Assembly (NCBI RefSeq): GCF_000786105.1
Contig: NZ_JTEV01000012.1
Span: 1-64,000, forward strand
Source of the DNA: Bdellovibrio sp. ArHS
GTDB lineage: Bacteria; Bdellovibrionota; Bdellovibrionia; Bdellovibrionales; Bdellovibrionaceae
Direction of reading: 5' to 3'
Length of the DNA stretch: 64,000 bases
The position numbers and the translations under genes are program-made. Positions 1-64,000 of the stretch are shown piece by piece. Positions within the stretch are counted from its first letter, which is position 1. The number at the start of each line of letters is the position of its first letter. The notes under the pieces are model-generated. The model was not told the DNA's origin and did not search any database. It saw nothing but the letters and a program-made list of their open reading frames with translations.

Positions 1-185
1 GGAATCTGTCTTCATTCGTTTTGGCAATGTAGAGATAAAGATGCAGCTCTAGGTGCTCTTTGACTTTGGTGATGCGCCAACTCTTTCTGGTGAGCCTTTT
101 GAGTTTTCTTGCGCTAATTATTAATCGGTTTTAATGGTGTCTTTGTAACTCGAAAACTGCGGAAGAAGTCGGTAGTTTTCAGCGC
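1..185. other. Leading edge, no complete gene seen
   Basis: No complete gene can be defined here. On the minus strand one frame is open from about position 131 to the window edge and would encode a basic peptide, but it has no ATG, GTG or TTG start. On the plus strand a frame from position 2 to the TAG at 50-52 could be the tail of an upstream gene. Neither is strong enough to call. Confidence 0.3.
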
Positions 186-1160
186 ATGAAAACAAAAAAG
201 AACTTCTTCCGCCTCTCTAAAGCCGTTACTTTGTTAATTGTTCTGTCTGCTCTTGCCGCCATGGCCGCCAGCAGTGAACTTCTTTATGAAGTCTCAGGTC
301 CGGCCAGTTTTAAATTATACAAAGATGCAAAATCAGAACTTCGTTCGACCTTGATTCAATCCCAGGACTTTGAGCTTTCTCGACAATACACCTCGGATGG
401 CGGCGAAAAACTTTTCTTAGTGAATATCAAAAAGACTGTACAAAGATATTTGGACGCGGAAGGCATCGTTGGCACCTCGTCGTGGAATGTGCGCACGGGC
501 GATAAGTTGCAAACCCCACTGTGGCAACGTACCGAGTCCGCGACAGAAGTGAACGTTCACCCCGAACAGCCTGTTTTGGTGAGTGGTCTAGGAGGGTGTT
601 GCGCGGAAATGACGGGATATCGCCTTTTCAATATTGCCACCGGCCGCTTGATCATGTCGTTCAATGATTTGCAGTGGAAAGAAAAAGTGACTCAGCCATT
701 TTCGCTCTCTGTTCCGAATTCCTCTTTGGCTTATCGCTACATCGGAGCCATCACTCAGGATAGCACGCGCGATCGCGATTTTGTGGCGCCGGCGCCAGGC
801 AAGAAAGCAGCCCTGCTGATTAAATACGCCAATGAAGCTTTAAAGCAGAAGATCCAGGTCGATATGGAGACGGCCGCTGGTTACGGCATCAGTGTGATGG
901 AATTTTCTTTGGAAAAAGACCCGACGGTTCCCGACAGTGATAAGGTCGAGATTCTGGAGGATCAGGTGACCCTGTGGAATATTGATGGAGCGACGTCACC
1001 ATCCGCGATTTCTGGAGTGCGACTTAAAATCGTGTTAGATGCGGGATTGGGCCAAAAAACGATCAAAATTCCTGTTAAAAACGATGAGTTGGACTTGAAT
1101 TCCGTGTTCGTTCCAGCGGGTGTTGAACTTCATTCTATCAGTAAGTTTAACGGCTTTTAA
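186..1160 (+). CDS. Secreted protein of unknown function
   Basis: I do not recognise a family. The 324-residue product starts with a basic stretch (MKTKK) and a hydrophobic core with an Ala-rich cleavage region near residues 25-30, a typical Sec signal peptide, so the mature protein should be periplasmic or exported. It contains a Gly-Cys-Cys motif near residue 138 (LGGCCAEM), possibly a disulfide or metal site. The rest is soluble, with no further membrane segment. It stands alone, 72 bases upstream of dnaE on the same strand, and no terminator is evident between them. The start has only a poor Shine-Dalgarno, but it gives the complete signal peptide. Confidence 0.75.
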   Translation: MKTKKNFFRLSKAVTLLIVLSALAAMAASSELLYEVSGPASFKLYKDAKSELRSTLIQSQDFELSRQYTSDGGEKLFLVNIKKTVQRYLDAEGIVGTSSWNVRTGDKLQTPLWQRTESATEVNVHPEQPVLVSGLGGCCAEMTGYRLFNIATGRLIMSFNDLQWKEKVTQPFSLSVPNSSLAYRYIGAITQDSTRDRDFVAPAPGKKAALLIKYANEALKQKIQVDMETAAGYGISVMEFSLEKDPTVPDSDKVEILEDQVTLWNIDGATSPSAISGVRLKIVLDAGLGQKTIKIPVKNDELDLNSVFVPAGVELHSISKFNGF

Positions 1161-1232
1161 TGCAGCGTGAGAAGTGAGGGTCTGGGTGCCCCTTTTATTG
1201 AATAAAAAAAGGGCCTAAGATATGAAATTATC

Positions 1233-4200
1233 ATGTCTTTTGTTCATCTTCACGTTCACTCCGAATATTCCCTTTTAGAAGCTGCGGCCCGGGTAAAAGC
1301 TATTGCCAAAAAGGCGGCCGCTATGAACATGCCGGCGGTGGCCTTGACCGACAACGGAAACATGTTCGGTGCCGTGGAGTTTTACTTCGCCTGCAAAGAT
1401 AATAACGTCAAACCTATCTTAGGTTTGGATGCTTATATCGCACCGGGATCGCGTCTTGAAAAAAAACAAGATCGCGATCAGGTGAATGTGGGGCCGCGCC
1501 GTTTGGTGTTTCTGGCGCAGAATCTTAAAGGTTATCAAAATCTCAGCAAGCTTTCGACGATCGGTTATCAGGAAGGTTTTTACTGGAAGCCGCGCATCGA
1601 TTATGAAGTGATCAAAGAATACAATTCAGATTTGATTTGTTTGACTGGGGGCTTACGCGGAGAAGTGGCCGATGCTTTCCTGCGTGAAGGTCCTGATGCT
1701 GCCTTGGCAAAAATTCGTCAGCTTAAAGAAATTTTCGATGATCGTTTATATCTCGAAATGTGCCGTACCGGTGTGCGCGAGTGGGATCAGATCAATCCAT
1801 TCCTGCTTGAAGCGTCCAAGATCACAGGTGTTCCGGTTGTCGCCAGTAACGATGTTCACTACATGACTCAGGATGATCAGATTGCGCAAGAAGTGTTGAT
1901 CTGTATCGGCACCAATAAAACTTTAAGTGATGAGCATCGTTTCCGTTTGGGCACAGACGAATTCTACTTCAAAAAGCCAGAGCAAATGCAGGAGCTTTTT
2001 GCTGATGTGCCCGAGGCCGTTAGCAACACTTTGCAGGTGGCGGAACGCTGTGATGTGAAGTTTAAACTGAAAGATGAAAATGGAAAGCCCATTTACCATC
2101 TTCCCACTTTCCCGACGCCTGAAGGTGTTTCCTTAAAAGATGATATTGCCCGCCGTGCGAAAGAAGGTTTGCTGGTCCGCTTTGAAGAGGCCGCCGAACG
2201 CGGGGAGGCCGTGCCCGAAGATAAGAAGCCAGAATATTACAGTCGTCTGGATTATGAGTTGGGTATTATTGATCGCATGGGCTTTAACGGTTACTTTCTG
2301 ATCGTTCAAGACTTCATCGGTTGGGCCAAGGATCATGATATTCCCGTCGGTCCTGGTCGTGGATCGGGAGCAGGTTCTTTGGTTGCCTATTGTTTAAGAA
2401 TTACAGATCTGGATCCTCTTCCAAACTTCCTTCTTTTTGAACGTTTCTTAAATCCCGAACGTATTTCGATGCCAGACTTCGATATCGACTTCTGTCAGGA
2501 TCGGCGCCAAGAAGTAATTCGTTACGTGACGGAAAAATATGGCCAGGAATCCGTTTCGCAAATTATCACTTACGGTAAGCTGCAAACACGGGCCGCGCTT
2601 AAAGACGTGGGACGTGTTCTGGGTATGCTCTTTTCAGAGGTGGATCAGGTTACCAAACTTATCCCTGATAAATTGGGTATCAGCCTTAAAGAGTCTCTGG
2701 AGATGGAGCCTCGTTTAACAGAGATGATGGAAATGAATCCCACCGTCGCCACCTTGGTCGACCTTGCTCAGCGCGTGGAAGGGATGGTGCGAAATGCGGG
2801 GATTCATGCCGCCGGTGTGATTATCGGTGACGGACAATTGGTGAAGCATGCGCCTTTATATAAAGGCGCAGATGGCGAGCAAGTCGTTCAGTACGACATG
2901 AAGCATGCTGAAAAAATCGGGCTGATCAAATTCGACTTCTTGGGTCTGAAAACCCTGACTCACATCAACATGGCGTTGAAGTTGATTAAGAAAAATCGTG
3001 GCAAAGAGATCACCTCAAAGATGATCCCGATGAACGACGCGGCCACTTTTGAGATGATGTCCCGCGGGGACACCGCCGGCGTCTTCCAGTTCGAGGGTGA
3101 GGGTATCACCGACGCCACTCGTAAGATCCGTCCATCGTCTTTTGCGGATATCACGGCCATCACATCGCTGTATCGTCCCGGTCCGATGGCAAACATTCCG
3201 GATTTTACGGACCGTAAACATGGCAAGGCCCCTGTTGAATATCTGCTTGAAGACACCCGTGAGGTTCTTTCTGAAACTTATGGGATCATGGTTTATCAAG
3301 AGCAGGTGATGGGGATCGCTTCGAAGATTGCCGGTTACTCGTTGGGTGAAGCGGATATGCTTCGTCGAGCGATGGGTAAAAAGATCAAAGAAGAGATGGA
3401 TAAACACCGCGAGCGCTTCATGCAAGGGGCGGTCGAAAGAGGTCATAACAAGGAAAAATCGTCAGAGCTTTTTGATCTGATGTATAAGTTCGCGGACTAC
3501 GGTTTCAATAAATCTCACGCTGCCGCGTATTCCGTTGTGACGCTACAAACGGCGTGGCTGAAGTGTCATTACCCGGTAGAGTTCTTTGCGGCCCTTCTCA
3601 GTACCGAGCTTTCGGATACGGAAAAAATCGTTAAGTACTCTAAGGATGCTGCAAAACGTGGAATTACGGTAAAATCTCCGCATGTAAATTTCTCTGAGTA
3701 TTTGTTCGGTGCTCATGGCGACGAGATCTATTTCGGTCTTGGCGCGATCAAAGGTGTGGGGCAAGGGGCGGTGGAAGCCATCATTGAGGCACGCAACAGT
3801 CTTCCGGATAAAAAGTTTAACTCGTTGGATGAGTTTTTTAATTCTATCGATCTTCGTCGCGTCAATAAAAAGGTGATTGAGTGTTTGATTAAAGCAGGAG
3901 CTTTTGAAGGTTTTGGCGGACATCGTGCGCAACTGATGGCGGGATATCAGAAGTATCTTGATCGGGCTCAAGGTCTGCAAAAGGACAAAGAACTTGGACA
4001 GGCTTCGCTCTTTGATCTGGGGCCTTCGACGGAAACCAAGGTGACTTTGGAAGAAACCAAACCTTGGAGTCGGACAGCTTCGCTGGCTTACGAAAAAGAA
4101 GTCTTGGGTTTCTATCTCAGTGATCATCCTTTGAAGGGCTTTGATACACTTTCTGAAATCTGGACAACGTGCAAGGTGATAGAGCTTCCGGCGCAAATGC

Positions 4201-4772
4201 CGGCACCAGGTTCGGCGGAAGCCGAAGCGCTAAAGGCCGCAAAAAAAGACTGGAAGAATCGGGACGCGGGCAAAAAGAAAGTGGTGGTCGCAGGACTCAT
4301 CACCGAGCTTCGCGAGCTTATTACGAAAAAAGGGACGCGCATGGCTTTTGGGAAGATCGAAGATCTGACGGGCGCCTGCGAATTGGTGATTTTCCCAGAC
4401 TCTTATGCACGATTCGAAGCCCAGCTTCGCGATGAAAGGCCGGTCTTGATTGGCGGCGCACTTGAGGTTGAAGAAGGTGTTGCTAAGATAATGGTAGATA
4501 GTGTTTCGCCGATGGAGGACATCCTAAAAAAGACAAAACGTATGGTGCTTCGTCTGGATAAAATTGATCCTGCCGATTATCCCCGTTTACACTCTTTAAT
4601 GAAGGACTATCCGGGATCGACATCAGTGAGTTTTGAAATCGAGATCCCTGAAGTCAGTCGTCGAGTGTTGATGGACTCGGCGGAAACGATGGGTATAGCT
4701 GTGAATAATGAATTCTTTGAAGGTGTGCACTCAGTTTTCGGTCGCACTGATTTTATCGAGTTAAGGAGTTAG
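1233..4772 (+). CDS. dnaE: DNA polymerase III alpha subunit
   Basis: This is the replicative polymerase subunit of the DNA polymerase III holoenzyme. At 1179 residues it matches the usual DnaE length of about 1160. The N-terminal PHP domain opens with HLHVHSEYS, as in DnaE1 proteins. The palm carries the catalytic acidic cluster PDFDIDF (residues about 414-420) just after the GPGRGSGAGS motif. A helix-hairpin-helix region and an OB-fold (residues about 1010-1090, from KKVVVAGLITEL) follow. It lacks the N-terminal exonuclease domain of PolC, so proofreading would come from elsewhere. The gene is followed after two bases by the next reading frame, so the downstream secreted protein may be co-transcribed. 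Confidence 0.97.
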   Translation: MSFVHLHVHSEYSLLEAAARVKAIAKKAAAMNMPAVALTDNGNMFGAVEFYFACKDNNVKPILGLDAYIAPGSRLEKKQDRDQVNVGPRRLVFLAQNLKGYQNLSKLSTIGYQEGFYWKPRIDYEVIKEYNSDLICLTGGLRGEVADAFLREGPDAALAKIRQLKEIFDDRLYLEMCRTGVREWDQINPFLLEASKITGVPVVASNDVHYMTQDDQIAQEVLICIGTNKTLSDEHRFRLGTDEFYFKKPEQMQELFADVPEAVSNTLQVAERCDVKFKLKDENGKPIYHLPTFPTPEGVSLKDDIARRAKEGLLVRFEEAAERGEAVPEDKKPEYYSRLDYELGIIDRMGFNGYFLIVQDFIGWAKDHDIPVGPGRGSGAGSLVAYCLRITDLDPLPNFLLFERFLNPERISMPDFDIDFCQDRRQEVIRYVTEKYGQESVSQIITYGKLQTRAALKDVGRVLGMLFSEVDQVTKLIPDKLGISLKESLEMEPRLTEMMEMNPTVATLVDLAQRVEGMVRNAGIHAAGVIIGDGQLVKHAPLYKGADGEQVVQYDMKHAEKIGLIKFDFLGLKTLTHINMALKLIKKNRGKEITSKMIPMNDAATFEMMSRGDTAGVFQFEGEGITDATRKIRPSSFADITAITSLYRPGPMANIPDFTDRKHGKAPVEYLLEDTREVLSETYGIMVYQEQVMGIASKIAGYSLGEADMLRRAMGKKIKEEMDKHRERFMQGAVERGHNKEKSSELFDLMYKFADYGFNKSHAAAYSVVTLQTAWLKCHYPVEFFAALLSTELSDTEKIVKYSKDAAKRGITVKSPHVNFSEYLFGAHGDEIYFGLGAIKGVGQGAVEAIIEARNSLPDKKFNSLDEFFNSIDLRRVNKKVIECLIKAGAFEGFGGHRAQLMAGYQKYLDRAQGLQKDKELGQASLFDLGPSTETKVTLEETKPWSRTASLAYEKEVLGFYLSDHPLKGFDTLSEIWTTCKVIELPAQMPAPGSAEAEALKAAKKDWKNRDAGKKKVVVAGLITELRELITKKGTRMAFGKIEDLTGACELVIFPDSYARFEAQLRDERPVLIGGALEVEEGVAKIMVDSVSPMEDILKKTKRMVLRLDKIDPADYPRLHSLMKDYPGSTSVSFEIEIPEVSRRVLMDSAETMGIAVNNEFFEGVHSVFGRTDFIELRS

Positions 4773-4774
4773 TA

Positions 4775-5950
4775 ATGCGTTTGGCTTTTGTGATGGCGGC
4801 AGCATGGATGTTCTTTTTAAATAGTCCCGTAAAAGCTCAACAATCTGAATTAATCGATCGCAACTTTACCGGGGTCTCTCAGGAAGCCACTCCGCAGGGG
4901 GCTCGTCGTGATATTCAGGATCAGGCTTCGCAGAAAGTTTCCGAAGAAATCATCAAAGAACTTATTGGCGAAGACCGATTTTCTAAGAATAAGTCGTTGA
5001 TTCAATCGAAGATTATTAAAAATTCGGCTCGGTATATTCCTTTTGCCAAGGCGTCGTCCTTAACTCAGGAAGGAACGGAATACAAAATGTCCGTTTCTTT
5101 AAAGGTGTCGTTGCGCGATCTTAAGCAAATGCTTCAGGATAGCACTCTCTTAAACGAAAACGATACTATTCCTGTGGTTCTACCGGTGATCAGTTGGATT
5201 GATCGAGTGCAGGGGAAAAGTTATCGCTGGTGGCTTCCGGGCGATAAATCGCAACAGGCTTTTTTAATTAAAGAAGCGCGTATTCTGGAAGAGGCTATGC
5301 GCAACTCGTTCCAAAAAAATAACTTCTTCGCGATGAAGCCGATTGACGCCGGTCTGGGAACAGCGGTTCCTGTCGATTTTCAAAATGAGCGTGTGGCGGG
5401 CGAAGATGCACAGTTTTTCTCGCAGTATTTTAACGCCCCTTTGTTGATTGATGGTCAGGTCGTTCTGAATAAAACCGACTCTGGTAAAAACTATCGCATC
5501 GAGGTGCGGATGACCGCTGTTCAGGTTAGTAACGGCCGCGCTATTGCCGACGTTTCGCGACGCTACGACACTGAAAACGGCAGTTTTGAAAACGTCGTGG
5601 ATAAAAAGATGCGCGAGGTGATTGAGGCCACTTCCAACGATTTGGCTTCTCAGGTTTTAGAGGCTTGGCAAAGAGGTTCTTTGGGAACTTCGGTGATTCG
5701 TTTGACGATTCAGGGTAGAAATACTCTGCCCTTGACGGAAGGTCTGAAGGAAAAGATTCGCTCTCAAATCACACAAGTGAAGAGCATTCGAGAACGCCTG
5801 GTAAGTTCTGATTCTGTAAGCTTTGAAGTGGATACGGCCGTTTCGGCGGCGGAGCTAACGGGAAAATTGGAAGCTCTGGATGTTGATGGCAAGAAGCTGT
5901 CAAAGGTTTCCGAAAAACAAGATGAAATCGTCTTGAAATGGGCACAATAA
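4775..5950 (+). CDS. Secreted protein, FlgT N-domain-like
   Basis: A 391-residue exported protein with a signal peptide ending near VKAQQ (residues 18-22). Residues about 35-120 show the pattern of the LPP20/FlgT N-terminal domain: a helix with regularly spaced Ala, then a long amphipathic helix and a strand ending in the SLKVSLRDL stretch. The middle (residues about 140-300) resembles the TolB/CsgG-type fold that forms the second domain of FlgT. FlgT is a periplasmic protein of the sheathed-flagellum H-ring in Vibrio. The start lies two bases after dnaE behind an AGGAG site, and the next gene begins 12 bases downstream. Family assignment is by pattern only; it could be an unrelated envelope assembly factor. 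Confidence 0.6.
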   Translation: MRLAFVMAAAWMFFLNSPVKAQQSELIDRNFTGVSQEATPQGARRDIQDQASQKVSEEIIKELIGEDRFSKNKSLIQSKIIKNSARYIPFAKASSLTQEGTEYKMSVSLKVSLRDLKQMLQDSTLLNENDTIPVVLPVISWIDRVQGKSYRWWLPGDKSQQAFLIKEARILEEAMRNSFQKNNFFAMKPIDAGLGTAVPVDFQNERVAGEDAQFFSQYFNAPLLIDGQVVLNKTDSGKNYRIEVRMTAVQVSNGRAIADVSRRYDTENGSFENVVDKKMREVIEATSNDLASQVLEAWQRGSLGTSVIRLTIQGRNTLPLTEGLKEKIRSQITQVKSIRERLVSSDSVSFEVDTAVSAAELTGKLEALDVDGKKLSKVSEKQDEIVLKWAQ

Positions 5951-5962
5951 GGAGGTGCATAT

Positions 5963-6889
5963 ATGAAAAATTTGATTCTGTTTTTTTCCTTATTGGTTCT
6001 GGCGGCGTGCACGACAATGGATGGGGCCGGCCCCTCGGTGCGTCGAGAAATTAAAGATGTGAACTACGAGGCGCGCAAAGATGATTCCGCACCTCGCAAA
6101 CGCTTGATGGTTCTGCCGTTCTTGGATGCCGGTGATAAAAGACCACTTGAGTTGCGTGAACGTGCTCGCAATGCCTTTATTATGGACCTCAATCGTTCTG
6201 GTGAGGTGATTGCCCTGGATAGTAAAGACTTGAATCTGGATCTTGCCAAGATGATGGAAGGTGGTCAGTACAAGCTTACGGAAGTGGCTAAAGCGGCGCA
6301 AGCGCTGGGGGTTACTGCCGTTCTTGAGGGGAAGATTATTGATATTCGCATTAAGCGCAAGGCAGACAATGTGGGGGTTGTCCGTCATTTGACAACGGCT
6401 TTTGAAGTGGTGGCGCAGGTACGTGTGGTCACCGGCCGAGCTGCGCGTGAAGTTTTTAACACTGTGAAAACGGTGACCGTCGAAGAGCAAGGGACTCGCG
6501 TCGGCGAAAGAGTGGAGACTGACAAATTTATTTCCAACAATCCCGATATGATCGAAGTCATAGTGAAGGATGCCTTTCTGGACTTCACACCGCAAGTGCT
6601 GGCGTCCCTGGATAAGGTTACTTGGGAAGGAAGAATCGCGGCCATCAACGGCGATCGAATTTACTTGAACGTGGGCCGCGTGTCTGGCTTGCAAGTCGGA
6701 GATCTTTTGAAAGTCACCGAGGATGGGGACGACATTTATGACCCTGAAAGCGGCGGTCACATCGGCCGAGTGCCCGGTCGTTTGAAGGGAACTCTGGAAG
6801 TGATTAGTTATTTCGGTAATGACGGCGCCATCGCAGTTATCCACTCGGGGTCGGGATTTAAGGAAAATGATCGTGTGGAGTTGTACTAG
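5963..6889 (+). CDS. Lipoprotein, FlgT middle/C-domain-like
   Basis: A 308-residue lipoprotein: the signal sequence ends in the lipobox LAAC with Cys16 as lipidation site. After a linker, residues about 48-205 form a TolB/CsgG-like domain beginning RLMVLPFLDAG, the fold also seen in the middle of FlgT. The C-terminus (residues about 215-308) has the small beta-barrel pattern GRIAAINGDRIYLNVG...GLQVGDLLKV, which is characteristic of the FlgT C-terminal domain. It has a very strong ribosome site (AAGGAGG, 5950-5956) and directly follows another FlgT-like gene, so the two probably act together at the outer membrane. The role in flagellar ring or envelope assembly is inferred. Confidence 0.65.
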   Translation: MKNLILFFSLLVLAACTTMDGAGPSVRREIKDVNYEARKDDSAPRKRLMVLPFLDAGDKRPLELRERARNAFIMDLNRSGEVIALDSKDLNLDLAKMMEGGQYKLTEVAKAAQALGVTAVLEGKIIDIRIKRKADNVGVVRHLTTAFEVVAQVRVVTGRAAREVFNTVKTVTVEEQGTRVGERVETDKFISNNPDMIEVIVKDAFLDFTPQVLASLDKVTWEGRIAAINGDRIYLNVGRVSGLQVGDLLKVTEDGDDIYDPESGGHIGRVPGRLKGTLEVISYFGNDGAIAVIHSGSGFKENDRVELY

Positions 6890-6974
6890 ACAACAAAGAT
6901 CGCATTGTCCCCATGGAAAATGACAGAACTGTTTTTTGCTAAATCGATAAAGGCCCTGGGCTTCATTCTATAAA

Positions 6975-8747
6975 ATGACTATAATGGCTGAAGTGAGACC
7001 TTCGGCCATTTTCATTTTTATCGCGATCGCTTTTTGTTCTTCTTTTTCTTGGGCGAAGAAAATAGAAGTCACGGCGCTTTACTGGAGTATGAAAATCGAA
7101 GGCCAAGTGGCGATGCGAAAAGGGTTTGAAGAAGAGATCGCCCATTTCAATAAAAAAGGCGATGATAAGATCGTCATTCGCGCGCTGGTGGCTGGCGAAG
7201 GACGTAAGGGAATTACTAATCAGGTTCAACAAATGGACGAGGCTCTGAGAGAAAAACCCGCGGCCTTGGTTATTCAACCCACCGATAATTCCGCTTTGGC
7301 TCGAGCACTTCAGGAAGCCAATCATCTTAAGATTCCAGTATTCGCTTATGATCAATACATCGTAAATGGTGATCTCACTTTTTTTGTGACCAGTGATAAT
7401 TATGCCGGAGGACGTGATAACGGCGACTATATACACAGTCTTTTTGATAAGACGAAAGAATTGCGCATTGTTGTTTTTGAATACCCCAAGGTTTCTTCGA
7501 CGATTGATCGCGTGGACGGTTTTTTTGATGCTCTTCGTGATCAGGGGCGAAGTTTTTCTGTTTTGAAACGTTACGAGGCCGTTGACCCTTCTTCCGGGCA
7601 GAAGGCCGCCAAGCAGTTTCTGAAAGACTTTCCACAAAAAGGCAGTGTCGATGTTATTTTAACTGTGAACGACGGGGGAGGTCTTTCTATTGTGAAAGAA
7701 CTCGATGAAAAAAAACGTCATGAAATACTTCATGCGACCTTCGATGGGGATCCCCTTTCGGTTCAAAACATCAAAAATAAAAAAATCACTGTGATTGATT
7801 CGGCGCAGTTTTGCGCGGAGCTTGGACGAGAAACAGCTCGTGAATTGATTGCGCATTTAACCAAGAAAAAGGTCTCGGCGAAAAAACTTATTCCCACCTA
7901 TCCCGTGACCGAGAAAACACTGGCCCGTTATCCGGGTTGGATGGGGCGGGTTCCGTCGTTTCTGCATCGACGCGAGCTCAAAAGTCCCGACTCTAAACCG
8001 CGCGTTTCACCGGATCAAAGAAATATTTTGCGAATCAAGATTGGTGTGGCGCCGTTGTGTCCCTATCTTTGTGAACAGGGGCCTGGAGCTTGGGGTGGTT
8101 ATATTTATGCCATCTTAAAAGAAGTCGCGAAAGAGCGTGGTTTTAGCTTGGAGCTGGAAAGTATTCCTAATACGCGTCTGTTGGCGGCTCTTCAGGCAGG
8201 ACGGGTGAACTATATCATTGTTCCTGCCGACATGGTTCGTTACGAAGATCAGATTCGTATTGTGGGGCCGAAGCTTGGAGTGAACTATACCGGCGCGATT
8301 TTAGCTCCCGGCGCGAAAGACTCTTTGATTGATGAAAGTCTATTGGCAAATAGAAAAGTCGTTTTTGCAGACATGGGAACTTATCGAGGGGGACCTCGTT
8401 TGGCTATTTCGGAAGGTCGCAGTTTCAAACTGACCGGAGCGGATGTTGCGGATCGAATGATTAAAATGATCGGCGATCGTCGTGTGGATGTCGCCTTGGG
8501 TGACTATAATGTTCTAAGTTATTCGCTGTTAAAAAAACCGCGAACCGAGCTTCAGCTTTTGCCCACGTCTTTGACGGGATTTAATTCTTTGGTTTTGGTG
8601 GGGTCGCCCAAAGAGGCGCACTTTGGATATCTACCTGAATATCTGGAAAGCTGGTTTATCCGCGCTCGTACGGATGGAAGTCTTGAAAAAATTCTTAGTA
8701 AATACAATTTAAAAGACTGGAAAGTTTTTGATCCTAAGGCGTTTTAG
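6975..8747 (+). CDS. Fusion of two periplasmic binding-protein domains
   Basis: A 590-residue exported protein joining two different binding-protein folds. The signal peptide ends at FSWA (cleavage near residue 28). Residues about 29-310 resemble the ribose/galactose-type sugar-binding family (Peripla_BP_4), with typical phrases such as ALVIQPTDN and FVTSDNYAGG. Residues about 350-585 resemble the amino-acid-type family 3 binding proteins (IKIGVAPLCPYL start, GSLEKILSKY end). No kinase, cyclase or membrane domain follows, and no permease or ATPase gene is adjacent, so it is more likely a sensor or scavenging protein than part of a standard ABC importer. ATG codons at 6975 and 6984 are both possible. 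Its stop overlaps the convergent TetR gene by four bases. Confidence 0.8.
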   Translation: MTIMAEVRPSAIFIFIAIAFCSSFSWAKKIEVTALYWSMKIEGQVAMRKGFEEEIAHFNKKGDDKIVIRALVAGEGRKGITNQVQQMDEALREKPAALVIQPTDNSALARALQEANHLKIPVFAYDQYIVNGDLTFFVTSDNYAGGRDNGDYIHSLFDKTKELRIVVFEYPKVSSTIDRVDGFFDALRDQGRSFSVLKRYEAVDPSSGQKAAKQFLKDFPQKGSVDVILTVNDGGGLSIVKELDEKKRHEILHATFDGDPLSVQNIKNKKITVIDSAQFCAELGRETARELIAHLTKKKVSAKKLIPTYPVTEKTLARYPGWMGRVPSFLHRRELKSPDSKPRVSPDQRNILRIKIGVAPLCPYLCEQGPGAWGGYIYAILKEVAKERGFSLELESIPNTRLLAALQAGRVNYIIVPADMVRYEDQIRIVGPKLGVNYTGAILAPGAKDSLIDESLLANRKVVFADMGTYRGGPRLAISEGRSFKLTGADVADRMIKMIGDRRVDVALGDYNVLSYSLLKKPRTELQLLPTSLTGFNSLVLVGSPKEAHFGYLPEYLESWFIRARTDGSLEKILSKYNLKDWKVFDPKAF

Positions 8748-9298
8748 GAAAGCTCTTTCACCAGATTTTTCACCATGCTTTTAAAAGTTTCGGCTTCTCC
8801 GCGAATTCGCGCGACCTGCAGCCCTCCCTGAATGGCGGCAAGAAAAGTGTCGGCGACAATGGGAGGGTTGAGGTCTTGCCGAAAGATTTTGTCTTTCATG
8901 CCTTCTTTAATCGTAGCAATAAGCCATTTGCGCTGTTGTAAGTGAAACTCTCGCAGGCGATCCTGAATCTTTTCGGAAAGAGTGTTGAAGTCCGAACATA
9001 AAGCTCCTAAAGGGCACACTTTATTATGATCTTTGCCAATTTTGTAAAACATCTGAAGCATTTGCTCCATTTTTTTGTCAGCCGGCAAGCCGTGGATGTT
9101 TTGGGCCCACGTCGCATAGGCCTTCTGATAGTCTTCAAGAATGGCCAGGCCCATTTCTTCTTTTGAGGCAAAATAGTAATGCAGACTCGCTTTGCGAATG
9201 CCCAGGGCGTCGGCGACGGTTTGAAAGCTAAAACCATTAAAACCGAGGGTTTGCAGGTAGTGACGTCCTAAGCTTAAAGCCTTTGTTTTTGTATCCAT
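8744..9298 (-). CDS. TetR-family transcriptional repressor
   Basis: A 184-residue regulator with the N-terminal TetR helix-turn-helix (residues about 7-55), ending in the typical signature ASLHYYFASKEEM. The C-terminal part is a helical ligand-binding domain. It diverges from the thiolase gene, and the 93-base gap between the two start codons contains a clean palindrome at 9341-9356 that is a likely operator, so it probably represses both itself and the thiolase/hydrolase pair. TetR proteins next to thiolases commonly sense acyl-CoA or fatty acids; that ligand is an inference here. Confidence 0.9.
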   Translation of the reverse strand: MDTKTKALSLGRHYLQTLGFNGFSFQTVADALGIRKASLHYYFASKEEMGLAILEDYQKAYATWAQNIHGLPADKKMEQMLQMFYKIGKDHNKVCPLGALCSDFNTLSEKIQDRLREFHLQQRKWLIATIKEGMKDKIFRQDLNPPIVADTFLAAIQGGLQVARIRGEAETFKSMVKNLVKELS

Positions 9299-9340
9299 GG
9301 TTTCCGTCCTTGCTTTGCGAAAGCCTTCTGGGTTATTATC

Positions 9341-9356
9341 TACCTATTGGTAGGTA
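9341..9356. promoter_or_regulatory. TetR-type operator palindrome
   Basis: TACCTA-TTGG-TAGGTA: perfect 6-base inverted arms around a 4-base centre, between the divergent TetR (start 9298) and thiolase (start 9392) genes. Shape and position match operators bound by TetR-family dimers. The site overlaps a possible TTG start at 9347, which supports the downstream ATG at 9392 as the true thiolase start. Confidence 0.65.
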
Positions 9357-9391
9357 GATTCAAGTTTAAAAAGAAACACGAGGAACCATCT

Positions 9392-10672
9392 ATGAAAAAC
9401 AAAACTATGCGACCTGTCGCCATTTTGGCGGGATCTCGAACCCCTTTTGTGAAGTCATTTAGTCAGTATTCCCGGACATCGAATCGTCAGTTGATGACGG
9501 CGACTTTGCAGGATCTAGTGAATAAAACGAATATTCGCGGTGAACTTCTGGGTGATGTCTCTTTGGGGGCCGTGATGAAGAATGCCTCGGATTGGAATCT
9601 ATCCCGGGAATCTCTTTTAAGTGCAGGGCTGGATCCTCATACTCCGGGTTATGATGTGCAACGTGCCTGTGGGACGGGTCTAGAGACGGCCGCACACATT
9701 GCCTTAAAAATTGCCTCGGGTCAGATTGAAAGCGGTATTGCGGGCGGTACGGATACCAATAGCGATATTGCCGGGGTCTTGCCGCATGAACTGTCCTGGA
9801 TTCTTACCGAGGCGCAAAAAGCTCCGAATGCTCTTGCCCGTATTGCAAAGCTTTCGGAAATAAAATTGGAATATCTCAAACCTCGATTCCCCAACGTGCA
9901 AGAACCCCGCACGGGACTATCCATGGGGCAACACACAGAGCTCATGGTTAAAGAATGGAAGATCACGCGCGAAGAGCAGGATCAATTGGCCTTGCAAAGT
10001 CATTTGAACGCCGCCAAAGCGTATGAAGCCGGATTTTTTAAGGATCTGGTTTTTGAGTTTAAGGGCGTGAAAAAAGACGTATTCGTTCGCGGCGATACCA
10101 GTATGGAAAAGCTGGCAAAGTTGAAACCTGCATTTGATTTTACTGGAACCGGAACTTTAACGGCGGGAAATAGCACGCCTTTAACAGACGGAGCTTCGGC
10201 CGTTCTGTTAAGCAGTGAAGAGTGGGCTAAAGCCCACGGACTTCCCGTGCAAGCTTATTTGGTGGATACAGATTATGCGGCCGTGGATTATGTAAATGGT
10301 GAAGGTTTATTGATGGCCCCGACGCGCGCGGTGGCGAAAATGCTTCGCAGAAACAACCTCAAACTTCAGGATTTTGATTTTTATGAAATTCACGAAGCTT
10401 TTGCCGGTCAGGTACTTTGTACTCTGAAGGCTTGGGAATCTGATGAATACTGCCGTAAACACCTTGGCGAGTCTCAGGCTCTGGGTTCCATTGATCGCGC
10501 TAAATTGAACGTCAACGGTGGCAGTCTGGCGTTAGGTCACCCCTTTGCCGCAACCGGCGGAAGAATTCTGGCCAGTCTTGCAAAAATGCTGGCGCAAAAA
10601 GGTTCGGGCCGCGGTTTGATTTCTATTTGTACCGCTGGTGGTATGGGTGTGGTGGCCATCGTAGAAAGATAA
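9392..10672 (+). CDS. Thiolase (acetyl-CoA acyltransferase)
   Basis: A 426-residue thiolase that cleaves 3-ketoacyl-CoA, or condenses acyl-CoAs, in the cytoplasm. All three catalytic motifs are visible: the nucleophilic Cys in QRACGTGLE, the His in YEIHEAFAGQ with GGSLALGHPFAATG, and the second Cys in CTAGGMGV. Length and the N-terminal motif RPVAILAGSRTPFVKSF are closest to the FadI/FadA type used in fatty-acid beta-oxidation. I start it at ATG 9392, behind AGGA at 9380-9383; a longer TTG-initiated frame would run through the operator. It is followed after two bases by an alpha/beta hydrolase, with which it forms an operon. Regulation by the divergent TetR is likely. Confidence 0.93.
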   Translation: MKNKTMRPVAILAGSRTPFVKSFSQYSRTSNRQLMTATLQDLVNKTNIRGELLGDVSLGAVMKNASDWNLSRESLLSAGLDPHTPGYDVQRACGTGLETAAHIALKIASGQIESGIAGGTDTNSDIAGVLPHELSWILTEAQKAPNALARIAKLSEIKLEYLKPRFPNVQEPRTGLSMGQHTELMVKEWKITREEQDQLALQSHLNAAKAYEAGFFKDLVFEFKGVKKDVFVRGDTSMEKLAKLKPAFDFTGTGTLTAGNSTPLTDGASAVLLSSEEWAKAHGLPVQAYLVDTDYAAVDYVNGEGLLMAPTRAVAKMLRRNNLKLQDFDFYEIHEAFAGQVLCTLKAWESDEYCRKHLGESQALGSIDRAKLNVNGGSLALGHPFAATGGRILASLAKMLAQKGSGRGLISICTAGGMGVVAIVER

Positions 10673-10674
10673 TT

Positions 10675-11511
10675 ATGGAAGTTTCCTTGGCGAAAAAGTT
10701 GAAGATCGCATGGCTTCGTTTTGTTTCCCGGGTTTTTCCCAAACTTGCGGCGCAGACGGCATTGGATCTTTTTCTGACGCCGCAAAGAGTTCCACGTCCT
10801 TCTTCTGAAATGGAATGGTTTGCTTCCGCTAAGAAATACATTCTTGGTGGAGGCATTGCCGCCTATGAATGGGGGGCCGAAAAAGCCCCTCTGGTTCTTT
10901 TGATTCATGGATGGAGTGGGCGAGGAACGCAGATGGCTGCCTTCGCGGAACCATTAGTAGCCGCCGGCTATCGCGTGGTGGCTTTGGATGGACCTGCGCA
11001 TGGGGCATCGCTGGGAGTTCAGACCAATGTTGGAGATTACTCTCAATTTCTTCTTGATGCGCAAAAGGAACTCGGATCTTTTGCGGCTGTGATCGCCCAT
11101 TCATTTGGGGCAGGTTGCTCGGTGTTGGCCGCCGCCAAAGGGCTTCGTGTTGAAAAATTGATTTTAGTCGCGGGTCCGTCCCACTATCAAAAAGTCATTA
11201 ATCATTATTTTAAATTTATCCAAATGCATACCAAGGCGGAAAAATATTTTATTGAAATGCTCGCTGAAAAAGCCGGCATTTCTCCTTATGATATGGATGT
11301 CGGGGCCATTGGAAGTCAACTGCACGTGAAGTCTTTGATTGTACATGATCGTGACGACCGCGAAGTTCGTTTCACCGCCGCCGAAGAAATCCAAAAGTTG
11401 TGGCCTCAGGTTGGTATTTTAGAGACTCAAGGATTGGGACATCGACGTGTTTTGAAAGATGCCCAAGTTATTGAAAAAGTCGTGCGCTTTATTCAATCAG
11501 GAAAGATATAA
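10675..11511 (+). CDS. Alpha/beta hydrolase
   Basis: A 278-residue cytoplasmic hydrolase. It has the oxyanion-region motif LIHGWSGRG, the nucleophile elbow AHSFGAG (Ser as nucleophile), an acidic residue in VHDRDDREV, and a late His in GLGHRRVL that completes the triad. The start at 10675 lies two bases after the thiolase stop, indicating co-transcription and probably translational coupling. The substrate is unknown; pairing with a thiolase suggests an acyl ester or acyl-CoA derivative. It ends at a strong hairpin terminator. Confidence 0.85.
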   Translation: MEVSLAKKLKIAWLRFVSRVFPKLAAQTALDLFLTPQRVPRPSSEMEWFASAKKYILGGGIAAYEWGAEKAPLVLLIHGWSGRGTQMAAFAEPLVAAGYRVVALDGPAHGASLGVQTNVGDYSQFLLDAQKELGSFAAVIAHSFGAGCSVLAAAKGLRVEKLILVAGPSHYQKVINHYFKFIQMHTKAEKYFIEMLAEKAGISPYDMDVGAIGSQLHVKSLIVHDRDDREVRFTAAEEIQKLWPQVGILETQGLGHRRVLKDAQVIEKVVRFIQSGKI

Positions 11512-11513
11512 AA

Positions 11514-11538
11514 AAAAGCGCCTCAGGGAGGCGCTTTT
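11514..11538. terminator. Bidirectional rho-independent terminator
   Basis: An 11-bp stem AAAAGCGCCTC / GAGGCGCTTTT with an AGG loop, flanked by A-runs on the left and T-runs on the right. It lies between the convergent hydrolase and yebC genes, so it can stop transcription from both sides. Confidence 0.9.
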
Positions 11539-11542
11539 GTCT

Positions 11543-12244
11543 TTACACAGTCGCGTGAACGCGGTGTGTGTCGTCCATGTCGTCAAGATAATTCAAAAAC
11601 TCTTCGACGTCTTTTCTTTGCTCGTCGTTAAGTTCAGTGATGTTCTTTGCTTTGTAAGAAAGTTCCGCAGTCGTCACTTTCCAGCCGCGTTTCACCAAGG
11701 CATCACGAACCGCATCGAGATCGTCTGCATTGGTGAAGAACTCGTAAGAGCCGTCGTCATTTTTACTGACTTCATTAGCGCCCGCTTCGATAGCTTCTTC
11801 GTCCGGATCGAAGCTGCCGGCTTTTTCGCCTTCAAGCAGTCCTACGCGATCAAACATCCAGGCTACGGAACCGACCTCACCCATGTTGCCTTCGTGAGAT
11901 TTGAAGGCATGGCGCATATCCGGGGCTGTTCTGTGTTTGTTGTCGGTCTGGCATTCAACGATCACGCCCACGCCGTGCGGTCCGTAACCTTCATAGGTGA
12001 TCTCTTCAATCACCTTGCCGTCATCCAAAAGACCCGCGCCTTTTTTGATCGCGCGTTCAATCGTATCATTGGGGCAAGAGACTTTTTTTGCCGCTTCAAT
12101 GGCAAGACGAAGACGGGAGTTGGCTGCGGGGTCAGGGCCGCCGGCTTTTGCCGCCACGGCGATCTCTCTGGCTAATTTTGTGAAGATTTGTCCCTTTTGT
12201 TGGGCTTTCTCTACTTTACCCGCAGTTTTCCACGATTTTCCCAT
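11543..12244 (-). CDS. yebC: YebC/PmpR-family protein
   Basis: A 233-residue member of the YebC/PmpR (TACO1) family, annotated as DNA-binding regulators and also linked to translation of difficult proline-rich stretches. Family phrases are AAKAGGPDPAANSRLRLAIE, NDTIERAIKKG, EITYEGYGPHGVGVIVE and FDRVGLL. The N-terminus is MGKSWKTAGK rather than the common AGHSKWANIK, which puts it in the variant subgroup. The conserved acidic C-terminal helix (ELNDEQRKDVEEFLNYLDDMDD) is present. It is a single gene ending at the shared terminator 11514-11538. Confidence 0.93.
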   Translation of the reverse strand: MGKSWKTAGKVEKAQQKGQIFTKLAREIAVAAKAGGPDPAANSRLRLAIEAAKKVSCPNDTIERAIKKGAGLLDDGKVIEEITYEGYGPHGVGVIVECQTDNKHRTAPDMRHAFKSHEGNMGEVGSVAWMFDRVGLLEGEKAGSFDPDEEAIEAGANEVSKNDDGSYEFFTNADDLDAVRDALVKRGWKVTTAELSYKAKNITELNDEQRKDVEEFLNYLDDMDDTHRVHATV

Positions 12245-12340
12245 ATAACTCCATCTGGTGTTTTTTTACTTTTTCCAGAGCTCTATTGCAGCAAATCACT
12301 AATTATTTGGCAACTTTGGGAGCAGGATGTAAAAGGCCCT

Positions 12341-13123
12341 ATGTTCAGTTTTTCCACCCCCGACATTTGGGAAAAGATCAAAAACATCGAAAAATCCTGC
12401 GAAGAGGCGCTAAAGCTTCAGTCGCCAGGCTTTGTTCCTGAAGATCCGGCTCGGGATGTCCTCACTTTGCACCCAAAACTTCATCCTCCCAAAAAAGGCT
12501 TCTCCACGGTGGAAGGACAGGCCCGGATGCTGCATGATTTAGCCAGTATTGAACTGCAAGCCATGGAGCTGGGGGTTCGTACTTTGGTGGAATTTCCCGA
12601 GGCTCCCGTGGGCTTTCGCGAAGAGCTGTTGGCTGTCACGGTTTCCGAGGCGCAACACCTCAGAATGTGCCTTGAAGGTATCGAGTCGTTGGGGTTTAAA
12701 TGGGGTGACTGGCCGGTGCACTTGGCGTTGTGGAAAGCGGTCAGTCAAGAGGATTCTCTTTTAGATCGCATTTTGATCGTGCATCGCTATTTGGAAGGCA
12801 GTGGGCTGGATGCAGGAGACACGTTGATTCGCCGTCTTGAGGGAACTGCCGGGAAGCAAACCATCCAAAAAATCGTGAAGCAGATTAACTTTGAAGAGAT
12901 CGGCCATGTGGATTTTGGGTCACGATGGTATCGGGAAATATGCAAAGCCGATAAGAGGGACCCTAACACCGATTTCCCGCAACGGATGGATGCACTTCGT
13001 ATTCGTTTGCCGAAACGAATTGAGCCCCTCAATCACGACCTAAGAAAAAAAGCGGGTTTCACCGATGAAGAAATCGCGTACTACGAAAATCTGCGTCTGG
13101 ATTTCTTAAAACCCGCGAAGTGA
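12341..13123 (+). CDS. DUF455 ferritin-like protein
   Basis: A 260-residue protein of the DUF455 family, which has a ferritin-like helical bundle. Diagnostic phrases are TVEGQARMLHDLASIELQAMEL and the second half with Glu/His pairs (SEAQHLRMCL, FEEIGHVDFGSRWY), the arrangement of metal ligands expected in a di-iron carboxylate protein. Its biochemical role is not established. The frame is open further upstream to 12188 inside the yebC promoter and start region, but the homologous part begins at MFSF, so I use ATG 12341. The Shine-Dalgarno is weak. Confidence 0.82.
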   Translation: MFSFSTPDIWEKIKNIEKSCEEALKLQSPGFVPEDPARDVLTLHPKLHPPKKGFSTVEGQARMLHDLASIELQAMELGVRTLVEFPEAPVGFREELLAVTVSEAQHLRMCLEGIESLGFKWGDWPVHLALWKAVSQEDSLLDRILIVHRYLEGSGLDAGDTLIRRLEGTAGKQTIQKIVKQINFEEIGHVDFGSRWYREICKADKRDPNTDFPQRMDALRIRLPKRIEPLNHDLRKKAGFTDEEIAYYENLRLDFLKPAK

Positions 13124-13124
13124 A

Positions 13125-14186
13125 TTATTCCCAGGCACGGATATAAGAAATCGAAATAGAGGCGTAGCTATTAAACTCGCTTCTTTCTTCAAACTCAGGC
13201 GATACGGTCACAAATCGCCATGAATAACTCCAGTGGGAAATCTGCAAGGCATAGCCAAATTCCGTTTCCGCGTTAAAAGGATATTTGGTGACGCGATGAC
13301 TGTCGTGAATAGTATTACCGTCAAGGAAGATGTTATGAGCGACGGCATTTCCTCGGATTCCGGCGAAACCATAAAGTCGCCAAGGAAGATTTTGCTTGCC
13401 GATTTTAAGATTTAAAAGTGACTCGCCGTCAACAGACGACAGGCTTGATGCACCAAAATCATCGGGCAGGCGAATTCCCGCTCGGACCAAGGCGCCGATG
13501 TGGGCCCCGATAAGAACGTTTCCAAAAGAAAGACCGGTCGAGGGAATGAAATCAAAAACTCTTCCTGACTCCGTTTCTATTTCATAAAAACGAATCTTTT
13601 GATTGTAGTTCAATTGTAAAGTGGGCTCAGTGGCTAATTGGTTGTCCCAGCCATTGGCGGTCGGAACTTTAATAAGGTCGTGAAATCCATTTTGCGCCTG
13701 TTCGCCCAAGGCACCAGGGCCAATCAAACCAATATCCAATTCCAGATTGTGACTGTGTGAAGGTGTTTTTAAATTGGCGGACAAGGCGACATACAGCCAG
13801 GCGGCGTAGGGACGATCGTTAAGAATAAGTTCTGAAGTGTCCGTGTTGTCGGGCGTAAACATTTGTTGCGCAATAGAGATCCCGAAGTTCGTGGTCGATT
13901 TATCTCGTTCGTATTTGAAGCGATCTGACCAACCGATCAAAGGTGGCACCCAGAGCGGCTCAAGGTCTTCGGCATACTGATAGCTGAAGCGAATCCCACT
14001 GGTGTAATCGCTGTCAGTATTAGGTCCCCCCAGGCGTCGGGTGTCGTTTTCGACGTAAACGGAAAAGGATTCTCCGTAAGGTTTTGTTGGCGGTGGGGGT
14101 GTAGCCGAGTTCTCGGCCTGACTGTCCAGGCTTAGCAAAAGAAAGCTAAACAAAAAGACCGGGAAAAGTTTAATCAAGGCTTTCAT
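13125..14186 (-). CDS. LpxR-like lipid A 3'-O-deacylase
   Basis: A 353-residue outer-membrane protein. The signal peptide ends near DSQAE, followed by the LpxR (DUF2219) hallmark [10 protein letters not shown]...[10 protein letters not shown]; the Asn-Asp pair and the downstream Ser correspond to the active site of Salmonella LpxR. The motif QNGFHDL supplies the expected histidine. LpxR removes the 3'-acyloxyacyl group from lipid A at the outer leaflet. It is the last gene of an overlapping minus-strand operon, its start lying 17 bases inside the pseudouridine synthase gene. It could remodel the cell's own lipid A or act on foreign lipid A; the sequence does not tell which. Confidence 0.85.
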
Positions 14187-14904
14187 CCTCTTCCACGAAA
14201 CGCCATTTTCCTTCAGGCAGTTTTCCGAGCTTTAAGTTTCCAACACGCACGCGTTTTAAACCGGTCACTTTCAACCCGACAAGCTCGCACATCCGACGGA
14301 TCTGGCGTTTCTTGCCTTCACGCAGGATAAAACGCAACTGATCTTCATTGATCCATTCGACTTTAGCCGGCTTTAGCGCCTTGCCATCTAAAGACAAACC
14401 GTGATTCAGAAGTTTTAACTTTTCCGCAGGCAGTTTGCCTTCCACGCGGACGATGTACTCTTTTTCAACTTTGGATTCTTCGCCAATGATTCTTTTAGCG
14501 ATACGTCCGTCTTGCGTGAAAAGAAGCAGGCCTTGAGAGTCGATATCCAGGCGTCCCGCGACGGCCAACCCTTCAAAGTGTTCTTTACGCAGACGAAGTT
14601 TGGAATCACCGAACTGATTTTCCGGTGTGATCAATTTGATGGCGGGTTGGTAAGGAGGTTCAGGTTGCGCACTCACCCAGCCAATGGGTTTATTCAAAAT
14701 GATGGTGGCCAGGCGCTTTTGCTGTTTTAAGGCCTGAGCTTCCAATGTGATTTTCACTTTGGGGTCCACTTTTGTTCCCAGTTGATCGACTTTGATTCCA
14801 TCCACCAGAACCAAACCCTTAGAGATATATTCATCCGCTTCACGTCGAGAGCAGATACCTCTTTCCGCCATCAGTTTTGACAGTCTTACTTTTTCTTCAC
14901 TCAT
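14170..14904 (-). CDS. RsuA/RluB/RluF-type pseudouridine synthase
   Basis: A 244-residue RNA-modifying enzyme that isomerises uridine to pseudouridine in ribosomal RNA. It has an N-terminal S4 RNA-binding domain ([22 protein letters not shown]) and the catalytic motif [15 protein letters not shown] with the essential Asp. The end motif [16 protein letters not shown] is typical of the RsuA group. I use ATG 14904 rather than an upstream ATG six codons earlier, because it overlaps the queD stop as ATGA and is preceded by GGAG. Which rRNA position it modifies cannot be read from sequence. The ATGA junction implies translational coupling to queD. Confidence 0.92.
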
Positions 14905-15290
14905 CGGCGGATCTCCGTCCACAAATTGTCCATTTCATAAAGGCGCAGGTAGGCGACATCCTTATCCCGTCCTCGTTCCTTAAGTTTATTTAAAAAATAT
15001 AAAGCGATGTTTTCCGTAGTTGGAATCTGCGTTTTAAATTCCGGGATCACAAAATTCAAGTGTTCGTGATCCAAGGCACGGGTCAGCGAATCCAAAAGCT
15101 TTTGCAGTTCTTTCTTTTGTTCGGTGATCTCGGAATCTCGAATCTGAAAAGCCACTTCCAGTTTGTAGTTGTGCCCGTGACCGTGTTCGGTATAGCAGCG
15201 ACCGAACGTCTTCGTGTTTTCCTCAGGACTCCACAAAGGCTGCTGATAAAGATGCGCGCTGCTAAAAGGACTTTTTAAAACAAGCATCAT
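14901..15290 (-). CDS. queD: 6-carboxytetrahydropterin synthase
   Basis: A 129-residue QueD/6-pyruvoyltetrahydropterin synthase homologue, acting in queuosine or pterin synthesis from dihydroneopterin triphosphate. The zinc ligands His13, His36 and His38 (SSAHLYQ and [11 protein letters not shown]), the catalytic Cys32 and the later motif [10 protein letters not shown] are all present, as is DHEHLN. It overlaps the SDR gene upstream and the pseudouridine synthase downstream by four bases each. The queC and queE genes are not in this window, so its exact pathway is inferred from the family. Confidence 0.92.
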
Positions 15291-16033
15291 GCGAGATTGA
15301 TGCCTCCGTCAACGGCAACAACAGCTCCTGTCGTCCAGCTGGAAAGATCGCTTCCCAGGAAGTAAGCAGTTTTCGCAATATCTTCCGCTGTGCCGATGCG
15401 ACCTAAAGGTTGCAGGCTCGACATCTGGCTAAGAGCTTCTTTCTTTGCATCCGCAGCCAAAGAATGAAACTGGTGAATAGGGGTGTCGACAATACCCGGG
15501 CAGACACAGTTCACGCGAATTTTTAGCGGGCCGCCTTCCAAAGCCAGACTTTGCGTCCAATTGATCAAAGCTGCTTTGCTGGCGGAATACGCGCCGGTGT
15601 TTGCTGTGGGGCGAAGTCCTAAAGTGGACGAGATATTCACGATACTGCCTCCACCATGGTCTTTGAAATAAGGAAAGAAGGCACGGGCCACGCGCACGGG
15701 AATGAAGAAGTTCATCTCCATTTGTTGTTTCCAAAGATCGTCAGTTCCCTCAACGAAGTCGTGGGTTGCAAAGATGCCGGCATTATTCACTAAAACTTCC
15801 AGGCGGTGAATCTTTGCACTGAGCACTTCTTGCAGTCGCTTTTGTAAAGCCGCTTCATCTGTCATATCGCAAGAAAGGATCGAAGCGCCACTGCGGCACT
15901 GGAGGGCCGTTTCCTGCAGGCGTTCTTTGTTTCGACCCATAAGATAAATGAAATAGCCGTTACGAGAGTATTCAATGGCAGTGGCGGCTCCGATTCCGCT
16001 ACTGGCTCCTGTGATAAGCGCTGCCTTCTTCAT
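15287..16033 (-). CDS. SDR-family oxidoreductase
   Basis: A 248-residue classical short-chain dehydrogenase/reductase. It shows the cofactor motif TGASSGIGAA, the NNAG motif, the catalytic Ser in NISSTLGL, and Tyr-x-x-x-Lys in YSASKAALINW. The C-terminal [13 protein letters not shown] is FabG-like. It is the first gene of the four-gene operon with queD, the pseudouridine synthase and lpxR-like genes, behind an AGGAGACC ribosome site. The substrate is unknown; pteridine-reductase activity is conceivable given queD, but nothing specific in the sequence proves it. Confidence 0.9.
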   Translation of the reverse strand: MKKAALITGASSGIGAATAIEYSRNGYFIYLMGRNKERLQETALQCRSGASILSCDMTDEAALQKRLQEVLSAKIHRLEVLVNNAGIFATHDFVEGTDDLWKQQMEMNFFIPVRVARAFFPYFKDHGGGSIVNISSTLGLRPTANTGAYSASKAALINWTQSLALEGGPLKIRVNCVCPGIVDTPIHQFHSLAADAKKEALSQMSSLQPLGRIGTAEDIAKTAYFLGSDLSSWTTGAVVAVDGGINLA

Positions 16034-16091
16034 GGGCTGAGGTCTCCTAAACTGGACTCATACTAGCAAAGTCGGGGACCGAAGAGAAGAC

Positions 16092-16181
16092 ATGTCGATG
16101 CGCGAAGCGTTTAGTGTTGGATTCAGATACTTCTTTGTGGGCCTTGTTCTTTTCACGGTCTTTTGGGCGCAAATCCCCTGA
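16092..16181 (+). CDS. Possible 29-residue membrane microprotein
   Basis: A short frame in the gap upstream of the divergent SDR gene encodes 29 residues with a basic N-terminus (MSMREAF) and a single hydrophobic segment (YFFVGLVLFTVFW), the profile of a one-span membrane microprotein. The ribosome site is only a weak purine run (GAAGAGAAG). There is no neighbour in the same direction and no terminator of its own. It may be chance. Confidence 0.28.
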   Translation: MSMREAFSVGFRYFFVGLVLFTVFWAQIP

Positions 16182-16194
16182 TCAAAAATAAAAA

Positions 16195-16220
16195 AAGACC
16201 AGGTTGGGAGACCTGGTCTT
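16195..16220 (-). terminator. Rho-independent terminator
   Basis: A 10-bp perfect stem AAGACCAGGT / ACCTGGTCTT with loop TGGGAG. On the minus strand it is followed by TTTTATTTTT, so it terminates the small Cys-rich gene at 16249-16470. Confidence 0.88.
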
Positions 16221-16248
16221 AAACGGATGGAATTTGAAGTAGGAACAA

Positions 16249-16470
16249 CTAAGCCACTTTTTTAGCGGCCGTGTAATGGTAGTACTTCTTGTCGAAGTCA
16301 GGCGCTTTCATGCCTTCTTTCGTAATCAGACCGGCCTTAAACCATTCAAAGTGCTCAGCGCAAAATCCCGCCTTTTCGGACTTCTTTTTGCAGCCTTCGC
16401 CGCAGCAGCGAGCCGATTCAAGGGAAACTACGTTATTGGGAATTTGCTTTTCAAATTTTTTGTCAGCCAT
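16249..16470 (-). CDS. Small Cys-rich protein, probable zinc binding
   Basis: I do not recognise the family. The 73-residue protein has four Cys and one His that look like a metal site: ARCCGEGCKKK followed by GFCAEHFEWF. The rest is basic, with a C-terminal segment KKYYHYTAAKKVA. It has no signal peptide. A GGAGGT ribosome site precedes the ATG and it has its own strong terminator at 16195-16220, so it is a discrete transcription unit and very probably real. A small nucleic-acid- or metal-binding protein is the most I would infer. Confidence 0.8.
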   Translation of the reverse strand: MADKKFEKQIPNNVVSLESARCCGEGCKKKSEKAGFCAEHFEWFKAGLITKEGMKAPDFDKKYYHYTAAKKVA

Positions 16471-16613
16471 TTTGTGACCTCCAGTTGAAATCTTAAGCTG
16501 GTTGAATGTCTTAAGACATTAGACTTATCGGAGGTCATTAAACGGACTTTAGTGCTTTCCAAGAAACCCTCTGAAAGTCGAGGTTTTCCCGGATTGAGAC
16601 AGCCTTGCTGTGA

Positions 16614-17816
16614 TTAAATGAGCTTTAAGAAGCGGCCCAGATCGACGGGTTTTGAAAATAAATACCCTTGACCGAAGCGAGCTCCCAGCGTTTCTAAGAC
16701 GAGTGCCTCTTCGTTGTTTTCAATGCCCTCGGCGATGATTTCAATATCCATCGCATGTGCCAAGTGGATGATCGAGCTGACGACGGCTTTGGACTTAGGA
16801 TCATTCAGAAGCTTCATAACAAAACAACGGTCGATTTTCAGGAAGCTGATGGGCATCTGTGTCAGGTATTGAAGACTGGAAAAACCCGTCCCGAAATCAT
16901 CAATGGAAATCGCATAGCCCTGATTGTGACATTGCTTTAAGGCATCCAGGGCGATAGCCCCATCCATCATAATCCGTTCAGTCATTTCTAATTTGATGTT
17001 CTTAGGCTGAAGATCATGTTTTTCGCGTAAATCTTCCAGATTGTTTACGAAATCAGAATGAGTGAACTGCCGACCCGAGATGTTAATGCTCATCATGAAG
17101 TCTTCCGCCATTTTGCCCTTTTGGCTCTGGCGAAGTTGATCCTGAATTGTGCGCAAATCCTTCAGGGCCTGATTGATAATCCAATGGCCAATGGGAATGA
17201 CCATGGATGAATTTTCAATCACATCAATAAAAAGGTTCGGCGAAACCAGACCGTGTTGTGGGCTGTTCCAGCGCAACAGCGCTTCGCAGCCGTTGATCTG
17301 TTTAGTCTTCAAATTCACGATGGGCTGATAAAAAAGTTCAAATTCTTTATTTTGAAAGGCCTGGAAGATTTGGTTTTCAAGTTTAATCTGATCTAAAGCC
17401 GTCTGTGTGCCATCGTCGCCCGCACCCGAATTATCAAACTCAACATCGGAAATTCGCGTGCCCGCCGGTGTATTGATGTTTTTACGGCGAAGGCGCTTAA
17501 GAAGAACGCGCATCAGCAGTTGTACGACTTTGTCTGCGGTGGAAACTCGCTCTAGAACTTGCTGCTTGGTCACGATAGCCAGGCGGACATCTTCAAGAGC
17601 GCGGACTGAGGCGGAACGATTTTGGTTGTCGATCAAAGCCATTTCGCCGAAGATTTCGCCTTCACCCAGAATGGTTAAAGGAATGTCTTCTTTATCCTTA
17701 CTGAGATAAATCAGCACCCGGCCTTTTTCAATGATGTAAGCGCAGTCGCCAGCATCACCCTCGTTAAAAATGATCTGATCTTTATGTATATCGACGGACT
17801 GAGTTGCTGAATTCAT
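16614..17816 (-). CDS. Cyclic-nucleotide-binding/EAL phosphodiesterase
   Basis: A 400-residue cytoplasmic protein joining two signalling domains. Residues about 8-115 form a CRP-type cyclic-nucleotide-binding domain (GDAGDCAYIIEKGRV, GEIFGEMALIDNQNRSASVRA). Residues about 150-400 form an EAL domain that hydrolyses cyclic di-GMP. The EAL motif reads EALLRW, and the further catalytic and metal residues are intact: Asn in SINISGRQF, Glu in LEMTERI, IDDFGTGFSSL, Lys in LKIDRC, AEGIEN and GQGYLFSKP. It should therefore be active. The N-terminal domain would let a second nucleotide control c-di-GMP turnover, although which one it binds is not visible. It is 20 bases upstream of the OppA-like stop, on the same strand. 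Confidence 0.92.
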   Translation of the reverse strand: MNSATQSVDIHKDQIIFNEGDAGDCAYIIEKGRVLIYLSKDKEDIPLTILGEGEIFGEMALIDNQNRSASVRALEDVRLAIVTKQQVLERVSTADKVVQLLMRVLLKRLRRKNINTPAGTRISDVEFDNSGAGDDGTQTALDQIKLENQIFQAFQNKEFELFYQPIVNLKTKQINGCEALLRWNSPQHGLVSPNLFIDVIENSSMVIPIGHWIINQALKDLRTIQDQLRQSQKGKMAEDFMMSINISGRQFTHSDFVNNLEDLREKHDLQPKNIKLEMTERIMMDGAIALDALKQCHNQGYAISIDDFGTGFSSLQYLTQMPISFLKIDRCFVMKLLNDPKSKAVVSSIIHLAHAMDIEIIAEGIENNEEALVLETLGARFGQGYLFSKPVDLGRFLKLI

Positions 17817-17835
17817 AGACCTTATTCTAGAGGCT

Positions 17836-19293
17836 TTAATGAAGGTCAGACAAGTCCAGCTGATTCATTTGATTCATTCTCCAGCCCGTGAATTCCGGCT
17901 TCACAAGGATCGAGAAATGAATAGCTCCCAGAGGAATCATCAAGTGATTCTTCATCAGGTACTCGGTCCCGGCAAGACACCATTTTTTCTGTTCTGCGGG
18001 TTTCTGAGCTTGGGACAAAGCGGACAAAATCTGATCGTATTCCGCAGATTTGATGCGCAGATAGTTTTCCGGATTGAAAGGGGCGAAGGTTTCCAGCGCC
18101 GCAAGACAGGTCGGACGATCCGGCGAAACGCCTTTTCTGAAAATGGCGGGAGGATTCTGCTGCAACACCTGCAAGAAGGTTTTGTTTTCTTTCACTTCCA
18201 GATGAGTTTTCAACTTGGCATTTTTATACCACTGATCCTGCAGCCATTCTGTGGCCCGCTTGTGGTCTTCTCCGCCAAGAGCAGAAAACATCAACGTGTA
18301 GGTCTTCGTGGATTTTGTCGGTGGTATTTTTTTTAAATCAAAATCAAAACAGGGCGCCTTCGCAGGGAACCAGGCATCGGGAAGTCCTATGCAACCCGGG
18401 CGGCCCTCGGAAGAGAAAATCTTCTGTAACTCCACGTAGTTCAATGAATAGGTGAAAGCTTTGCGTATATTTTCATCTTGGGAAAGTTCCGGTCCAAAAC
18501 CTAAATAGTCCAGGCGAATGACGGGATACCAGTGAAAGTCTTTGCGCTTTTTATAAGTGGGAATGAACAAGGTCGGCAAACGGCGCAAGAACTGCAACTC
18601 GTTTTTTTCATAGAGCTGCAGTGCGACCGTGTCTTCTTCGATAAAAAGAAACTCCACCAGTGGACGCTGGGGGTGGCCTTGTTTATAGAAAGAGTTGGGC
18701 TCTAAAACCAGCTTCTGTCCTTTTTTCCACTCCTTGAGTTTGTAAGGTCCGGAATAAGCGCTCAGGTTTTCTTTGGTAGGGGCGAGAAGAAAATTCGCTA
18801 GATTGTATTCAAAATCTGCGTCGGGTCGCGCGAATTCAAACTTTAAGGTGTGTTTGTCTGGAGCCGAAACTCCTAACTTTTTAGCGTCGACTTCGCCTTT
18901 ATAAAAGGCTTCGGCATTCTTGATTTTGAAAAGAAGATCGGCCCGCGGGCAGGCATTCTTTACATTTAGAATTTTAAGATAAGTCTTTAAGAAGTCTTCC
19001 GCCGTTAGCGGAGTGCCATCGCTCCATTGCAAATCCTTCTTCAGGGTGCAGGTTAAAAGCGTCCGGTTTTTATCCCGCTTACAACTGGTGCCTAAATCAG
19101 GAATCAGTCCTTTTTGATCGTCGAAGGAAAAGAGATTTCGATACAGATTGCCCAAGACGTAGCTGGAGGAAGAGGTTCTTTGTTTGTTGGGGTCTAGGCC
19201 CCCGGGCTCTGTGGCTAAGTGCAGGCGAAAAGTTTTTTCGGTCGCAGACGAGGGAAGACTAAGAAGCAGCAGCAATGCAAGAAGGTAATTCAT
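17836..19293 (-). CDS. OppA-like family 5 solute-binding protein
   Basis: A 485-residue periplasmic protein with a signal peptide (cleavage near LPSSA-TE). It follows the DppA/OppA family 5 pattern: LATEPGGLDPNK near the start, LYRNLFSFD, LKKDLQWSDGTPLTAEDFLKTY, and later ENIRKAFTYSLN with a conserved loop. Family members deliver peptides or nickel to ABC importers. No permease or ATPase gene is nearby, so it is an orphan. It lies upstream of the EAL gene on the same strand, with which it may be co-transcribed. Peptide capture is the likely role. Confidence 0.88.
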   Translation of the reverse strand: MNYLLALLLLLSLPSSATEKTFRLHLATEPGGLDPNKQRTSSSSYVLGNLYRNLFSFDDQKGLIPDLGTSCKRDKNRTLLTCTLKKDLQWSDGTPLTAEDFLKTYLKILNVKNACPRADLLFKIKNAEAFYKGEVDAKKLGVSAPDKHTLKFEFARPDADFEYNLANFLLAPTKENLSAYSGPYKLKEWKKGQKLVLEPNSFYKQGHPQRPLVEFLFIEEDTVALQLYEKNELQFLRRLPTLFIPTYKKRKDFHWYPVIRLDYLGFGPELSQDENIRKAFTYSLNYVELQKIFSSEGRPGCIGLPDAWFPAKAPCFDFDLKKIPPTKSTKTYTLMFSALGGEDHKRATEWLQDQWYKNAKLKTHLEVKENKTFLQVLQQNPPAIFRKGVSPDRPTCLAALETFAPFNPENYLRIKSAEYDQILSALSQAQKPAEQKKWCLAGTEYLMKNHLMIPLGAIHFSILVKPEFTGWRMNQMNQLDLSDLH

Positions 19294-19348
19294 TTCTTAA
19301 GTTTAACCACAATTATTAGGAAAAAGAAGAATGAATCATGAAAAAGAA

Positions 19349-19372
19349 AAAGGGTCTCTTTCGAGACCCTTT
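19349..19372 (-). terminator. Rho-independent terminator
   Basis: A 10-bp perfect stem AAAGGGTCTC / GAGACCCTTT with a TTTC loop. Read on the minus strand it is followed by a T-rich run (CTTTTTC), placing it just after the acyl-CoA dehydrogenase stop. Confidence 0.88.
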
Positions 19373-19380
19373 GTAGGGAA

Positions 19381-20547
19381 CTATTTGTCCAGTTCCATCT
19401 TTGCAATTGTCTGCAATTGCATGTTTGTGGTGCCTTCGTAGATCTGACCGATCTTAGCGTCGCGCCAGAACTTTTCGACGGGGTATTCTTTGGTGAAACC
19501 GTTACCACCAAACAAGTCGATAGCTTTAGAAGTGATCTTTTCCGCCGCGCGAGAAGCGTAAAGTTTTGCCATAGCCGCAGCTTCGATGAAATCCTGGCCA
19601 GCATCTTTTAAACGAGCGGCATTGTAAACCATCAAGCGAGCGGCTTCGAGTTCCGTGCGCATTTCGGCCAACTGGAATTGCACGCCTTGGAAGTGGGCAA
19701 TAGGTTTACCGAATTGTTCACGGCCTTTGACGTAACCAAGAGCGGCTTCGTAAGCGCCTTGGGCAATACCGATCATTTGCGCGCCGATACCGATACGACC
19801 TTCGTTCAAAGTTTCGATGGCAATTTTATAACCTTTACCCACTTCACCAAGAACGTTCTCTTTAGGAACTTCGCAGTTTTCAAAGAGAAGTTCGCAAGTT
19901 GAAGAAGCGCGGATACCAAGTTTGTCTTCTTTTTTGCCAACTTTGAAGCCAGGGAATGACTTTTCAACGATGAAAGCGGTGATACCCTTGTAGCCTTTAG
20001 CGATGTCGATGTTGGCGAAGACGATGAAGACATTGGCTTCTTTGCCGTTAGTGATCCAAAGTTTTGAACCGTTCAAAACCCATTTGTCGCCTTTGTCTTC
20101 TGCTTTTAATTTCAAAGCGAAGGCATCAGAGCCTGAAGACGATTCTGAAAGTGCGTACGCGCCGACCCATTCAGACGCCATTTTGCTCAAGTATTTTTCT
20201 TGTTGTGCCGGTGTTCCCCATTTTAGAAAAGCATTCGTCGTCAAAGTGTTTTGAACGTCGACAAGAACTGAAACAGAGCCGTCAACGCGGCCGATTTCTT
20301 CAACCGCCAAGCAGGCCATTGTGAAAGTAGAGCCAGCGCCGCCGAATTTCTCGGGAGTTTCGATGCCCATTAAACCCATTTCGAAAAGTTTTTTTACGAT
20401 GGCAGGATCCATCTCTGCTTTTTCATCCATGTGTGTCACATGAGGCTTGATTTCAGATTCAGCAAAAGCTCTTACAGCGTCTCTAAACGCGGCTTCGTCT
20501 TCAGAAAGCATTGTGAGTGCTGGACGAGCGTTCGTAGTGTCAGACAT
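19381..20547 (-). CDS. Acyl-CoA dehydrogenase
   Basis: A 388-residue flavoenzyme oxidising acyl-CoA to trans-2-enoyl-CoA in beta-oxidation or branched-chain amino acid breakdown. The family signatures YALSESSSGSDAFALK (FAD and substrate binding) and QLAEMRTELEAARLMVY are present, and the catalytic Glu lies in QIYEGTTNMQLQ. Length and sequence are closest to short-chain (butyryl-CoA) enzymes. I use the ATG at 20547, behind GAAGGAAG, rather than one 11 codons upstream. It is monocistronic with its own terminator. No electron-transfer flavoprotein genes are in the window. Confidence 0.95.
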   Translation of the reverse strand: MSDTTNARPALTMLSEDEAAFRDAVRAFAESEIKPHVTHMDEKAEMDPAIVKKLFEMGLMGIETPEKFGGAGSTFTMACLAVEEIGRVDGSVSVLVDVQNTLTTNAFLKWGTPAQQEKYLSKMASEWVGAYALSESSSGSDAFALKLKAEDKGDKWVLNGSKLWITNGKEANVFIVFANIDIAKGYKGITAFIVEKSFPGFKVGKKEDKLGIRASSTCELLFENCEVPKENVLGEVGKGYKIAIETLNEGRIGIGAQMIGIAQGAYEAALGYVKGREQFGKPIAHFQGVQFQLAEMRTELEAARLMVYNAARLKDAGQDFIEAAAMAKLYASRAAEKITSKAIDLFGGNGFTKEYPVEKFWRDAKIGQIYEGTTNMQLQTIAKMELDK

Positions 20548-20740
20548 ATTTTCTTCCTTCGTCCTGGTGCTTATTTCCAAGGAAGGAAATAAGTCATCGG
20601 TTCTAGTTAAACGTTATTTTATAACAGGGGTCCCAACTTATAATGCGAGACGAATTTATTCAAGGCCTTGGAAAGACGAGAGCTTTTCTCTTAACAAGCT
20701 GTGTTACACTGATTGCACTTTAATTGGGCAAGTGATTCGA

Positions 20741-20765
20741 CACACTAGACAAGGGTCTAGGTGTG
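20741..20765. promoter_or_regulatory. Inverted repeat upstream of site-2 protease
   Basis: CACACTAGAC-AAGG-GTCTAGGTGTG: 10-base arms with one bulged base around a 4-base centre, ending 17 bases before the protease start. It could be an operator, or a hairpin in the 5' leader near the ribosome site. Confidence 0.45.
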
Positions 20766-20782
20766 ATTTAGCGTGAGGTGAT

Positions 20783-21445
20783 ATGGATTTCGTCGAGATT
20801 GGCGCCAAGATTGGTATTTATTTTATTCCGTTTCTTTTTGCACTCTGTTTTCACGAGTATGCCCACGGTTGGGTTGCGCGTCGCCGCGGTGACAATACCG
20901 CGGAGATGATGGGGCGTTTAACGATGAACCCCTTGGCGCACATGGATATGATTGGAACTTTGGTGCTGCCGATCATCTCTATTGTTTTGGCGACGCCGAT
21001 CTTCTTCGGCTGGGCGAAGCCGGTTCCCGTGAATGAGCGCAACCTGAAGAACCCCCGGGTGGATATGTTTTGGATCGCTTTAGCGGGTCCGCTTTCAAAT
21101 ATTCTTCTCGCCGTTGTCGGTTCGACGTTGATTGCGCTTGTTGCCAAGTACTTCCTGGGGGCGTCTTACGCCAGCGGGTTGATTGAGATTTTAAAGACCT
21201 TTATCGTCACGAATTTATTCCTGGCATTTTTTAACATTCTGCCACTTCACCCTTTGGATGGCGGAAAAGTTTTAGCGCGCTTTCTGCCAGCTCAATTAAA
21301 TTATAAGCTCGAACAAAACGAGCATATTACCAGCATGATTTTAATGGCGTTGGTTTTAACCGGTGCTTTGCGCATTCTCGCGATTCCGGTTTTCTGGAGC
21401 TATAACAGCCTTGTTGGTCTTGCCTTAGGGGGCTTTGGTATATGA
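20783..21445 (+). CDS. Site-2 protease family, peptidase M50
   Basis: A 220-residue integral-membrane zinc metalloprotease. The zinc site HEYAH is at residues 24-28 and the second ligand motif is HPLDGGK near residue 156. Four or more hydrophobic segments surround them (IPFLFALCF, LVLPIISIVLATPIFF, ILLAVVGSTLIALVA and others). This short form lacks PDZ domains and belongs to the YwhC/Rv-type group of M50 proteases, whose substrates are usually unknown. It starts a plus-strand operon, overlapping trpS by four bases and running on to scpA and scpB, a gene order common in bacteria. Confidence 0.93.
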   Translation: MDFVEIGAKIGIYFIPFLFALCFHEYAHGWVARRRGDNTAEMMGRLTMNPLAHMDMIGTLVLPIISIVLATPIFFGWAKPVPVNERNLKNPRVDMFWIALAGPLSNILLAVVGSTLIALVAKYFLGASYASGLIEILKTFIVTNLFLAFFNILPLHPLDGGKVLARFLPAQLNYKLEQNEHITSMILMALVLTGALRILAIPVFWSYNSLVGLALGGFGI

Positions 21446-22470
21446 GTTCTGACGTCGTACAAACCCCACCACCTGCAACTCCGGTGAAAAAATTGCGTGT
21501 GATGTCTGGAATGCGAGTGACAGGTCGTTTGCATATTGGACATTACTGGGGAGCGCTGAAAAACTGGTTGGATCTGCAAAACGAGCACGAGTGTTTCTTT
21601 GGGGCGATGGATTGGCATGGTATGACCACTGCCTACAAATCACCGAAAGACATCACCCCGTGGACTCGTGAAATGGTGGCCGAGTTTATCGCTTGGGGCA
21701 TCAATCCCGAGAAAGCGACGATCTTTATTCAAAGTCGCGTTCCCGAGCACCTGGAACTTTTCATGATCTTTGCGAACATGGTTCCGATGGGTTGGCTAGA
21801 GCGTGTGAACACGTGGAAAGACGCCATTGAGGAAATGAAAGCCAACGACACTCATAACTTGGGTCGTTTTGCGTATCCGGTTTTACAAGCGGCCGACATT
21901 GCTATTTATCGTGCGAACGCTGTGCCGGTAGGTGCAGATCAGGTTTCGCATCTGGAACTAGCTCGTGAATTGGTGCGTCGCTTTAACCACTTGTACAAAG
22001 CAAAGCTGCCAGAAATGAATCCTCTTTTGACCGAGATTCCTCTGGTGCCAGGTCTTGACGGGCGCAAGATGTCCAAATCCTACGGAAATACTTTGTTCCT
22101 TACGGAAGACAGCGAAAAAGATTTGAAAAAAAAGGTGAATTTGATGGTCACGGACCCGGCACGCGTTCGTCGCGAAGATCCGGGGGAGCCGACGAAGTGC
22201 TCGGTGTATGGCTATCATAAACTTTATTCCTCCGCCGAAGATATTGCCTGGGTCGAACAAGGATGTCGCTCTGCAGGAATCGGTTGTGGAGATTGTAAAG
22301 CTCGGTTGGCTGCCAACATCGAAAAACTTTCGGCGGGCCCAAGAGAAAAGAAAAAAGAGTTGTTGAATAATCCAGGTCAGCTTGATTCAATCATCGACGC
22401 TGGATGCGACAAAGCGCGCAAGGAAGCCCAAAAGACGTTAGAGATAGTTCGTTCCAGTATGAAATGGTAG
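21442..22470 (+). CDS. trpS: Tryptophanyl-tRNA synthetase
   Basis: A 342-residue class I aminoacyl-tRNA synthetase charging tRNA-Trp. The ATP-binding motifs are RLHIGHYWGALKNW (HIGH) and GRKMSKSYGN (KMSKS). There is a Cys-rich stretch near the end (GIGCGDCKARLA), seen in a subset of TrpRS proteins. The ATG overlaps the stop of the protease gene in an ATGA arrangement, so translation is probably coupled. The N-terminus has about 15 extra residues rich in Pro and Thr before the core. Confidence 0.97.
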   Translation: MSSDVVQTPPPATPVKKLRVMSGMRVTGRLHIGHYWGALKNWLDLQNEHECFFGAMDWHGMTTAYKSPKDITPWTREMVAEFIAWGINPEKATIFIQSRVPEHLELFMIFANMVPMGWLERVNTWKDAIEEMKANDTHNLGRFAYPVLQAADIAIYRANAVPVGADQVSHLELARELVRRFNHLYKAKLPEMNPLLTEIPLVPGLDGRKMSKSYGNTLFLTEDSEKDLKKKVNLMVTDPARVRREDPGEPTKCSVYGYHKLYSSAEDIAWVEQGCRSAGIGCGDCKARLAANIEKLSAGPREKKKELLNNPGQLDSIIDAGCDKARKEAQKTLEIVRSSMKW

Positions 22471-22485
22471 AGGGGATCCAATTTC

Positions 22486-23484
22486 ATGAGTATTACAGTT
22501 CAGTTGCCTAAATTCGAAGGACCGCTGGGGCTTCTTCTTTATCTTATCCGTAAAGAAGAAATGGACATCATGGATATTAAAATCCATGAGATCACCAAGC
22601 AGTATCTTGATTATATCAAATTGATGAAGGAATTAGATCTGGAAGTCGCCGGCGAATTCGTTGCGATGGCTTCTACTTTGATTCAAATTAAATCCCGCAT
22701 GCTTCTTCCTCAATATGATGAAAATGGCGAGGTTGTAGAGGCGGAAGATCCGCGCAAAGAACTTGTGCAAAAACTTTTGGAGTATCAAAAGTATCAGGAA
22801 GCGGCCAAACTTCTTTACGAACGTCCTTTGGTTGGACGTGATGTCTGGTTGCGAGGAACTCGCGAATCTTTGGATCAAAAAGAAGAAGAGATTATTTTAG
22901 AAGAAAATGCGCTGTTTTCTTTGATTTCGACCTATCGCAAAGTTTTGCGCTCAGTTAAGAAGAAAGTTCATCAGGTTGCCGCGAAGGCACAATCGATCGC
23001 CAGCCGCGTTTTAGAGATCAAAGATCGTTTGATCGTGGGCCAACGCGTGACGATGATGGAATTGGTGACGGCGACAGAAGACCGTGCACGCCAGGCTTTA
23101 ATCACGTTCTTGTCTTTGTTAGAACTTGGAAAAATGGGTTTTGTAGGTCTTTACCAGACGGAAGCGTATGCGGACATCTGGGTGGATGCGAAAAAACCAA
23201 TCGAAACGGATGTCTTGGCTCGAGTGGAAGAGTACGACTCTATGCGCGCAGACCAGGTCGCTGAAAAGATGATGGAAGAGTCTAAAAAGATTCAGGAGGA
23301 TGAGGATTTCCTTCTGACAGATGCGGAAGATAAGTTGGAAGAAGCCAACCCGCAAATGCAATTGGGTTTTATTGAGGACGGTTCCTCAGCGGAAGCCCTG
23401 GAATCAGGTCTAGATATCGCCACGGATGACGAAATCCTAGCAATGGAAAACGAACTATTTAAAGACGACGCAACGGAAGTATAA
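22486..23484 (+). CDS. scpA: Segregation and condensation protein A
   Basis: The kleisin subunit of the SMC-ScpAB condensin. It starts with the hallmark KFEGPLGLLLYLIRKEEMDIMDIKI, which contacts the SMC neck, and has the ScpB-binding middle and the C-terminal winged helix around ALITFLSLLELGKMGFVGLYQTEAYADI that binds the SMC head. At 332 residues it is longer than the usual 240-280, because of a highly acidic tail after residue 255. The gene follows trpS after 15 bases and precedes scpB by two bases. Confidence 0.96.
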   Translation: MSITVQLPKFEGPLGLLLYLIRKEEMDIMDIKIHEITKQYLDYIKLMKELDLEVAGEFVAMASTLIQIKSRMLLPQYDENGEVVEAEDPRKELVQKLLEYQKYQEAAKLLYERPLVGRDVWLRGTRESLDQKEEEIILEENALFSLISTYRKVLRSVKKKVHQVAAKAQSIASRVLEIKDRLIVGQRVTMMELVTATEDRARQALITFLSLLELGKMGFVGLYQTEAYADIWVDAKKPIETDVLARVEEYDSMRADQVAEKMMEESKKIQEDEDFLLTDAEDKLEEANPQMQLGFIEDGSSAEALESGLDIATDDEILAMENELFKDDATEV

Positions 23485-23486
23485 AG

Positions 23487-25001
23487 ATGGCCAGAAAAAA
23501 GAAAAATCTTGAAGCACCAGTTGAAGCAGAAACTGATACGGCAGTGATGGATGTGGAAGTTGAAGCCACGGAAATTGAAGCTGAAGTCGAAGCGGTTGAA
23601 CTTTCTGAATCAGAAAACGACAATGCGTCCGAAGACATGGAACTTGATGGTATCGAATCCGATGCTTCCGTCTTTTTAAACGAGGAAGAAGAAACCGAAG
23701 GTTTCCTTCCGGAAGCCAGCGAAGACGACGTTGCCGAGATGGAAGCGGAAGCTTCTGAAGACGACGATGTTTCTGTTGAAGGAACAGAGCTTGATAATTT
23801 TGACTCCGCCGAAATCGAAGAAGTCGAGTTCGTTGAAGAAGAGCGTCTGGAAAGCATCGTAGAAAGTGTGCTTTTTGCAAGTGATCGTCCGGTCAGCTTG
23901 GCCTCTTTAAAGCTGCTCTTTAAAGGCACAAATATCCGCGGCGACAAAATCCGCCGAGCTCTGGATCAATTGGCTGTGGAATATGCAGGTGGGCGTCGTG
24001 GTGTGACCTTGGAAGAAGTTCCCGGCGGTTATCAACTGCGTACTAAAATCGACAATATGGAATTCCTGAAGCGCACTTTGAAAGCTCGTCAATTCAAGCT
24101 TTCCGGTCCAGCTTTGGAAGTTCTATCGATCGTGGCTTATAAACAACCGACCGTAAAAGCGGAAATCGACGAAATCCGCGGCGTGGAATCCGGTCACTTG
24201 TTGCGCGCTTTGATGGAAAAAAATCTTGTTAGTTTTGAAGGTAAATCCGAACTTCCTGGTCGTCCTATGCAATACGGAACGACGAAAAAATTCCTGGAAA
24301 TCTTTGGTCTTCGTTCGATCAAGGAACTTCCGACTTTGTCTCAGATCGATGAATTGTTGCCTGAAGGTATTGATGAGCAGCAAGCTGAAGAAAAGCCAAC
24401 TCTGGCTTCGATCACAGATTCAATGTCGGAAACTTTTGTGGGTGCTTACTCGCAAGGTGAAGACGAGTTGATGAAAATTCAAGAGCAGCTTGAAGATATT
24501 GCGACAACCACCAACTTCTTCGAAGAAGAAAAGCGTCGTCAGGCGGAAAAACGCGATCAGGAACGGGCTCAGAATATTCGTGATGCCTTGGCCTTTGGCG
24601 AACCGGTTTCAACTCGAGACGCAAACTGGTTGAAGAAGTACGATGAAGCTTTGGCAGCGGGAACCACCCTTGTGGCGATGGCCGCAGAGAAAAAAGCGAC
24701 GTTTATGAAATCAACCCCGGGTTCAGCAGATGCTTCTGCTGAAGCTGCTTCAGAAGGCGATAGTGTCGAAGAAGCTTTGCTGGCGGAAGAGGCTGCGGAA
24801 TCTGAAGAGATGATGGAAGAGGGGGAAGTTTCTAAGGAGCTTACCGAAGCTATCGAATCTTTTGATAACGACACGGATATGGATGAAGCTTCTGATGATC
24901 AACTTTTTGCTGACAGCGATGAAGAGTCAGCGGAAGATGAGGAATTGCCATTCCTAGGAGAAGCTGATGACATTGACGAAGAAGGGGATGCTTCCGTTTA
25001 A
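23487..25001 (+). CDS. scpB: Segregation and condensation protein B, long acidic form
   Basis: The dimeric partner of ScpA in the SMC complex. The conserved double winged-helix core is at residues about 115-290 (ESIVESVLFASDRPVSLASL, LSIVAYKQPTVKAEIDEIRGV, GRPMQYGTTKKFLEIFGL). At 504 residues it is more than twice the usual 180-220. The extra sequence is an N-terminal Glu/Asp-rich region (1-114) and a C-terminal region (295-504) with a predicted coiled coil (KRRQAEKRDQERAQ) and a second acidic tail. Both extensions are low-complexity and probably disordered. They may bind basic partners or mimic DNA; that is speculation. The 3' end overlaps the next gene by 35 bases. Confidence 0.94.
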   Translation: MARKKKNLEAPVEAETDTAVMDVEVEATEIEAEVEAVELSESENDNASEDMELDGIESDASVFLNEEEETEGFLPEASEDDVAEMEAEASEDDDVSVEGTELDNFDSAEIEEVEFVEEERLESIVESVLFASDRPVSLASLKLLFKGTNIRGDKIRRALDQLAVEYAGGRRGVTLEEVPGGYQLRTKIDNMEFLKRTLKARQFKLSGPALEVLSIVAYKQPTVKAEIDEIRGVESGHLLRALMEKNLVSFEGKSELPGRPMQYGTTKKFLEIFGLRSIKELPTLSQIDELLPEGIDEQQAEEKPTLASITDSMSETFVGAYSQGEDELMKIQEQLEDIATTTNFFEEEKRRQAEKRDQERAQNIRDALAFGEPVSTRDANWLKKYDEALAAGTTLVAMAAEKKATFMKSTPGSADASAEAASEGDSVEEALLAEEAAESEEMMEEGEVSKELTEAIESFDNDTDMDEASDDQLFADSDEESAEDEELPFLGEADDIDEEGDASV

Positions 25002-25533
25002 GGTTTTATTAAGCCTTTGGATTGTCTATAACATTTTTACTATGTTCGTTATGCCCAACGTAGGCGCTTACTTTGGGCGAGCGACAGCGAATTTTATCAC
25101 GCCCTACGCCAATACTGTGGGGCTGAACGCCAGCTGGAATTTCTTCTCTCCAGATCCTGCCCACACCATGTATGTTCGTTATACGGTTCGTTTTTCAGAC
25201 GAAGAAGGCAACGACGTTCAAGAGCCTGTTGAGGGCTATTTTCCCGCCGAAAAGAACAAAGGCATTTCCAATGCCACCCGAAAGCGGGAACTCTATGCCA
25301 TGCGATTTATGGTGATTGAGCCTAAACGTCTGCGATTACTTTATGGCCCCTGGCTTTGTAAGCAGTATCCCGGCGCCAGTTCCGTGGAAATGGAGCACGT
25401 GATAGAGACTGTGCCTCCTTTAGATCAAGTGGTTCTAAGAAGGGACGAAACGGTCAAGGATCTTTCTCAAGAATTGCAGTACGTGCGTGAATATTACTCC
25501 TGCACCGGTGGTGCGGACGAGGAGGCGTTATGA
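24967..25533 (+). CDS. Membrane-anchored protein paired with HTTM protein
   Basis: A 188-residue protein with one N-terminal hydrophobic anchor (FKVLLSLWIVYNIFTMFVM) and then a soluble domain containing NASWNFFSPDPAHTMYVRYTVRF. Proteins of this type commonly sit beside HTTM genes. The start at 24967 lies inside scpB, with AGGAG six bases before it; a second ATG at 24988 is also preceded by a purine-rich stretch. Its last bases overlap the HTTM gene by four. It is probably a periplasmic-facing partner of the HTTM protein. No enzymatic motif is visible. Confidence 0.78.
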   Translation: MTLTKKGMLPFKVLLSLWIVYNIFTMFVMPNVGAYFGRATANFITPYANTVGLNASWNFFSPDPAHTMYVRYTVRFSDEEGNDVQEPVEGYFPAEKNKGISNATRKRELYAMRFMVIEPKRLRLLYGPWLCKQYPGASSVEMEHVIETVPPLDQVVLRRDETVKDLSQELQYVREYYSCTGGADEEAL

Positions 25534-26447
25534 TGAAAACGTCTTTAAAAAGTCTTTGGCAAAAGTGGGATCAGTTTTGGTTTGCGCCTCAGAACCTTTT
25601 GGGTTTGGCCTATATGCGCATTCTGCTTTGTGGCACGATGGTTTATCTCTATGCCATCAGAGCCTTCAATCTTGGTTACTACGGCGAGAATGCCTGGATC
25701 TCGCGCCCTATGGCTTTGGAAGTAATGCCTGAGCTATATCGGCCGCTCTTTCTTTGGGCGTTTTGGCCTGATTCCCTGAATATGATCATGCACTCATTGC
25801 TGATCGTTTTCCTGATTTTACTGACATTGGGAATCGGTGGGCGATGGCTGATGTGGGCCGCCTGGATTATCGACGCGGGTTTTATTCAGCGAAACTATTC
25901 GGTGAATTTTGGCGCTGATATCATTGCCGCTCTTTTCCTGTTTTATATGTCTTTCACTCAATCCTGTGAGCGTTTGAGTGTTTTAAATTTGCTGCGTAAA
26001 AAGAACACGTTTAAGTCTTCGGATGTCTTAAGCTCTGTCATGATTCGCATGATGCAGGTTCAGATTTCCGTTCTTTATGCCTACACGGGCTGGGAAAAAC
26101 TTAAAGGCGGAAGCTGGTGGGATGGAACCGCTCTTTGGAGTGTGATGGCCAATCCGCAAATGACGACCTTCGATTTTTCTTTCCTCAGAACGATTCCTTG
26201 GATCATTCCGGTGATCGCTTATCTGACGATCATCTTTGAAATCTATTTCCCAGCGATGGTGGCTTGGCCTAAGACGCGCAACCTGTGGTTGATTCTGGGG
26301 GTGTTTTTCCATGCGGGCATTGGGATCTTCATGGGGTTAGGACCTTTTGCGACGACAATGGTCTCGACGTACTTCCTTTTTGTGGACCCTCTCATTTTGG
26401 AACGCGCTTTAAAAGGGCCCAAGGCTCTTTTTGCGTCTCAAAATTAG
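25530..26447 (+). CDS. HTTM-domain membrane protein
   Basis: A 305-residue polytopic protein of the HTTM group (horizontally transferred transmembrane domain), related to the membrane part of vitamin-K-dependent gamma-carboxylase. Typical features are the start PQNLLGLAYMRILLCGTMVYLY, the segment VQISVLYAYTGWEKLKGGSWWDG, and at least six hydrophobic helices. Whether bacterial forms carry out carboxylation is unknown. ATGA overlap with the upstream membrane-anchored gene indicates a two-protein unit. Confidence 0.85.
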   Translation: MMKTSLKSLWQKWDQFWFAPQNLLGLAYMRILLCGTMVYLYAIRAFNLGYYGENAWISRPMALEVMPELYRPLFLWAFWPDSLNMIMHSLLIVFLILLTLGIGGRWLMWAAWIIDAGFIQRNYSVNFGADIIAALFLFYMSFTQSCERLSVLNLLRKKNTFKSSDVLSSVMIRMMQVQISVLYAYTGWEKLKGGSWWDGTALWSVMANPQMTTFDFSFLRTIPWIIPVIAYLTIIFEIYFPAMVAWPKTRNLWLILGVFFHAGIGIFMGLGPFATTMVSTYFLFVDPLILERALKGPKALFASQN

Positions 26448-26510
26448 ATTTATTTAATTTCTGGTCCAAGTCTTCCGATCTCTCATTTATCCTGGATAAG
26501 TGGGGGATCT

Positions 26511-26981
26511 ATGAAATCTTTAGTTAAGGGAGCAGCTTTATTAAGCCTGACCGTATTGGCAGCGTGTTCGCCAATCCAAGGCAATTCCTTACTGACAGAT
26601 CAAAAGGATGATCCCTCCACTCACGCGGTCGATAAAACTCCAAAGTCAGAAGAACTTTTTTTGAAGGTCGATACTCCTCAGATCACGGCGACAGCCGGTC
26701 AAACAAAGGCGGATATTTCTGGTGAATGTTATGTGTCGACGTACGCCAATCATCGCATTTATTTGATGAATGGCGGTTCTGCTTTAACAATCATTGATCT
26801 AAATACGGGCAGTAATACGGCGACTTGTAAAAACGGACGGTTTAATTTTGCCTTCAATCTGGATTCCATTGCTTCGGGTTCTTACGGCCTGAAGGTGATT
26901 ATTTACGCTTATGATTCGGCGGGCACACTGGTTGTGAACGAAGTTCAAGGCGCCTCAAGTTTAACTCTGATAAAACCTTAA
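26511..26981 (+). CDS. Small lipoprotein of unknown function
   Basis: A 156-residue lipoprotein with the lipobox VLAAC (Cys19 lipidated). Residues about 25-50 form a polar linker, followed by a compact beta-rich domain with two Cys (GECYVS and TATCKNGRF) that could form a disulfide. The domain resembles an immunoglobulin-like fold, with alternating strands ending in ASSLTLIKP, but I cannot name a family. It starts 63 bases after the HTTM gene, with GGGGGA before the ATG. Confidence 0.78.
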   Translation: MKSLVKGAALLSLTVLAACSPIQGNSLLTDQKDDPSTHAVDKTPKSEELFLKVDTPQITATAGQTKADISGECYVSTYANHRIYLMNGGSALTIIDLNTGSNTATCKNGRFNFAFNLDSIASGSYGLKVIIYAYDSAGTLVVNEVQGASSLTLIKP

Positions 26982-27036
26982 GAGCTCGTCTAATAGCCCT
27001 GGCGCAAGTTGTCCTTCGTTCACATTTGCGTAGCTA

Positions 27037-28002
27037 TTAAAGAATTAAATTGAAATCATTCTTTAGCTTGTTCTTGGCATCCTGATCTTTCGTCTCAAGG
27101 ATGATGGTGTCCTTCAATCTTAAATCACGAATAAAATCCGCGCGTCGATTCAAAGGAATCGAGTTCGCCGTCACTGTTGAAAAAGCCGAATTAAACGGTG
27201 TTTTGAGTAAAGTTCTTTCCTGGCGTTCAGTGGAACTAAGGGTTTCAAGAATTTCCAAAGCCAAATCCTTATTGGGAGAGTTGACCGGAATCGCGGCCCC
27301 CCAGACAAGAAGTGCGCTTACGAAAGATGTGTTCGTCTCTTTGGATTCCAGACTTAAAGGTCCTTCCATGGCACCTTCTTCAGGAAGATCCCGATCTAGT
27401 TGATCCAGCTGAAGGGTTAGAACTTTCTTTTGTAGGACTTCATTTAACAGCCCTTGTTCTTTCCAAAGTTGAAAGTGTTTTAAGAGCAGATCTTCATCAG
27501 CCAGAAGTAACAGGAAAGATTCAGACTTGTTTTTTAAAAACTCGGTAAAACTTTCTTCCTTGGAGGTTTGGATACCAGTCTTCATCCAGTAAAAAGGAAA
27601 AAAGTGAAAAGCGCCTGTTGATTTGATCGACAGGAAGTCTGAAGCCACCCGATTCTGCAGACCCCGGCGGGTTTGCGCGATATCTAAGAGCAGATCTTGT
27701 CGAGCCAGAGTGTTCGCCCAGAACGATGGCAAGAAGATGATGTCCACGGCGGGGCTTGCCACGGTGTTGGCTAAAATCGCATCCCAATCTCGGGTGATTG
27801 TGACTGAAAACTTCACGTTGAGTTCATCTTCAAGTTCTTTGCGAATTTCTAAGGGAAAGAAAACTTCATCAGTGGTAAAAATTTGAATTTTTGTGGGACT
27901 GATAAAATAAGATCGGGAAAGACCTTGGGGTAGAACTCCGTGAAGAAATCCCACCCCCATACAGATCAGAAAGAATAAGGTCCAAAGTATTGTGTTTTTT
28001 AT
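27037..28002 (-). CDS. Extracellular solute-binding protein, probable ATA start
   Basis: The product resembles family 1 (MalE/PotD-like) periplasmic binding proteins: IQIFTTDEVFFPLEIRKELEDELNVKF at the start, VDIIFLPSFWANTLA, and the end NSIPLNRRADF. The first ATG (27960) would omit the signal peptide. In the same frame just upstream, codons encode IKNTILWTLFFLICMGV, a textbook signal sequence, and AGGAAG lies seven bases before an ATA codon at 28002. No ATG, GTG or TTG is in frame between the TAA near 28030 and 27960. I therefore propose ATA initiation, giving 321 residues. It is an orphan without permease genes, downstream of nrdB on the same strand. Confidence 0.6.
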   Translation of the reverse strand: MKNTILWTLFFLICMGVGFLHGVLPQGLSRSYFISPTKIQIFTTDEVFFPLEIRKELEDELNVKFSVTITRDWDAILANTVASPAVDIIFLPSFWANTLARQDLLLDIAQTRRGLQNRVASDFLSIKSTGAFHFFPFYWMKTGIQTSKEESFTEFLKNKSESFLLLLADEDLLLKHFQLWKEQGLLNEVLQKKVLTLQLDQLDRDLPEEGAMEGPLSLESKETNTSFVSALLVWGAAIPVNSPNKDLALEILETLSSTERQERTLLKTPFNSAFSTVTANSIPLNRRADFIRDLRLKDTIILETKDQDAKNKLKNDFNLIL

Positions 28003-28096
28003 ATCAGCACTTCCTGTTAGGCCGCCATGTTAATAGCGACCCGAAGAGGAGTCCAGCTTCCGCGCCATCGGCGCCGCAGCATCCTAAGTCGTTTAC

Positions 28097-29095
28097 TTAG
28101 AAAGTCTCGTCGAAAGCAACGGCACCGCTGACACCGACTTGGTAAGCAGAAACACGTCTTTCAAAGAAGTTAGCAAGTTCCTGCATATCTTGAAGCTCCA
28201 TGAACGCGAATGGATTTTTCACGTTGTAGCGTGGAGCAATGTTTAAGCTCTCCAGGCGTTGGTCGGCGCAGTACTCAAGATACTGACGCATGTCTTTTGC
28301 AGAAAGACCGGCAACACCCAAGTGAAGGACGTCGTTGGCAAACTCCATCTCGCACTCGATCGCATCTTCAAGCATTTGCACAACCATGTCTTCCATTTGT
28401 GAGTTGAAAAGATCTGGTTCTTCTTTGCGCGCCGTCTTGATAACTTCCACGGCAAAAGCCATGTGCATGGATTCGTCACGGAAGACCCAGTTTGTGCCGG
28501 AAGCAAGACCCGCTAGTAAACCTTTTGAGCGCAAGAAATAAACGTAAGCAAAAGCGGCATAGAAGAACAAGCCTTCCACGCAAGTTGCAAAGCAGATCAG
28601 GTTCATCAAGAAACGACGGCGATCTTCTTTGGTTTGAAGTGAGTCCAACTCGTTGATGGAATCAATCCATTTAAAGCAGAAATCCGCTTTCTTTTTGATC
28701 GACGGGATATTTTCAACAGCAGCGAAGGCCGCCGTGCGCTCTTCAGGGTCTGGGATGTAAGTGTCCAACAAAGTCAGATAGAACTGAACGTGCAAAGCTT
28801 CTTCGTAAAGCTGACGTGACAAGTACATGCGGCCTTCTGGTGCATTCACATGTTTGTACAAGTTCAAAACCAAATTGTTGCCGACGATAGAATCACCTGT
28901 CGCAAAGAAAGCCACTAGACGAGAAATCAAGTGTCTTTCTGCTGGTGTCAGTTTTGTATGAAGGTCCACCAGGTCGGTTGAAAAGTCTACTTCATCAACA
29001 GTCCAAGTGTTTTTGATTCCGTTTTTGTACATTTCGTACATAACGGGGTATTTCATAGGGCGCAGAGTTAAGTTAAAGCCGGGATCTAAAATCAT
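28097..29095 (-). CDS. nrdB: Ribonucleotide reductase small subunit, class Ia
   Basis: A 332-residue radical-generating beta subunit that supplies NrdA with its tyrosyl radical. Metal ligands are visible as Asp in FATGDSIVGNN, Glu and His in YEEALHVQFY, and a second Glu/His pair in FRDESMHMAF. The Tyr four residues after the first His (HVQFY) is the radical tyrosine, arguing for a normal class Ia enzyme and against the Phe-bearing Ic type. The frame extends upstream, but I use ATG 29095: it has GGAG nine bases before it and matches where homologues begin. A terminator-like hairpin lies immediately before this ribosome site. Confidence 0.95.
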   Translation of the reverse strand: MILDPGFNLTLRPMKYPVMYEMYKNGIKNTWTVDEVDFSTDLVDLHTKLTPAERHLISRLVAFFATGDSIVGNNLVLNLYKHVNAPEGRMYLSRQLYEEALHVQFYLTLLDTYIPDPEERTAAFAAVENIPSIKKKADFCFKWIDSINELDSLQTKEDRRRFLMNLICFATCVEGLFFYAAFAYVYFLRSKGLLAGLASGTNWVFRDESMHMAFAVEVIKTARKEEPDLFNSQMEDMVVQMLEDAIECEMEFANDVLHLGVAGLSAKDMRQYLEYCADQRLESLNIAPRYNVKNPFAFMELQDMQELANFFERRVSAYQVGVSGAVAFDETF

Positions 29096-29109
29096 AAAAA
29101 CGTTCTCCG

Positions 29110-29131
29110 AAAAAAAATGCTCCAGGGGAGC
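29110..29131 (-). terminator. Intergenic terminator/attenuator between nrdA and nrdB
   Basis: On the minus strand GCTCC-CCT-GGAGC is followed by A and eight Ts, a compact intrinsic terminator, ending only a few bases before the nrdB ribosome site. It lies inside the nrdA-nrdB operon and could reduce read-through into nrdB. The stem is only five base pairs, so efficiency is uncertain. Confidence 0.6.
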
Positions 29132-29139
29132 GGTTTTAC

Positions 29140-29184
29140 GCGACCGAGGTCGCTGTTCAGTTTCGGTGTCCCCGAGGGACACCG
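29140..29184 (-). promoter_or_regulatory. Two hairpins in the nrdA-nrdB gap
   Basis: GCGAC-CGAG-GTCGC (29140-29153) and CGGTGTCCC-CGA-GGGACACCG (29164-29184, a 9-bp stem) lie in tandem just after the nrdA stop. Neither has a U-run. With the terminator-like hairpin next to them they fill nearly all of the 113-base gap, suggesting RNA processing, 3'-end protection of nrdA mRNA or attenuation. Confidence 0.6.
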
Positions 29185-29208
29185 TCACTTTTGCGGGATT
29201 TTCCCCGC

Positions 29209-31623
29209 TTATTGGCAAGCCTCGCAAGCCTCTGGATTTTCCAGAGAGCAAGCAATCACTTCAGCATCTGTGTAAGTTTTCTTAGGTGCAGTTTCAGCTT
29301 TTGGAGCTGCATCCACGGTGTTGACCGCGTCTGCTGATAAATCCATGCTGTTGCTTCCAGACTTCACTGTCGTTTTTGCAATCTTCGTCGCAGGACGAGA
29401 GCGCAAGTAGTAAGTCGTCTTCACACCTTTCTTCCATGCATACATGTACATCGAAGAAACTTTACCGATAGTGGGGCTTTCCATGAACAAGTTCAAAGAC
29501 TGAGCCTGGTCAATGTAAGCGCCGCGATCCGCCGCCATATCGATCAAAGACTTCATCGGAATTTCCCAAACAGTGCGGTACAATTCTTTCAATTGTTGAG
29601 GAATAGCCGCAACATCCTGGATAGAACCATCTTGAATCTTAATTTCATTGCGAAGGTCCTCGTTCCACAAGCCCAAAGCTTTTAAATCAGAGACCAAGTA
29701 TTTGTTGATCTGCATGAACTCACCAGAAAGTGTTTCACGTTTAAATAAGTTGGAAACTTGCGGTTCAATAGCTTCGTAGCAACCCACGATAGAGGCAATC
29801 GTCGCCGTCGGCGCAATCGCAATCATCAAAGAGTTTCTTAAGCCATGCTTTTTGATTTTTTCTTTCAATTTTTCAAAACGCTCTGGTTGAGACGGAGTCA
29901 CGCCCCAAAGATCGTATTGCAACAAGCCTTTGGCTGCTTTTGTTTGTTCATAAGCACCGTGAGGGCCGAATTGTTCAGCAAGTTCACAAGAAGTCACTAG
30001 CGCATTGTAGTAAATCTCTTCTTGGATTTTTGCCGACAAATCACGAGCCGCTGCGGAATCAAAAGGAAGTTTCAATTGGAAGAAAGCATCCTGAAGACCC
30101 ATCACACCTAAACCCACTGGACGCCATTTGTGGTTGGAGTCTTGTGCCGTTTGGATAGGGTAGAAGTTGATATCAACAACACGATCCAAATATTTTACAG
30201 CCGCACGCACGGATTTCGCCAGTTTTTCAAAGTTGAACTGACCGTTTTCCACGTGACGTCCCAAGTTCACAGAACCCAGGTTGCAAACAGCTGTTTCAGA
30301 CTTCGAAGTCACTTCCAGAATCTCTGTGCAGAGGTTGGAAAGATGGATCACGTTGCCTGGTTCGCCAGTTTGATTTGCTTTCAAATTCGCGGCATCTTTG
30401 AACGTCATCCAACCGTTTCCAGTTTGCGCCAGCGTTTTCATCATGCGCGAGTACAAATCACGAGCTTTGATTTGTTTCACGTACATTTTTTTCTCTTCAG
30501 CTTCAGCATAAGCCGCTTCGAATTCAGGACCATAGGTGTCAACAAAGTGAGGCACTACACGTGGGTCGAAAAGAGACCACATCGCATCTGCTTCCACGCG
30601 TTTCATGAACAAGTCTGGAACCCAGTTCGCCAAATTCAAGTTATGAGTACGCTTGGCTTCGTCACCCGTGTTGTCACGCATTTCAAGGAATTCTTCGATG
30701 TCAGCATGCCATGTTTCCAAGTATACACAGGCGGCGCCTTTGCGCTTTCCACCTTGATTTACAGCCGCGACGGAAGAATCCATGGTTTTCAACCAAGGAA
30801 TGATGCCATTGGAATGACCATTTGTTCCTTTGATCAAAGAACCACGAGAACGGACACGAGAGTAAGCTACGCCGATACCACCGGCAAACTTAGACAACAA
30901 CGCAATGTCAGAGTATTTGTCGTAGATCGCTTTCAAGTCGTCTTCTGGGGAATCCAAAAGATAGCAAGAAGACATCTGTGGACGAGTTGTGCCGGAATTG
31001 AAAAGGGTGGGCGTGGAAGCCATATAGTCATGAGAAGAAATCAGACGATAGAACTCGATAGCCTCTTCTACGGATTGAGCCAGACCGCAAGCCACGCGCA
31101 TGAAGAAGTATTGAGGAGTCTCAAACACCTGGCGAGAAGTTGGATTTTTCAAAAGATAGCGATCGTAAACAGTTCTTAGGCCGAAGTATTCAAAACGATC
31201 TGTGCGGTAAGGCTCGATCGCAGCACAAAGAGCCGCTTTGTGCGCTTCCACGAATTTATAAGTCGTCTCAGACAACAGACCTACGGAGTGACCGAAAGCC
31301 ACTGAGTCTGCGAAAGATTGGATTTTCTGAGAACGAACTTCTTCATCAATATAGATAGAAAGAAGACGAGCCGCCAGACGAGAATATTCAGGTTCTTCGC
31401 CGATCAACAGGGAGGCTGTTTGAATACAAAGATTATCAAGTTCATTTGTTGTGGCGCCATCATAAAGACCGCTGATGGCTTTTGTCGCAACACGAAGTGG
31501 GTCCACTTGAGTCAGGCCCTGGCAGTTGCGAGTCACGCGCTCAACGATCTTCGTAACGTCGACCGGCTCTAGCGTGCCATCTCTTTTTTTAACTCTCATG
31601 ATGTGAGCTGTTGTTTCCAACAT
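29209..31623 (-). CDS. nrdA: Ribonucleotide reductase large subunit, class Ia
   Basis: An 804-residue alpha subunit that reduces ribonucleoside diphosphates to deoxyribonucleotides. The N-terminal ATP-cone (MRVKKRDGTLEPVDVTKIVERV) provides allosteric activity control by ATP/dATP. Catalytic residues include the Cys in MSSCYLLDSPEDD, the SNLCTEI motif and the Cys in AVCNLGSVNLG. The C-terminal CEACQ tail carries the Cys pair that re-reduces the active site. The ATG at 31623 has GAGGGG upstream. It is transcribed with nrdB, and a long structured leader precedes it. Confidence 0.97.
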   Translation of the reverse strand: MLETTAHIMRVKKRDGTLEPVDVTKIVERVTRNCQGLTQVDPLRVATKAISGLYDGATTNELDNLCIQTASLLIGEEPEYSRLAARLLSIYIDEEVRSQKIQSFADSVAFGHSVGLLSETTYKFVEAHKAALCAAIEPYRTDRFEYFGLRTVYDRYLLKNPTSRQVFETPQYFFMRVACGLAQSVEEAIEFYRLISSHDYMASTPTLFNSGTTRPQMSSCYLLDSPEDDLKAIYDKYSDIALLSKFAGGIGVAYSRVRSRGSLIKGTNGHSNGIIPWLKTMDSSVAAVNQGGKRKGAACVYLETWHADIEEFLEMRDNTGDEAKRTHNLNLANWVPDLFMKRVEADAMWSLFDPRVVPHFVDTYGPEFEAAYAEAEEKKMYVKQIKARDLYSRMMKTLAQTGNGWMTFKDAANLKANQTGEPGNVIHLSNLCTEILEVTSKSETAVCNLGSVNLGRHVENGQFNFEKLAKSVRAAVKYLDRVVDINFYPIQTAQDSNHKWRPVGLGVMGLQDAFFQLKLPFDSAAARDLSAKIQEEIYYNALVTSCELAEQFGPHGAYEQTKAAKGLLQYDLWGVTPSQPERFEKLKEKIKKHGLRNSLMIAIAPTATIASIVGCYEAIEPQVSNLFKRETLSGEFMQINKYLVSDLKALGLWNEDLRNEIKIQDGSIQDVAAIPQQLKELYRTVWEIPMKSLIDMAADRGAYIDQAQSLNLFMESPTIGKVSSMYMYAWKKGVKTTYYLRSRPATKIAKTTVKSGSNSMDLSADAVNTVDAAPKAETAPKKTYTDAEVIACSLENPEACEACQ

Positions 31624-31655
31624 GATGTATCCCCTCTGCCCCGTTCCGTTTGGGC

Positions 31656-31678
31656 AAAAAAATCCCCGGCCGATTTTT
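31656..31678 (-). terminator. Terminator-like hairpin in nrdA leader
   Basis: On the minus strand AAAAATC-GGCCGGG-GATTTTTTT forms a 7-bp stem ending in a U-run, 33 bases before the nrdA start. A second GATTTTTT upstream (minus-strand copy of 31688-31695) could pair with the same AAAAATC arm, so an alternative antiterminator hairpin is possible. Confidence 0.5.
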
Positions 31679-31743
31679 CACCCCTCGTAAAAAATCAGCT
31701 CGTGGCTCAATATATAAATGTGTGTTATTTTAGAGACTGAATC

Positions 31744-31864
31744 GCTAATCCTTAGCTGTTGGTCCAGAGTTGTTACTCGTCAACCTCCCTTAAGTGGCCG
31801 TCAGTTCTTCTTTCGGCTAACCCCTATATCTAGGGGTCTCTTTCAGGTGCCTCATCAATAAGGC
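31744..31864 (-). ncRNA. Structured nrdA leader RNA, possible riboswitch
   Basis: Upstream of nrdA, five helices follow one another: GCCU/AGGC (31849-31864), ACCCCUA/UAGGGGU (31820-31837), GCCG/CGGC (31797-31817), GAGU/ACUC (31767-31778) and GCUAA/UUAGC (31744-31756). The terminator-like hairpin at 31656-31678 follows them. This arrangement of a sensing region plus expression platform is typical of riboswitches or attenuators. I could not match it to a known aptamer: the B12 box of cobalamin riboswitches, which control nrdAB in some bacteria, is absent. No open frame of note lies in 31624-32130. Confidence 0.45.
31820..31837. promoter_or_regulatory. Palindrome resembling an NrdR box
   Basis: ACCCCTA-TATC-TAGGGGT has a core CTATATCTAG that agrees at 9 of 10 positions with the core of the NrdR-box consensus (CWATATATWG). 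NrdR represses nrd operons. A weaker match, CAATATATAA, lies at 31708-31717. NrdR sites usually come as close pairs, so the 116-base separation is a weakness. Confidence 0.4.
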
Positions 31865-32130
31865 GGGTATCGATCTCAATTCCAACTGTGTAATTCTTTC
31901 TTCGAAGTTGCAAGAATATTTTTTGCGATAACGCCAACTTTTTTGTGACATTGCTCATCAATTAAGCAGTTTAGGTGAAGCGCTTGACATAAATATGCTG
32001 CAAACAAAATTAGCAAGAGCTGGTGATTTTACCTCGTAAAACCAAAGTCCAGCTTGAAAAGTCTGTTTTTAGCTGTTTTAAACGGGAATTTCTCTGTACT
32101 GATCTTACACGATCTTAAATTGTACAGAAA
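31865..32130. other. Intergenic region between nrdA leader and radical SAM gene
   Basis: AT-rich region without a convincing gene. On the plus strand TTGACA at 31984-31989 looks like a -35 element, but no good -10 follows at 17 bases. A hairpin-forming pair, CTGTAC (32094-32099) and GTACAG (32122-32127), lies near the end, just after the radical SAM stop codon, and could be that gene's 3' structure. The nrdA promoter presumably lies in this stretch. Confidence 0.4.
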
Positions 32131-33138
32131 CTAAGCATGCGTTGGCGACACCGGGACAGATTTTTGGCGTAAAACGGACTGTAGCTCTAGATCTGTCGCG
32201 TTTTCCGCTAAAAAATTCTGTGATTGATAGGATTTTCGCGCTCGCAGATAGTCAATAATGTACTGATGCGTGCCCATTTTATCTTTGGTCCATTCGGGCG
32301 CGATCAATTCATCCCACCGCGACGAATAAGCGGCCAGTCGGTGCATGGCAAAGCGCGGGGAAAGATGCTGTAAAAAAAGCTCCACGCGCTGAGCATAGGT
32401 TTCCCGATCGATAGGTGAAAATTCACCGTTGTGATAAAGACCTTCCAGAGGCGTGTTTTTTAGAACATGCAGATTGTGCAGCTTCACGTTCGTAATGGGC
32501 AGCGTGTTCACGATCTCGGCTGTTTTAACAATGTGTTCATCCGTCTCGCCCGGATTTCCAAAGATCAAATGAATTCCCAGATCCACTTTGGTGTTCGCGG
32601 CGATTTTATGAATGGCTTCTAAAGAAGCTTCGGCCGTGTGTCCTCGGCGCATGAACTCCAGTTGATCGTTGAAAAAACTCTGCACGCCCAGTTCGACAGC
32701 GACAAAAGATTTTTCATGATACTCCTGCCAAAGATCCAAAACGGATTTAGACAGACAATCGGGACGGGTGCCGACAGTGAAGCCTTTCACCCACGGGTAA
32801 GACAAAGCCACATCAAAGTTATGCCGCAAAGCTGAGACTTTGGTGAAAGTGTTGGTGTAGGCTTGGAAGTAGATCAAAAAAGCTTTGGCATTATAGCGGG
32901 CGCCAATCTTGGATTGATAGGTTTCAATCTGCTGACGCAGCTCCATGGAAAGACTTTCGGCGTTGGCGGCGGAACCCCAGACGTCACAAAAAACACACGT
33001 CTGCATACCTTTAAGGCCGCGTCGATTCGGACAATCATCCACCACCGAGACCGGCACCTTATAAACCTTTTCGCCAAAGAGCTTATTGTAGTGCTCACTG
33101 ATTGTATGATAGGGAAGTCCTAACCAGCCTTTTTCCAT
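32131..33138 (-). CDS. Radical SAM protein, YhcC/TIGR01212 family
   Basis: A 335-residue radical S-adenosylmethionine enzyme. The iron-sulfur motif appears as CPNRRGLKGMQTCVFCDVWG: the first Cys is widely spaced before the CxxC pair, as in the YhcC/TIGR01212 group. Later conserved phrases are YFQAYTNTF, VGTRPDC, VELGVQSFFN and LHLIFGNPGET-like GIHLIFGNPGETDE. The substrate of this group is not settled. It faces an MnmC-like methyltransferase across 34 bases, so the two may share a promoter region and a link to RNA modification. Confidence 0.92.
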   Translation of the reverse strand: MEKGWLGLPYHTISEHYNKLFGEKVYKVPVSVVDDCPNRRGLKGMQTCVFCDVWGSAANAESLSMELRQQIETYQSKIGARYNAKAFLIYFQAYTNTFTKVSALRHNFDVALSYPWVKGFTVGTRPDCLSKSVLDLWQEYHEKSFVAVELGVQSFFNDQLEFMRRGHTAEASLEAIHKIAANTKVDLGIHLIFGNPGETDEHIVKTAEIVNTLPITNVKLHNLHVLKNTPLEGLYHNGEFSPIDRETYAQRVELFLQHLSPRFAMHRLAAYSSRWDELIAPEWTKDKMGTHQYIIDYLRARKSYQSQNFLAENATDLELQSVLRQKSVPVSPTHA

Positions 33139-33172
33139 AGGTTCTTGTACAAGTTTCTACTGCGGGAAGTCA

Positions 33173-33925
33173 ATGAAAGCATGGAGTGATATAGGATTTG
33201 AAATAGAAATCACCGGAGATCTTAGTCCGAGTCTGCGTCTTTTGGCCTCGCTGGATCCTTCCAAAGATCGCGGCGAGTCCATGCATCATTCTGGCGGAGC
33301 CTGCACGGAAACACTGCTGATTTACGGAGAGCCCATTAAGGAAGTTCTGCACAACGTAGAAAAGCCTCACTTTTTGATTGTCGGCTTGGGCTTGGGGTAT
33401 ATCGAAACAGTGATTGCGCGCGAGGCCCTTTTGCAGAATAAAGCGCCTTCCGATATTGGCTTGATCACGAGTTACGAAAGTGTGCCTGAACTGCGGAAGT
33501 TCTTCTTTAAGTGGTTGCACGATAAAAATGAAGTTCTCCACGCCGAGGTGACGGCGACCTATGAACAGATGCTCGCCAGTGTTCTTAAGGGCACCACTTT
33601 GACTCCCGAAGCAGTGAAGTTGTTTTTAAGGCAGCACTTCGCAAAAGAAGAAGATATCTTCGGTTCTCTGTCCAAAGAAGTGCGCTTGGTTGCGAAGTAT
33701 CACTGCATTCTTTATGATGCGTTCAGCTCGAAAACTTCGCCTTATCTTTGGGAAGAGGGTTTTTTAAACGCCTTTTTAGAGCAAGGGGCGGCGAAGTCCT
33801 GTATTCTTTCCACCTATGCGTGCAAGGGCGCGCTGAAAAGAGCCCTCAAAAATCAGGGCTTCCAGGTGATTGTCCGTGAAGGATTTCAAGGGAAAAGAAA
33901 TTCCACGCTCGGAATAAAGAGCTGA
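33173..33925 (+). CDS. MnmC/MnmD-like methyltransferase
   Basis: A 250-residue protein with the methyltransferase pattern of the DUF752/MnmC N-terminal domain, which adds the last methyl group to 5-aminomethyl-2-thiouridine at the tRNA wobble position. Typical motifs are LIVGLGLGYIET (SAM binding), ILYDAFSSKTSPYLWEEGF (catalytic Asp-Ala-Phe), CILSTYACKGALKRAL and GFQGKRNSTLG at the end. It lacks the C-terminal oxidase domain of full MnmC, so it is an MnmD-like stand-alone form. The start is ATG 33173 behind GGGAAG. Confidence 0.8.
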   Translation: MKAWSDIGFEIEITGDLSPSLRLLASLDPSKDRGESMHHSGGACTETLLIYGEPIKEVLHNVEKPHFLIVGLGLGYIETVIAREALLQNKAPSDIGLITSYESVPELRKFFFKWLHDKNEVLHAEVTATYEQMLASVLKGTTLTPEAVKLFLRQHFAKEEDIFGSLSKEVRLVAKYHCILYDAFSSKTSPYLWEEGFLNAFLEQGAAKSCILSTYACKGALKRALKNQGFQVIVREGFQGKRNSTLGIKS

Positions 33926-34004
33926 ACATTGGGGAAAAACGAGATCATTTAAAAATTGTTTATTTTGCTCTTGAAAAAAACACGCATTAAATCTCTACTA
34001 AGTT

Positions 34005-34709
34005 ATGCGTTTTTTCTGGTGCGTATTGGTTCTTATATTTTTGGTCTCTGAAGGCGTTTGGGCGAAAACGATCGAGTTTGCGACCTTACCCATCCCCCTG
34101 CTGGTGGAAAGTTCAGAGCGAGGGCTTTTCGTCAATCTCACAAAAGAGATCGCCAAACGCAGTAAAAAACAAATCCATATCAGTGTGTATCCCACCGGCA
34201 AGGCCCTGGTTGCCTTCAGCAGTCATAAGGTGCAGGTTTTTTTTCCTGGGATGGAAGCCTTCGTGCCCAAGAAATATGTAAGATCCAGCGCCTTTTATTT
34301 TAAAGTCGATCATATTTTCTTTAAGAAAGGCCGTGCTGTAAATAGCATTAAGGATTTAGAGGGAAAAAAGGTGGGTCTGACCTTCCGCTATGTCTATGCA
34401 AAAGAACTTGTGCAGAATAAAAAAATCAAATTCGAATACGCTGCCGATGACATTCTCAATATGCGTAAGCTGGCGCAAGGACAGATTGATGCGTTTGTGG
34501 TGGAAGCACGCTCGGGTTTGAAGGCTCTGCAATTAAGTGGAGAAAAGGATATTGAGTTCGATAAGGACGCACCTCTTTCCGAACAAGAGGTCTTTTACGC
34601 TTTTCATGACGACGAAGAAGGTAAAGAACTGGCCCAGATTTTTACCCGAGCCATCGACGCGATGAAAAAAGATGGAAGTCTGGAAAGAATTTTTAAAGCC
34701 AGTCCTTAA
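34005..34709 (+). CDS. Family 3 solute-binding protein
   Basis: A 234-residue periplasmic protein with a signal peptide (cleavage near GVWA-KT, residue 22). The mature part follows the amino-acid-binding family 3 layout: short N-terminal strand, LFVNLTKEIAKRS, VNSIKDLEGKKVGLT, the hinge LAQGQIDAFVVEA and the end MKKDGSLERIFKAS. It is a free-standing domain with no neighbouring permease. It resembles the second half of the fusion protein at 6975-8747. A receptor or chemosensory role is as likely as transport. Confidence 0.85.
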   Translation: MRFFWCVLVLIFLVSEGVWAKTIEFATLPIPLLVESSERGLFVNLTKEIAKRSKKQIHISVYPTGKALVAFSSHKVQVFFPGMEAFVPKKYVRSSAFYFKVDHIFFKKGRAVNSIKDLEGKKVGLTFRYVYAKELVQNKKIKFEYAADDILNMRKLAQGQIDAFVVEARSGLKALQLSGEKDIEFDKDAPLSEQEVFYAFHDDEEGKELAQIFTRAIDAMKKDGSLERIFKASP

Positions 34710-34718
34710 AGAAAGGAA

Positions 34719-34747
34719 AGGGCCCCACCGGGTCCTGGTGAAGCCCT
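34719..34747 (-). terminator. Hairpin terminator of the GH3-LysE-C45 operon
   Basis: Arms AGGGCCCCACC and GGTGAAGCCCT pair with two mismatches around a 7-base loop. On the minus strand the stem is followed by TTTCCTTTCTTT. It lies just after the stop of the C45 gene, between convergent genes. Confidence 0.6.
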
Positions 34748-34752
34748 CGGAA

Positions 34753-36735
34753 CTATTCGACAGTTCCTAAACGAATATCTGAATCAAGAACAATGTACAA
34801 TTGGGCTTCTTCCTTAAGACTCCATTGTAAATCGTAAAGCTCACTCTGGCGGGGATACTTCTGCAATAAATCTTTCAGAATTCCCTGCGCGACCAGGCGT
34901 GCATTTTGCCGCAAGCTAGGATTGGTTTTGGTTTGCGGTTTTAAAGTTTCGGCGCGGTACTGCCAAAGCTGCACTTGAAACTGTTCATAGGGATGCAGAG
35001 TGTCCCCCGTTTTTAAAGAAATCTCCTGGAGTGTTTCTAAAGCCTGAGTCAAATCCAAATAGGCTTCCTCGCGCTGACCTTCCATGATGGCTTTGGCCGC
35101 GCGATGAATTTTAATTCGCGCCCACATGAAGTGATAAGGAAACTCGTAAACACCATCTGTTAAGGCTGTGTCTGAGGCCTTTTGCAATAAAGCCAATGTT
35201 TTATCAAAACCGTTTCGACTGCTATGATCGGCTTCGTTAGTGAGATAAGCCTGAACATAATATTTCATCGAATCATACCAAGCCGTCTTTGTCGGATCTT
35301 CCCAGGCGCGTTTCACGCCTAAAACTTCGACCGGAGAATCGGGGTTCGTTGTCAGTCTAAAGCCAATAAAAGGAGACCGGTTGGTGGGGTAAGTTTCCGC
35401 GACGCTCATCCACCATTCTAGTCTTGCCGGGACCATGACGTGCGTGGCAGCGGTGTAAACTTTCGTCGTGGTGCGACCAAAACTGCGGGGGCCCACCAAT
35501 TCATCGGTGTGTCCGCTTAAGCGATTGATAACCCATTGCGCATCGATCTGACCAAAATCTTCCTTCAAGGTGCGGTGCACGTGAGTCAAACGAGCGCGCG
35601 TTTCCAGGGTTTTGTTAAGGCTGTATTCGTAACCTTCGGCACTTGTACTCGGTGCCACGAAATGATTACTTTGACCTAAAAACGTCTGTTTTGATCTGCG
35701 CGCCACGGCCACGGTATTACCGCTGAGTTCGATCGACGCCGCCTCATCTGTTTTTGAGTCAGAAATAAAGAAGGTCCAGGCGCCAAAGCCTTTACGAGTT
35801 TGAATAAGATGAATGGCCTCATTCAAGGTTTTCGCATTCATCAAAATGGTGTGCAAAAGATAAGGAGCTATATCGGAACTGCCATTTTCATAACGGATTT
35901 GTGTTCCTTCTGTTTGCAATTCGTGCAAACTGACCGCCAGTCCGTAATTGTTAATTCCACTGATGCCGCCGGCATAGTGAAGGCCGGCTGACGCCAATCC
36001 CACTGAGGTGATTCCATTCTTTTGTCGGTTGATGATAATCACCTGCTGCGGTTCATAGAATCCCAGAAGGCCGGTATCAAAATTTCGTCCATGAACGAGG
36101 GCTCCATCCTTGGAGCTTGTCGCAGACGCACTGATCCCTGTGCACCCCATTTTTATTGAACGAAGTCCCTGCGCAATCTTCTTAAAAGGTTTTAAGAGAG
36201 CACTGCCCACGAAGTAAGGAGCGCATGATGCAAAAACTTTCATACTTCCTTTGCGTGGATTCTGTTCCAATTGTCTTTGCATAGAGTCGGCAAAAATAGA
36301 AAACTCCACCATATAATTGGTTTCTTCAAATTCTTTCCAGCCCACTTGGCTGCCGGCATCTTTTAAACCGCGATACAGGTTTTTGATTCCAGATTTGAAC
36401 TCTTCTGAAACACTGGATCGGTAGTTATCTAAAACACATTTTTTAACCAGAAGAATCTGATCAAGTTCTTGTGCGGAAAGGCCCGCAAAGGCGCGTGCGA
36501 CTTGAGTCTGAACGCCTTTTAAAACTCCTTTTTCAATTTCAGGCCGTAAAAAGAGGCCGTGATAATACGCCGTCTCGGCAAAGCCACCTTTAAGATCTAA
36601 AACGTGGACTTTATTTTTTGCGCCTTCCGCGCCACAGACAAAATGTTTCTGGCCCTGGAGTTCCCGGATCAGCGTGCAGTCCGCCCAGGTAAGAGCGGGT
36701 GTTAAAAATATCAGAAGGGTTAAGATTTTCTTCAT
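34753..36735 (-). CDS. Peptidase C45 family acyltransferase, extended
   Basis: A 660-residue exported protein (signal peptide to TWA, residue 18) with a C45 core, the family of acyl-CoA:6-aminopenicillanic acid acyltransferase, which self-cleaves before a Cys that becomes the N-terminal nucleophile. The predicted cleavage site is Gly197/Cys198 in KMGCTGISA, followed by the family motif ALVHGRNFDTG and later GISGINNYGLAVS. The N-terminal 197 residues would be the small subunit. About 200 residues beyond the usual end are helical and TPR-like, in line with a binding module. The start overlaps the LysE gene by four bases. It may form or hydrolyse amide bonds in the periplasm. Confidence 0.8.
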   Translation of the reverse strand: MKKILTLLIFLTPALTWADCTLIRELQGQKHFVCGAEGAKNKVHVLDLKGGFAETAYYHGLFLRPEIEKGVLKGVQTQVARAFAGLSAQELDQILLVKKCVLDNYRSSVSEEFKSGIKNLYRGLKDAGSQVGWKEFEETNYMVEFSIFADSMQRQLEQNPRKGSMKVFASCAPYFVGSALLKPFKKIAQGLRSIKMGCTGISASATSSKDGALVHGRNFDTGLLGFYEPQQVIIINRQKNGITSVGLASAGLHYAGGISGINNYGLAVSLHELQTEGTQIRYENGSSDIAPYLLHTILMNAKTLNEAIHLIQTRKGFGAWTFFISDSKTDEAASIELSGNTVAVARRSKQTFLGQSNHFVAPSTSAEGYEYSLNKTLETRARLTHVHRTLKEDFGQIDAQWVINRLSGHTDELVGPRSFGRTTTKVYTAATHVMVPARLEWWMSVAETYPTNRSPFIGFRLTTNPDSPVEVLGVKRAWEDPTKTAWYDSMKYYVQAYLTNEADHSSRNGFDKTLALLQKASDTALTDGVYEFPYHFMWARIKIHRAAKAIMEGQREEAYLDLTQALETLQEISLKTGDTLHPYEQFQVQLWQYRAETLKPQTKTNPSLRQNARLVAQGILKDLLQKYPRQSELYDLQWSLKEEAQLYIVLDSDIRLGTVE

Positions 36736-37310
36736 AGGATCCCCATAGATAAATACGCCGAGAAAGTTAAAAAACCGCAGGCGGCGATGACTTCCAGATG
36801 GCGTAAAATTTGTTTTAAATGGCTTTTAAAATGACTGATAACAAATAGAAGAAGAACGAAGCTGACCAAAAATGCCAATGTGTAAGACAGAGCTCCGATC
36901 AATAATGCCGAGGTGGTTGCAGCTGCCATATTGGAAAAGAGACCCGCATAAATAAATACCAGATGAAAATTGCCCATCGTCAGCAAGAAACTTTTTCTAA
37001 AAGAGGGCGGACGAATCGCGCCTTCTAAAGACGTCGAAGCTTTGGCAGATAGAAGAATCTTGGCGGAATAAAGAATAAGGCAAATGACTGTTAAAATTGT
37101 TAAAAGGATCCGCAGCCATTCTTGTTGCAGCCAGGGACTTTGCAATAAAGCCAAAGCTAAACCGATGTAAATCACATCTCCGACCAGAAAGCCGGCAATG
37201 GACTTCCAAGGCCAAGAGCGTTCAGCGACCAGGCTGCGAATGATATTAAAACTCGCGGGCCCCAAGGCGAATGCCGAGATAAAACCGATCGAGATCAGCC
37301 AAAGAATCAT
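36732..37310 (-). CDS. LysE-family exporter
   Basis: A 192-residue inner-membrane protein of the LysE/RhtB superfamily, which exports amino acids and related small molecules. The N-terminus FALGPASFNIIRSLVAERSWPWKSIAGFLVGDVIYI carries the GP-x-x-x-x-I pattern and the Gly/Asp element of the family, and five to six hydrophobic helices are visible. It overlaps the genes on both sides by four bases, so it is translated together with the GH3 enzyme before it and the C45 enzyme after it. Export of an amino-acid conjugate is a reasonable but unproven guess. Confidence 0.87.
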   Translation of the reverse strand: MILWLISIGFISAFALGPASFNIIRSLVAERSWPWKSIAGFLVGDVIYIGLALALLQSPWLQQEWLRILLTILTVICLILYSAKILLSAKASTSLEGAIRPPSFRKSFLLTMGNFHLVFIYAGLFSNMAAATTSALLIGALSYTLAFLVSFVLLLFVISHFKSHLKQILRHLEVIAACGFLTFSAYLSMGIL

Positions 37311-38821
37311 TGGATTTCTCCGGAAATATTCAAACGCATGAAGTGCAAATATTCTTCAGCTGTTTCAAAAGTCGTCTTTAATTTGAACTGACCACGACTG
37401 CGATTGCTCTCGAAGTATTTTTGCAGGTAGTCCGCGCTCATCACAGAGACTTGGGCTGGCCCCAGAACGCCCACTTCGCGGCAATCTTTGTAGTCTCCGT
37501 TCAGGCGTTTCATTTCCGCATCAAGAGTGGCCGCGACCTCGTCCGCATTGATAGCCGCATGGGCCGGCACAAATAAGGTCCAATGATAAGAGGTCTTGCC
37601 GTTGTTTAAGACCGGTGAAAGAAAGAAGTGGCGTAAATCAACGTTGCGAATGTTTTTGGTGGAAAGATAGCAGTCCAGAATTTCGTCATCAGACACTTTT
37701 TCCGCCGCAAGGTTCATTCCTGTGCTTTTTCTTCCGACGAATTCAAAAACAAGATCCTCGCCGTTTTGCTGGAAGCTGATGACGTCTTTCATACAATAGT
37801 GGATAAGGCCATTGGGAGTGCCGACGTTGATAAAATAGGGAACACCCATCTGGATTTCGTGAAGTCCCAGAGATCTCTTTTCGCCTTCGACCGGAGTGAA
37901 AGAGTAAAGGAGATCGGGGTTAAGAAAATATTTCTGTCTGCCGTTTTGATATTTCTCATAGGGAAGGCCGATGGCGGCTTCTGTGGCTGCGTAGACGCCG
38001 TAGTAGTTCAGTTCATGGCCAACAAGTCTATTAAGTCTTTCGGTGTACTGTTTAATAGGTGTCGCCGCATAGATAAAAACCTTCAGTCGCGGCCAAATTT
38101 CATTGATGGTTTTTTTTCCGGTCTTTTGCAGTATGGCCTCAAAGATACTGATGAGATAGGTAGGAATTCCACTGACAACCTGGATGTCCTGGTGCAGGGA
38201 TTCTTCGATCAGCATGTCGATTTTGCGGTCCCAATTGGAAATCGCCAGAACCTCTTTTGAGGGAAAGGTGGTCTTTGCGAGGGCCTTGGGAACGCGGGTG
38301 CTTAAGATGCCCGAGATATATCCGAATTTAATATTGTTCTGAGTGTAAAGATAGGGATCGGAACCGAAAGTCAGACGACCCACTTTTAGAAAATTGATAT
38401 CCGGTTCCAGCGTACTCATCTTGCTGGCGATCCTTTTTTGGGATTTTAAGAACATGCGGATCATACGCTCGTTGTAGGGAACTCGCTTGCTGTCTTTTCC
38501 TGAAGTTCCAGAAGAAAGGCCGCAGTATTCCACTTTATCTTTAAAGAGAATGTTTTTGTGTCCCGCCGCGATCATATCGACATAAGGGGCGTAGTCATCG
38601 TAATTGTAGACGGGGACGTGCGTGACGAATTCCTCGTAGTTTTTAATGTGCGCCAAGCGAAGGTCTTTATAGATACGCGTGCCGCTCAGCGAGCGCTTCA
38701 TGTTCGTGAAGTTTCTTTCTTGTTTATTTAAAAGATCTTCACGGCTGACGCTCATGTATTGAGAATAGGTCTTTAAGTATTTTTGCCCTAAGCCTCGCAC
38801 GACTGAATCGACCGCAAACAT
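37307..38821 (-). CDS. GH3-family acyl-adenylating enzyme
   Basis: A 504-residue cytoplasmic enzyme of the GH3 family, part of the ANL adenylate-forming superfamily. In plants, GH3 enzymes activate carboxylic acids with ATP and join them to amino acids. The phosphate-binding motif GLSSGTSGKDSKRVPYNE is clear, followed by motifs such as YAATEAAIGLPY and the C-terminal FLSPVLNNGKTSYHW. It is the first gene of the operon with LysE and C45. A strong AAGGAG ribosome site precedes the ATG, and two matched inverted repeats lie upstream. The actual acid and amine are unknown. Confidence 0.87.
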   Translation of the reverse strand: MFAVDSVVRGLGQKYLKTYSQYMSVSREDLLNKQERNFTNMKRSLSGTRIYKDLRLAHIKNYEEFVTHVPVYNYDDYAPYVDMIAAGHKNILFKDKVEYCGLSSGTSGKDSKRVPYNERMIRMFLKSQKRIASKMSTLEPDINFLKVGRLTFGSDPYLYTQNNIKFGYISGILSTRVPKALAKTTFPSKEVLAISNWDRKIDMLIEESLHQDIQVVSGIPTYLISIFEAILQKTGKKTINEIWPRLKVFIYAATPIKQYTERLNRLVGHELNYYGVYAATEAAIGLPYEKYQNGRQKYFLNPDLLYSFTPVEGEKRSLGLHEIQMGVPYFINVGTPNGLIHYCMKDVISFQQNGEDLVFEFVGRKSTGMNLAAEKVSDDEILDCYLSTKNIRNVDLRHFFLSPVLNNGKTSYHWTLFVPAHAAINADEVAATLDAEMKRLNGDYKDCREVGVLGPAQVSVMSADYLQKYFESNRSRGQFKLKTTFETAEEYLHFMRLNISGEIQ

Positions 38822-38884
38822 AAAAAGTCTCCTTCTTGATGGGAGGAATCTATTTCGGTTTAGGTCTTATGTCGCGGAGTTCCC

Positions 38885-38911
38885 TTGACAGGTTTGCGGT
38901 AAAACTGTCGA
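38885..38911. promoter_or_regulatory. Inverted-repeat operator, copy 1
   Basis: TTGACAG-N13-CTGTCGA, 27 bases with 7-base arms (one mismatch). It lies between the divergent GH3 operon (start 38821) and TetR gene (start 38963). The TTGACA half may also serve as a -35 element, with TCGAAT 17 bases later as a poor -10. A matching copy lies exactly 42 bases downstream. Confidence 0.6.
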
Positions 38912-38926
38912 ATTCGCCGACTTCGG

Positions 38927-38953
38927 TTGACAGATTTTAAGGGTTTTTGTCAA
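38927..38953. promoter_or_regulatory. Inverted-repeat operator, copy 2
   Basis: TTGACAG-N13-TTGTCAA, the same 7-13-7 layout as copy 1 and 42 bases (four helical turns) from it. Only the arms are conserved between the copies, while the 13-base centres differ, as expected for a protein-binding site. It ends nine bases before the TetR ATG, so binding would block that promoter. Confidence 0.6.
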
Positions 38954-38962
38954 AATTGCATT

Positions 38963-39466
38963 ATGGCAACACAGTCCAAAGAAGACATCTATTTCGCCGT
39001 CTGCAATGCAATCCTCAAAATGGAAGTGGCGAAGGGTCATCTGGCCTGGACACTTTCAGATATCTCCCGGGAATCGGGAGTCACCCGCTCTCTGATATAT
39101 TACTACTTCGGTAAAGAGAAAAAGACGGCCTTGGAAGAGGCCTATAAGTTTGTGATCGCGAATTTTTGGAATTTTGAACGGACACGGACTATGGGAATTC
39201 GCGATCGTCTGAAGCAGATTCTTGAGGACGTTAAGAAAATGCCCTTTCTTTTTGTGCTCTATTATCTGAACAAAAATAAAGATAGCGAAATTGGAAAAAT
39301 GATCCACGACGCCGAAGCAATGTTGCTGCAGGCTTTGCAGAAAGAGTTTCCGCATTTGAGTGAAACCCAAGTTCTTGAAGTGTATCTGAAAGAGCTGGGG
39401 GCGATCACTTTCCAGCTCCCTTCAGAAAAAGTGGCTGATCTTTTCGAAGACTATATTCGCCGCTAA
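38963..39466 (+). CDS. TetR-family regulator of the GH3/RND locus
   Basis: A 167-residue regulator with an N-terminal TetR helix-turn-helix: TLSDISRESGVTRSLIYYYFGKEKKTAL. The C-terminal ligand domain has no recognisable ligand family. I use ATG 38963; a longer TTG-initiated frame would start inside operator copy 2 and would place the helix-turn-helix unusually far from the N-terminus. It diverges from the GH3 operon and converges on the RND gene, the stops overlapping by four bases. Control of itself and the GH3 operon through the two inverted repeats is likely. Confidence 0.88.
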   Translation: MATQSKEDIYFAVCNAILKMEVAKGHLAWTLSDISRESGVTRSLIYYYFGKEKKTALEEAYKFVIANFWNFERTRTMGIRDRLKQILEDVKKMPFLFVLYYLNKNKDSEIGKMIHDAEAMLLQALQKEFPHLSETQVLEVYLKELGAITFQLPSEKVADLFEDYIRR

Positions 39467-40248
39467 TTGTCCGCAAGAGCCTTCGGTGTAAAGCGGGATG
39501 TCTTAAGTCCCTGATCTAATTTTACACCTGAAATCGCTATTTCAGTGCCGCGGTTGTTTTGGACGTTGCGGATTTTAATTTTTGATGCGCGCCACTTTGT
39601 CGGTGACACTTTTTTATATCCCACAACATCAAGAACTTTGAGCAGCTTTCCTTGCTTGTCATAGCATTCTGATTTCATGGGTAAAAATTCATCAGCTTGG
39701 ATGAAGCTGATAATTTTAGAATAGTTCGGTGAGGTCGAATTCACATCACTTTCGATAAGATAGTATTTCTTTCCCTTCACTTCGACGGTTTTCTTAAGGA
39801 CATTCTGCGCACCTTGTTCGCGATTGAAATCAAAGTCTTCGGTGCTGAGTTCTGAGCCCAGAATACCACCTTGTCCGCTTTCCCCCGTCAGGCGACGGGT
39901 CTGTTTGGAAGAGGGTAGATAGATCCATTTGTCTTCCTGTTCATTTTTTAAAGTGGCTAACAAAGCTGTGCCTTTAAGATCCTGAGGCTTTTGCATGCGC
40001 ACCATCAGATAGTGTTCTTTTTTGCTGGGGCTTAAGCGCCAGATGCGCATCTCGCGTTCTTTGCTGGAGCCGTCGGCTTCGATGATTTTCATTGAAATCT
40101 GCAGTTCCTCATCCTTGGCGCGAAGGCGTTGACTCATCTGCTCGCCGATCTGTTGGACCGTCGGTGCGCCGCTGGGGGATTGCGCAAATGTCGGTGTTGG
40201 TGAGAACGAGATGAAAAGAGCCATAAAGATCGCAGATGCAGTCGCCAT
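39463..40248 (-). CDS. Possible separately translated LolA-like carrier
   Basis: Inside the RND-LolA fusion, ATG 40248 (codon 758) is preceded by AAGGAG at a normal distance and begins a peptide MATASAIFMALFISF...PTFAQ with the look of a cleavable Sec signal. Translation from here would give a 261-residue periplasmic carrier identical to the C-terminus of the fusion. It may be a relic of an ancestral separate gene, or a genuine second product. Confidence 0.45.
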   Translation of the reverse strand: MATASAIFMALFISFSPTPTFAQSPSGAPTVQQIGEQMSQRLRAKDEELQISMKIIEADGSSKEREMRIWRLSPSKKEHYLMVRMQKPQDLKGTALLATLKNEQEDKWIYLPSSKQTRRLTGESGQGGILGSELSTEDFDFNREQGAQNVLKKTVEVKGKKYYLIESDVNSTSPNYSKIISFIQADEFLPMKSECYDKQGKLLKVLDVVGYKKVSPTKWRASKIKIRNVQNNRGTEIAISGVKLDQGLKTSRFTPKALADN

Positions 40249-42519
40249 TATTTTCTCCTTTTTCCACGGTACTGAATTCAAAAGCCACGGGCAACTTTTC
40301 AACAAAGTTGGCAGAAGAATCAAATCACCCACCAGTCCTGCCAGCATGGATAAAAGCATGTAAAATCCAAAGATCCGATTCATGGCAAAATACGAAGCCA
40401 TAAATACTGAAAAGCCAGCCAGTAAAGTCATGCTAGAAATCAAACAGGGATTGCCTTCCCGCCAAAGGGTCTTTTCGATTTCCAATTCACGTGAACGCGG
40501 ATATTTCTTTTGAATCGCGCGCAGTCTTTCCAAAAGATAGACGGTGTTGTTAAATGCCAAACCCAAGGCGATGGAAAAGATGATTGCCACACTGGGTTTG
40601 ATCGGGGTTTGGGATAGAGCCAGGAAGCCCAACAAGGCTGCCGGCGGCACCAGGTTAGGAATACACGCGACCAAGGCCCAACGCACAGAGCGGAAGACGA
40701 AAATCAAAAGCAGACAGATTGCGGCCATGGATTGCCAAAAGCCGAAAATCAGCTCATGCGATAGTTCATTATTCAAATGATGAATTGTTGAACCCATGCC
40801 TGTGATCTCAGTGCTAAGTTCGGGAAACTTTTTTTCAGTTAGATTTTTGATCTTCAAGACCAGTGAATGTAATTCATTACCGGGAAGATCTTGGGTGCGA
40901 ACCGAAATGCGAGTGTTTGACGAGTCCGTATTTAAGAAATTTTTCAGTGGACTGTTGCTAGATAGCGAGTACAGGAAAAAAACTTCTGCTGTCGAAGAGC
41001 GACTGGCGGGCAGACGCGAATGATGCAGGTTTGCCGCCGCCACCAGATCGGGCAATCCCACGACACTACCCACTCCTGGCAGGGCGCGAATGTCGGAAAG
41101 ATGCTGATCCAGGCGGGCTAATAAGGTGGGGTCGTTCCACGTCTCTGGCGAGCCCTTAAGTTCAATGTCGATAGGAATCATCCCACCCAATTCTTTATCA
41201 ATGGTCTCTGTGGAAAGACGTACTTGGTGATTGGCGGGAAGGTCGTCAAAAAGACGAGCCGACCAGGACAGACTTTGTCCTTTGATGGCCAGGGCCGACG
41301 AGACAAGAATGATCAGGAAGGCCCACACTCCAGAACGTCGGAACAAATAGAGTCCCCAGCGCGCACGACTCCAGGCCCACTGGCGAGCTCGGGGACCCGG
41401 CAGAAAGTGCAGCATCGGGAAAAGAAGCAAGGTCGTCACAACCCAGCCTGTCGTGATAGAAATGGCGGCCGTGATTCCGTAGTCCCGGATCAGAGGGACT
41501 TTCACAGTCAGTAAAGCTAGGAAGCCGATCATGGTGGTCATTGAGGCAATGAAGTTTGGTCCTAACAAGGTTTTGAAGGTGTAAGTGACCAGTTCATTAT
41601 GGGTCGCGTGCGGCTGATTTTTACGTTCTTCTGTGTATCTTAAGAGCGTGTGGATACACAGCGATACCACATCGACCGTTGTCAGGATGGGGATCGTGCT
41701 GGATAGAATTGAAAACGGGTAGCCAGCCAACGCCATGATCGCTAGAACGATGATATTTGCGCAGAGGATGACGATAAACGAAATAATCAAAGGTGACCAA
41801 TTAGAGAAAATTAAACCCAAGACAATGAAACAGGCCAAAAAACCCAAGACCACAAAGTTGCGAATTTCTGTCTGAAGAAGAACACCCACGTCCGTCTGTA
41901 CCGCCGGAGTTCCGCCGATCTCCACTTTTGAAAACGGCACCGCAGCGTTGGCAGTGACCTCAAGATTCTGGCGCAGATGCAGAATCTCAGTCGTGTTGAG
42001 AGCTTTGACATTCACAATGACTGAAGCAGTTCTGCCATCTTTCGATATCAAAGTCGGTGAGATGAGGGGATTGTTGGTGGTCTCTTTTTGCCATTGTTCG
42101 GTGGGAAGATTTTTTAACAACGGCCCCACACTTAGACCATGGTCGCTACTGAGTGCGCCTTGAACCGTGGCCAGACTGAGAGTGTTTTTAACTCCTGGAA
42201 AGTGCGCCAAGAGTTCTGTGAGTCTTTCTAGGCTTTGAATTTTATCTTTTTCAAACCAGGTCTCGCTAGGATGGGAAATCTTTGCTGTAATGATGAACGG
42301 TTGTGAATCTGGAAGTTGAAAAAGCTGTCTTGTATGTTCGTCTCTCTTCAAGAGTGGATTATCCTGAGGAAGAAACTGCTTTAAGCTGTACTGCGTTTGC
42401 AATTTAGGAAGAGCAAAGAGGCTTAATAAGGTAATCACAAAAACTAAAAGCAAAGTTGAAATGGAGATTCTTTTGACGGAATCAGGGAAGTTTGTTTTTT
42501 CCAATTTCGGTTTCTTCAT
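39463..42519 (-). CDS. RND/MMPL exporter fused to a LolA-like domain
   Basis: A 1018-residue protein. Residues 1 to about 750 are an MMPL/RND exporter of the HAE3/hydrophobe type: two hydrophobic blocks, each preceded by a periplasmic loop, with phrases such as LVLAIMALAGYPFSILSS-like segments and TVYLLERLRAIQKKYPRSR in the second block. Residues about 785-1018 match the outer-membrane-lipoprotein-sorting protein family (COG2834, LolA/LolB-like): EMRIWRLSPSKKEHYLMVRM, EQEDKWIYLPSSKQTRRL, KWRASKIKIRNV. In most bacteria these two parts are separate adjacent genes. Here they are joined in frame through a stretch that still contains a ribosome site, ATG 40248 and a signal-peptide-like sequence. 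Function: export of lipids or hydrophobic molecules across the periplasm, inferred. Confidence 0.85.
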   Translation of the reverse strand: MKKPKLEKTNFPDSVKRISISTLLLVFVITLLSLFALPKLQTQYSLKQFLPQDNPLLKRDEHTRQLFQLPDSQPFIITAKISHPSETWFEKDKIQSLERLTELLAHFPGVKNTLSLATVQGALSSDHGLSVGPLLKNLPTEQWQKETTNNPLISPTLISKDGRTASVIVNVKALNTTEILHLRQNLEVTANAAVPFSKVEIGGTPAVQTDVGVLLQTEIRNFVVLGFLACFIVLGLIFSNWSPLIISFIVILCANIIVLAIMALAGYPFSILSSTIPILTTVDVVSLCIHTLLRYTEERKNQPHATHNELVTYTFKTLLGPNFIASMTTMIGFLALLTVKVPLIRDYGITAAISITTGWVVTTLLLFPMLHFLPGPRARQWAWSRARWGLYLFRRSGVWAFLIILVSSALAIKGQSLSWSARLFDDLPANHQVRLSTETIDKELGGMIPIDIELKGSPETWNDPTLLARLDQHLSDIRALPGVGSVVGLPDLVAAANLHHSRLPASRSSTAEVFFLYSLSSNSPLKNFLNTDSSNTRISVRTQDLPGNELHSLVLKIKNLTEKKFPELSTEITGMGSTIHHLNNELSHELIFGFWQSMAAICLLLIFVFRSVRWALVACIPNLVPPAALLGFLALSQTPIKPSVAIIFSIALGLAFNNTVYLLERLRAIQKKYPRSRELEIEKTLWREGNPCLISSMTLLAGFSVFMASYFAMNRIFGFYMLLSMLAGLVGDLILLPTLLKSCPWLLNSVPWKKEKIMATASAIFMALFISFSPTPTFAQSPSGAPTVQQIGEQMSQRLRAKDEELQISMKIIEADGSSKEREMRIWRLSPSKKEHYLMVRMQKPQDLKGTALLATLKNEQEDKWIYLPSSKQTRRLTGESGQGGILGSELSTEDFDFNREQGAQNVLKKTVEVKGKKYYLIESDVNSTSPNYSKIISFIQADEFLPMKSECYDKQGKLLKVLDVVGYKKVSPTKWRASKIKIRNVQNNRGTEIAISGVKLDQGLKTSRFTPKALADN

Positions 42520-42589
42520 CAGTTGTCTTCTTTCGATTCTTTTTTAACAAGTGCTTTAGAAAATTGGGGATAAGCCGTATTCTACAAAC

Positions 42590-44131
42590 ATGAAGATGGG
42601 AAACACGATGAGAAAATCTAAATCAAGCTTGATAACGACAAAGGGCCTAGTTGCATCACTGTTTACATTGTTCTTCTCCTTTGAAGCTCTTTCAGTTTCG
42701 CAAATTAACTCAGAATTTCAATTAGCACTTCCTAGACAGTTTCAAGAAAATTTGATTGCGAAAAAATGGGAAACCCTCGTGAATCAAGAGTTTCAAGGGA
42801 ATTGGCAATTTCCTGATCAGGAAATTGCCGCTCAAGATGTTCCTGTAAAAATAAAAAACATTTCTTTGAAAGTTCTGACTCATCTGGAGAAACCAGCGCT
42901 GCAGCCTCAGCAAACGTCTTTACTGTTAATGTCTAAAGATCTGAAAGCGCAACTCGTGATTGGTGAAGTGAGTGTTGACCATATTGTCGAAAGAGTGGTC
43001 GGTGGAATCGTCGGTCGTTTTCGCGTTCAAGCCTCTTGTAAAAATGTGTCTCTGATAATGAAGCCAGGGCAAGGCTCGATGTCCCTGGCGCTGCGGCCCT
43101 CGGTGGGGGCGAACACTGCGTCGGCCGTCGTTCAGGAAGTCCGAGTGGCCTGGGCGCCGGGAAGTTGGAATTCAGAGGGTATCCACTGTGAAGGTGTCGA
43201 AGGATTTGCCGATTTATTGAAAACTGAGATCGATAAAATGGCCAACGATTCAGAGAGTTTCATTCAACCTAAAAAAGACCTCATTAAGAAATATGTGGAA
43301 AGCTACCTGCAAGATCTAAAGTTGGATTTTTCCAGTCCACGTCAGTTGATTGTGTCTCGTCCTGATATTCGTGTCTTAATGAAGGTGGATCAATATACGG
43401 ACCAAGGCGAAGCGGGCGCCCTGGTGCAAGGTCATCTGCAGATTGAGTTTTTAAAATCCCCTGACGAGGAAGTTACAAATCTGACTTTATCACCCGGGTC
43501 GATGGTGGGGGGAGGCGCTGAGGCGCAGATTCTTTTACCTAAGGATTTCGTCAAACAAGTTCTGGCAAAAGCGTATTCGGCCAATGCCTGGCTTCATCAA
43601 ATCACTTCTGATAAGCTGCCGGGTTTTAGCAGTCTGATGAATTCGCGATTTCTGCAGTTTTTTGTCTGGCCGGCCTTGCGCGACTATGCAAAATCAACAA
43701 AGTTTCTCTTTGAAGTCTATTCAAACAAAGACATGGAGATTCAGGGCGCGGGCCTGCAGTATCAGGTCAAAGCCAACATGTATTCACGCATGCGGGCCCC
43801 TCGCTCGGGCGCTTATGTGCCTTTTGTGAACTGGTCTGTTCCCTTAAATTCAAAAATCAATTTGCAGATTGCAAACGGCAAGGCCTCTGCCACTTTCATT
43901 AATCCGACCCTGGGTTTGACGCCTTATTATGATGCTTCCTATGTCGCTAAGTACTCACCGAACCGACGCATATTGTATGGAACGATTCGGGATAAAGTCC
44001 TTGCCGGTATCTGGGGTAAAACCTTGTCTTTTGAGATCCCTCAGCTTCCGCTTATGGAAGGGGTCAGTTTAAAAGTGAAGAAGGTGTTGGCTCCGGCAAA
44101 TCAGGATTTGATATTGCAGTTGGCGCCTTAA
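42590..44131 (+). CDS. Large secreted protein of unknown function
   Basis: A 513-residue exported protein with no family I can name. A basic N-terminus and hydrophobic core (GLVASLFTLFFSFEAL) form a signal peptide ending near SVS. The mature part is beta-rich, with two similar-looking stretches, each with a long amphipathic sheet followed by a helix. That layout would fit a tubular lipid-binding (BPI-like) fold, but this is speculation. ATG codons at 42590, 42596 and 42608 are possible; the last gives the shortest signal peptide. It diverges from the RND-LolA gene by 70 bases and overlaps the convergent outer-membrane gene by four, consistent with an accessory role in the export locus. Confidence 0.75.
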   Translation: MKMGNTMRKSKSSLITTKGLVASLFTLFFSFEALSVSQINSEFQLALPRQFQENLIAKKWETLVNQEFQGNWQFPDQEIAAQDVPVKIKNISLKVLTHLEKPALQPQQTSLLLMSKDLKAQLVIGEVSVDHIVERVVGGIVGRFRVQASCKNVSLIMKPGQGSMSLALRPSVGANTASAVVQEVRVAWAPGSWNSEGIHCEGVEGFADLLKTEIDKMANDSESFIQPKKDLIKKYVESYLQDLKLDFSSPRQLIVSRPDIRVLMKVDQYTDQGEAGALVQGHLQIEFLKSPDEEVTNLTLSPGSMVGGGAEAQILLPKDFVKQVLAKAYSANAWLHQITSDKLPGFSSLMNSRFLQFFVWPALRDYAKSTKFLFEVYSNKDMEIQGAGLQYQVKANMYSRMRAPRSGAYVPFVNWSVPLNSKINLQIANGKASATFINPTLGLTPYYDASYVAKYSPNRRILYGTIRDKVLAGIWGKTLSFEIPQLPLMEGVSLKVKKVLAPANQDLILQLAP

Positions 44132-45471
44132 AAAGAGCGGGACAGTGTGAGGGTGTAGGAGTCATTCTTCTCATAGACTCCTAGCGGTGTTTCGCTGGAT
44201 CCTTGAATCAGGCTGGCGGTGAGGCTCAAGTTCCACGCGTCCCAAAAGCGTCGAGTCAGTGTCAGTTCTTCGTAGTTGCTGCCGTGAAGCCCATCATACA
44301 GACCCAAGAGCGAGAAGTTCCAAACCTCTTTCCAGGAAAGACGGCCGCCGATCATCCAGGCATCGCGAAAAATTTCCGTGGTTGATAGGTTTGAATCGTT
44401 TTCCTTTTCCGTCGTGATAAAGGACTTCTGTAAGACAGCAATCAAAAGACCACTTTCGCCGAAAGTGAAAGTTTTTTCCAGACCCATGACGTTTTCAAAA
44501 GTCCACTTTTGCAAATAAGGACTTTCCGTGATGCTGCTGGTATAGCTGCTGGCGAGTTTAAACAACGTGTCCCAAGAATTCGCAACCATCGTCACTCCCC
44601 CTTGGCGGATACGATAGTTTGTGACGTTCAGCGTGACATCCGGGTCCACGCGGACCACGGTTTTGGGTGAAACTGAAACGATGGTGCCGGTAACCACGGG
44701 TTGTATCAATGGGAAAGCGGCCACGCCTTCAAAGTAGCTGAGTCCGAAGTCGAAGGTGTTTCCCCGCCGCTGAATGCGAAAGGCGTAGTTGTTCTTCAGA
44801 GCGTCGTCCAACTCGTCCTTGCTGCCATAGCTGTAGTTGAGTCTTTCAGGGAGCAGAAGCAGTAGGTCGTTTTCTGGAGTTTGCGGAACGAAGATCTCGC
44901 GCGGCAACCAGCGACTTTGTTCACCAGGTAGGACGGCGCCCTGACGAGTCGGAATATAAACCAGCTCGTAATCCCAGTTGTCAAAGTTTTGCGACCACAC
45001 CACCGAAGGGGTGCCCATTTTGCGGCTGTGTAAAGGATCGAAATATTGCTTCGAGTTCACCACATCCAAAGGGTTGTAACCGTCCGTCACGCCCCAGGTA
45101 AAAAGATTATAACCGGCTTGCAGAGAAGATGTTTCGGTTTGATAGCGCAGAAAGGCTTCGCCAGGATCGAAGAAATATTTTTCCGTTTCGGATTTGTTAT
45201 TGGGATTGGCGATGAAGGTCGGCTTTACAAAAAAGCGCACATTGTCCAGATAGCGCCAGTCATAGATAGGGTCCAGTTCAAGTTTATATAAGTCCTGATT
45301 GGTTTCTGAACCATATTCTTGTGCGAAATAGACCGCATCCAGTTTTGTATCGATGTGCAGACTCCACTCCGTTTTGCGTTTGGCCTGCGTCGGAAGAGTC
45401 AGCAATAGAATAAGAACAACACCCAATATCTTCATCGAAGTTGATGATAACCATAGCTTTCCTGTTTTCAC
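44128..45471 (-). CDS. Outer-membrane beta-barrel protein
   Basis: A 447-residue outer-membrane protein. A signal peptide (cleavage near PTQA-KR) is followed by long runs of alternating hydrophobic and polar residues and many aromatic residues at strand ends. The last residue is Phe (TLTLSRSF), the signal recognised by the barrel-assembly machinery. The general layout, with WGVTDGYNPLDVVNSKQYFDPL near residue 130, recalls DUF1302-type barrels, which in other bacteria lie next to RND/MMPL exporters and LolA-like genes. That supports a shared export or lipid-transfer role. Confidence 0.78.
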   Translation of the reverse strand: MKTGKLWLSSTSMKILGVVLILLLTLPTQAKRKTEWSLHIDTKLDAVYFAQEYGSETNQDLYKLELDPIYDWRYLDNVRFFVKPTFIANPNNKSETEKYFFDPGEAFLRYQTETSSLQAGYNLFTWGVTDGYNPLDVVNSKQYFDPLHSRKMGTPSVVWSQNFDNWDYELVYIPTRQGAVLPGEQSRWLPREIFVPQTPENDLLLLLPERLNYSYGSKDELDDALKNNYAFRIQRRGNTFDFGLSYFEGVAAFPLIQPVVTGTIVSVSPKTVVRVDPDVTLNVTNYRIRQGGVTMVANSWDTLFKLASSYTSSITESPYLQKWTFENVMGLEKTFTFGESGLLIAVLQKSFITTEKENDSNLSTTEIFRDAWMIGGRLSWKEVWNFSLLGLYDGLHGSNYEELTLTRRFWDAWNLSLTASLIQGSSETPLGVYEKNDSYTLTLSRSF

Positions 45472-45495
45472 AAGGGGCCGTGAGTTGTGCGAATC

Positions 45496-46191
45496 TTACG
45501 CTGTGGCAAATTTATTTACGTATTCGATAATGGAGCTCTTGAACTCATCAGGAAGGCCGACAAAACGCAAACCTGCATAGCCATCATTCCCGACATAGAC
45601 GACTTCGCAAGCACAGTTGACCGTGATGTAAAGATTAGGGCTGGTCAGAGTGCCGGTAAAGCGTTCGCCAATTTGCAGATTACGGGCGTCATTAATACCT
45701 AAACCGCCTTCGCTGATCGAGATTACACGGCATGTGAATTCGCCTTTGCTGCCTTGGCAAGTCAATGTCCCCACGATCGGAACGCGGGGGTGGGAGCGTC
45801 GACTGATGCCCAGATCTTCCACCACGCGTGGGACAGCATAGACTTCTCGCCAAAGGCCCGTGCTATCGGCACAAATATCCACCGCAGAAAAATCACTCAG
45901 GGTTTTCAGGTAAGAGATCAATTCAGAATACTTCATAGGGGATTTTTCTTTCCCCTCGATTCGCACCTTCCAAAAACCCTGAGGTTCTGCCGCGTGAGGC
46001 GTCGCCGGAAGAGTCTGAAAAGATTCTTTTAAGGTTTGTCGCCAGCGCATCGGATTCATCCATTCGCTTTGGCCGCGGCCCCAGATTTGAGGTTCTTTCG
46101 CGGATGCTAAGCGAGTTTCTATTTCTTCATGATCAAAAGGACCGTTTACTTGGCCTTCCGAAAGAATAAACCAAATCTTCGAGTTCGCCAC
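45496..46191 (-). CDS. PilZ-domain protein with GYF-like N-terminus
   Basis: A 231-residue cytoplasmic protein with two parts. The N-terminus (residues about 5-50, IWFILSEGQVNGPFDHEEIETRL and following) resembles the GYF_2 domain, a protein-interaction fold. The C-terminus (about 130-225) is a PilZ domain that would bind cyclic di-GMP: RRSHPRVPIVGTL supplies the Arg-x-x-x-Arg motif. The second PilZ motif, normally (D/N)xSxxG, reads SISEGG with Ser in place of Asp/Asn, so binding may be altered. The start is GTG 46191 behind AGGAGAAC. It stands alone, upstream of no obvious partner. Confidence 0.87.
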   Translation of the reverse strand: MANSKIWFILSEGQVNGPFDHEEIETRLASAKEPQIWGRGQSEWMNPMRWRQTLKESFQTLPATPHAAEPQGFWKVRIEGKEKSPMKYSELISYLKTLSDFSAVDICADSTGLWREVYAVPRVVEDLGISRRSHPRVPIVGTLTCQGSKGEFTCRVISISEGGLGINDARNLQIGERFTGTLTSPNLYITVNCACEVVYVGNDGYAGLRFVGLPDEFKSSIIEYVNKFATA

Positions 46192-46265
46192 CGATGTTCT
46201 CCTCAGTTGTCTCTTGTGCTTTATTACAACGAAAGGTATATCACTTTGTCTAGGAGATTTAATTC

Positions 46266-46847
46266 ATGAAGTACATTATCTCAGGCACCGATCGACCTGA
46301 CTCCAATACGCTTAAAATTTCTAAACACATTCAATCTGTCTATCAAACTTTGGGTGAACAGGTTGAAATTATCGATTTGAAAGAGCTGAAGAAACATCTG
46401 CATGACGACATTCACTACGGAAAAACAACCGATGCGATGAAGCCGTATCTCGATAAAGTTTTGTCGAGTGAAGGCTTGATTGTGGTCTGCCCCGAATACA
46501 ATGGTTCTATGCCGGGTATCCTCAAATACTTCATCGATCACATGAAGTTTCCGGACTCTTTTGAATTTCGCCCGGTGTGCTTTGTCGGTTTGGGTGGGAT
46601 GTTTGGAGCACTTCGTCCTGTCGAGCACCTTCAGCAGGTCTTTGGATATCGCAACGCCTATGTTTATCCCGAGCGCGTTTTCATTATGAATGTGGGTAAA
46701 ATCTTAAATGCAGAAGGGCAAGTGCAAGACGAGTTGATTAAACAATTGCTTGAGAAACAGGCAAAAGGATTTAAAAAGTTCACCGAAGCGCTGGGAGCTT
46801 TTAAAATCGACGCCAATGCTCTTATCGAGCAAAAGAAGCTGAAGTAG
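46266..46847 (+). CDS. NADPH-dependent FMN reductase
   Basis: A 193-residue flavodoxin-fold oxidoreductase of the NADPH-dependent FMN/azoreductase group. Characteristic segments are the N-terminal strand KYIISGTDRPDSNTLKIS, which forms the phosphate-binding loop, and the flavin motif CPEYNGSMPGILKYFID. Members reduce flavins, quinones or chromate, and the specific substrate is not visible. The ribosome site AGGAG is clear. It diverges from the PilZ gene by 74 bases. Its 3' end overlaps a possible small membrane protein on the other strand. Confidence 0.92.
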   Translation: MKYIISGTDRPDSNTLKISKHIQSVYQTLGEQVEIIDLKELKKHLHDDIHYGKTTDAMKPYLDKVLSSEGLIVVCPEYNGSMPGILKYFIDHMKFPDSFEFRPVCFVGLGGMFGALRPVEHLQQVFGYRNAYVYPERVFIMNVGKILNAEGQVQDELIKQLLEKQAKGFKKFTEALGAFKIDANALIEQKKLK

Positions 46848-46956
46848 CTTCGTTCTCGATCAGTTTGCTGTGAATGCGGCCTTCAAAATAGATCAAGCCA
46901 AGGATCAAGAGGGCTGCAAGTAACCATTTAGAACGAAATATCGAACTAGGTGCCAT
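46822..46956 (-). CDS. Possible 44-residue single-span membrane protein
   Basis: A short minus-strand frame encodes 44 residues: a polar, basic N-terminus (MAPSSIFRSK), one hydrophobic segment (WLLAALLILGLIYFEG) and a charged tail. The shape recalls small bitopic membrane proteins. It overlaps the end of the FMN reductase by 26 bases. The ribosome site is weak, so translation is uncertain. Confidence 0.38.
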   Translation of the reverse strand: MAPSSIFRSKWLLAALLILGLIYFEGRIHSKLIENEATSASFAR

Positions 46957-47074
46957 AGACTTTATGATCTCAAAGAGCCTGTTTTGAAAGCAACTAAACT
47001 TGCTGTAATTAGTCTTTGCGCGTCATTTTTCGCCTCAGTGACAATACAAAAGATCTTATCTACACTTTCGGCCT

Positions 47075-48988
47075 GTGGATAATTCAGGTCACCCTCATAA
47101 AACGAATTCTAATATCCTTATGGTCTCTTTAGGCGCCCTCGGCGTGGTCTTTGGGGACATTGGTACCAGCCCTCTTTACGCTCTTCGTGAATGTTTTGGT
47201 GGTGAATATGGTTTGCAGCCCACGCCTGAAAATATCATTGGCATTCTCTCATTGATTTTTTGGACGATGATTATTTTGATTTGTGTGAAGTACATGGCGT
47301 TTGTCATGCGTGCAGACAACAAAGGTGAGGGCGGAATTCTTTCTTTGATGGCGTTGGCTGTTCGCAGTCAGCAGCATAAAGACCTGACCCGTCGGCGTTG
47401 GCTAATGACGATCATCGGACTTTTCGGAGCGGCTTTGTTATATGGTGACGGAATTATTACGCCGGCCATTTCAGTTCTTTCCGCGATGGAAGGGTTGACG
47501 TATGTGGCGCCCAATTTCGAACCCTATATTATTCCTCTCACCATCTTCGTCATCAATGCTTTGTTCCTGATGCAGAAATATGGAACAGGGAAGATCGGCA
47601 TCATCTTCGGTCCGATTCTCTTATTGTGGTTCACAACGCTCGCGGCGTTGGGAATTCACTCGATGGCGGAAAACACGCATATCTTTGAAGCCCTTTTGCC
47701 TCATCATGCCTTAGAGTTTTTTCTGCGCAACGGCTGGCATGGTTTTATCGTTCTGGGATCTGTGGTTCTGGTTGTTACGGGCGGTGAAGCTCTTTACGCG
47801 GATATGGGACATTTTGGCAAACGCCCCATTCGTTTGGCGTGGTTTTTTATCGCCTTGCCCGCTTTAACTTTAAACTATTTCGGGCAAGGGGCTTTGCTTC
47901 TTAATAACGTGGAAGCTGTCTCCAATCCCTTTTATTTGATGGCACCTAAATGGGCTCTTTTGCCGCTGGTGATCTTGGCGACAACAGCGACCGTGATTGC
48001 CTCTCAAGCTTTGATTTCGGGCATTTTTTCTATTACCCGACAGGCTATTCAATTGGGCTTCTGTCCGCGTATTTCCATCGTTCATACCTCTAGTCAGGAA
48101 ATCGGTCAGATTTATGTCCCGTCCGTCAACTGGTCTCTTTTTATCGGTGTTGTGTGGTTGGTGTTGACCTTTAAATCTTCCTCTCATTTGGCGGCAGCCT
48201 ATGGGATTGCGGTCACCGGCACCATGGTGATCACGACGATTCTGGCTTTCGAAGTCGCCCGGCAGAAGTGGCATTGGACTTTGTTAAAAGCCTCGGCCAT
48301 CTTCGGCGGTTTTTTGATTGTCGATCTGGCCTTCTTCGCGGCGAACATTCGTAAAGTGACCCATGGAGGCTGGGTGCCTCTGGTGATTGGCCTTGTGGTG
48401 TACATGCTGATGACAACATGGCAGAAGGGCCGTCAGGTTCTTTTCCGTCGTTTGAAAGAACGCTCTATGCCTATAGAGGATTTCTGCCAAAAGATCTTGC
48501 GAGAACCCCCTTTGCGAGCGCCAGGGACTGCGATCTATATGTCGGGGGATCCTTGGGGTGTGCCTGTGCCTCTTTTGCATAACTTGAAGCACAACAAGGT
48601 GCTGCACCAGCGCGTGGCGATTTTGACCATTCAAACTCGGGAAGTACCTTTTGTATCCAAAAAAGACCGGGTCTCTATTCAAGAAGTCATGCCCAATATG
48701 TATCGTATTTTGGCGTACTATGGTTTTATGGAAATCCCTAAGATGAAACACATCTTGGAAGCGTGTCGCTCTAAGGATATTCACTTCAATGTCACCGAAA
48801 CCACTTTTGTCTTGGGACGCGAAACTATTATCGCCGATAAAACTCCCAACCGAGTGGATGAACCAGGAATGCCGCATTGGCGCGAAAGACTGTTTGCAAT
48901 TATGGCTAAAAATGCGCAAAGACCGACAGCGTTCTTCCGCATCCCACCTAATCAGGTTATCGAAGTTGGTATTCAGGTCGAGATTTAA
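47075..48988 (+). CDS. kup: Kup-type potassium transporter
   Basis: A 637-residue low-affinity potassium uptake protein of the inner membrane (KUP/HAK/KT family). The start motif LGALGVVFGDIGTSPLYALRECF is diagnostic, and about twelve hydrophobic helices follow, ending in a cytoplasmic domain of about 160 residues. Other signatures are KYMAFVMRADNKGEGGILSLMAL and GDGIITPAISVLSAMEGL. The start is GTG 47075, with a weak ribosome site; the ATG at 47120 is an alternative. The stop overlaps the convergent patatin gene by four bases. Confidence 0.95.
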   Translation: MDNSGHPHKTNSNILMVSLGALGVVFGDIGTSPLYALRECFGGEYGLQPTPENIIGILSLIFWTMIILICVKYMAFVMRADNKGEGGILSLMALAVRSQQHKDLTRRRWLMTIIGLFGAALLYGDGIITPAISVLSAMEGLTYVAPNFEPYIIPLTIFVINALFLMQKYGTGKIGIIFGPILLLWFTTLAALGIHSMAENTHIFEALLPHHALEFFLRNGWHGFIVLGSVVLVVTGGEALYADMGHFGKRPIRLAWFFIALPALTLNYFGQGALLLNNVEAVSNPFYLMAPKWALLPLVILATTATVIASQALISGIFSITRQAIQLGFCPRISIVHTSSQEIGQIYVPSVNWSLFIGVVWLVLTFKSSSHLAAAYGIAVTGTMVITTILAFEVARQKWHWTLLKASAIFGGFLIVDLAFFAANIRKVTHGGWVPLVIGLVVYMLMTTWQKGRQVLFRRLKERSMPIEDFCQKILREPPLRAPGTAIYMSGDPWGVPVPLLHNLKHNKVLHQRVAILTIQTREVPFVSKKDRVSIQEVMPNMYRILAYYGFMEIPKMKHILEACRSKDIHFNVTETTFVLGRETIIADKTPNRVDEPGMPHWRERLFAIMAKNAQRPTAFFRIPPNQVIEVGIQVEI

Positions 48989-50121
48989 TCGCCAGAAAGA
49001 AGCCGTTCAATCGGCTCTTTTTGTTTCCAGCCGTCTTCATAGCCGATTTCAGTAAGAGTGCGACAGTATTCAGGATCAAAAAGAAGGAAGCTTGCGATCT
49101 CGCTGGCGTCCTGTAAGGAACCAAGGCCTCGCAATAAGTACCGTATCATCCGAGGCAGACGCTCCACTTTGTTGGTCGCAATTTCTGAAAAATCTCGCGA
49201 CGGAGAAATCCACAGATACTCAATCGGCTTGACGGAAAGTGTGGCCTGTTCGCTCTCAGAAAGTTTAAGAATGTTGGAGTTGATTCTTTCTAGTCTTTCG
49301 ATATCGACTTCTAAACCATCCATCATCACCGCATGCAATAAGACGCTTGCGACCCGTCCGACAGTGGGGGGCTTCACGTCTTCGACATGCTGAGATGTAT
49401 AACAGACTTCCTGTTTTTTACGAACACCAATGGCAATGAGTTTTTTTGCACCAAGATAAATCGCCGGACCACAAGGGGAGTGATTGCGTATCGACCCATC
49501 ACCATAGTGTCGACGTTCGATCGTCACCGGGGGAAATAACAGTGGAATGGCGGATGAGGCCAGTAGATGATCTGCAGTAATTTTTGCAGATTCGGACTGT
49601 CGGCGGACGCGCTGCCAAGAGGGAGTTTTCGGCGAGCCTTGTACAAAGGTGACTGTCGAAGTCGAAAAATAATCCAAAGCAGAAATGGCCAGCGCCGAAA
49701 ACATTTCTGCCTCAATGTTCTTTTGAATATTCGCAAAATCACAATGCTCCTTAATCAAATTTCGCAAAGGGCTGGTGTCTAAAAGCGCTCGGCGGTGGGA
49801 ACGAGGTCGAAGTCCCCCTAAAGAAAGATCAGCCATCCACTTCACCCCGCCAAAAGAAAGTTGCAAAGGATCGGTGACGTAAACCTGATCTGCCGTAACA
49901 TGGCGCCAAAGGTTCAGAAGCTTCTCGCTGCCCTCTGTAATTCGACACCCTGGTGTTGCGGCTAACATGGTCGCGTTAATCGCGCCAGCACTGACACCCG
50001 TAAAATATTTAAAGATGTGTTGAACGCCATTTTTCTGCGCGATCTCTGCCAGTGCCGAGATAACGCCTGCCTGATAAGCGGCGCGAGCTCCTCCACCTGA
50101 AAGCACTAGACCTATCGACAT
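48985..50121 (-). CDS. Patatin-like phospholipase
   Basis: A 378-residue lipid acyl hydrolase. The oxyanion hole LSGGGARAAYQAGV, the nucleophile motif GVSAGA (Gly-x-Ser-x-Gly) and the Asp of the Ser-Asp dyad in HYGDGSIRN are intact, so it is probably active. It has no signal peptide, like RssA-type cytoplasmic patatins. The C-terminal part (residues about 240-378) lacks a known domain. A role in phospholipid turnover is likely. Such enzymes are frequent in predatory bacteria, but nothing here proves a role in prey digestion. Confidence 0.92.
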   Translation of the reverse strand: MSIGLVLSGGGARAAYQAGVISALAEIAQKNGVQHIFKYFTGVSAGAINATMLAATPGCRITEGSEKLLNLWRHVTADQVYVTDPLQLSFGGVKWMADLSLGGLRPRSHRRALLDTSPLRNLIKEHCDFANIQKNIEAEMFSALAISALDYFSTSTVTFVQGSPKTPSWQRVRRQSESAKITADHLLASSAIPLLFPPVTIERRHYGDGSIRNHSPCGPAIYLGAKKLIAIGVRKKQEVCYTSQHVEDVKPPTVGRVASVLLHAVMMDGLEVDIERLERINSNILKLSESEQATLSVKPIEYLWISPSRDFSEIATNKVERLPRMIRYLLRGLGSLQDASEIASFLLFDPEYCRTLTEIGYEDGWKQKEPIERLLSGD

Positions 50122-50217
50122 AGTTTTCCCCTGTGGAAAACGCTAATCTTTTTACTTTCGAAGTTTAAGAAGATTTCTAGACTTGAAGGAAAATACACAG
50201 TGGGGGATACTGTGTAT

Positions 50218-50310
50218 GAACGAGGCACGATACAATCACTCTACGATTTATCGGTTCCATTGAAGGAAATAACACCTCGTAAAAGGACTCCCGAGCGGAG
50301 TCCTTTCTAT
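50218..50310 (+). ncRNA. Candidate small RNA
   Basis: Upstream lies TTGAAG (50183-50188), a 17-base spacer and GATACT (50206-50211), an acceptable promoter. The transcript would begin near 50218, is closed by ACGAGG (50220-50225) pairing with CCTCGT (50275-50280), and ends at the strong terminator 50282-50306. No real gene lies between the patatin start and this terminator on the plus strand, so the terminator needs a transcript of its own. The large loop contains the purine-rich GAAGGAAA. Confidence 0.55.
50282..50306 (+). terminator. Rho-independent terminator of the small RNA
   Basis: A perfect 10-bp stem AAAGGACTCC / GGAGTCCTTT with loop CGAGC, followed by CTATTTTCTTCT. Confidence 0.9.
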
Positions 50311-50339
50311 TTTCTTCTGTCACTATTCGACTCCCGGAT

Positions 50340-50478
50340 CACCTTTTTAGCGCTGAGTAAAGTGGTTAACACTGCGGCGGACACGCGCATCCTGCGCTCT
50401 GCCGGCTTGGTACCGCGTCGTGCGGCGCCGGAGGTCCGCCTTCTCGTGCTAACCACTTTACTCAGCGCTAAAAAGGTG
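50340..50478. repeat. Giant inverted repeat, 33-bp arms
   Basis: The left arm 50340-50372 (starting CACCTTTTTAGCGC) and right arm 50446-50478 are reverse complements at 32 of 33 positions, separated by 73 bases. Inside, GGCGGAC (50376-50382) pairs with GTCCGCC (50434-50440), and ACGCG (50383-50387) with CGCGT (50414-50418), so a nested helix of more than 40 bp is possible. The centre is GC-rich while the outer arms are not. No target-site duplication is seen at the ends and no transposase is present. Confidence 0.9.
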
Positions 50479-50766
50479 CACGACGATTGTGTGCAAAAGA
50501 ATATAGGGCAGGGGTGTGTTGTGATGCGGGTAAGTGAAGAATCTAGAGAGGTAAGTCGGGAAAATATTTGGGAGTCATTGGAGTTGGTCTAGGGAAATGT
50601 GAATGGTTTTTTTTTGAGAAGGACGTAAAGTCTGGATTTTGAAAGTCAGTTGAGAGTGATTTATGGATCTAAGTTTTATTCTTCTTGTCGATGGTTGATC
50701 TCTTTAAGTAACTGCGAAATAGTTTGTTTGTTCGACAACAGGTAAATACCTTTTTAAGGAGAAAAA
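50479..50766. other. Intergenic region upstream of YceI gene
   Basis: No convincing gene. A frame running through 50200-50592 crosses the small RNA, terminator and giant hairpin, and I treat it as chance. The promoter of the YceI gene must lie here, and its AAGGAG ribosome site is at 50756-50761. Confidence 0.45.
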
Positions 50767-51351
50767 ATGAAATTTGTGTTGAGTGCATTGTTGGTTCTTG
50801 GTGTTGTTTCTGCACAGGCGGCGGATGTTTATAAAATTGATACGAAAGCTTCTACGGTGGCCTGGAAAGGGACTAAGAAGATTGGCAGCTCGCATGATGG
50901 TGCGATCGCTGTGAAAGAAGGCGACGTCACTGTCAACAAAGGACAGTTGACTGCGGCGAATATCGTTATCGACATGGCCTCGATCACGAACAATGATGTG
51001 AAGGATCCTGAGTACAACAAGAAACTTGTAGGTCATCTGTCTAATGATGATTTCTTTAATGTTCCTAAATTCCCAACATCTACTTTCAAAATCACCAAGG
51101 TGACTGCGAAGTCAAAAGACGAAGTGACGGTAAAAGGTGATTTAACAATCAAAGGTGTGACTCAGCCGATTGAATTTCCTGCAAAAGTTGTTGTTGGTAA
51201 AGACTCTGTGACGGGTTCTGCGGTCGTTAAAGTAGATCGTACAAAATGGGGCATTAAGTACGGTTCAGGCAATTTCTTTAAAGAACTTGCTGGCGATAAA
51301 ATTATCAATGACGAATTTGAATTGAGCTTGAATTTGGTTGCGACGAAGTAA
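50767..51351 (+). CDS. YceI-family periplasmic protein
   Basis: A 194-residue periplasmic protein with a signal peptide (cleavage after SAQA). The YceI lipocalin-like fold is indicated by YKIDTKASTVAWKGTKKIG, SHDGAIAVKEGDVTVNKGQL, the middle HLSNDDFFNVPKFPTSTFKIT and DLTIKGVTQPIEFPAKV. YceI proteins bind isoprenoid or other hydrophobic molecules in a beta-barrel pocket. The gene has a strong AAGGAG site and an excellent terminator, and is probably well expressed and monocistronic. Confidence 0.95.
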   Translation: MKFVLSALLVLGVVSAQAADVYKIDTKASTVAWKGTKKIGSSHDGAIAVKEGDVTVNKGQLTAANIVIDMASITNNDVKDPEYNKKLVGHLSNDDFFNVPKFPTSTFKITKVTAKSKDEVTVKGDLTIKGVTQPIEFPAKVVVGKDSVTGSAVVKVDRTKWGIKYGSGNFFKELAGDKIINDEFELSLNLVATK

Positions 51352-51375
51352 TCAATTCGATTTTCTCAGTGAAAC

Positions 51376-51407
51376 AAAAGGGCGCATGGAAAAAATGCGC
51401 CCTTTTT
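51376..51407 (+). terminator. Rho-independent terminator
   Basis: A 12-bp stem AAAAGGGCGCAT / ATGCGCCCTTTT around a 7-base loop, followed by a T-rich tail, directly after the YceI gene. Confidence 0.92.
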
Positions 51408-51589
51408 ATTTAAACCTCTTTTCGCTTTTAAGGTCTTTCTCATTCTGCGACGTCGGACTTTCTTTCAATAGTGGTCCTAAATTGTCCTTATCTCAGACCG
51501 AGACATGCCAAGTCTTTTATAGGGCATTCTCGATGGCATCCTCCTTGCCTTTATTCATGTTGAGACATTTTTTTGTTTGGAGGGTTCTT

Positions 51590-54500
51590 ATGAAGATCCG
51601 TACCTTTAAAGCTTTAACCGTGGCGATGGCAAGTACCTTTATCGTAGGTATGGCAGCGCCGGCTCCGCAAGCACAGGCTTTCACGATGCCGTGGAAGAAA
51701 GCAGAAGCGGCTCCTCAGAAGGTCCAAACAATTGTGATTGGTGTCGATGGCTTAAGCTACTTCGCATTCAAGGCGGCGCAACGCGAAGGCCTCTTCAAAG
51801 ACTTCTCTCAATCCGGTGCTCATGTGGCGCCCTTTCCCTCAATGACAGACTTGTCTTGGGCAACAATCACCCATACCGCGGATATTTTTGGTGATGCAGG
51901 CCGGATCAAATCAGTGGAAGCCACTTATTTCGATGACGCCACCCAATCGGTTCAAGGTGATCCTCGCGATTATTATCGCCGTCTTTCTTTTCCTAAATAT
52001 TACATGGGCGCTTTTGAATATTTCTTTAATCCTTATGTTGAAGCTTTGATGTATTTCCCCACAGAAGAAGTGCCTAAATTAGAAATCAAAACTGTTGTCG
52101 ACGATCTTATCGCGGCAAAACCGAAACAGTTCCTGACGGGTTATATCGGCGCGATTGATTCCACGGCGCATACGCAAAAGGACCGTCTGTTTCCGGTGAT
52201 GAGAATTCTCGACGCTGAATTAAAGCGTCTTTTAAAAGCCTATAAAGACAAAGGACAAGATGTTGAAGTCGTTTTGGTTTCCGACCATGGAAATATCGGA
52301 CGTTTCAGCGAAGGAAAACCCGAGCAGGAACTTGAAGGTGTTAATATCGGTGATGTTATTAAAAGAGCCGGCCTTAACAATGCCCAACAACTGAAAGATG
52401 CCAAAGACGTGGCTGTTCCTTTGATGGCTTTGGGAACCTGGGCTCCTATCTATCTTAAAGATCGTAAAAACATGCAGACTTTGATCAACGAGTTCCGTAA
52501 AGAGCTTTGGTTCGATCTGGCGGTGACTATCAACCGTAATAACGAAAATGAAACGTTAATGGCCGTGACTTCACAGCAGGGAAGTGCGGTGATTCAATAC
52601 GACAAAAAGAACAAGCTTTACTATTATTATGCCGAAACCGGCAATGTTCTTCGTCTCGCGCAGGAATTTATTTCGACCAAAGCGGCGCCGAAAGCTATTC
52701 AACCCAAAGACCTTGTCAGAGCCTCTGAAAACTCCCTTTACCCTGATGCGATTTATCGTCTGGTGGAATCCGCTTCCGAAAGAAATTTCGACTTCCCGGA
52801 TTTTATTTTGACCTTGAAAGATGGTTACTACATCAACTCTTCTCTGGGGGCGTTTACCAAAATGTATCGCACCCATGGTTCGTTGACCGCTTCCTCCTCT
52901 TACGGGTTGATGGCCTCAAACAAACGTGCCATTCCGGGGCAAATTCGCTCTAAAGATATTCTGCCTTTCCTAGGTATTGAGCCGAAATCTTTGTTCGGTG
53001 AAACGTCTCGTCGTTCGGAATTTTCCGCCCCGCAGGCTCTTGCGGATGTGGTGAAAAATGCCACGCGCGGGATCGAGACTGAGGCGAAGAACCTTTCTCA
53101 GAAACGCATTTTCCAGCATATTTCGCGATTTGTTTCAGACACGCGTCCTTACTTCATGGTTTCAGAAATGAAAAGTTTTATGGATGCCTTTAAGTTTGAT
53201 CCGTTCCAGAAGTCTCCGTCGCAGGCCCTGACTCCGATGAGCTTTGATATCAGTAAGTTTGATGTCACAACCATGATCAGTCCTGAAGATATCGGTGCCG
53301 TCACGGATGCCGTCTTAACGTCAGGATCTGTTGATAATTTGCTGAATGATCCCCGAGTACAAAAAGTGAAAGAAAAAGTCGGCTTGCTTCAGGACTCAAA
53401 AGGAGCAGGGATCGAATGGAAACAAGAAACCAATGCTTCGGGTCTTGAATCCGCAGTGAATCAGTTTAAACAATACATTCTTCCCGCAAAACGCGCGGTC
53501 ATGAAGATGTACCAAATGCCCTATCTTCTTGAAAAATCCATCGTGGTGCAGGAAAAACCCTATATTCCGGAAACACGGGATCTTGGTTTTGCACGCTCTT
53601 GGACGGCTAAAAGAAATGATGTCGTTAAAAGCTTCAAAGCTCTAAATAGCTCAACGGCCAAACAAATGTCGCAAGTTCAAAATCTTTTGAAAGAGGCGAT
53701 CAAAGAGGCCGAACTTGAAGAACGCGTGTATCCAACGGCGTTGTCGAAGATCTATAATGAAAAACTTGAAGACGTGACGCTTGTCTATGTCCCGGGTATT
53801 TATAACAGCATTTTTGACCGGGAAATTTTCAGTTTGGGTTTGAATGCGGTGAGCGACGAAATGGGTGTGCGAGTTATCACTCCCCCTGTGGAAGCGACCT
53901 GCGCCAGCGACTACAACGCAGAGATCATTCTTAAGTATCTGCGTGAGGACTTCAAAGCTCGTCAGGCCCGCGGACATAAAGCGCCCCGCTACTTGATTGT
54001 GGGTTATTCGAAGGGTGCTGTGGATACACTTCATGCCTTTACGAAGGCGGGTTCCTTTGTCTCGACTTATGTAAAAGGTTTTGTGGCGGTGGCTGCACCT
54101 CTGCATGGTTCTAGCATTCTTAACACGACGGATGTTCCGTTCGCCCTCGTTTCGGCATTGTCTGAAAACGACGGTCCTGAAATTTGCAAAACAGAGAAAA
54201 CGGCGTCAAAATCCATCACGCCGACGGCGATGGAAGCTTTCTGGAGAAAGAATGAATCTTCTTTGATCGGCTTGACTCGGTACTTCTCGGTGACGTTTGA
54301 AAGCGATCCGGAAGATTCACATATCTTCATGAAGGCGACAAAAATTCTGGGTCAGTTTGATGAAAGCAACGATGGTGTTGTGACCGTGTCTTCATCAAAA
54401 TTTCCACAGAAACTGATGGCCTTGGATATGGGAACGATCAAAGCCGATCACTTGGCGGGAATCTTGTCCTCGCGCTTTAATCAAAAGGCCTTTATGAAAG

Positions 54501-55582
54501 GTCTGGTGCAATCCATGGCTGAACTGAATGTCGGTAACGATAAGGACAATTTGGTGTGGAATGCGCAAGTGATCTTAGCGGAAGCCAATCGCCATCCCTT
54601 TAAGACCCAAAGTTATGTGCGTCTCGGTAAGGATAATTTGGCTCGCGTGTATTCATTGAAGGCGGAACATATGCTGGATGTTCTTCCATATGGAAACTCG
54701 CATGAGTTGAACCGTCAGCTTATTCCTGCGGTGAATGACCCGGCTTCTTCGTATGAGGTCAAAACGAAGTTGCCAAGCTCGCAGCTTAGTTACGATCCTT
54801 ATGCCGTGTTGGATGTGCAAAAGCTTCCGGATATTATGGCGGTGAAAAAAGTAACGCCGGCGACCCGTTCGAACATGCCAAATGGCATTAATATCGAATA
54901 CCACCATAAGAACATGGTTCACTTCCGCATGGATCATCAGTTCAACTATGAGTCTCGTTCACCAGGTGGACTGGATGATAACAAAGATTTCGGTTATATC
55001 ACAACGGAGTATAATGGTGAGCCTTGGGCTTTGATGAGAAGTGTTAATAACTCTATGCGCATGACTACTTTGGCCTACAGATTTTCGCCAGTGGAGTTTT
55101 CAAAAATGAACCTAAAACTGGCTGTGACGAAAGGTGTAAAGGGCGCAGACCCGGTGAAAGGCAAGACGGGTATTGACGACTCTGCCTTCCAGGTGTGGTT
55201 CACAATCCGCGTGGGTAAAGCAAACGGAGACCGCACATTAGTCGATCCAAAGAATGACAAAGTAGTTCTTTTCGGTTACTACTGGGGTGACGAGGTTTCT
55301 GGCGAAACAAGAAGCGCAGGACAGATTTTTGAAAACTGGTACTCCAACAAAAATATTGTCGTCGCAACATTGCCAGAGGCAAAACAACTTTTGCTGAATA
55401 ACCAAGATATGCTCGGTAAGGCTCAGAACTTCCAGCGCAACTTGGCGGAAGATTTAGCAAAAGCTTTCCCGGGCGTTTCAGTGGATGAGATGGAGATCGC
55501 GGCGATCACAATCCAACACGACTCAAACGACGCGAAAGATTCTTCGGAAGCTTATTTCAAAGGATTGAGCTTCCAACCATAA
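51590..55582 (+). CDS. Alkaline-phosphatase-superfamily and esterase fusion
   Basis: A 1330-residue exported protein with two hydrolase modules. The signal peptide ends near PQAQA. Residues about 45-560 are an alkaline-phosphatase-superfamily (nucleotide pyrophosphatase/phosphodiesterase) domain: first metal Asp in IGVDGLSY, nucleophile Thr86 in PSMTDLSW, Asp and His in IGAIDSTAHTQ, and Asp232-His233 in VSDHGNIG. A helical linker follows. Residues about 730-1040 are an alpha/beta hydrolase with nucleophile Ser807 in VGYSKGAVD. The last 300 residues are beta-rich and unassigned. I use ATG 51590 behind GGAGGG; the frame runs 84 codons further upstream, through the YceI terminator. It could release phosphate and acyl groups from lipids or other polymers. 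Confidence 0.85.
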   Translation: MKIRTFKALTVAMASTFIVGMAAPAPQAQAFTMPWKKAEAAPQKVQTIVIGVDGLSYFAFKAAQREGLFKDFSQSGAHVAPFPSMTDLSWATITHTADIFGDAGRIKSVEATYFDDATQSVQGDPRDYYRRLSFPKYYMGAFEYFFNPYVEALMYFPTEEVPKLEIKTVVDDLIAAKPKQFLTGYIGAIDSTAHTQKDRLFPVMRILDAELKRLLKAYKDKGQDVEVVLVSDHGNIGRFSEGKPEQELEGVNIGDVIKRAGLNNAQQLKDAKDVAVPLMALGTWAPIYLKDRKNMQTLINEFRKELWFDLAVTINRNNENETLMAVTSQQGSAVIQYDKKNKLYYYYAETGNVLRLAQEFISTKAAPKAIQPKDLVRASENSLYPDAIYRLVESASERNFDFPDFILTLKDGYYINSSLGAFTKMYRTHGSLTASSSYGLMASNKRAIPGQIRSKDILPFLGIEPKSLFGETSRRSEFSAPQALADVVKNATRGIETEAKNLSQKRIFQHISRFVSDTRPYFMVSEMKSFMDAFKFDPFQKSPSQALTPMSFDISKFDVTTMISPEDIGAVTDAVLTSGSVDNLLNDPRVQKVKEKVGLLQDSKGAGIEWKQETNASGLESAVNQFKQYILPAKRAVMKMYQMPYLLEKSIVVQEKPYIPETRDLGFARSWTAKRNDVVKSFKALNSSTAKQMSQVQNLLKEAIKEAELEERVYPTALSKIYNEKLEDVTLVYVPGIYNSIFDREIFSLGLNAVSDEMGVRVITPPVEATCASDYNAEIILKYLREDFKARQARGHKAPRYLIVGYSKGAVDTLHAFTKAGSFVSTYVKGFVAVAAPLHGSSILNTTDVPFALVSALSENDGPEICKTEKTASKSITPTAMEAFWRKNESSLIGLTRYFSVTFESDPEDSHIFMKATKILGQFDESNDGVVTVSSSKFPQKLMALDMGTIKADHLAGILSSRFNQKAFMKGLVQSMAELNVGNDKDNLVWNAQVILAEANRHPFKTQSYVRLGKDNLARVYSLKAEHMLDVLPYGNSHELNRQLIPAVNDPASSYEVKTKLPSSQLSYDPYAVLDVQKLPDIMAVKKVTPATRSNMPNGINIEYHHKNMVHFRMDHQFNYESRSPGGLDDNKDFGYITTEYNGEPWALMRSVNNSMRMTTLAYRFSPVEFSKMNLKLAVTKGVKGADPVKGKTGIDDSAFQVWFTIRVGKANGDRTLVDPKNDKVVLFGYYWGDEVSGETRSAGQIFENWYSNKNIVVATLPEAKQLLLNNQDMLGKAQNFQRNLAEDLAKAFPGVSVDEMEIAAITIQHDSNDAKDSSEAYFKGLSFQP

Positions 55583-55591
55583 GGGAAGCTC

Positions 55592-56344
55592 ATGTCGAGT
55601 TTTAGAGAGTGGGTCTTAATTCGTGGCATCGTCAGTGAAGAATTTCACTGGTGGGATTTTCTGCCCGAAATGAAGGCCCGCTTCCCGCAAGATCGTCTTC
55701 ATACGCCGGATATTATCGGTAACGGCAAGTTCTATCACAAAACCACACCGTGGCGAGTGCAGCCAAATATTGAAGGGCTGCGCTCTCAGGTTCCTCAAGA
55801 TAATAAAAAAATTCTTTTCGGATTTTCTTTAGGTGGCATGCTGTCTTTAGAATGGGCACATGCCTATCCGGACGAGGTGAGGGCTGTGGTTCTGGTGAAC
55901 TCAAGTTTGAATAATTCCCCGTTCTATCACCGCATGACCTTGGGTGCATTTATCAATATCGCAAGGCTTGCAACCGTACGAGACCCCGTGGTTAAAGAAG
56001 AGCGTGTTCTAAAAATGACCAGCGTCCTTCCTGAGGAGCGCATCAAAAAGATTGCTCCAATCTGGGGAGAGCGCAGCCAACAGTATCCTCTGCGTCCAGC
56101 AAACTTTTTATCGCAGTTGGCTTTGGCGTCGCAGATTCCGCAACGGCAAAAGCCCGAAGTTCCGGTTCTGGTGTTATCTTCAGAACAAGATCGGGTTGTG
56201 CATCCATCGTGCTCAGAGCGTATTGCCAAAACCTGGGACTTGCCGTTGATCAGACATCCCCATGCGGGACACGATCTGTTTTTGGATGATCCCCACTGGA
56301 TTTTAAATCAGTTAGAAAACTGGCTGGATAAAGAAAAGATTTAA
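55592..56344 (+). CDS. Alpha/beta hydrolase, BioH-like
   Basis: A 250-residue cytoplasmic hydrolase with no signal peptide. The nucleophile elbow is GFSLGGMLSLEWA, the late acid is in VLSSEQDRVVHPS and the triad His in HPHAGHDLFLD. The core looks like pimeloyl-ACP esterase BioH and related esterases. The start is nine bases after the large fusion protein's stop, so the two are probably co-transcribed. The substrate is unknown. Confidence 0.87.
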   Translation: MSSFREWVLIRGIVSEEFHWWDFLPEMKARFPQDRLHTPDIIGNGKFYHKTTPWRVQPNIEGLRSQVPQDNKKILFGFSLGGMLSLEWAHAYPDEVRAVVLVNSSLNNSPFYHRMTLGAFINIARLATVRDPVVKEERVLKMTSVLPEERIKKIAPIWGERSQQYPLRPANFLSQLALASQIPQRQKPEVPVLVLSSEQDRVVHPSCSERIAKTWDLPLIRHPHAGHDLFLDDPHWILNQLENWLDKEKI

Positions 56345-56976
56345 AACTGCAAAAGCCACTGATCAATCGCGGGGGCCAGTTTTTCTGCCACGGTAAACAT
56401 CCATAGTGCCGTGACCGCCCCAGCAAAGATATCCATCGTCCAGTGCGCTCGTAAGATAAGAACAACCAGCACTTCATAGAGGACGATAAAAACAGCCAAC
56501 GCCATAAATAGCGGACCACCTAGCGAAGCCACTTCCAAAGCCCCGAAGACGGCCAGCGCGGTATGCCCGGAAAAGAACAAATCATTAGAAACACCATAGG
56601 TCACAAATAATGACGGGAAGCCTGGATCTTTCCAGATCATGCCTTCAGGCGCCGGCAAAATCGTAATCGCCTGATTGATCTGACGAAGGGCAAACAAAAA
56701 GAACAAACCAAAAAGAGGGCGGATCGAAGGACCGAAAAGAGAAGAGGCAATAAGAAAAAGTCCCAGGGCATCGACGATGAGCGAGCTTGAAATCAACAAG
56801 GCTCGCGCGCCCCAAGGGTGATGTTGTAAAACCTTGTTCAGCCTGTCGGTGATTTGATGAAGGGAATCGTAAATCATCCCCCCTGTTTTTTCACGGCGCT
56901 GGCCTAATAATTTTTGCGTTAGCAACCAAATCGCCACGGCTGAGGCGGCAAGCAGGCTTTTAATAATCAAACTCAT
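56341..56976 (-). CDS. PAP2-family phosphatase/transferase
   Basis: A 211-residue inner-membrane protein of the PAP2 superfamily. The active-site motifs are FFSGHTALAVF (Ser-Gly-His) and LRAHWTMDIFAG (Arg, His, Asp). This spacing, with two His-centred motifs and no N-terminal KxxxxxxRP, is like the PAP2_C branch that includes sphingomyelin-synthase-like enzymes. It has about five hydrophobic helices. It should act on lipid phosphates or transfer a head group on the periplasmic side. I use ATG 56976 behind AAGGATC. It overlaps the convergent hydrolase gene by four bases. Confidence 0.83.
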   Translation of the reverse strand: MSLIIKSLLAASAVAIWLLTQKLLGQRREKTGGMIYDSLHQITDRLNKVLQHHPWGARALLISSSLIVDALGLFLIASSLFGPSIRPLFGLFFLFALRQINQAITILPAPEGMIWKDPGFPSLFVTYGVSNDLFFSGHTALAVFGALEVASLGGPLFMALAVFIVLYEVLVVLILRAHWTMDIFAGAVTALWMFTVAEKLAPAIDQWLLQF

Positions 56977-57193
56977 AGTCGATCCTTCAGTTTTCACCAT
57001 AGCGTATCTGCGATAGTCAGAGAAGCAGAAGTTGTCGATCCCTTAAACGACCCCCGCCAAAATCCGTCTTGATCGGCCCAGAGATGTTTAAAGCTTGCCG
57101 TCTCAGTGTGAGATTTGTTTGCGATATCAAGGTATTAGGGGTTGTCCTTGCGTGGCTTTTAACTTGCACAAGTAAAGGGTGATTGAGGTGGAT

Positions 57194-57805
57194 ATGAAAG
57201 ACTCTAAATTTTTAACGATCACTTTGCTTGCGGTAGTAGCGCTCTCTTTCAGCGCCTGTGCTAAAAAGAATTCAGAGTTTGCAGCCCGCTATCAAAAAAA
57301 CAAAATGGGAGCGACGGTGGTTGACGGTGCAAAAACTCAAGCCGCCGGAGAACAGGCCGCCGCGCAAGGTTTGGAGGCTGATGTTGTGAACGTCACGCGC
57401 CACTGGACTCCAGAAGGGCAGCCTGGCCCCCGTGTTGTGATCTCGACGATTCTTATTAACAATCAAGAAATTCCTGTTACGACCGCGCACTCAGGCACGG
57501 AACAGGTCAACGGTCGCGTGGATGTTGCTGGCTATGTGGTGGCCTTCCATGCCATGTGCGGTAATTCAAGTTGCAATCCGTATTACGCAACAATGGAAGT
57601 CTATAAAAACAACCGCATGGTCATTCAAGAGGGTGTGCGCGTATTCTTTGATAAGCAGACCCCGGCTGATGAAGATCGCTATCAGTGGTTTAAACCCGAA
57701 GAGTCTTTACCTCTTATTGGAAGCGGTGGCGTGAGTGATCCGACAGGAATGGTCGGATATTTCAATACGACTCAAGCCGTGCTGGGCTCAAGCCGCATCA
57801 AGTAG
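57194..57805 (+). CDS. Lipoprotein of unknown function
   Basis: A 203-residue lipoprotein: the signal sequence ends in the lipobox SFSAC, with Cys22 lipidated. A basic linker (AKKNSEFAARYQKN) is followed by a beta-rich domain with a Cys pair in MCGNSSCNPY that may form a disulfide. I cannot name a family. The start is ATG 57194, with GAGGTGG just before it; a GTG five codons earlier is also in frame. It stands alone. Confidence 0.75.
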   Translation: MKDSKFLTITLLAVVALSFSACAKKNSEFAARYQKNKMGATVVDGAKTQAAGEQAAAQGLEADVVNVTRHWTPEGQPGPRVVISTILINNQEIPVTTAHSGTEQVNGRVDVAGYVVAFHAMCGNSSCNPYYATMEVYKNNRMVIQEGVRVFFDKQTPADEDRYQWFKPEESLPLIGSGGVSDPTGMVGYFNTTQAVLGSSRIK

Positions 57806-57821
57806 ACTTCTTTTAGAAAAT

Positions 57822-58121
57822 TTAAACTAAAGACGACGGAGAGTTCTTGCGAGATATCTCCGTTTTTCCTTTTTGAATTTCGTTATTCAAGATCTCTGAC
57901 AGGTGCGTATTTCGGGTTTTTACAATGGCATCGATCTTTAAAAGATAGTCGGCAAGGTGGTAGAAAAGGCGTTCAATTTCAGAGTCCGTTTCAAGCCGCC
58001 CTTCCTCCTCTTTGATCTCTTCGGTCAAGCGGTCGACGATAAAAAGAGCCGCATTCAGCGCCACGCCGATCCGGTGAAGATAATCACGCTCCAGGTAAAG
58101 CTGACGTTCCGACTCGTCCAT
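57822..58121 (-). CDS. Small helical cytoplasmic protein
   Basis: I do not recognise the family. The 99-residue product is highly charged and almost entirely helical (YLERDYLHRIGVALNAALFIVDRL, then DSEIERLFYHLADYLLKIDAI), a likely coiled-coil or small bundle. It has an ideal ribosome site, AGGAGG, before ATG 58121, which makes translation very likely. It is convergent with the lipoprotein gene at 57194. A possible small gene upstream overlaps its start by 38 bases. Confidence 0.72.
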   Translation of the reverse strand: MDESERQLYLERDYLHRIGVALNAALFIVDRLTEEIKEEEGRLETDSEIERLFYHLADYLLKIDAIVKTRNTHLSEILNNEIQKGKTEISRKNSPSSLV

Positions 58122-58278
58122 AAGACCTCCTCTTCCTCTCAGTATCAAAGGCTCTTACGCGGTGGGCAACTTGTAGCTTTGCACGGCTTGTTCTCGCCGC
58201 GTTCAAAAGCTGAATAATTTTCAATGAGGTTTGTGATTTACTCATTCTTAACGGCTGGCCATCCGTGTCTAAAGTCAT
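58084..58278 (-). CDS. Possible small basic protein
   Basis: A 64-residue frame with a basic, helical centre (SLKIIQLLNAARTSRAKLQVAHRVRAF). Its 3' end overlaps the start of the next gene on the same strand, and the Shine-Dalgarno of that gene lies inside it, a normal arrangement for coupled genes. GGTGGG precedes its ATG. No family is recognised. The 256 bases beyond it, to the next plus-strand start at 58535, hold only AT-rich promoter-like sequence. Confidence 0.35.
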   Translation of the reverse strand: MTLDTDGQPLRMSKSQTSLKIIQLLNAARTSRAKLQVAHRVRAFDTERKRRSYGRVGTSALPGA

Positions 58279-58534
58279 TTTGGACCCACCAAATTCCACC
58301 AAATCGAAATAAAAGGGGTTTTATTTTAAGTTTAAGTTAAGAAATGGTGTTGAAACGGGACTGAAGTCGTGGCACCTTACTTGCTCATTAGGGATCCGTG
58401 GCTCCAATTTGGGACCAGTTTGATTCCTTTTTTCAGCCCCGATTATTTGGGAGCCGAAAAAAGAGTGATGTATTTTTTAAATTTAGTTTTTGGATTTTAA
58501 CAAGAACACAAAACCATTAAGGAAAGGGAAACCA

Positions 58535-59512
58535 GTGAAAAAACAAATTTTGATGTCACTGATTTTGGGAACTATGGTTACTGTAGCTGCTCATGCAGAA
58601 GAGCAAGCACAAAACCAAACAGCGAACACTAGCACTGTAAAAGTGACTGATGTTCAAAACAAAGAAGAACAGAAAAAAGATATCGACGAAGAGATCACGA
58701 ATGCTCGTATGCGTTCTGAACTTGGTTCGAAATCTCAATGGTCTTTCAAATCAAGCCTTGGCTACAACGGTGGCTCTCTAAAACAGCCATTCGATTCTAT
58801 CCGTCCTAACTATCGTGCATCTGCTTCTATCGAGTCTTTGACTCAATTGTCTGGTAACGTTGGTGTTAACTACCGTATTTCTAAAGGTGGTAACCTTTCT
58901 TTCGGTACTGGTATCGTTGTCATGGATCCTCTTCACGGTGACATCACGAAGGATTTCCAAGATCCTCGCAATGCAAACCGTAAAGTTCGCCGTTCTCAAG
59001 TATCTACTCCATACCTTGATTACAGCCACGGTTACCGTGCATTCAACATGCAAATGATCTCTAGCGTGACTTACTCTCACTACACTGAAGAAGACGCTAC
59101 TGATTACTACAACCTTTTGGGTAACGTATCAGTCAGCCAAACTGTGCTTGCTGATTTCGGTTCTTCTAACTGGTCTGGTGGTGCTTCTATCTCTATCGAT
59201 AAAGACATCGCTAAAGGTAACATGGACCAAGTTGACGCTCGTTACGACTACGGCGTAGGTTTGTTCCCATTTGCTGAGTACACTTTCAACGACACGTTCT
59301 CTTTCAGAACAGTTTTCGGTTACTTCCAATTTGCTAGATACGAAGACTACACTGAAGCAGGTCTTTACCAGCTTGAACCATACCAATCAGTTGGTGTTGG
59401 TATCTCTGTAACTCGTGATATCTACGTTTATCCAAACGTACAATTCACTCCTAAAGATATGCGCGACGACCGCACAAACGTAGCTGTATCTGCTAACTTG
59501 AACTTGTTCTAA
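58535..59512 (+). CDS. Abundant outer-membrane barrel protein
   Basis: A 325-residue outer-membrane protein. The signal peptide ends at AHA-EE. After a short charged linker (residues about 30-65) come amphipathic beta-strands, ending in Phe (SANLNLF). Its codon use is markedly different from neighbours: it almost always uses GGT, CGT, AAC, TAC and TCT, the pattern of very highly expressed genes. The start is GTG 58535 behind AGGAAAGGG; a longer frame starts at 58490. A strong terminator follows. It is probably a major porin-like or structural outer-membrane protein. Confidence 0.8.
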   Translation: MKKQILMSLILGTMVTVAAHAEEQAQNQTANTSTVKVTDVQNKEEQKKDIDEEITNARMRSELGSKSQWSFKSSLGYNGGSLKQPFDSIRPNYRASASIESLTQLSGNVGVNYRISKGGNLSFGTGIVVMDPLHGDITKDFQDPRNANRKVRRSQVSTPYLDYSHGYRAFNMQMISSVTYSHYTEEDATDYYNLLGNVSVSQTVLADFGSSNWSGGASISIDKDIAKGNMDQVDARYDYGVGLFPFAEYTFNDTFSFRTVFGYFQFARYEDYTEAGLYQLEPYQSVGVGISVTRDIYVYPNVQFTPKDMRDDRTNVAVSANLNLF

Positions 59513-59540
59513 TTAGAACAACTCAATAAGAGCGAAAGAA

Positions 59541-59570
59541 AACCCACGGCCAAAAGCTGTGGGTTTTTTT
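59541..59570 (+). terminator. Rho-independent terminator
   Basis: A 10-bp stem AACCCACGGC / GCTGTGGGTT (one G-T pair) with a CAAAA loop and a run of T, after the outer-membrane gene at 58535-59512. Confidence 0.9.
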
Positions 59571-59693
59571 ATTCGGAAACGATGATAAGTCGCAGCGTGC
59601 GAAGTTTTCACCGATTCCGAAGTATTACCTGGATTTTTTTGTTTGGTAATTTACCGCAGTGGCTGACCGCCACAGTGGCAGCCAGCGAGGGTC

Positions 59694-60260
59694 TTAAAGT
59701 TTTGCGGTCGCTGACATGGGAAGAAGTGGCAGGGGATCGATAGGTCCGCGGTCTTTGCGAATCTCAAAATGCAAATGAACGCCCGTTGCGCGCCCAGTGC
59801 GTCCCATTGCTCCGATAACTTCGCCTTGATGCACTTTTTGCCCTTCAGCCACTAAGATCTTATCGAAATGCGCATAAAGAGTCGCCCAGCCATCACCAGA
59901 CTCAAGCAAAACCATTTTTCCATAGCCACGGAACTCACGGCCAGCATAGATGACAGTTCCGCCCTGGGCTGCCAAAATAGGCGTTCCTTTTGGCGCGGCC
60001 AAATCAATACCTAAATGAGGTCTTTTTTTATTGGGTAAAAAGCCACGAGTCATGCGTGCGCGATCCACAGGCCAATCAAAGGTCAATGCTTGTTGTAGCG
60101 TAGGGCTTTGATCAGAAGCCACGGAACGTGCCTGGGTGGTGTTGCCGGGCTTAAGGTATTCGCGCGAAAGTGGCGTGTGGAAAGTCGTGCAAGAGCCCAA
60201 AGCTCCCGCGAAGAAAATGCATCCTGCAGATTTAACTAGCTGATTCCATCCTGGTGTCAT
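59694..60260 (-). CDS. LytM/M23-family lipoprotein
   Basis: A 188-residue lipoprotein with lipobox ALGSC (Cys24) and a C-terminal M23 peptidase domain that cuts peptide cross-links in peptidoglycan. Both zinc motifs are present: HLGIDLAAPKGTPILA (His-x-x-x-Asp) and HLHFEIRKD (His-x-His), with the further His in YAHFDK. It is therefore probably active rather than a LytM-type activator. There is no LysM domain. I use ATG 60260, which gives a normal lipoprotein signal; a start at 60299 is also possible. It is downstream of glyA on the same strand. Confidence 0.88.
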   Translation of the reverse strand: MTPGWNQLVKSAGCIFFAGALGSCTTFHTPLSREYLKPGNTTQARSVASDQSPTLQQALTFDWPVDRARMTRGFLPNKKRPHLGIDLAAPKGTPILAAQGGTVIYAGREFRGYGKMVLLESGDGWATLYAHFDKILVAEGQKVHQGEVIGAMGRTGRATGVHLHFEIRKDRGPIDPLPLLPMSATAKL

Positions 60261-60349
60261 TCTTCGAGTATACTTAATAACCCCGCGGATCCAAAGCATT
60301 ATTTTGGAATTACCAGATGATAATTCCAAAACGATACAATGTTCTTAGA

Positions 60350-61597
60350 CTAATAAATAGGGAATCGCGTGCACAGTTGCTTCACATCTTCGTGGATTTT
60401 CGCCTTCACAGCGACATCTTCAGGGTTGTTGAGCACTTGCGCAATCCACTTCGCTATTTGCTTCATCTCTGAAGTTCCCATACCCCGGGTGGTCAAGGCT
60501 GGAGTGCCGATGCGCACACCACTGGTGACAAATGGAGAGCGCTTTTCATTTGGCACAGTGTTCTTATTCACCGTGATGCCGGCCTCATCCAAAGAGTTTT
60601 CTGCCACTTTTCCTGTGATTTCACGGTCACTCAAGTCCACGAGAATCAGATGATTGTCCGTACCACCAGTGACTAGCTTGAAACCTTGAGAAAGCAATTC
60701 TTCAGCAAGAGCCTGCGCATTTTGAATGACTTGTTCACTGTATTTTTTGAAGTCCGGTTTCAAAGCTTCACCAAAGGCGACGGCTTTACCGGCGATCACG
60801 TGTTCTAAAGGCCCGCCCTGAATGCCTGGGAAAATGCGCGAGTTCAATATTTTTGCCTTTTCCTCTGAGTTGGTCAGGATCATACCGCCGCGTGGGCCGC
60901 GCAATGTTTTGTGAGTTGTCGTTGTGATGTAATCAGCATAAGGGGCGGGGGACGGATGATGGCCTGTGGCCACAAGACCCGCAAAGTGAGCCATATCAAC
61001 TAAAAGTTGAGCCCCGACTTCGTCGGCAATTTCTTTGAATTTTGCGAAATCCAAAAGGCGCGGATACGCACTATAACCGGCAATAATCAGTTTCGGTTGA
61101 GTTTCTTTCGCCGTAGCACGGATTGTATCATAATTGATGCGGCCCGTTTCTGCGTCTAGTTTGTAGGAAGCCGCTTTAAATAAAAGACCACTGAAGTTAA
61201 CGGGAGAGCCATGGGTTAGATGGCCGCCGTGGGACAGATCCATTCCTAAAATCGTGTCTCCGGCCTTGCAGGCCGCCAGATAGACAGCCATGTTTGCCTG
61301 AGAGCCTGAGTGTGGTTGAACATTCGCAAAACTCACACCGAAAAGTTTTTTTGCCCGTTCAATAGCAAGACTTTCGACAGTGTCGACGTTCACGCAGCCG
61401 CCGTAATAGCGCTTTCCCGGATAACCTTCCGCGTATTTATTTGTCAGAATAGAGCCCTGTGCCTCCATCACGGCGCGCGAAGTGTAGTTTTCGGAAGCAA
61501 TCATCTCAAGGCCGTACTGTTGGCGTTCAGACTCTTTGTTGATCGCCGCTAAAATTTCGGGATCGACTTGGGCTAATGATTGAGATGTCGCGTGCAT
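60350..61597 (-). CDS. glyA: Serine hydroxymethyltransferase
   Basis: A 415-residue PLP enzyme converting serine and tetrahydrofolate to glycine and 5,10-methylene-tetrahydrofolate. The signature [15 protein letters not shown] holds the PLP-binding Lys. Other family segments are [34 protein letters not shown] at the start and the [11 protein letters not shown] motif. An AAGGAGC ribosome site precedes the ATG. It follows rpiB on the minus strand after about 180 bases, so it may have its own promoter as well as read-through. Confidence 0.97.
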
Positions 61598-61779
61598 GAA
61601 AAGCTCCTTCAGTGACTTTAGGTTGTAAAATTATTGCTTGAATGGGACTTAATGAAAAGCCTCAACAACCAGTGTCGCTGGCAGGATTATTCTAAGTTTT
61701 TAGGAATTGCGAAACCGGCAGCTATGAAACAACGCTTCTTGCTGAGTTCTTTCCCAGGAAAGCTCTTAGAACTCGAATT

Positions 61780-62250
61780 CTAGCAAGGGCTGGCTAATTT
61801 GCTAACACGGTTTTGATGTCGGCCGCCAGCAAACTTGGTCTCGAAAAATGCTTTGATCATCTTTGTGGCTAATTGAGGCGCTATGAAGCGAGCCCCCATG
61901 CAAAGTATGTTGGCATTATTATGTTCCCTGGAAAGGCGGGCAACATCTTCGTCCCAACAAAGGGCCGCGCGTACTTGTGGATAGCGATTTGCTCGGATGG
62001 CCATGCCTTGGCCAGAGCCACAGATCAAAATACCTAAAGCAGGACCTTCAAGTGAATCTTGAATATTGTTTTTCTGGTTTTGAAGTTCTACTTCAACAAT
62101 ATTTTTGCAAACCTTGTCGGCAAAATCGGGATAGTCAACAGAGTCAACACTGTGTGTGCCCATATCCTTCCATTGAAGGTCGGGGAAGGCTGCCATCACT
62201 TTCAGTTTTAAATCCAACCCTGCGTGATCACAACCTATATACACAACCAT
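61780..62250 (-). CDS. rpiB: Ribose-5-phosphate isomerase B
   Basis: A 156-residue RpiB enzyme interconverting ribose-5-phosphate and ribulose-5-phosphate. The signature GCDHAGLDLK, the catalytic region ILICGSGQGMAIRANRY with an active-site Cys, and the late motif SREHNNANILCMGARF are all as in LacAB/RpiB proteins. It has a short extra C-terminus (GGRHQNRVSKLASPC). It follows fabF after eight bases, in the order fabF-rpiB-glyA. Confidence 0.95.
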   Translation of the reverse strand: MVVYIGCDHAGLDLKLKVMAAFPDLQWKDMGTHSVDSVDYPDFADKVCKNIVEVELQNQKNNIQDSLEGPALGILICGSGQGMAIRANRYPQVRAALCWDEDVARLSREHNNANILCMGARFIAPQLATKMIKAFFETKFAGGRHQNRVSKLASPC

Positions 62251-62258
62251 GTTTCACC

Positions 62259-63527
62259 CTATTTCAATTTTGAGAATATGATCGACGCGTTTGTTCCGCC
62301 GAACCCGAAGCTGTTGTTAATAACGTTATCGATTTTTCCTTCACGAGCTTTGTTAGGAACATAGTCCAAATCGCAGTCTTCGCTTGGGTTTTCAAGATTG
62401 ATTGTCGGAGGCGCCACTTGATCGCGAATCGCCATCACGCAGAAAGCCGATTCAATTGCTCCCGCCGCACCTAGTGCGTGACCCGTCATTGATTTCGTTG
62501 AAGAAACCCAGACGTTCTTAGCGTGGTCTCCTAAAAGACGTTTGATGGCCGCGGACTCAAGACCATCACCCATAGGTGTGCTTGTGCCGTGAGCATTTAC
62601 GTATTGAATATCAGATGTCTTCAGGCCTGAATCCTCTAAAGCCATCTTCATCGCACGGTATCCGCCTTCACCTTCCGGCGCTGGCGATGTCATGTGGTAA
62701 GCATCAGAAGAAACACCGTAACCAGTCACTTCACAGAGAATCTGAGCACCACGCTTTTCCGCATGTTCCAAAGACTCAAGGCAAAGAACCGCAGCACCTT
62801 CAGCAAGTACAAATCCATCACGATCTTTATCCCATGGACGGCTGGCTTTTTCAGGAGCGTCGTTGCGGGTAGAAAGAGCTCGCATGGATGCAAATCCACC
62901 CACAGCAAGTCCGCAGATTGTGCTTTCGGCACCACCTGCTAGCATGACTTCGGTATTTCCATCGCGGATATAACGAACGGCATCACCGATAGAGTGGACG
63001 CCCGATGCGCATGCGGAAGTGATAGAGTAGTTAGGACCTTTCAGTCCTAAAGCGATGGAAACCTGTCCCGCCGCCAAATTTGTGATGACTGAAGGAATGA
63101 AGAAAGGACTGATACGTCCAGGTCCTTTCTCCTTCAATTTAATCGACGTATCTTCGATAGTCTGAAGACCACCGATGCCCACGCCGATAATCACTCCCGT
63201 TTGCTCTTTCACTTCTGGCGTCAGCTCAAGCTTGGCCATTTCGATCGCCATTTTTGAGGCAGCAATCGAGTAGTGAATGAATTCATCCATTTTCTTCTGT
63301 TCTTTTTTCTCGACATAAAGATCCGGATTAAAACCCTTCACTTCGCCGGCAAAAGTAACATCGAAACCCGTCGTATCGAATTTTGTAATCTTGGCAATAC
63401 CAGATTGCCCGCGTTTGGCAGCAGCCCAGCTCTCCTCAATGGTGTTACCCAGGGGAGTGACGGCGCCAATACCAGTGACGACAACTCTTCTTTGCGGTTT
63501 TGATGGACGTTCAAATCGGGAGTTCAT
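62259..63527 (-). CDS. fabF: 3-oxoacyl-ACP synthase II
   Basis: A 422-residue condensing enzyme of fatty-acid synthesis. It extends acyl-ACP with malonyl-ACP. The catalytic Cys is in [14 protein letters not shown], and the two His in [11 protein letters not shown] and [11 protein letters not shown] complete the Cys-His-His triad. It begins [17 protein letters not shown], a typical FabF start, after ten extra polar residues. It lies six bases after acpP on the minus strand. Confidence 0.97.
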
Positions 63528-63533
63528 AAAAAA

Positions 63534-63770
63534 TTAAGCTTTTCCTTTTTTCTCAAGGTAAGAAGCGACGTCTTGAACTGTTTTCAGTTTCTCAGCGTCT
63601 TCGTCTGGAATTTCAAGATCGAATTCTTCTTCCATAGCCATCACAAGTTCAACGATATCAAGGCTGTCTGCACCTAGGTCGTCGATGAAAGAAGCTTCAG
63701 GCTTCACTTTATCTGGATCTACACCTAATTGCTCAACGATGATGTCTTTTACTTTTGGATGAATTGCCAT
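63534..63770 (-). CDS. acpP: Acyl carrier protein
   Basis: A 78-residue acidic acyl carrier protein. The phosphopantetheine attachment Ser36 is in [14 protein letters not shown]. The chain length and the helix pattern are those of the standard AcpP. It sits between fabG and fabF, as in most bacteria. It shows the strong codon bias of a highly expressed gene. Confidence 0.98.
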
Positions 63771-63895
63771 TTGTCCTCCTAATATGCGTTCATCTAATTT
63801 AATTCACAAGTCTAGTCGTCATCTGCGTTTAGCCGCATTTGACTTTGTATTTTTGCGAAGAGCTTTGGAAAAATGAGTTCTCTTCAGCAAAAAAA

Positions 63896-64000
63896 TTAAT
63901 TCATATGCATGCCACCATTTACATCTAGGGTGTGTCCCGTGATGTATTTGGACTCGTCGCTCAAAAGAAATCTGACAGCTTGAGCGACGTCAACACCTTC
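63896..64000 (-). CDS. fabG: 3-oxoacyl-ACP reductase, C-terminal fragment
   Basis: The last 34 or so codons of fabG, cut by the window edge. They encode the SDR C-terminal phrase FLLSDESKYITGHTLDVNGG followed by MHMN and stop, which is the FabG end. The position upstream of acpP and fabF agrees with the usual fabG-acpP-fabF order. Confidence 0.9.
   Translation of the reverse strand, partial: EGVDVAQAVRFLLSDESKYITGHTLDVNGGMHMN

Follow-up and report, generated by a model that had tools for sequence, protein, structure and literature searches.

Predicted NrdR boxes and two conserved leader hairpins upstream of nrdAB in Bdellovibrio sp. ArHS

The nrdAB leader and its fold

How is ribonucleotide reductase (RNR) controlled in Bdellovibrio sp. 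ArHS, and does an RNA sensor take part in it? A predator that alternates between non-replicating and replicating phases can be expected to keep dNTP synthesis under tight control, and the stretch upstream of its nrdAB genes had been proposed to be an unknown RNA sensor. The window, that is the whole stretch of DNA analysed (64,000 nucleotides, contig NZ_JTEV01000012.1), carries this leader on the minus strand, where it is read from high to low coordinates. It precedes two open reading frames that we take to be nrdA and nrdB, following the preliminary description of this DNA and our own recognition of the sequences:

31623-29209, minus strand: nrdA, ATG at 31623, open reading frame of 804 amino acids, matching the RNR model TIGR02504 below its cut-off
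about 29251 to 28097, minus strand: nrdB, open reading frame of 384 amino acids

The intergenic stretch before nrdA covers 32130-31624, and the gene upstream of it (33138-32131, minus strand) was taken by eye as a radical-SAM protein. A match to the leader was found in each of the 24 genomes of the genus Bdellovibrio that were compared; the viral contigs searched contained nothing related to it.

Positions 31864-31624 of the minus strand (241 nt) fold at −76 kcal/mol as compared to −55.2 ± 4.6 kcal/mol for dinucleotide shuffles (z −4.56, none of 200 shuffles equally stable), so the leader is structured, as had been claimed. Both the minimum free energy and the centroid fold show the five hairpins and the subsequent terminator-like hairpin before nrdA which the preliminary description had listed. 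That description had also set B12 aside, and rightly: at the Rfam gathering score neither a B12 riboswitch nor any other family was found in the entire window, and relaxing the threshold to E values up to 5 gave no meaningful match for the leader. The search with RNA family models thus leaves the leader outside known families, and a known riboswitch class was rejected on these grounds.

Several alignments were used for the comparisons. Alignment A2 consists of 22 of the 24 genus leaders (L011 and L012 were missed by the anchors and left out), whereas A4 and the covariance model R1 are built on 23 sequences, 22 of the 24 genus leaders plus L038 from another genus. The 35 rows of alignment A5 come from 13 of the 24 genus leaders and from 22 further ones. 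Excluded from A5 are eight leaders whose box 2 differs, L103, which has its box in common with L102, and L123 and L124, in which no box was matched. Alignment A3 was not used because some of its rows from other genera were misaligned.

Candidate NrdR boxes and promoter

The preliminary description had set NrdR aside as well. This did not hold up, as the strongest palindrome of the leader, its helix 2, has the pattern of an NrdR box. The features of the 5′ part are:

31836-31821, minus strand: candidate NrdR box 1 (helix 2), CCCCTAGATATAGGGG, a conserved pattern at nrdA
31853 to 31868, minus strand: candidate NrdR box 2, degenerate, ACCCGCCTTATTGATG, 8 of 16 consensus matches with C4 and G13 kept
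31849 to 31864, minus strand: helix 1 or P2 hairpin, GCCTTATTGATGAGGC, arms that differ between genera and still pair
31908 to 31913, minus strand: predicted −35 element TTGCAA, preceded by A-rich sequence, ranked among the top five in 21 of 24 leaders
31885 to 31890, minus strand: predicted −10 element CACAGT, 17-bp spacer, weak consensus match

Box 1 is a 16-bp palindrome with C4 and G13 and an invariant core, and has 11 of 16 matches to the NrdR consensus. Its core CTAGATATAG is among the best conserved blocks of the 24 aligned leaders, with a single deviating base in L011. The pattern CYMCTAGATNTAGKRG is present in 23 of the 24 Bdellovibrio genomes, in 22 of these at a single place, which is nrdA, and at two places in G014; genome G004 has TCACTAGATATAGTAT instead. 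Outside the genus, 31 of the 33 loci from elsewhere in the family (L092-L124, fetched by their NrdA) have a looser box pattern before nrdA, as compared to 2/33 for coding sequence and 2/33 for the reversed pattern, and some of these loci carry the full box ACACTAGATATAGTGT. NrdR itself (TIGR00244 over cut-off) was found in 24/24 genus genomes, and 53 of 59 relatives encode it too. In L083 (around 655-670; G014:C6:320454-320469) there is another perfect palindrome resembling the box, CCCCTAGATCTAGGGG, which is flanked by two open reading frames and does not adjoin the nrd genes found.

In PMC9110341, PMC12051234 and PMC12176259, rules for NrdR boxes are given and C4 and G13 are shown to matter; the spacers stated in PMC12051234 are 14-17 or 24-27 bp. 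The distances between tandem boxes in relatives are in line with these values: clean boxes are 31 bp apart in two members of another family, clear pairs were found in G025, G028, G041 and G047, and the distances are 31, 32 or 41 bp (41 bp in G025). Among relatives without NrdR, the nrdA leader was inspected in G040, G045, G046 and G055, none of which has a clear box; neither has nrdA in four NrdR-bearing genomes at order level (G039, G050, G052, G056). In the order-level genomes G037, G038, G040, G043, G044 and G049 the gene matched as nrdA is divergent and seems, by eye, to be preceded by another coding sequence.

A class II RNR, NrdJ, is encoded outside the window (G000:C6:11573-13501) and in all 24 genus genomes; a weak NrdD-like match, each time below the cut-off, was present in 14 of them. 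No clear NrdR boxes were seen in the 14 loci of nrdJ, the nrdD-like gene and nrdR that were scanned, nor was one seen upstream of nrdJ in this genome, and Rfam gave no match for four nrdJ loci.

Box 2 lies upstream of box 1 with a 16-bp spacer. It retains the half site TATTG, which is kept in most family leaders, and overlaps helix 1. The latter palindrome (31864-31849; family loci L093-L122) pairs through different arms from genus to genus, and this would be unusual if it served protein binding only. Across genera the arms read GCCTTA/TGAGGC, GGCATA/TATGTC, CAGCTTATA/TATGAGCTG and CGGCCC/GGGCTG; within the genus 99% of cells are paired, and in 26 of 35 leaders 10% of shuffles or fewer reached the P2 score. 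Since the arms vary yet pair, an RNA hairpin close to the 5′ end fits the palindrome better than a set of protein contacts does, though both may hold.

Helix 2 is thus, by its pattern, a DNA operator palindrome, an NrdR box, and from the boxes and the gene we infer that NrdR binds here. Compared with the operators of E. coli, Streptomyces coelicolor and Listeria, as described in PMC9110341, PMC12051234 and PMC12176259, the site shares the 16-bp palindromic boxes with C4 and G13, the spacer (16 bp here, to the candidate box 2; 15, 16 or 25 bp in relatives) and the position before an RNR operon in a genome with NrdR. Unlike those operators, it has a half degenerate box 2 overlapping a covarying palindrome, its boxes seem to be downstream of the transcription start, and no boxes were found at nrdJ, the nrdD-like gene and nrdR in the loci scanned. 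The operator would add a further case to a known type of site and, through NrdR, give a direct handle on the control of dNTP synthesis.

The promoter is predicted from its position. The site TTGCAA-N17-CACAGT, or a close variant, is fixed at −75 to −77 from box 1 and is in the top five for 21 of the 24 leaders. Because a simple promoter scanner called neither this site nor a TATATT site nearer to the gene (see below), the start is counted as a prediction, near 31878; relative to it, the boxes would lie around +11 and +43. In the genus, the predicted promoter is preceded by a block of strong conservation, TGCTTAATTGATGAGCAATGTCACAAAAAAGTTGGCGTTAT (31968-31929, minus strand), of which other genera show weaker traces; the block is possibly an activator site.

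Hairpins T and S before nrdA

Two adjoining hairpins follow in the 3′ part of the leader:

31656 to 31705, minus strand: hairpin T, terminator-like, loop CGAGGGG (31687-31681) and U7 tail (31662-31656), defined by covariation and geometry
31632 to 31661, minus strand: hairpin S, UUUUUUGCCC paired with GGGCAGAGGG, over the Shine-Dalgarno sequence GAGGGG (31636-31631), 98.7% of cells paired in the genus

Covariation among homologous leaders, named as a check in the preliminary description, was found for T: 12 of its 13 main-stem pairs have compensatory changes, with both sides changed. Measured within the 105 nt before the ATG, T and S together have 45 double-change cells as compared to 13.4 in shuffles (0/500). 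Their covariation score is 0.277, while shuffled versions give 0.137 and slid ones no more than 0.095. By this evidence T is a conserved RNA structure. Its loop CGAGGGG is invariant in 24/24 leaders, its mean energy is −18.5 kcal/mol, and in all 24 genus leaders a U-run of 6-8 begins 1-4 nt after the stem, ending here at 31656, a coordinate also given in the preliminary description. T is shaped like an intrinsic terminator, and some transcripts may terminate at it; a simple terminator scanner reported none here.

In attenuators of the intrinsic-terminator type, a hairpin and a U-run are placed between promoter and gene. The conserved hairpin at nrdA, with its U-run 1-4 nt after the stem, has this arrangement; it is different in its invariant loop resembling a Shine-Dalgarno sequence, in having no conserved antiterminator and in the reuse of the U-run for pairing with the Shine-Dalgarno sequence. 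The antiterminator that had been proposed to pair with the AAAAATC arm found no support. As it forms the 5′ arm in hairpin T itself, to which the AAAAATC arm also belongs, the upstream GATTTTTT is no separate antiterminator. The other possible partner of this arm is the downstream U-run (AAAAATC/GATTTTT), paired in 78% of cells; 283 of 500 shuffles were equally good and the pairing is not conserved, so that it was rejected. A duplex search of both T arms against the upstream leader found no conserved partner (mean z 0.11 and −0.27). The box and two genus-specific elements discussed below, hairpin P4 and the strand UCAGUCUC, cannot be conserved partners of T, since the T arms vary and those elements hardly change. 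Any regulated attenuation would therefore proceed without a visible switch. A pairing of loop CGAGGGG with ACCCCU of box 1 was also rejected, because it does not covary: in the L013 clade the box reads ACCACU while the loop stays the same.

The TATATT site bears on the role of T. If a second promoter with this −10 element near 31716 were used, most helices would not be transcribed from it and T would be a stabilising hairpin at the 5′ end. TATATT is found 89-92 nt before the ATG, in the top five for 14 of the 24 leaders and ranked first in L001. It has a poor −35, however, and is absent at that place in L013, L015-L017, L022 and L024, whereas the upstream promoter holds a fixed place relative to the boxes; moreover, a merely stabilising hairpin has no need of a U-run. 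We consider this start unlikely.

In hairpin S, GCCC and the U-run of T pair with GGGCAGAGGG. The pairs lying over the Shine-Dalgarno sequence are U-A and U-G, and from the sequence S would mask this site. S is nearly invariant in the genus, and its support there is weak since it hardly varies. When eight leaders from other genera were added, compensatory changes were seen in 15 of the 21 T and S pairs, including five S pairs, and the score rose to 0.456 (0.153 shuffled, at most 0.169 slid) in an alignment that was fitted to model R1 and leans towards it. R1, describing T and S, matched nrdA in 24/24 genus genomes with E values of 5.3e-20 or better, and the runner-up match in any of them had an E value of 0.15; in the genus the pair of hairpins is thus found at nrdA only. 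Outside it, R1 matched the nrdA leaders L038 (6.5e-9), L107, L111, L101, L106, L094, L042 and L095 (0.02). With 6 of the 33 loci L092-L124 matched at E 0.05, the element is detected in part of the family only.

FourU thermometers are hairpins in which a U-run masks a Shine-Dalgarno sequence. S resembles them in its U-run paired with the Shine-Dalgarno sequence through U-A and U-G pairs; here, in contrast, the U-run is longer and comes straight from a terminator-like hairpin, and Rfam has no match. The leader with T and S has no Rfam entry, and text searches of open-licence PubMed Central found nothing on it. In that text Bdellovibrio and NrdR never occur together, and texts combining Bdellovibrio, ribonucleotide reductase and nrd are off topic as judged by title and the beginning of the abstract. 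The Bdellovibrio RNA-seq paper PMC3627812 mentions neither nrd nor ribonucleotide in its main text.

An RNA-binding protein such as CsrA may be considered for the same hairpins. T and S would then form a site of translational control and T would not terminate transcription. Genes for CsrA are encoded in 59/59 relatives, an ANGGA motif was seen by eye in the S loop of 23 of the 24 genus leaders, GGGGA is present at the Shine-Dalgarno sequence, and the T loop is invariant, which a plain terminator would not require. However, several other genera lack the S loop motif, the T loop has no GGA in the genus, and the U-run has a terminator-like position in 24/24. CsrA is a possible player, but its support drops outside the genus, and a translational site replacing termination at T seems to us improbable.

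Riboswitch or two-layer control

Of the RNA structure that had been described for the whole leader, the 3′ part is conserved with covariation. The rest fared differently: helix 2 is the candidate operator, and helices 3 and 4, which are not conserved, lie in a stretch that varies in length and sequence between species and is unalignable across the genus. Two further elements of the 5′ part are kept:

31744 to 31756, minus strand: hairpin P4, GCTAAGGATTAGC, seen in the genus only, 90% of cells paired, nearly invariant
31733 to 31740, minus strand: TCAGTCTC, possible 3′ strand of a closing helix P1 with GAGATCGA (31877-31870), 83% of cells paired

The hairpin form of P4 is kept in the genus as GCUAAGGAUUAGC and its pattern was not found in the 22 loci of other genera that were searched. 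The closing helix P1 (GAGAYCGA/UCAGUCUC) has the same place in 23 of the 24 leaders, although single matches are within chance. If the genus has an RNA domain of its own here, P1 and P4 are the strongest sign of it that is left. The idea of an RNA sensor keeps this weakly supported, genus-only helix; an aptamer-like domain conserved beyond the genus was not found.

A ligand-binding riboswitch would use the 5′ part, with P1 enclosing P2, the box hairpin and P4, as aptamer and T or S as expression platform. The conservation of P1 and P4 in the genus agrees with this, as does the fixed place of P1 in 23/24 leaders, including clades in which both strands have changed. A riboswitch for ribonucleotide reductase also exists elsewhere: in Mesoplasma florum, according to PMC12268651, a leader RNA with a 2′-deoxyguanosine riboswitch and a terminator precedes an RNR gene. 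The leader described here is similar in being a terminator-like RNA before an RNR gene, but no aptamer of the purine type, no antiterminator exchange and no Rfam match was seen. Against a riboswitch, moreover, stand the lack of conservation of helices 3-4, the failure to see P4 outside the genus, the absence of any alternative pairing that joins the 5′ part to T, and the fact that NrdR already explains helix 2. We regard it as the least probable of the readings considered; an NrdR site combined with two conserved mRNA hairpins is the most likely one, ahead of a metabolite-sensing riboswitch. A leader peptide running through P2 into box 1 (ATK-GAY-RAG-GCA-CCT...CCC-TAG, by eye) was dropped, since the frame opens with ATG in some species but with ATT in others.

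We thus consider it probable that nrdAB is controlled by NrdR repression together with an attenuator-like leader that masks the Shine-Dalgarno sequence. NrdR lowers RNR transcription at high dATP, as stated in PMC9110341. In the DNA layer, NrdR loaded with ATP and dATP would occupy the two boxes just downstream of the promoter, and plentiful dNTPs would make it turn nrdAB transcription down. The RNA layer would be a leader of about 255 nt ending in T and S. T would present its loop CGAGGGG, similar to a Shine-Dalgarno sequence, and some transcripts would stop there; in those that read through, S would weakly mask the start site by placing the U-run of T on the Shine-Dalgarno sequence. T and S would so form a second gate on nrdAB.

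A more specific version of the RNA layer is rather doubtful, if somewhat less so than the CsrA site or the second promoter. The Bdellovibrio family would have, at nrdA, an undescribed two-stage RNA gate with a single U-run as both terminator tail and masking strand and with loop CGAGGGG as the sensor that the 30S subunit or a factor acting in trans would read. If true, dNTP synthesis would be tied to translation capacity at the onset of growth in prey, on top of NrdR. As the T-S element is outside Rfam, nrdA-specific, present in several genera and covarying, a small experiment on whether the U-run doubles as masking strand becomes possible. The sequence GAGGGG is identical in the T loop and the Shine-Dalgarno sequence, which suggests one reader of both; that this common reader is, for example, the 30S subunit is speculation. 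Among 29 chosen open reading frames of the window, GAGGGG precedes two. The one other than nrdA starts at 22486 (plus strand) and has the motif in the 22 nt before its start (22464-22485), in the context AGAGGGGAT as at nrdA.

Follow-up and report, generated by a model that had tools for sequence, protein, structure and literature searches.

A TetR-linked GH3–LysE–C45 cassette in Bdellovibrio and related bacteria: a candidate regulon for N-acyl amide synthesis and processing

In a 64-kb window of Bdellovibrio DNA (the whole stretch analyzed), three overlapping genes encoding a GH3 enzyme, a LysE-type exporter and a C45 enzyme lie opposite a TetR gene and next to genes for an RND-LolA protein, a secreted protein and a beta-barrel. 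This arrangement raises the question of whether all of these genes constitute a single locus for the synthesis and export of an acyl amide, as the earlier note had proposed, or belong to separate units. The features considered are the following:

34753..36735, minus strand: C45-type Ntn amidohydrolase/acyltransferase, predicted to be secreted (NF040521, structure model)
36142..36144, minus strand: codon of C45 Cys198, the predicted nucleophile after Gly197 (conservation, structural alignment)
36732..37310, minus strand: LysE-type exporter of 192 aa with six hydrophobic segments (PF01810, hydropathy)
37307..38821, minus strand: GH3-type acyl-acid amido synthetase of 504 aa, encoded at the head of the operon (PF03321, motifs)
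38885..38911, no strand: candidate operator O1, TTGACAG-N13-CTGTCGA, one mismatch to the palindrome, kept before GH3 in all cassettes
38927..38953, no strand: candidate operator O2, TTGACAG-N13-TTGTCAA, one mismatch to the palindrome, 42 bp from O1
38963..39466, plus strand: TetR-type regulator of the cassette, likely ATG start (TetR_N)
39463..42519, minus strand: RND-LolA protein (LolA_like, MMPL)
42590..44131, plus strand: secreted protein, candidate BPI-like (structure search)
44128..45471, minus strand: putative beta-barrel (signal peptide and C-terminal Phe)

All genes were found where they had been placed before, with exact 4-base overlaps at 36732–36735 and 37307–37310 and the TetR gene on the plus strand facing GH3 on the minus strand; only the start of the TetR gene had to be revised. 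The TTG of its ORF at 38927 falls within the conserved operator O2, and the ATG at 38963 is the likely start.

Cassette-type GH3 and C45 proteins were detected in exactly the same 27 of the 369 genomes of the phylum, and within Bdellovibrio in the same 14 of 24. Cassette-type proteins were those scoring 328 bits or more for GH3 (next score, 203) and 389 bits or more for C45 (next score, 277). The 27 genomes span several families, across which the order GH3–LysE–C45 is kept, and the cassette GH3s form a single clade with 100/100 support. GH3 and C45 distances correlate with r 0.97, a value that includes the contribution of shared ancestry. Absence of the gene set from relatives had been named beforehand as evidence against the proposal; the operon is conserved in these genomes, and its recurrence in several families is more than chance. 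Outside the phylum, the GH3 query yielded seven matches in a plasmid collection (21–25% identity), of which the two with usable annotation have no LysE or C45 neighbor and two others have no annotated genes at that place, while the C45 query yielded one weak match.

LysE of the window matches PF01810 weakly and by a narrow margin (27.5 bits vs 25.6); those of its homologs that are matched score 28–32 bits, and two divergent ones are not matched. In nearly all cassettes LysE either directly follows GH3 or is fused to C45, the fusion being a single protein of 811 aa in genome G336, and in G361 no LysE of the window type is detectable. LysE carriers are known for the export of free amino acids, and the cassette might accordingly serve amino acid balance, with LysE exporting surplus free amino acid while C45 splits acyl amides derived from prey and GH3 consumes the amino acids thus released, so that there would be no dedicated product. 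The LysE–C45 fusion and the one-to-one retention with GH3 point instead to a common substrate, and this explanation seems very doubtful.

The cassette genes are further connected by a conserved palindrome, TTGACAG-N13-CTGTCAA, whose two copies, O1 and O2, are the only sites with two or fewer mismatches in the window. The palindrome lies before GH3 in 27 of 27 cassette genomes (with at most two mismatches in 25) and also precedes relocated genes, namely C45 and LysE in G016 and C45 in both G360 and G364. By this pattern of shared sites in front of GH3 and of displaced LysE and C45 genes, GH3, LysE, C45 and TetR are one regulon at the level of sequence. The expectation that the three enzymes act together is thus borne out by the identical set of 27 genomes, the LysE–C45 fusion and the operators that remain common even where the genes are scattered.

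A TetR relative adjoins the cassette in 24 of the 27 genomes. The regulator of the window matches TetR_N (25.6 bits, cut-off 24), has the HTH and carries the palindrome at its own divergent promoter. A large TetR regulon was rejected: a scan of genome G000 allowing two mismatches gave 11 sites, the same number as in a reversed control. In scans with at most one mismatch, the extra sites in G079, G081, G083 and G361 precede unrelated genes.

The RND-LolA, BPI-like and barrel genes behave differently. The RND protein matches LolA_like (143.7 bits, cut-off 30) and MMPL (79.3 bits, cut-off 20.5); its assignment to HpnN, BstA or HAE3 was rejected by the NCBIfam scores (38 vs 752, 17 vs 1400 and 157 vs 352, respectively). 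The protein encoded at 42590–44131 is a candidate for the two-domain BPI fold of the TULIP lipid-binding proteins: Foldseek matches it to LBP/BPI/CETP with a probability of 1.0, and its N-terminal half aligns with BPI at a VIA Z of 11.4, although the pLDDT of the model is only 52. The barrel is matched by neither Pfam nor NCBIfam and is labeled by its signal peptide and C-terminal Phe. This set is probably involved in lipid transport.

Should these genes be the exporter side of a joint synthesis-and-export locus, as had been suggested from their adjacency? The cassette and the RND side are neighbors in about ten Bdellovibrio genomes, and a further GH3 subgroup of the phylum includes four genomes whose GH3 shares an operon with an MMPL/RND gene and a fifth whose GH3 adjoins barrel-LolA-RND genes. 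However, the RND and BPI-like proteins occur in 22 of 24 Bdellovibrio genomes, with or without the cassette, which is present in only 14, and an empty cassette site is visible in five cassette-free genomes. Conversely, G033, G079 and genomes of other families have the cassette but not the RND module, and in G010 the two lie apart; no operator precedes the RND, secreted protein or barrel genes. Since the RND-LolA/BPI-like/barrel module is present regardless of the cassette, whose site is empty in cassette-free genomes, and has no operator, it is separate, and TetR/GH3–LysE–C45 is a discrete cassette. Comparison of the two halves thus speaks against a joint locus, which we regard as extremely improbable.

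GH3 of the window scores above the family cut-off (PF03321, 92.7 bits, curated cut-off 23.6), with a GH3_C domain at 29.4 bits (cut-off 23.6) and GH3_M at 23.2 bits, just below the cut-off of 23.6. Its nucleotide motifs, as defined for the family (PMC12493201), are SSGTSGKDSK, YAATE and HYCMKD; they are kept throughout the cassette clade, and the core residues of the three motifs are invariant in 19 divergent GH3s. The best solved structural relatives are plant GH3s. Plant synthetases such as JAR1 and GH3.12 share the domain set and the adenylation motifs with the cassette GH3, but identity is low, their substrates are plant hormones, and they act without an exporter or amidase partner.

Among bacterial GH3s, which are widespread, OlsH was the only characterized one found in the open-access papers searched. 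This GH3-like lyso-ornithine lipid synthetase of Singulisphaera acidiphila, encoded with OlsI/OlsG, forms N-acyl ornithine, after which the separate acyltransferase OlsI acts (PMC12493201); the OlsH paper makes no mention of Bdellovibrio, C45 or LysE. Like the cassette GH3, OlsH has the nucleotide motifs, and its reaction, in which ATP drives the joining of a fatty acid and an amino acid as an amide, is the chemistry predicted for the cassette enzyme. The two are distantly related (E 1.7e-53). Identity with OlsH was nevertheless rejected, both by score (181.9 bits for NF052613 vs an equivalog cut-off of 620, with 128–159 bits for the other cassette GH3s) and by neighbors, as GH3 adjoins LysE, C45 and TetR rather than OlsI/OlsG.

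C45 scores above the cut-offs of both AAT/C45 (37.5 bits, cut-off 23.2) and NF040521 (100.4, cut-off 85) and consists of a signal peptide, a pro-region, an Ntn domain and a C-terminal helical domain of ~180 aa. Its structure model (pLDDT 89.2) aligns best with isopenicillin N acyltransferase (2x1c, VIA Z 35.2), followed by NAAA (28.6) and acid ceramidase (27.6). When the mature chains of NAAA, acid ceramidase and penicillin V acylase are aligned with it, Cys198 is the first residue paired and stands in register with their known nucleophiles. Ten residues are identical in 27 of 27 C45s (Lys195, Gly197, Cys198, Arg217, Asn218, Asp220, Asn262, Asn357, Arg417 and Arg421). The protein thus models as a secreted enzyme of the isopenicillin-N-acyltransferase/NAAA type with an invariant Gly-Cys. 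It shares fold, pro-region and Gly-Cys nucleophile with isopenicillin N acyltransferase, NAAA and acid ceramidase (C45/C89 Ntn), but is set apart by its signal peptide and extra helical domain, by sharing an operon with GH3 and LysE, and by the fusion to the exporter seen in one genome.

Taken with the gene order, operators, co-occurrence, fusion, family assignments, catalytic residues and export signal seen above, these results lead us to favor, with reasonable confidence, a TetR-controlled three-enzyme regulon in which an N-acyl amide is made inside the cell and processed outside. In the cytoplasm, GH3 would use ATP to activate a carboxylic acid and couple it to an amine; the acid is probably a fatty acid and the amine probably an amino acid. 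The cargo of the LysE-type carrier across the inner membrane would be this amide and not a free amino acid, and C45, predicted to cleave itself at Gly197/Cys198, would meet the amide in the periplasm and either hydrolyze it or pass the acyl group to another acceptor. TetR is predicted to bind both 27-bp operators, which precede GH3 and its own gene, and to tune supply, presumably as a sensor of the product or the acid. The earlier proposal of an acyl amide that is made and exported remains plausible and fits all three families. If C45 purely hydrolyzed the GH3 product, the cycle would look futile; it could also act on something else. A similar logic is known from colibactin ClbM/ClbP and pyoverdine PvdQ, where an acyl amide is made in the cytosol, exported and cut in the periplasm; the likeness is in logic only, as the enzyme families differ throughout and the cassette has no NRPS.

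Two further schemes use the same three proteins across the membrane. In one, the GH3 product is an OlsH-like lyso-amino-lipid that is flipped by LysE and then made into a complete membrane lipid by C45, acting as a second, periplasmic acyltransferase. The relationship to OlsH, the OlsI step and the fact that the closest solved C45 relative is an acyltransferase agree with it; however, the GH3 score is far below the OlsH cut-off, OlsI/OlsG are not neighbors, acyl-CoA is not expected in the periplasm, and an OlsB-family GNAT (PF13444) is present in 23 of 24 Bdellovibrio genomes with or without the cassette. We consider this scheme unlikely. In the other, a harmful carboxylic acid is removed as a conjugate: GH3 links it to an amino acid, LysE carries the conjugate out, and C45 then releases the amino acid so that it can be taken up again. 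Overall, the cell would spend ATP to export acid, with induction via TetR. This scheme would explain why one regulon has a synthetase on one side of the membrane and an amidase on the other, why a TetR stands beside an exporter and why C45 is fused to the exporter, but the C45 fold suggests acyl amides generally rather than a particular acid, and the open-access papers searched yielded no cycle of this kind; it appears quite unlikely.

Returning to the favored regulon, a search of open-access papers for the GH3–LysE–C45–TetR set found nothing relevant, and the cassette could therefore be a new chemical pathway. We tentatively suggest, as a possibility somewhat short of an even case, a phylum-wide, undescribed small-molecule system in which a TetR-controlled GH3 makes an N-acyl amide, LysE exports it and periplasmic C45 activates or turns it over. 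If so, the cassette would represent a new signaling, prodrug or surface-modification pathway of predatory and related bacteria. Because this GH3 is accompanied by a carrier, a partner enzyme outside the cytoplasm, a regulator and a probable operator sequence, its product should be findable by simple genetics. Should the product prove to be an acyl amide that is secreted or displayed at the surface, it would bear on predator signaling, self-protection or membrane alteration.

The cassette in the window, which lies in a Bdellovibrio genome, consists of a leftward operon and a TetR gene on the opposite strand, at positions that the earlier note had called correctly except for the TetR start:

34753-36735, leftward, C45
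36732-37310, leftward, LysE
37307-38821, leftward, GH3
38963 (ATG start), rightward, TetR, opposite to GH3-LysE-C45

C45 and LysE, as well as LysE and GH3, overlap by exactly 4 bases. The TetR start was placed at ATG 38963, since TTG 38927 falls inside a conserved putative operator. The cassette proteins exceed the curated family cut-offs (LysE by a narrow margin only), and the single-copy GH3 is 79-82% identical to those of B. bacteriovorus kdesi and two Bdellovibrio MAGs.

Full-length GH3 was found in 14 of the 24 Bdellovibrio genomes, and C45 in the identical 14. Within the phylum set, cassette-type GH3 (at least 328 bits; next match 203) and cassette-type C45 (at least 389 bits; next match 277) share an identical set of 27/369 genomes, comprising 14 Bdellovibrio, one other genus of the same family, one other family of the same order, and members of families f12 (7 genomes), f28 (3 genomes), and f26 (1 genome). 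In about 25 of the 27 cassettes, LysE either comes immediately after GH3 or forms part of a fusion with C45; one of these is the cassette of genome G364, where LysE was recognized solely by position and a PPGPA motif. A TetR relative adjoins the cassette in 24 genomes. The 27 cassette GH3s group in one clade apart from the remaining GH3s of the phylum (support 100/100), and the distances among them track those among the C45 proteins (r = 0.97, n = 27, uncorrected for shared ancestry). Since the branching of cassette GH3s follows taxonomy, vertical inheritance from an old origin, with losses, is likely. The same long C45 architecture also occurs in five genomes lacking cassette GH3 (loci L150-L154 in G344, G305, G152, G185, and G068), so this C45 type would have other roles too.

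The TetR-GH3 spacers of the 14 Bdellovibrio share invariant blocks that form an interrupted palindrome, TTGACAG-N13-CTGTCAA. It occurs twice in the window, at 38885-38911 and 38927-38953, with a spacing of 42 bp, and no other site in the 64 kb has two or fewer mismatches; a shuffled window control (5 x 64 kb) yielded one such site. All 27 cassettes have a site no more than 250 bp upstream of GH3, with at most two mismatches in 25. In G016, GH3 with TetR, LysE, and C45 are all retained on three separate contigs; a two-mismatch site ends about 60 bp upstream of the LysE start, and two three-mismatch sites, 41 bp apart, lie immediately upstream of the C45 frame. A perfect site precedes the divergent C45 of G360, and a two-mismatch site precedes the C45 of G364, located on another contig. 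The cassette genes are thus predicted to form one regulon, the genomes with scattered genes being the most telling.

In a single case (G361; L219 1501-1527), a one-mismatch site was observed 64 bp upstream of an alpha/beta-hydrolase gene, although in the scan of that genome a reversed-pattern control equalled the operator pattern in match number. OlsI, the partner of the lyso-ornithine lipid synthetase OlsH (PMC12493201), also belongs to the alpha/beta-hydrolase superfamily.

LysE and C45 are physically joined in G336, where a single 811-aa frame contains LysE (residues 7-172; 31% identity, E 1e-17, to another cassette LysE) and a C45/AAT domain (380-559). The final hydrophobic LysE segment leads directly into the mature C45 start, and since separate C45 proteins bear a signal peptide, the fusion would place the enzyme on the exit side of the carrier. 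The suggestion of the earlier note that GH3, LysE, and C45 act together is borne out by the shared genomes, the single GH3 clade, the shared operators, and this fusion, and the three almost certainly belong to one pathway.

The cassette GH3 retains three nucleotide motifs. It is distantly related to OlsH, but the window protein scores 182 bits against a cut-off of 620 (NF052613), which rules out its being OlsH; another GH3 subgroup of the phylum reaches up to 349 bits on this profile. The structure model of C45 (pLDDT 89.2) matches isopenicillin N acyltransferase (Z 35.2, rmsd 2.7, 331 residues superposed), NAAA (Z 28.6), and acid ceramidase (Z 27.6), and places Cys198, the putative nucleophile, in register with theirs. 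The superposition does not extend to the helical domain at the C terminus (residues about 481-660). Lys195, Gly197, Cys198, Arg217, Asn218, Asp220, Asn262, Asn357, Arg417, and Arg421 are identical in 27/27 proteins. These structural relatives act on acyl amides, which is consistent with the GH3 product being the C45 substrate.

The earlier note had also joined the cassette to the neighboring RND module in one locus, a view that the genome comparison contradicts. Near full-length RND-LolA (39463-42519, reverse strand) is encoded in 22 of the 24 Bdellovibrio, with or without the cassette; these 22 genomes also encode the 513-aa secreted protein. Upstream of the RND, secreted protein, and barrel genes, the best operator-like sites have 5 or 6 mismatches, the background level. 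Five cassette-free genomes keep the flanking genes unchanged; in G019 about 8 bp separate the RND and solute-binding genes, and in G014 a different open frame fills 648 bp between them (L172 11891-12537). The latter frame reads like a putative small methyltransferase. The cassette is distant from the module in G010, and no such module adjoins it in G033, G079, f12, f26, or f28. Together, the module kept without cassettes, the empty sites, and the cassettes lacking the module argue that this is a place where the cassette was inserted or deleted and that the adjacency in the window does not reflect a joint pathway.

The secreted protein (42590-44131), encoded between RND and the barrel, has no Pfam match. 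Its weak model (pLDDT 52) resembles two-domain BPI/LBP/CETP-type TULIP proteins (Foldseek probability 1.0) and, in the N-terminal half only, BPI (VIA Z 11.4), and the module is plausibly a periplasmic lipid shuttle. A second possible link of GH3 to lipid export, which tempers the separation drawn above, was observed in f12, where a partly OlsH-like GH3 subgroup, separate from cassette GH3, shares an operon with an MMPL/RND gene in four genomes and adjoins barrel-LolA-RND in a fifth (GH3/RND loci L155, L157-L160); with the RND protein of the window, however, they share only about 22% identity. In f4, a GH3 directly adjoins a 633-aa beta-ketoacyl-ACP synthase III-like/haem-oxygenase-like fusion (domains tested in L045; L163 assigned by a similar start sequence).

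The individual families of the cassette are already known; no description of the gene set, operator, or carrier-enzyme fusion was found in the open-access literature searched. We consider it fairly probable that GH3 would synthesize an N-acyl amide in the cytosol, LysE would export it, C45 would hydrolyze it or transfer its acyl group in the periplasm, and TetR would provide feedback control. The observed basis of this scheme is the anatomy, co-occurrence, shared operators, fusion, and catalytic residues; its substrates, its direction, and the TetR ligand are inferred. Since PF13444 (OlsB family) is present in 23 of the 24 Bdellovibrio regardless of the cassette, ornithine-lipid synthesis is probably carried out by an OlsB-family enzyme encoded elsewhere, and the cassette is therefore unlikely to be the sole amino-lipid route of these genomes.
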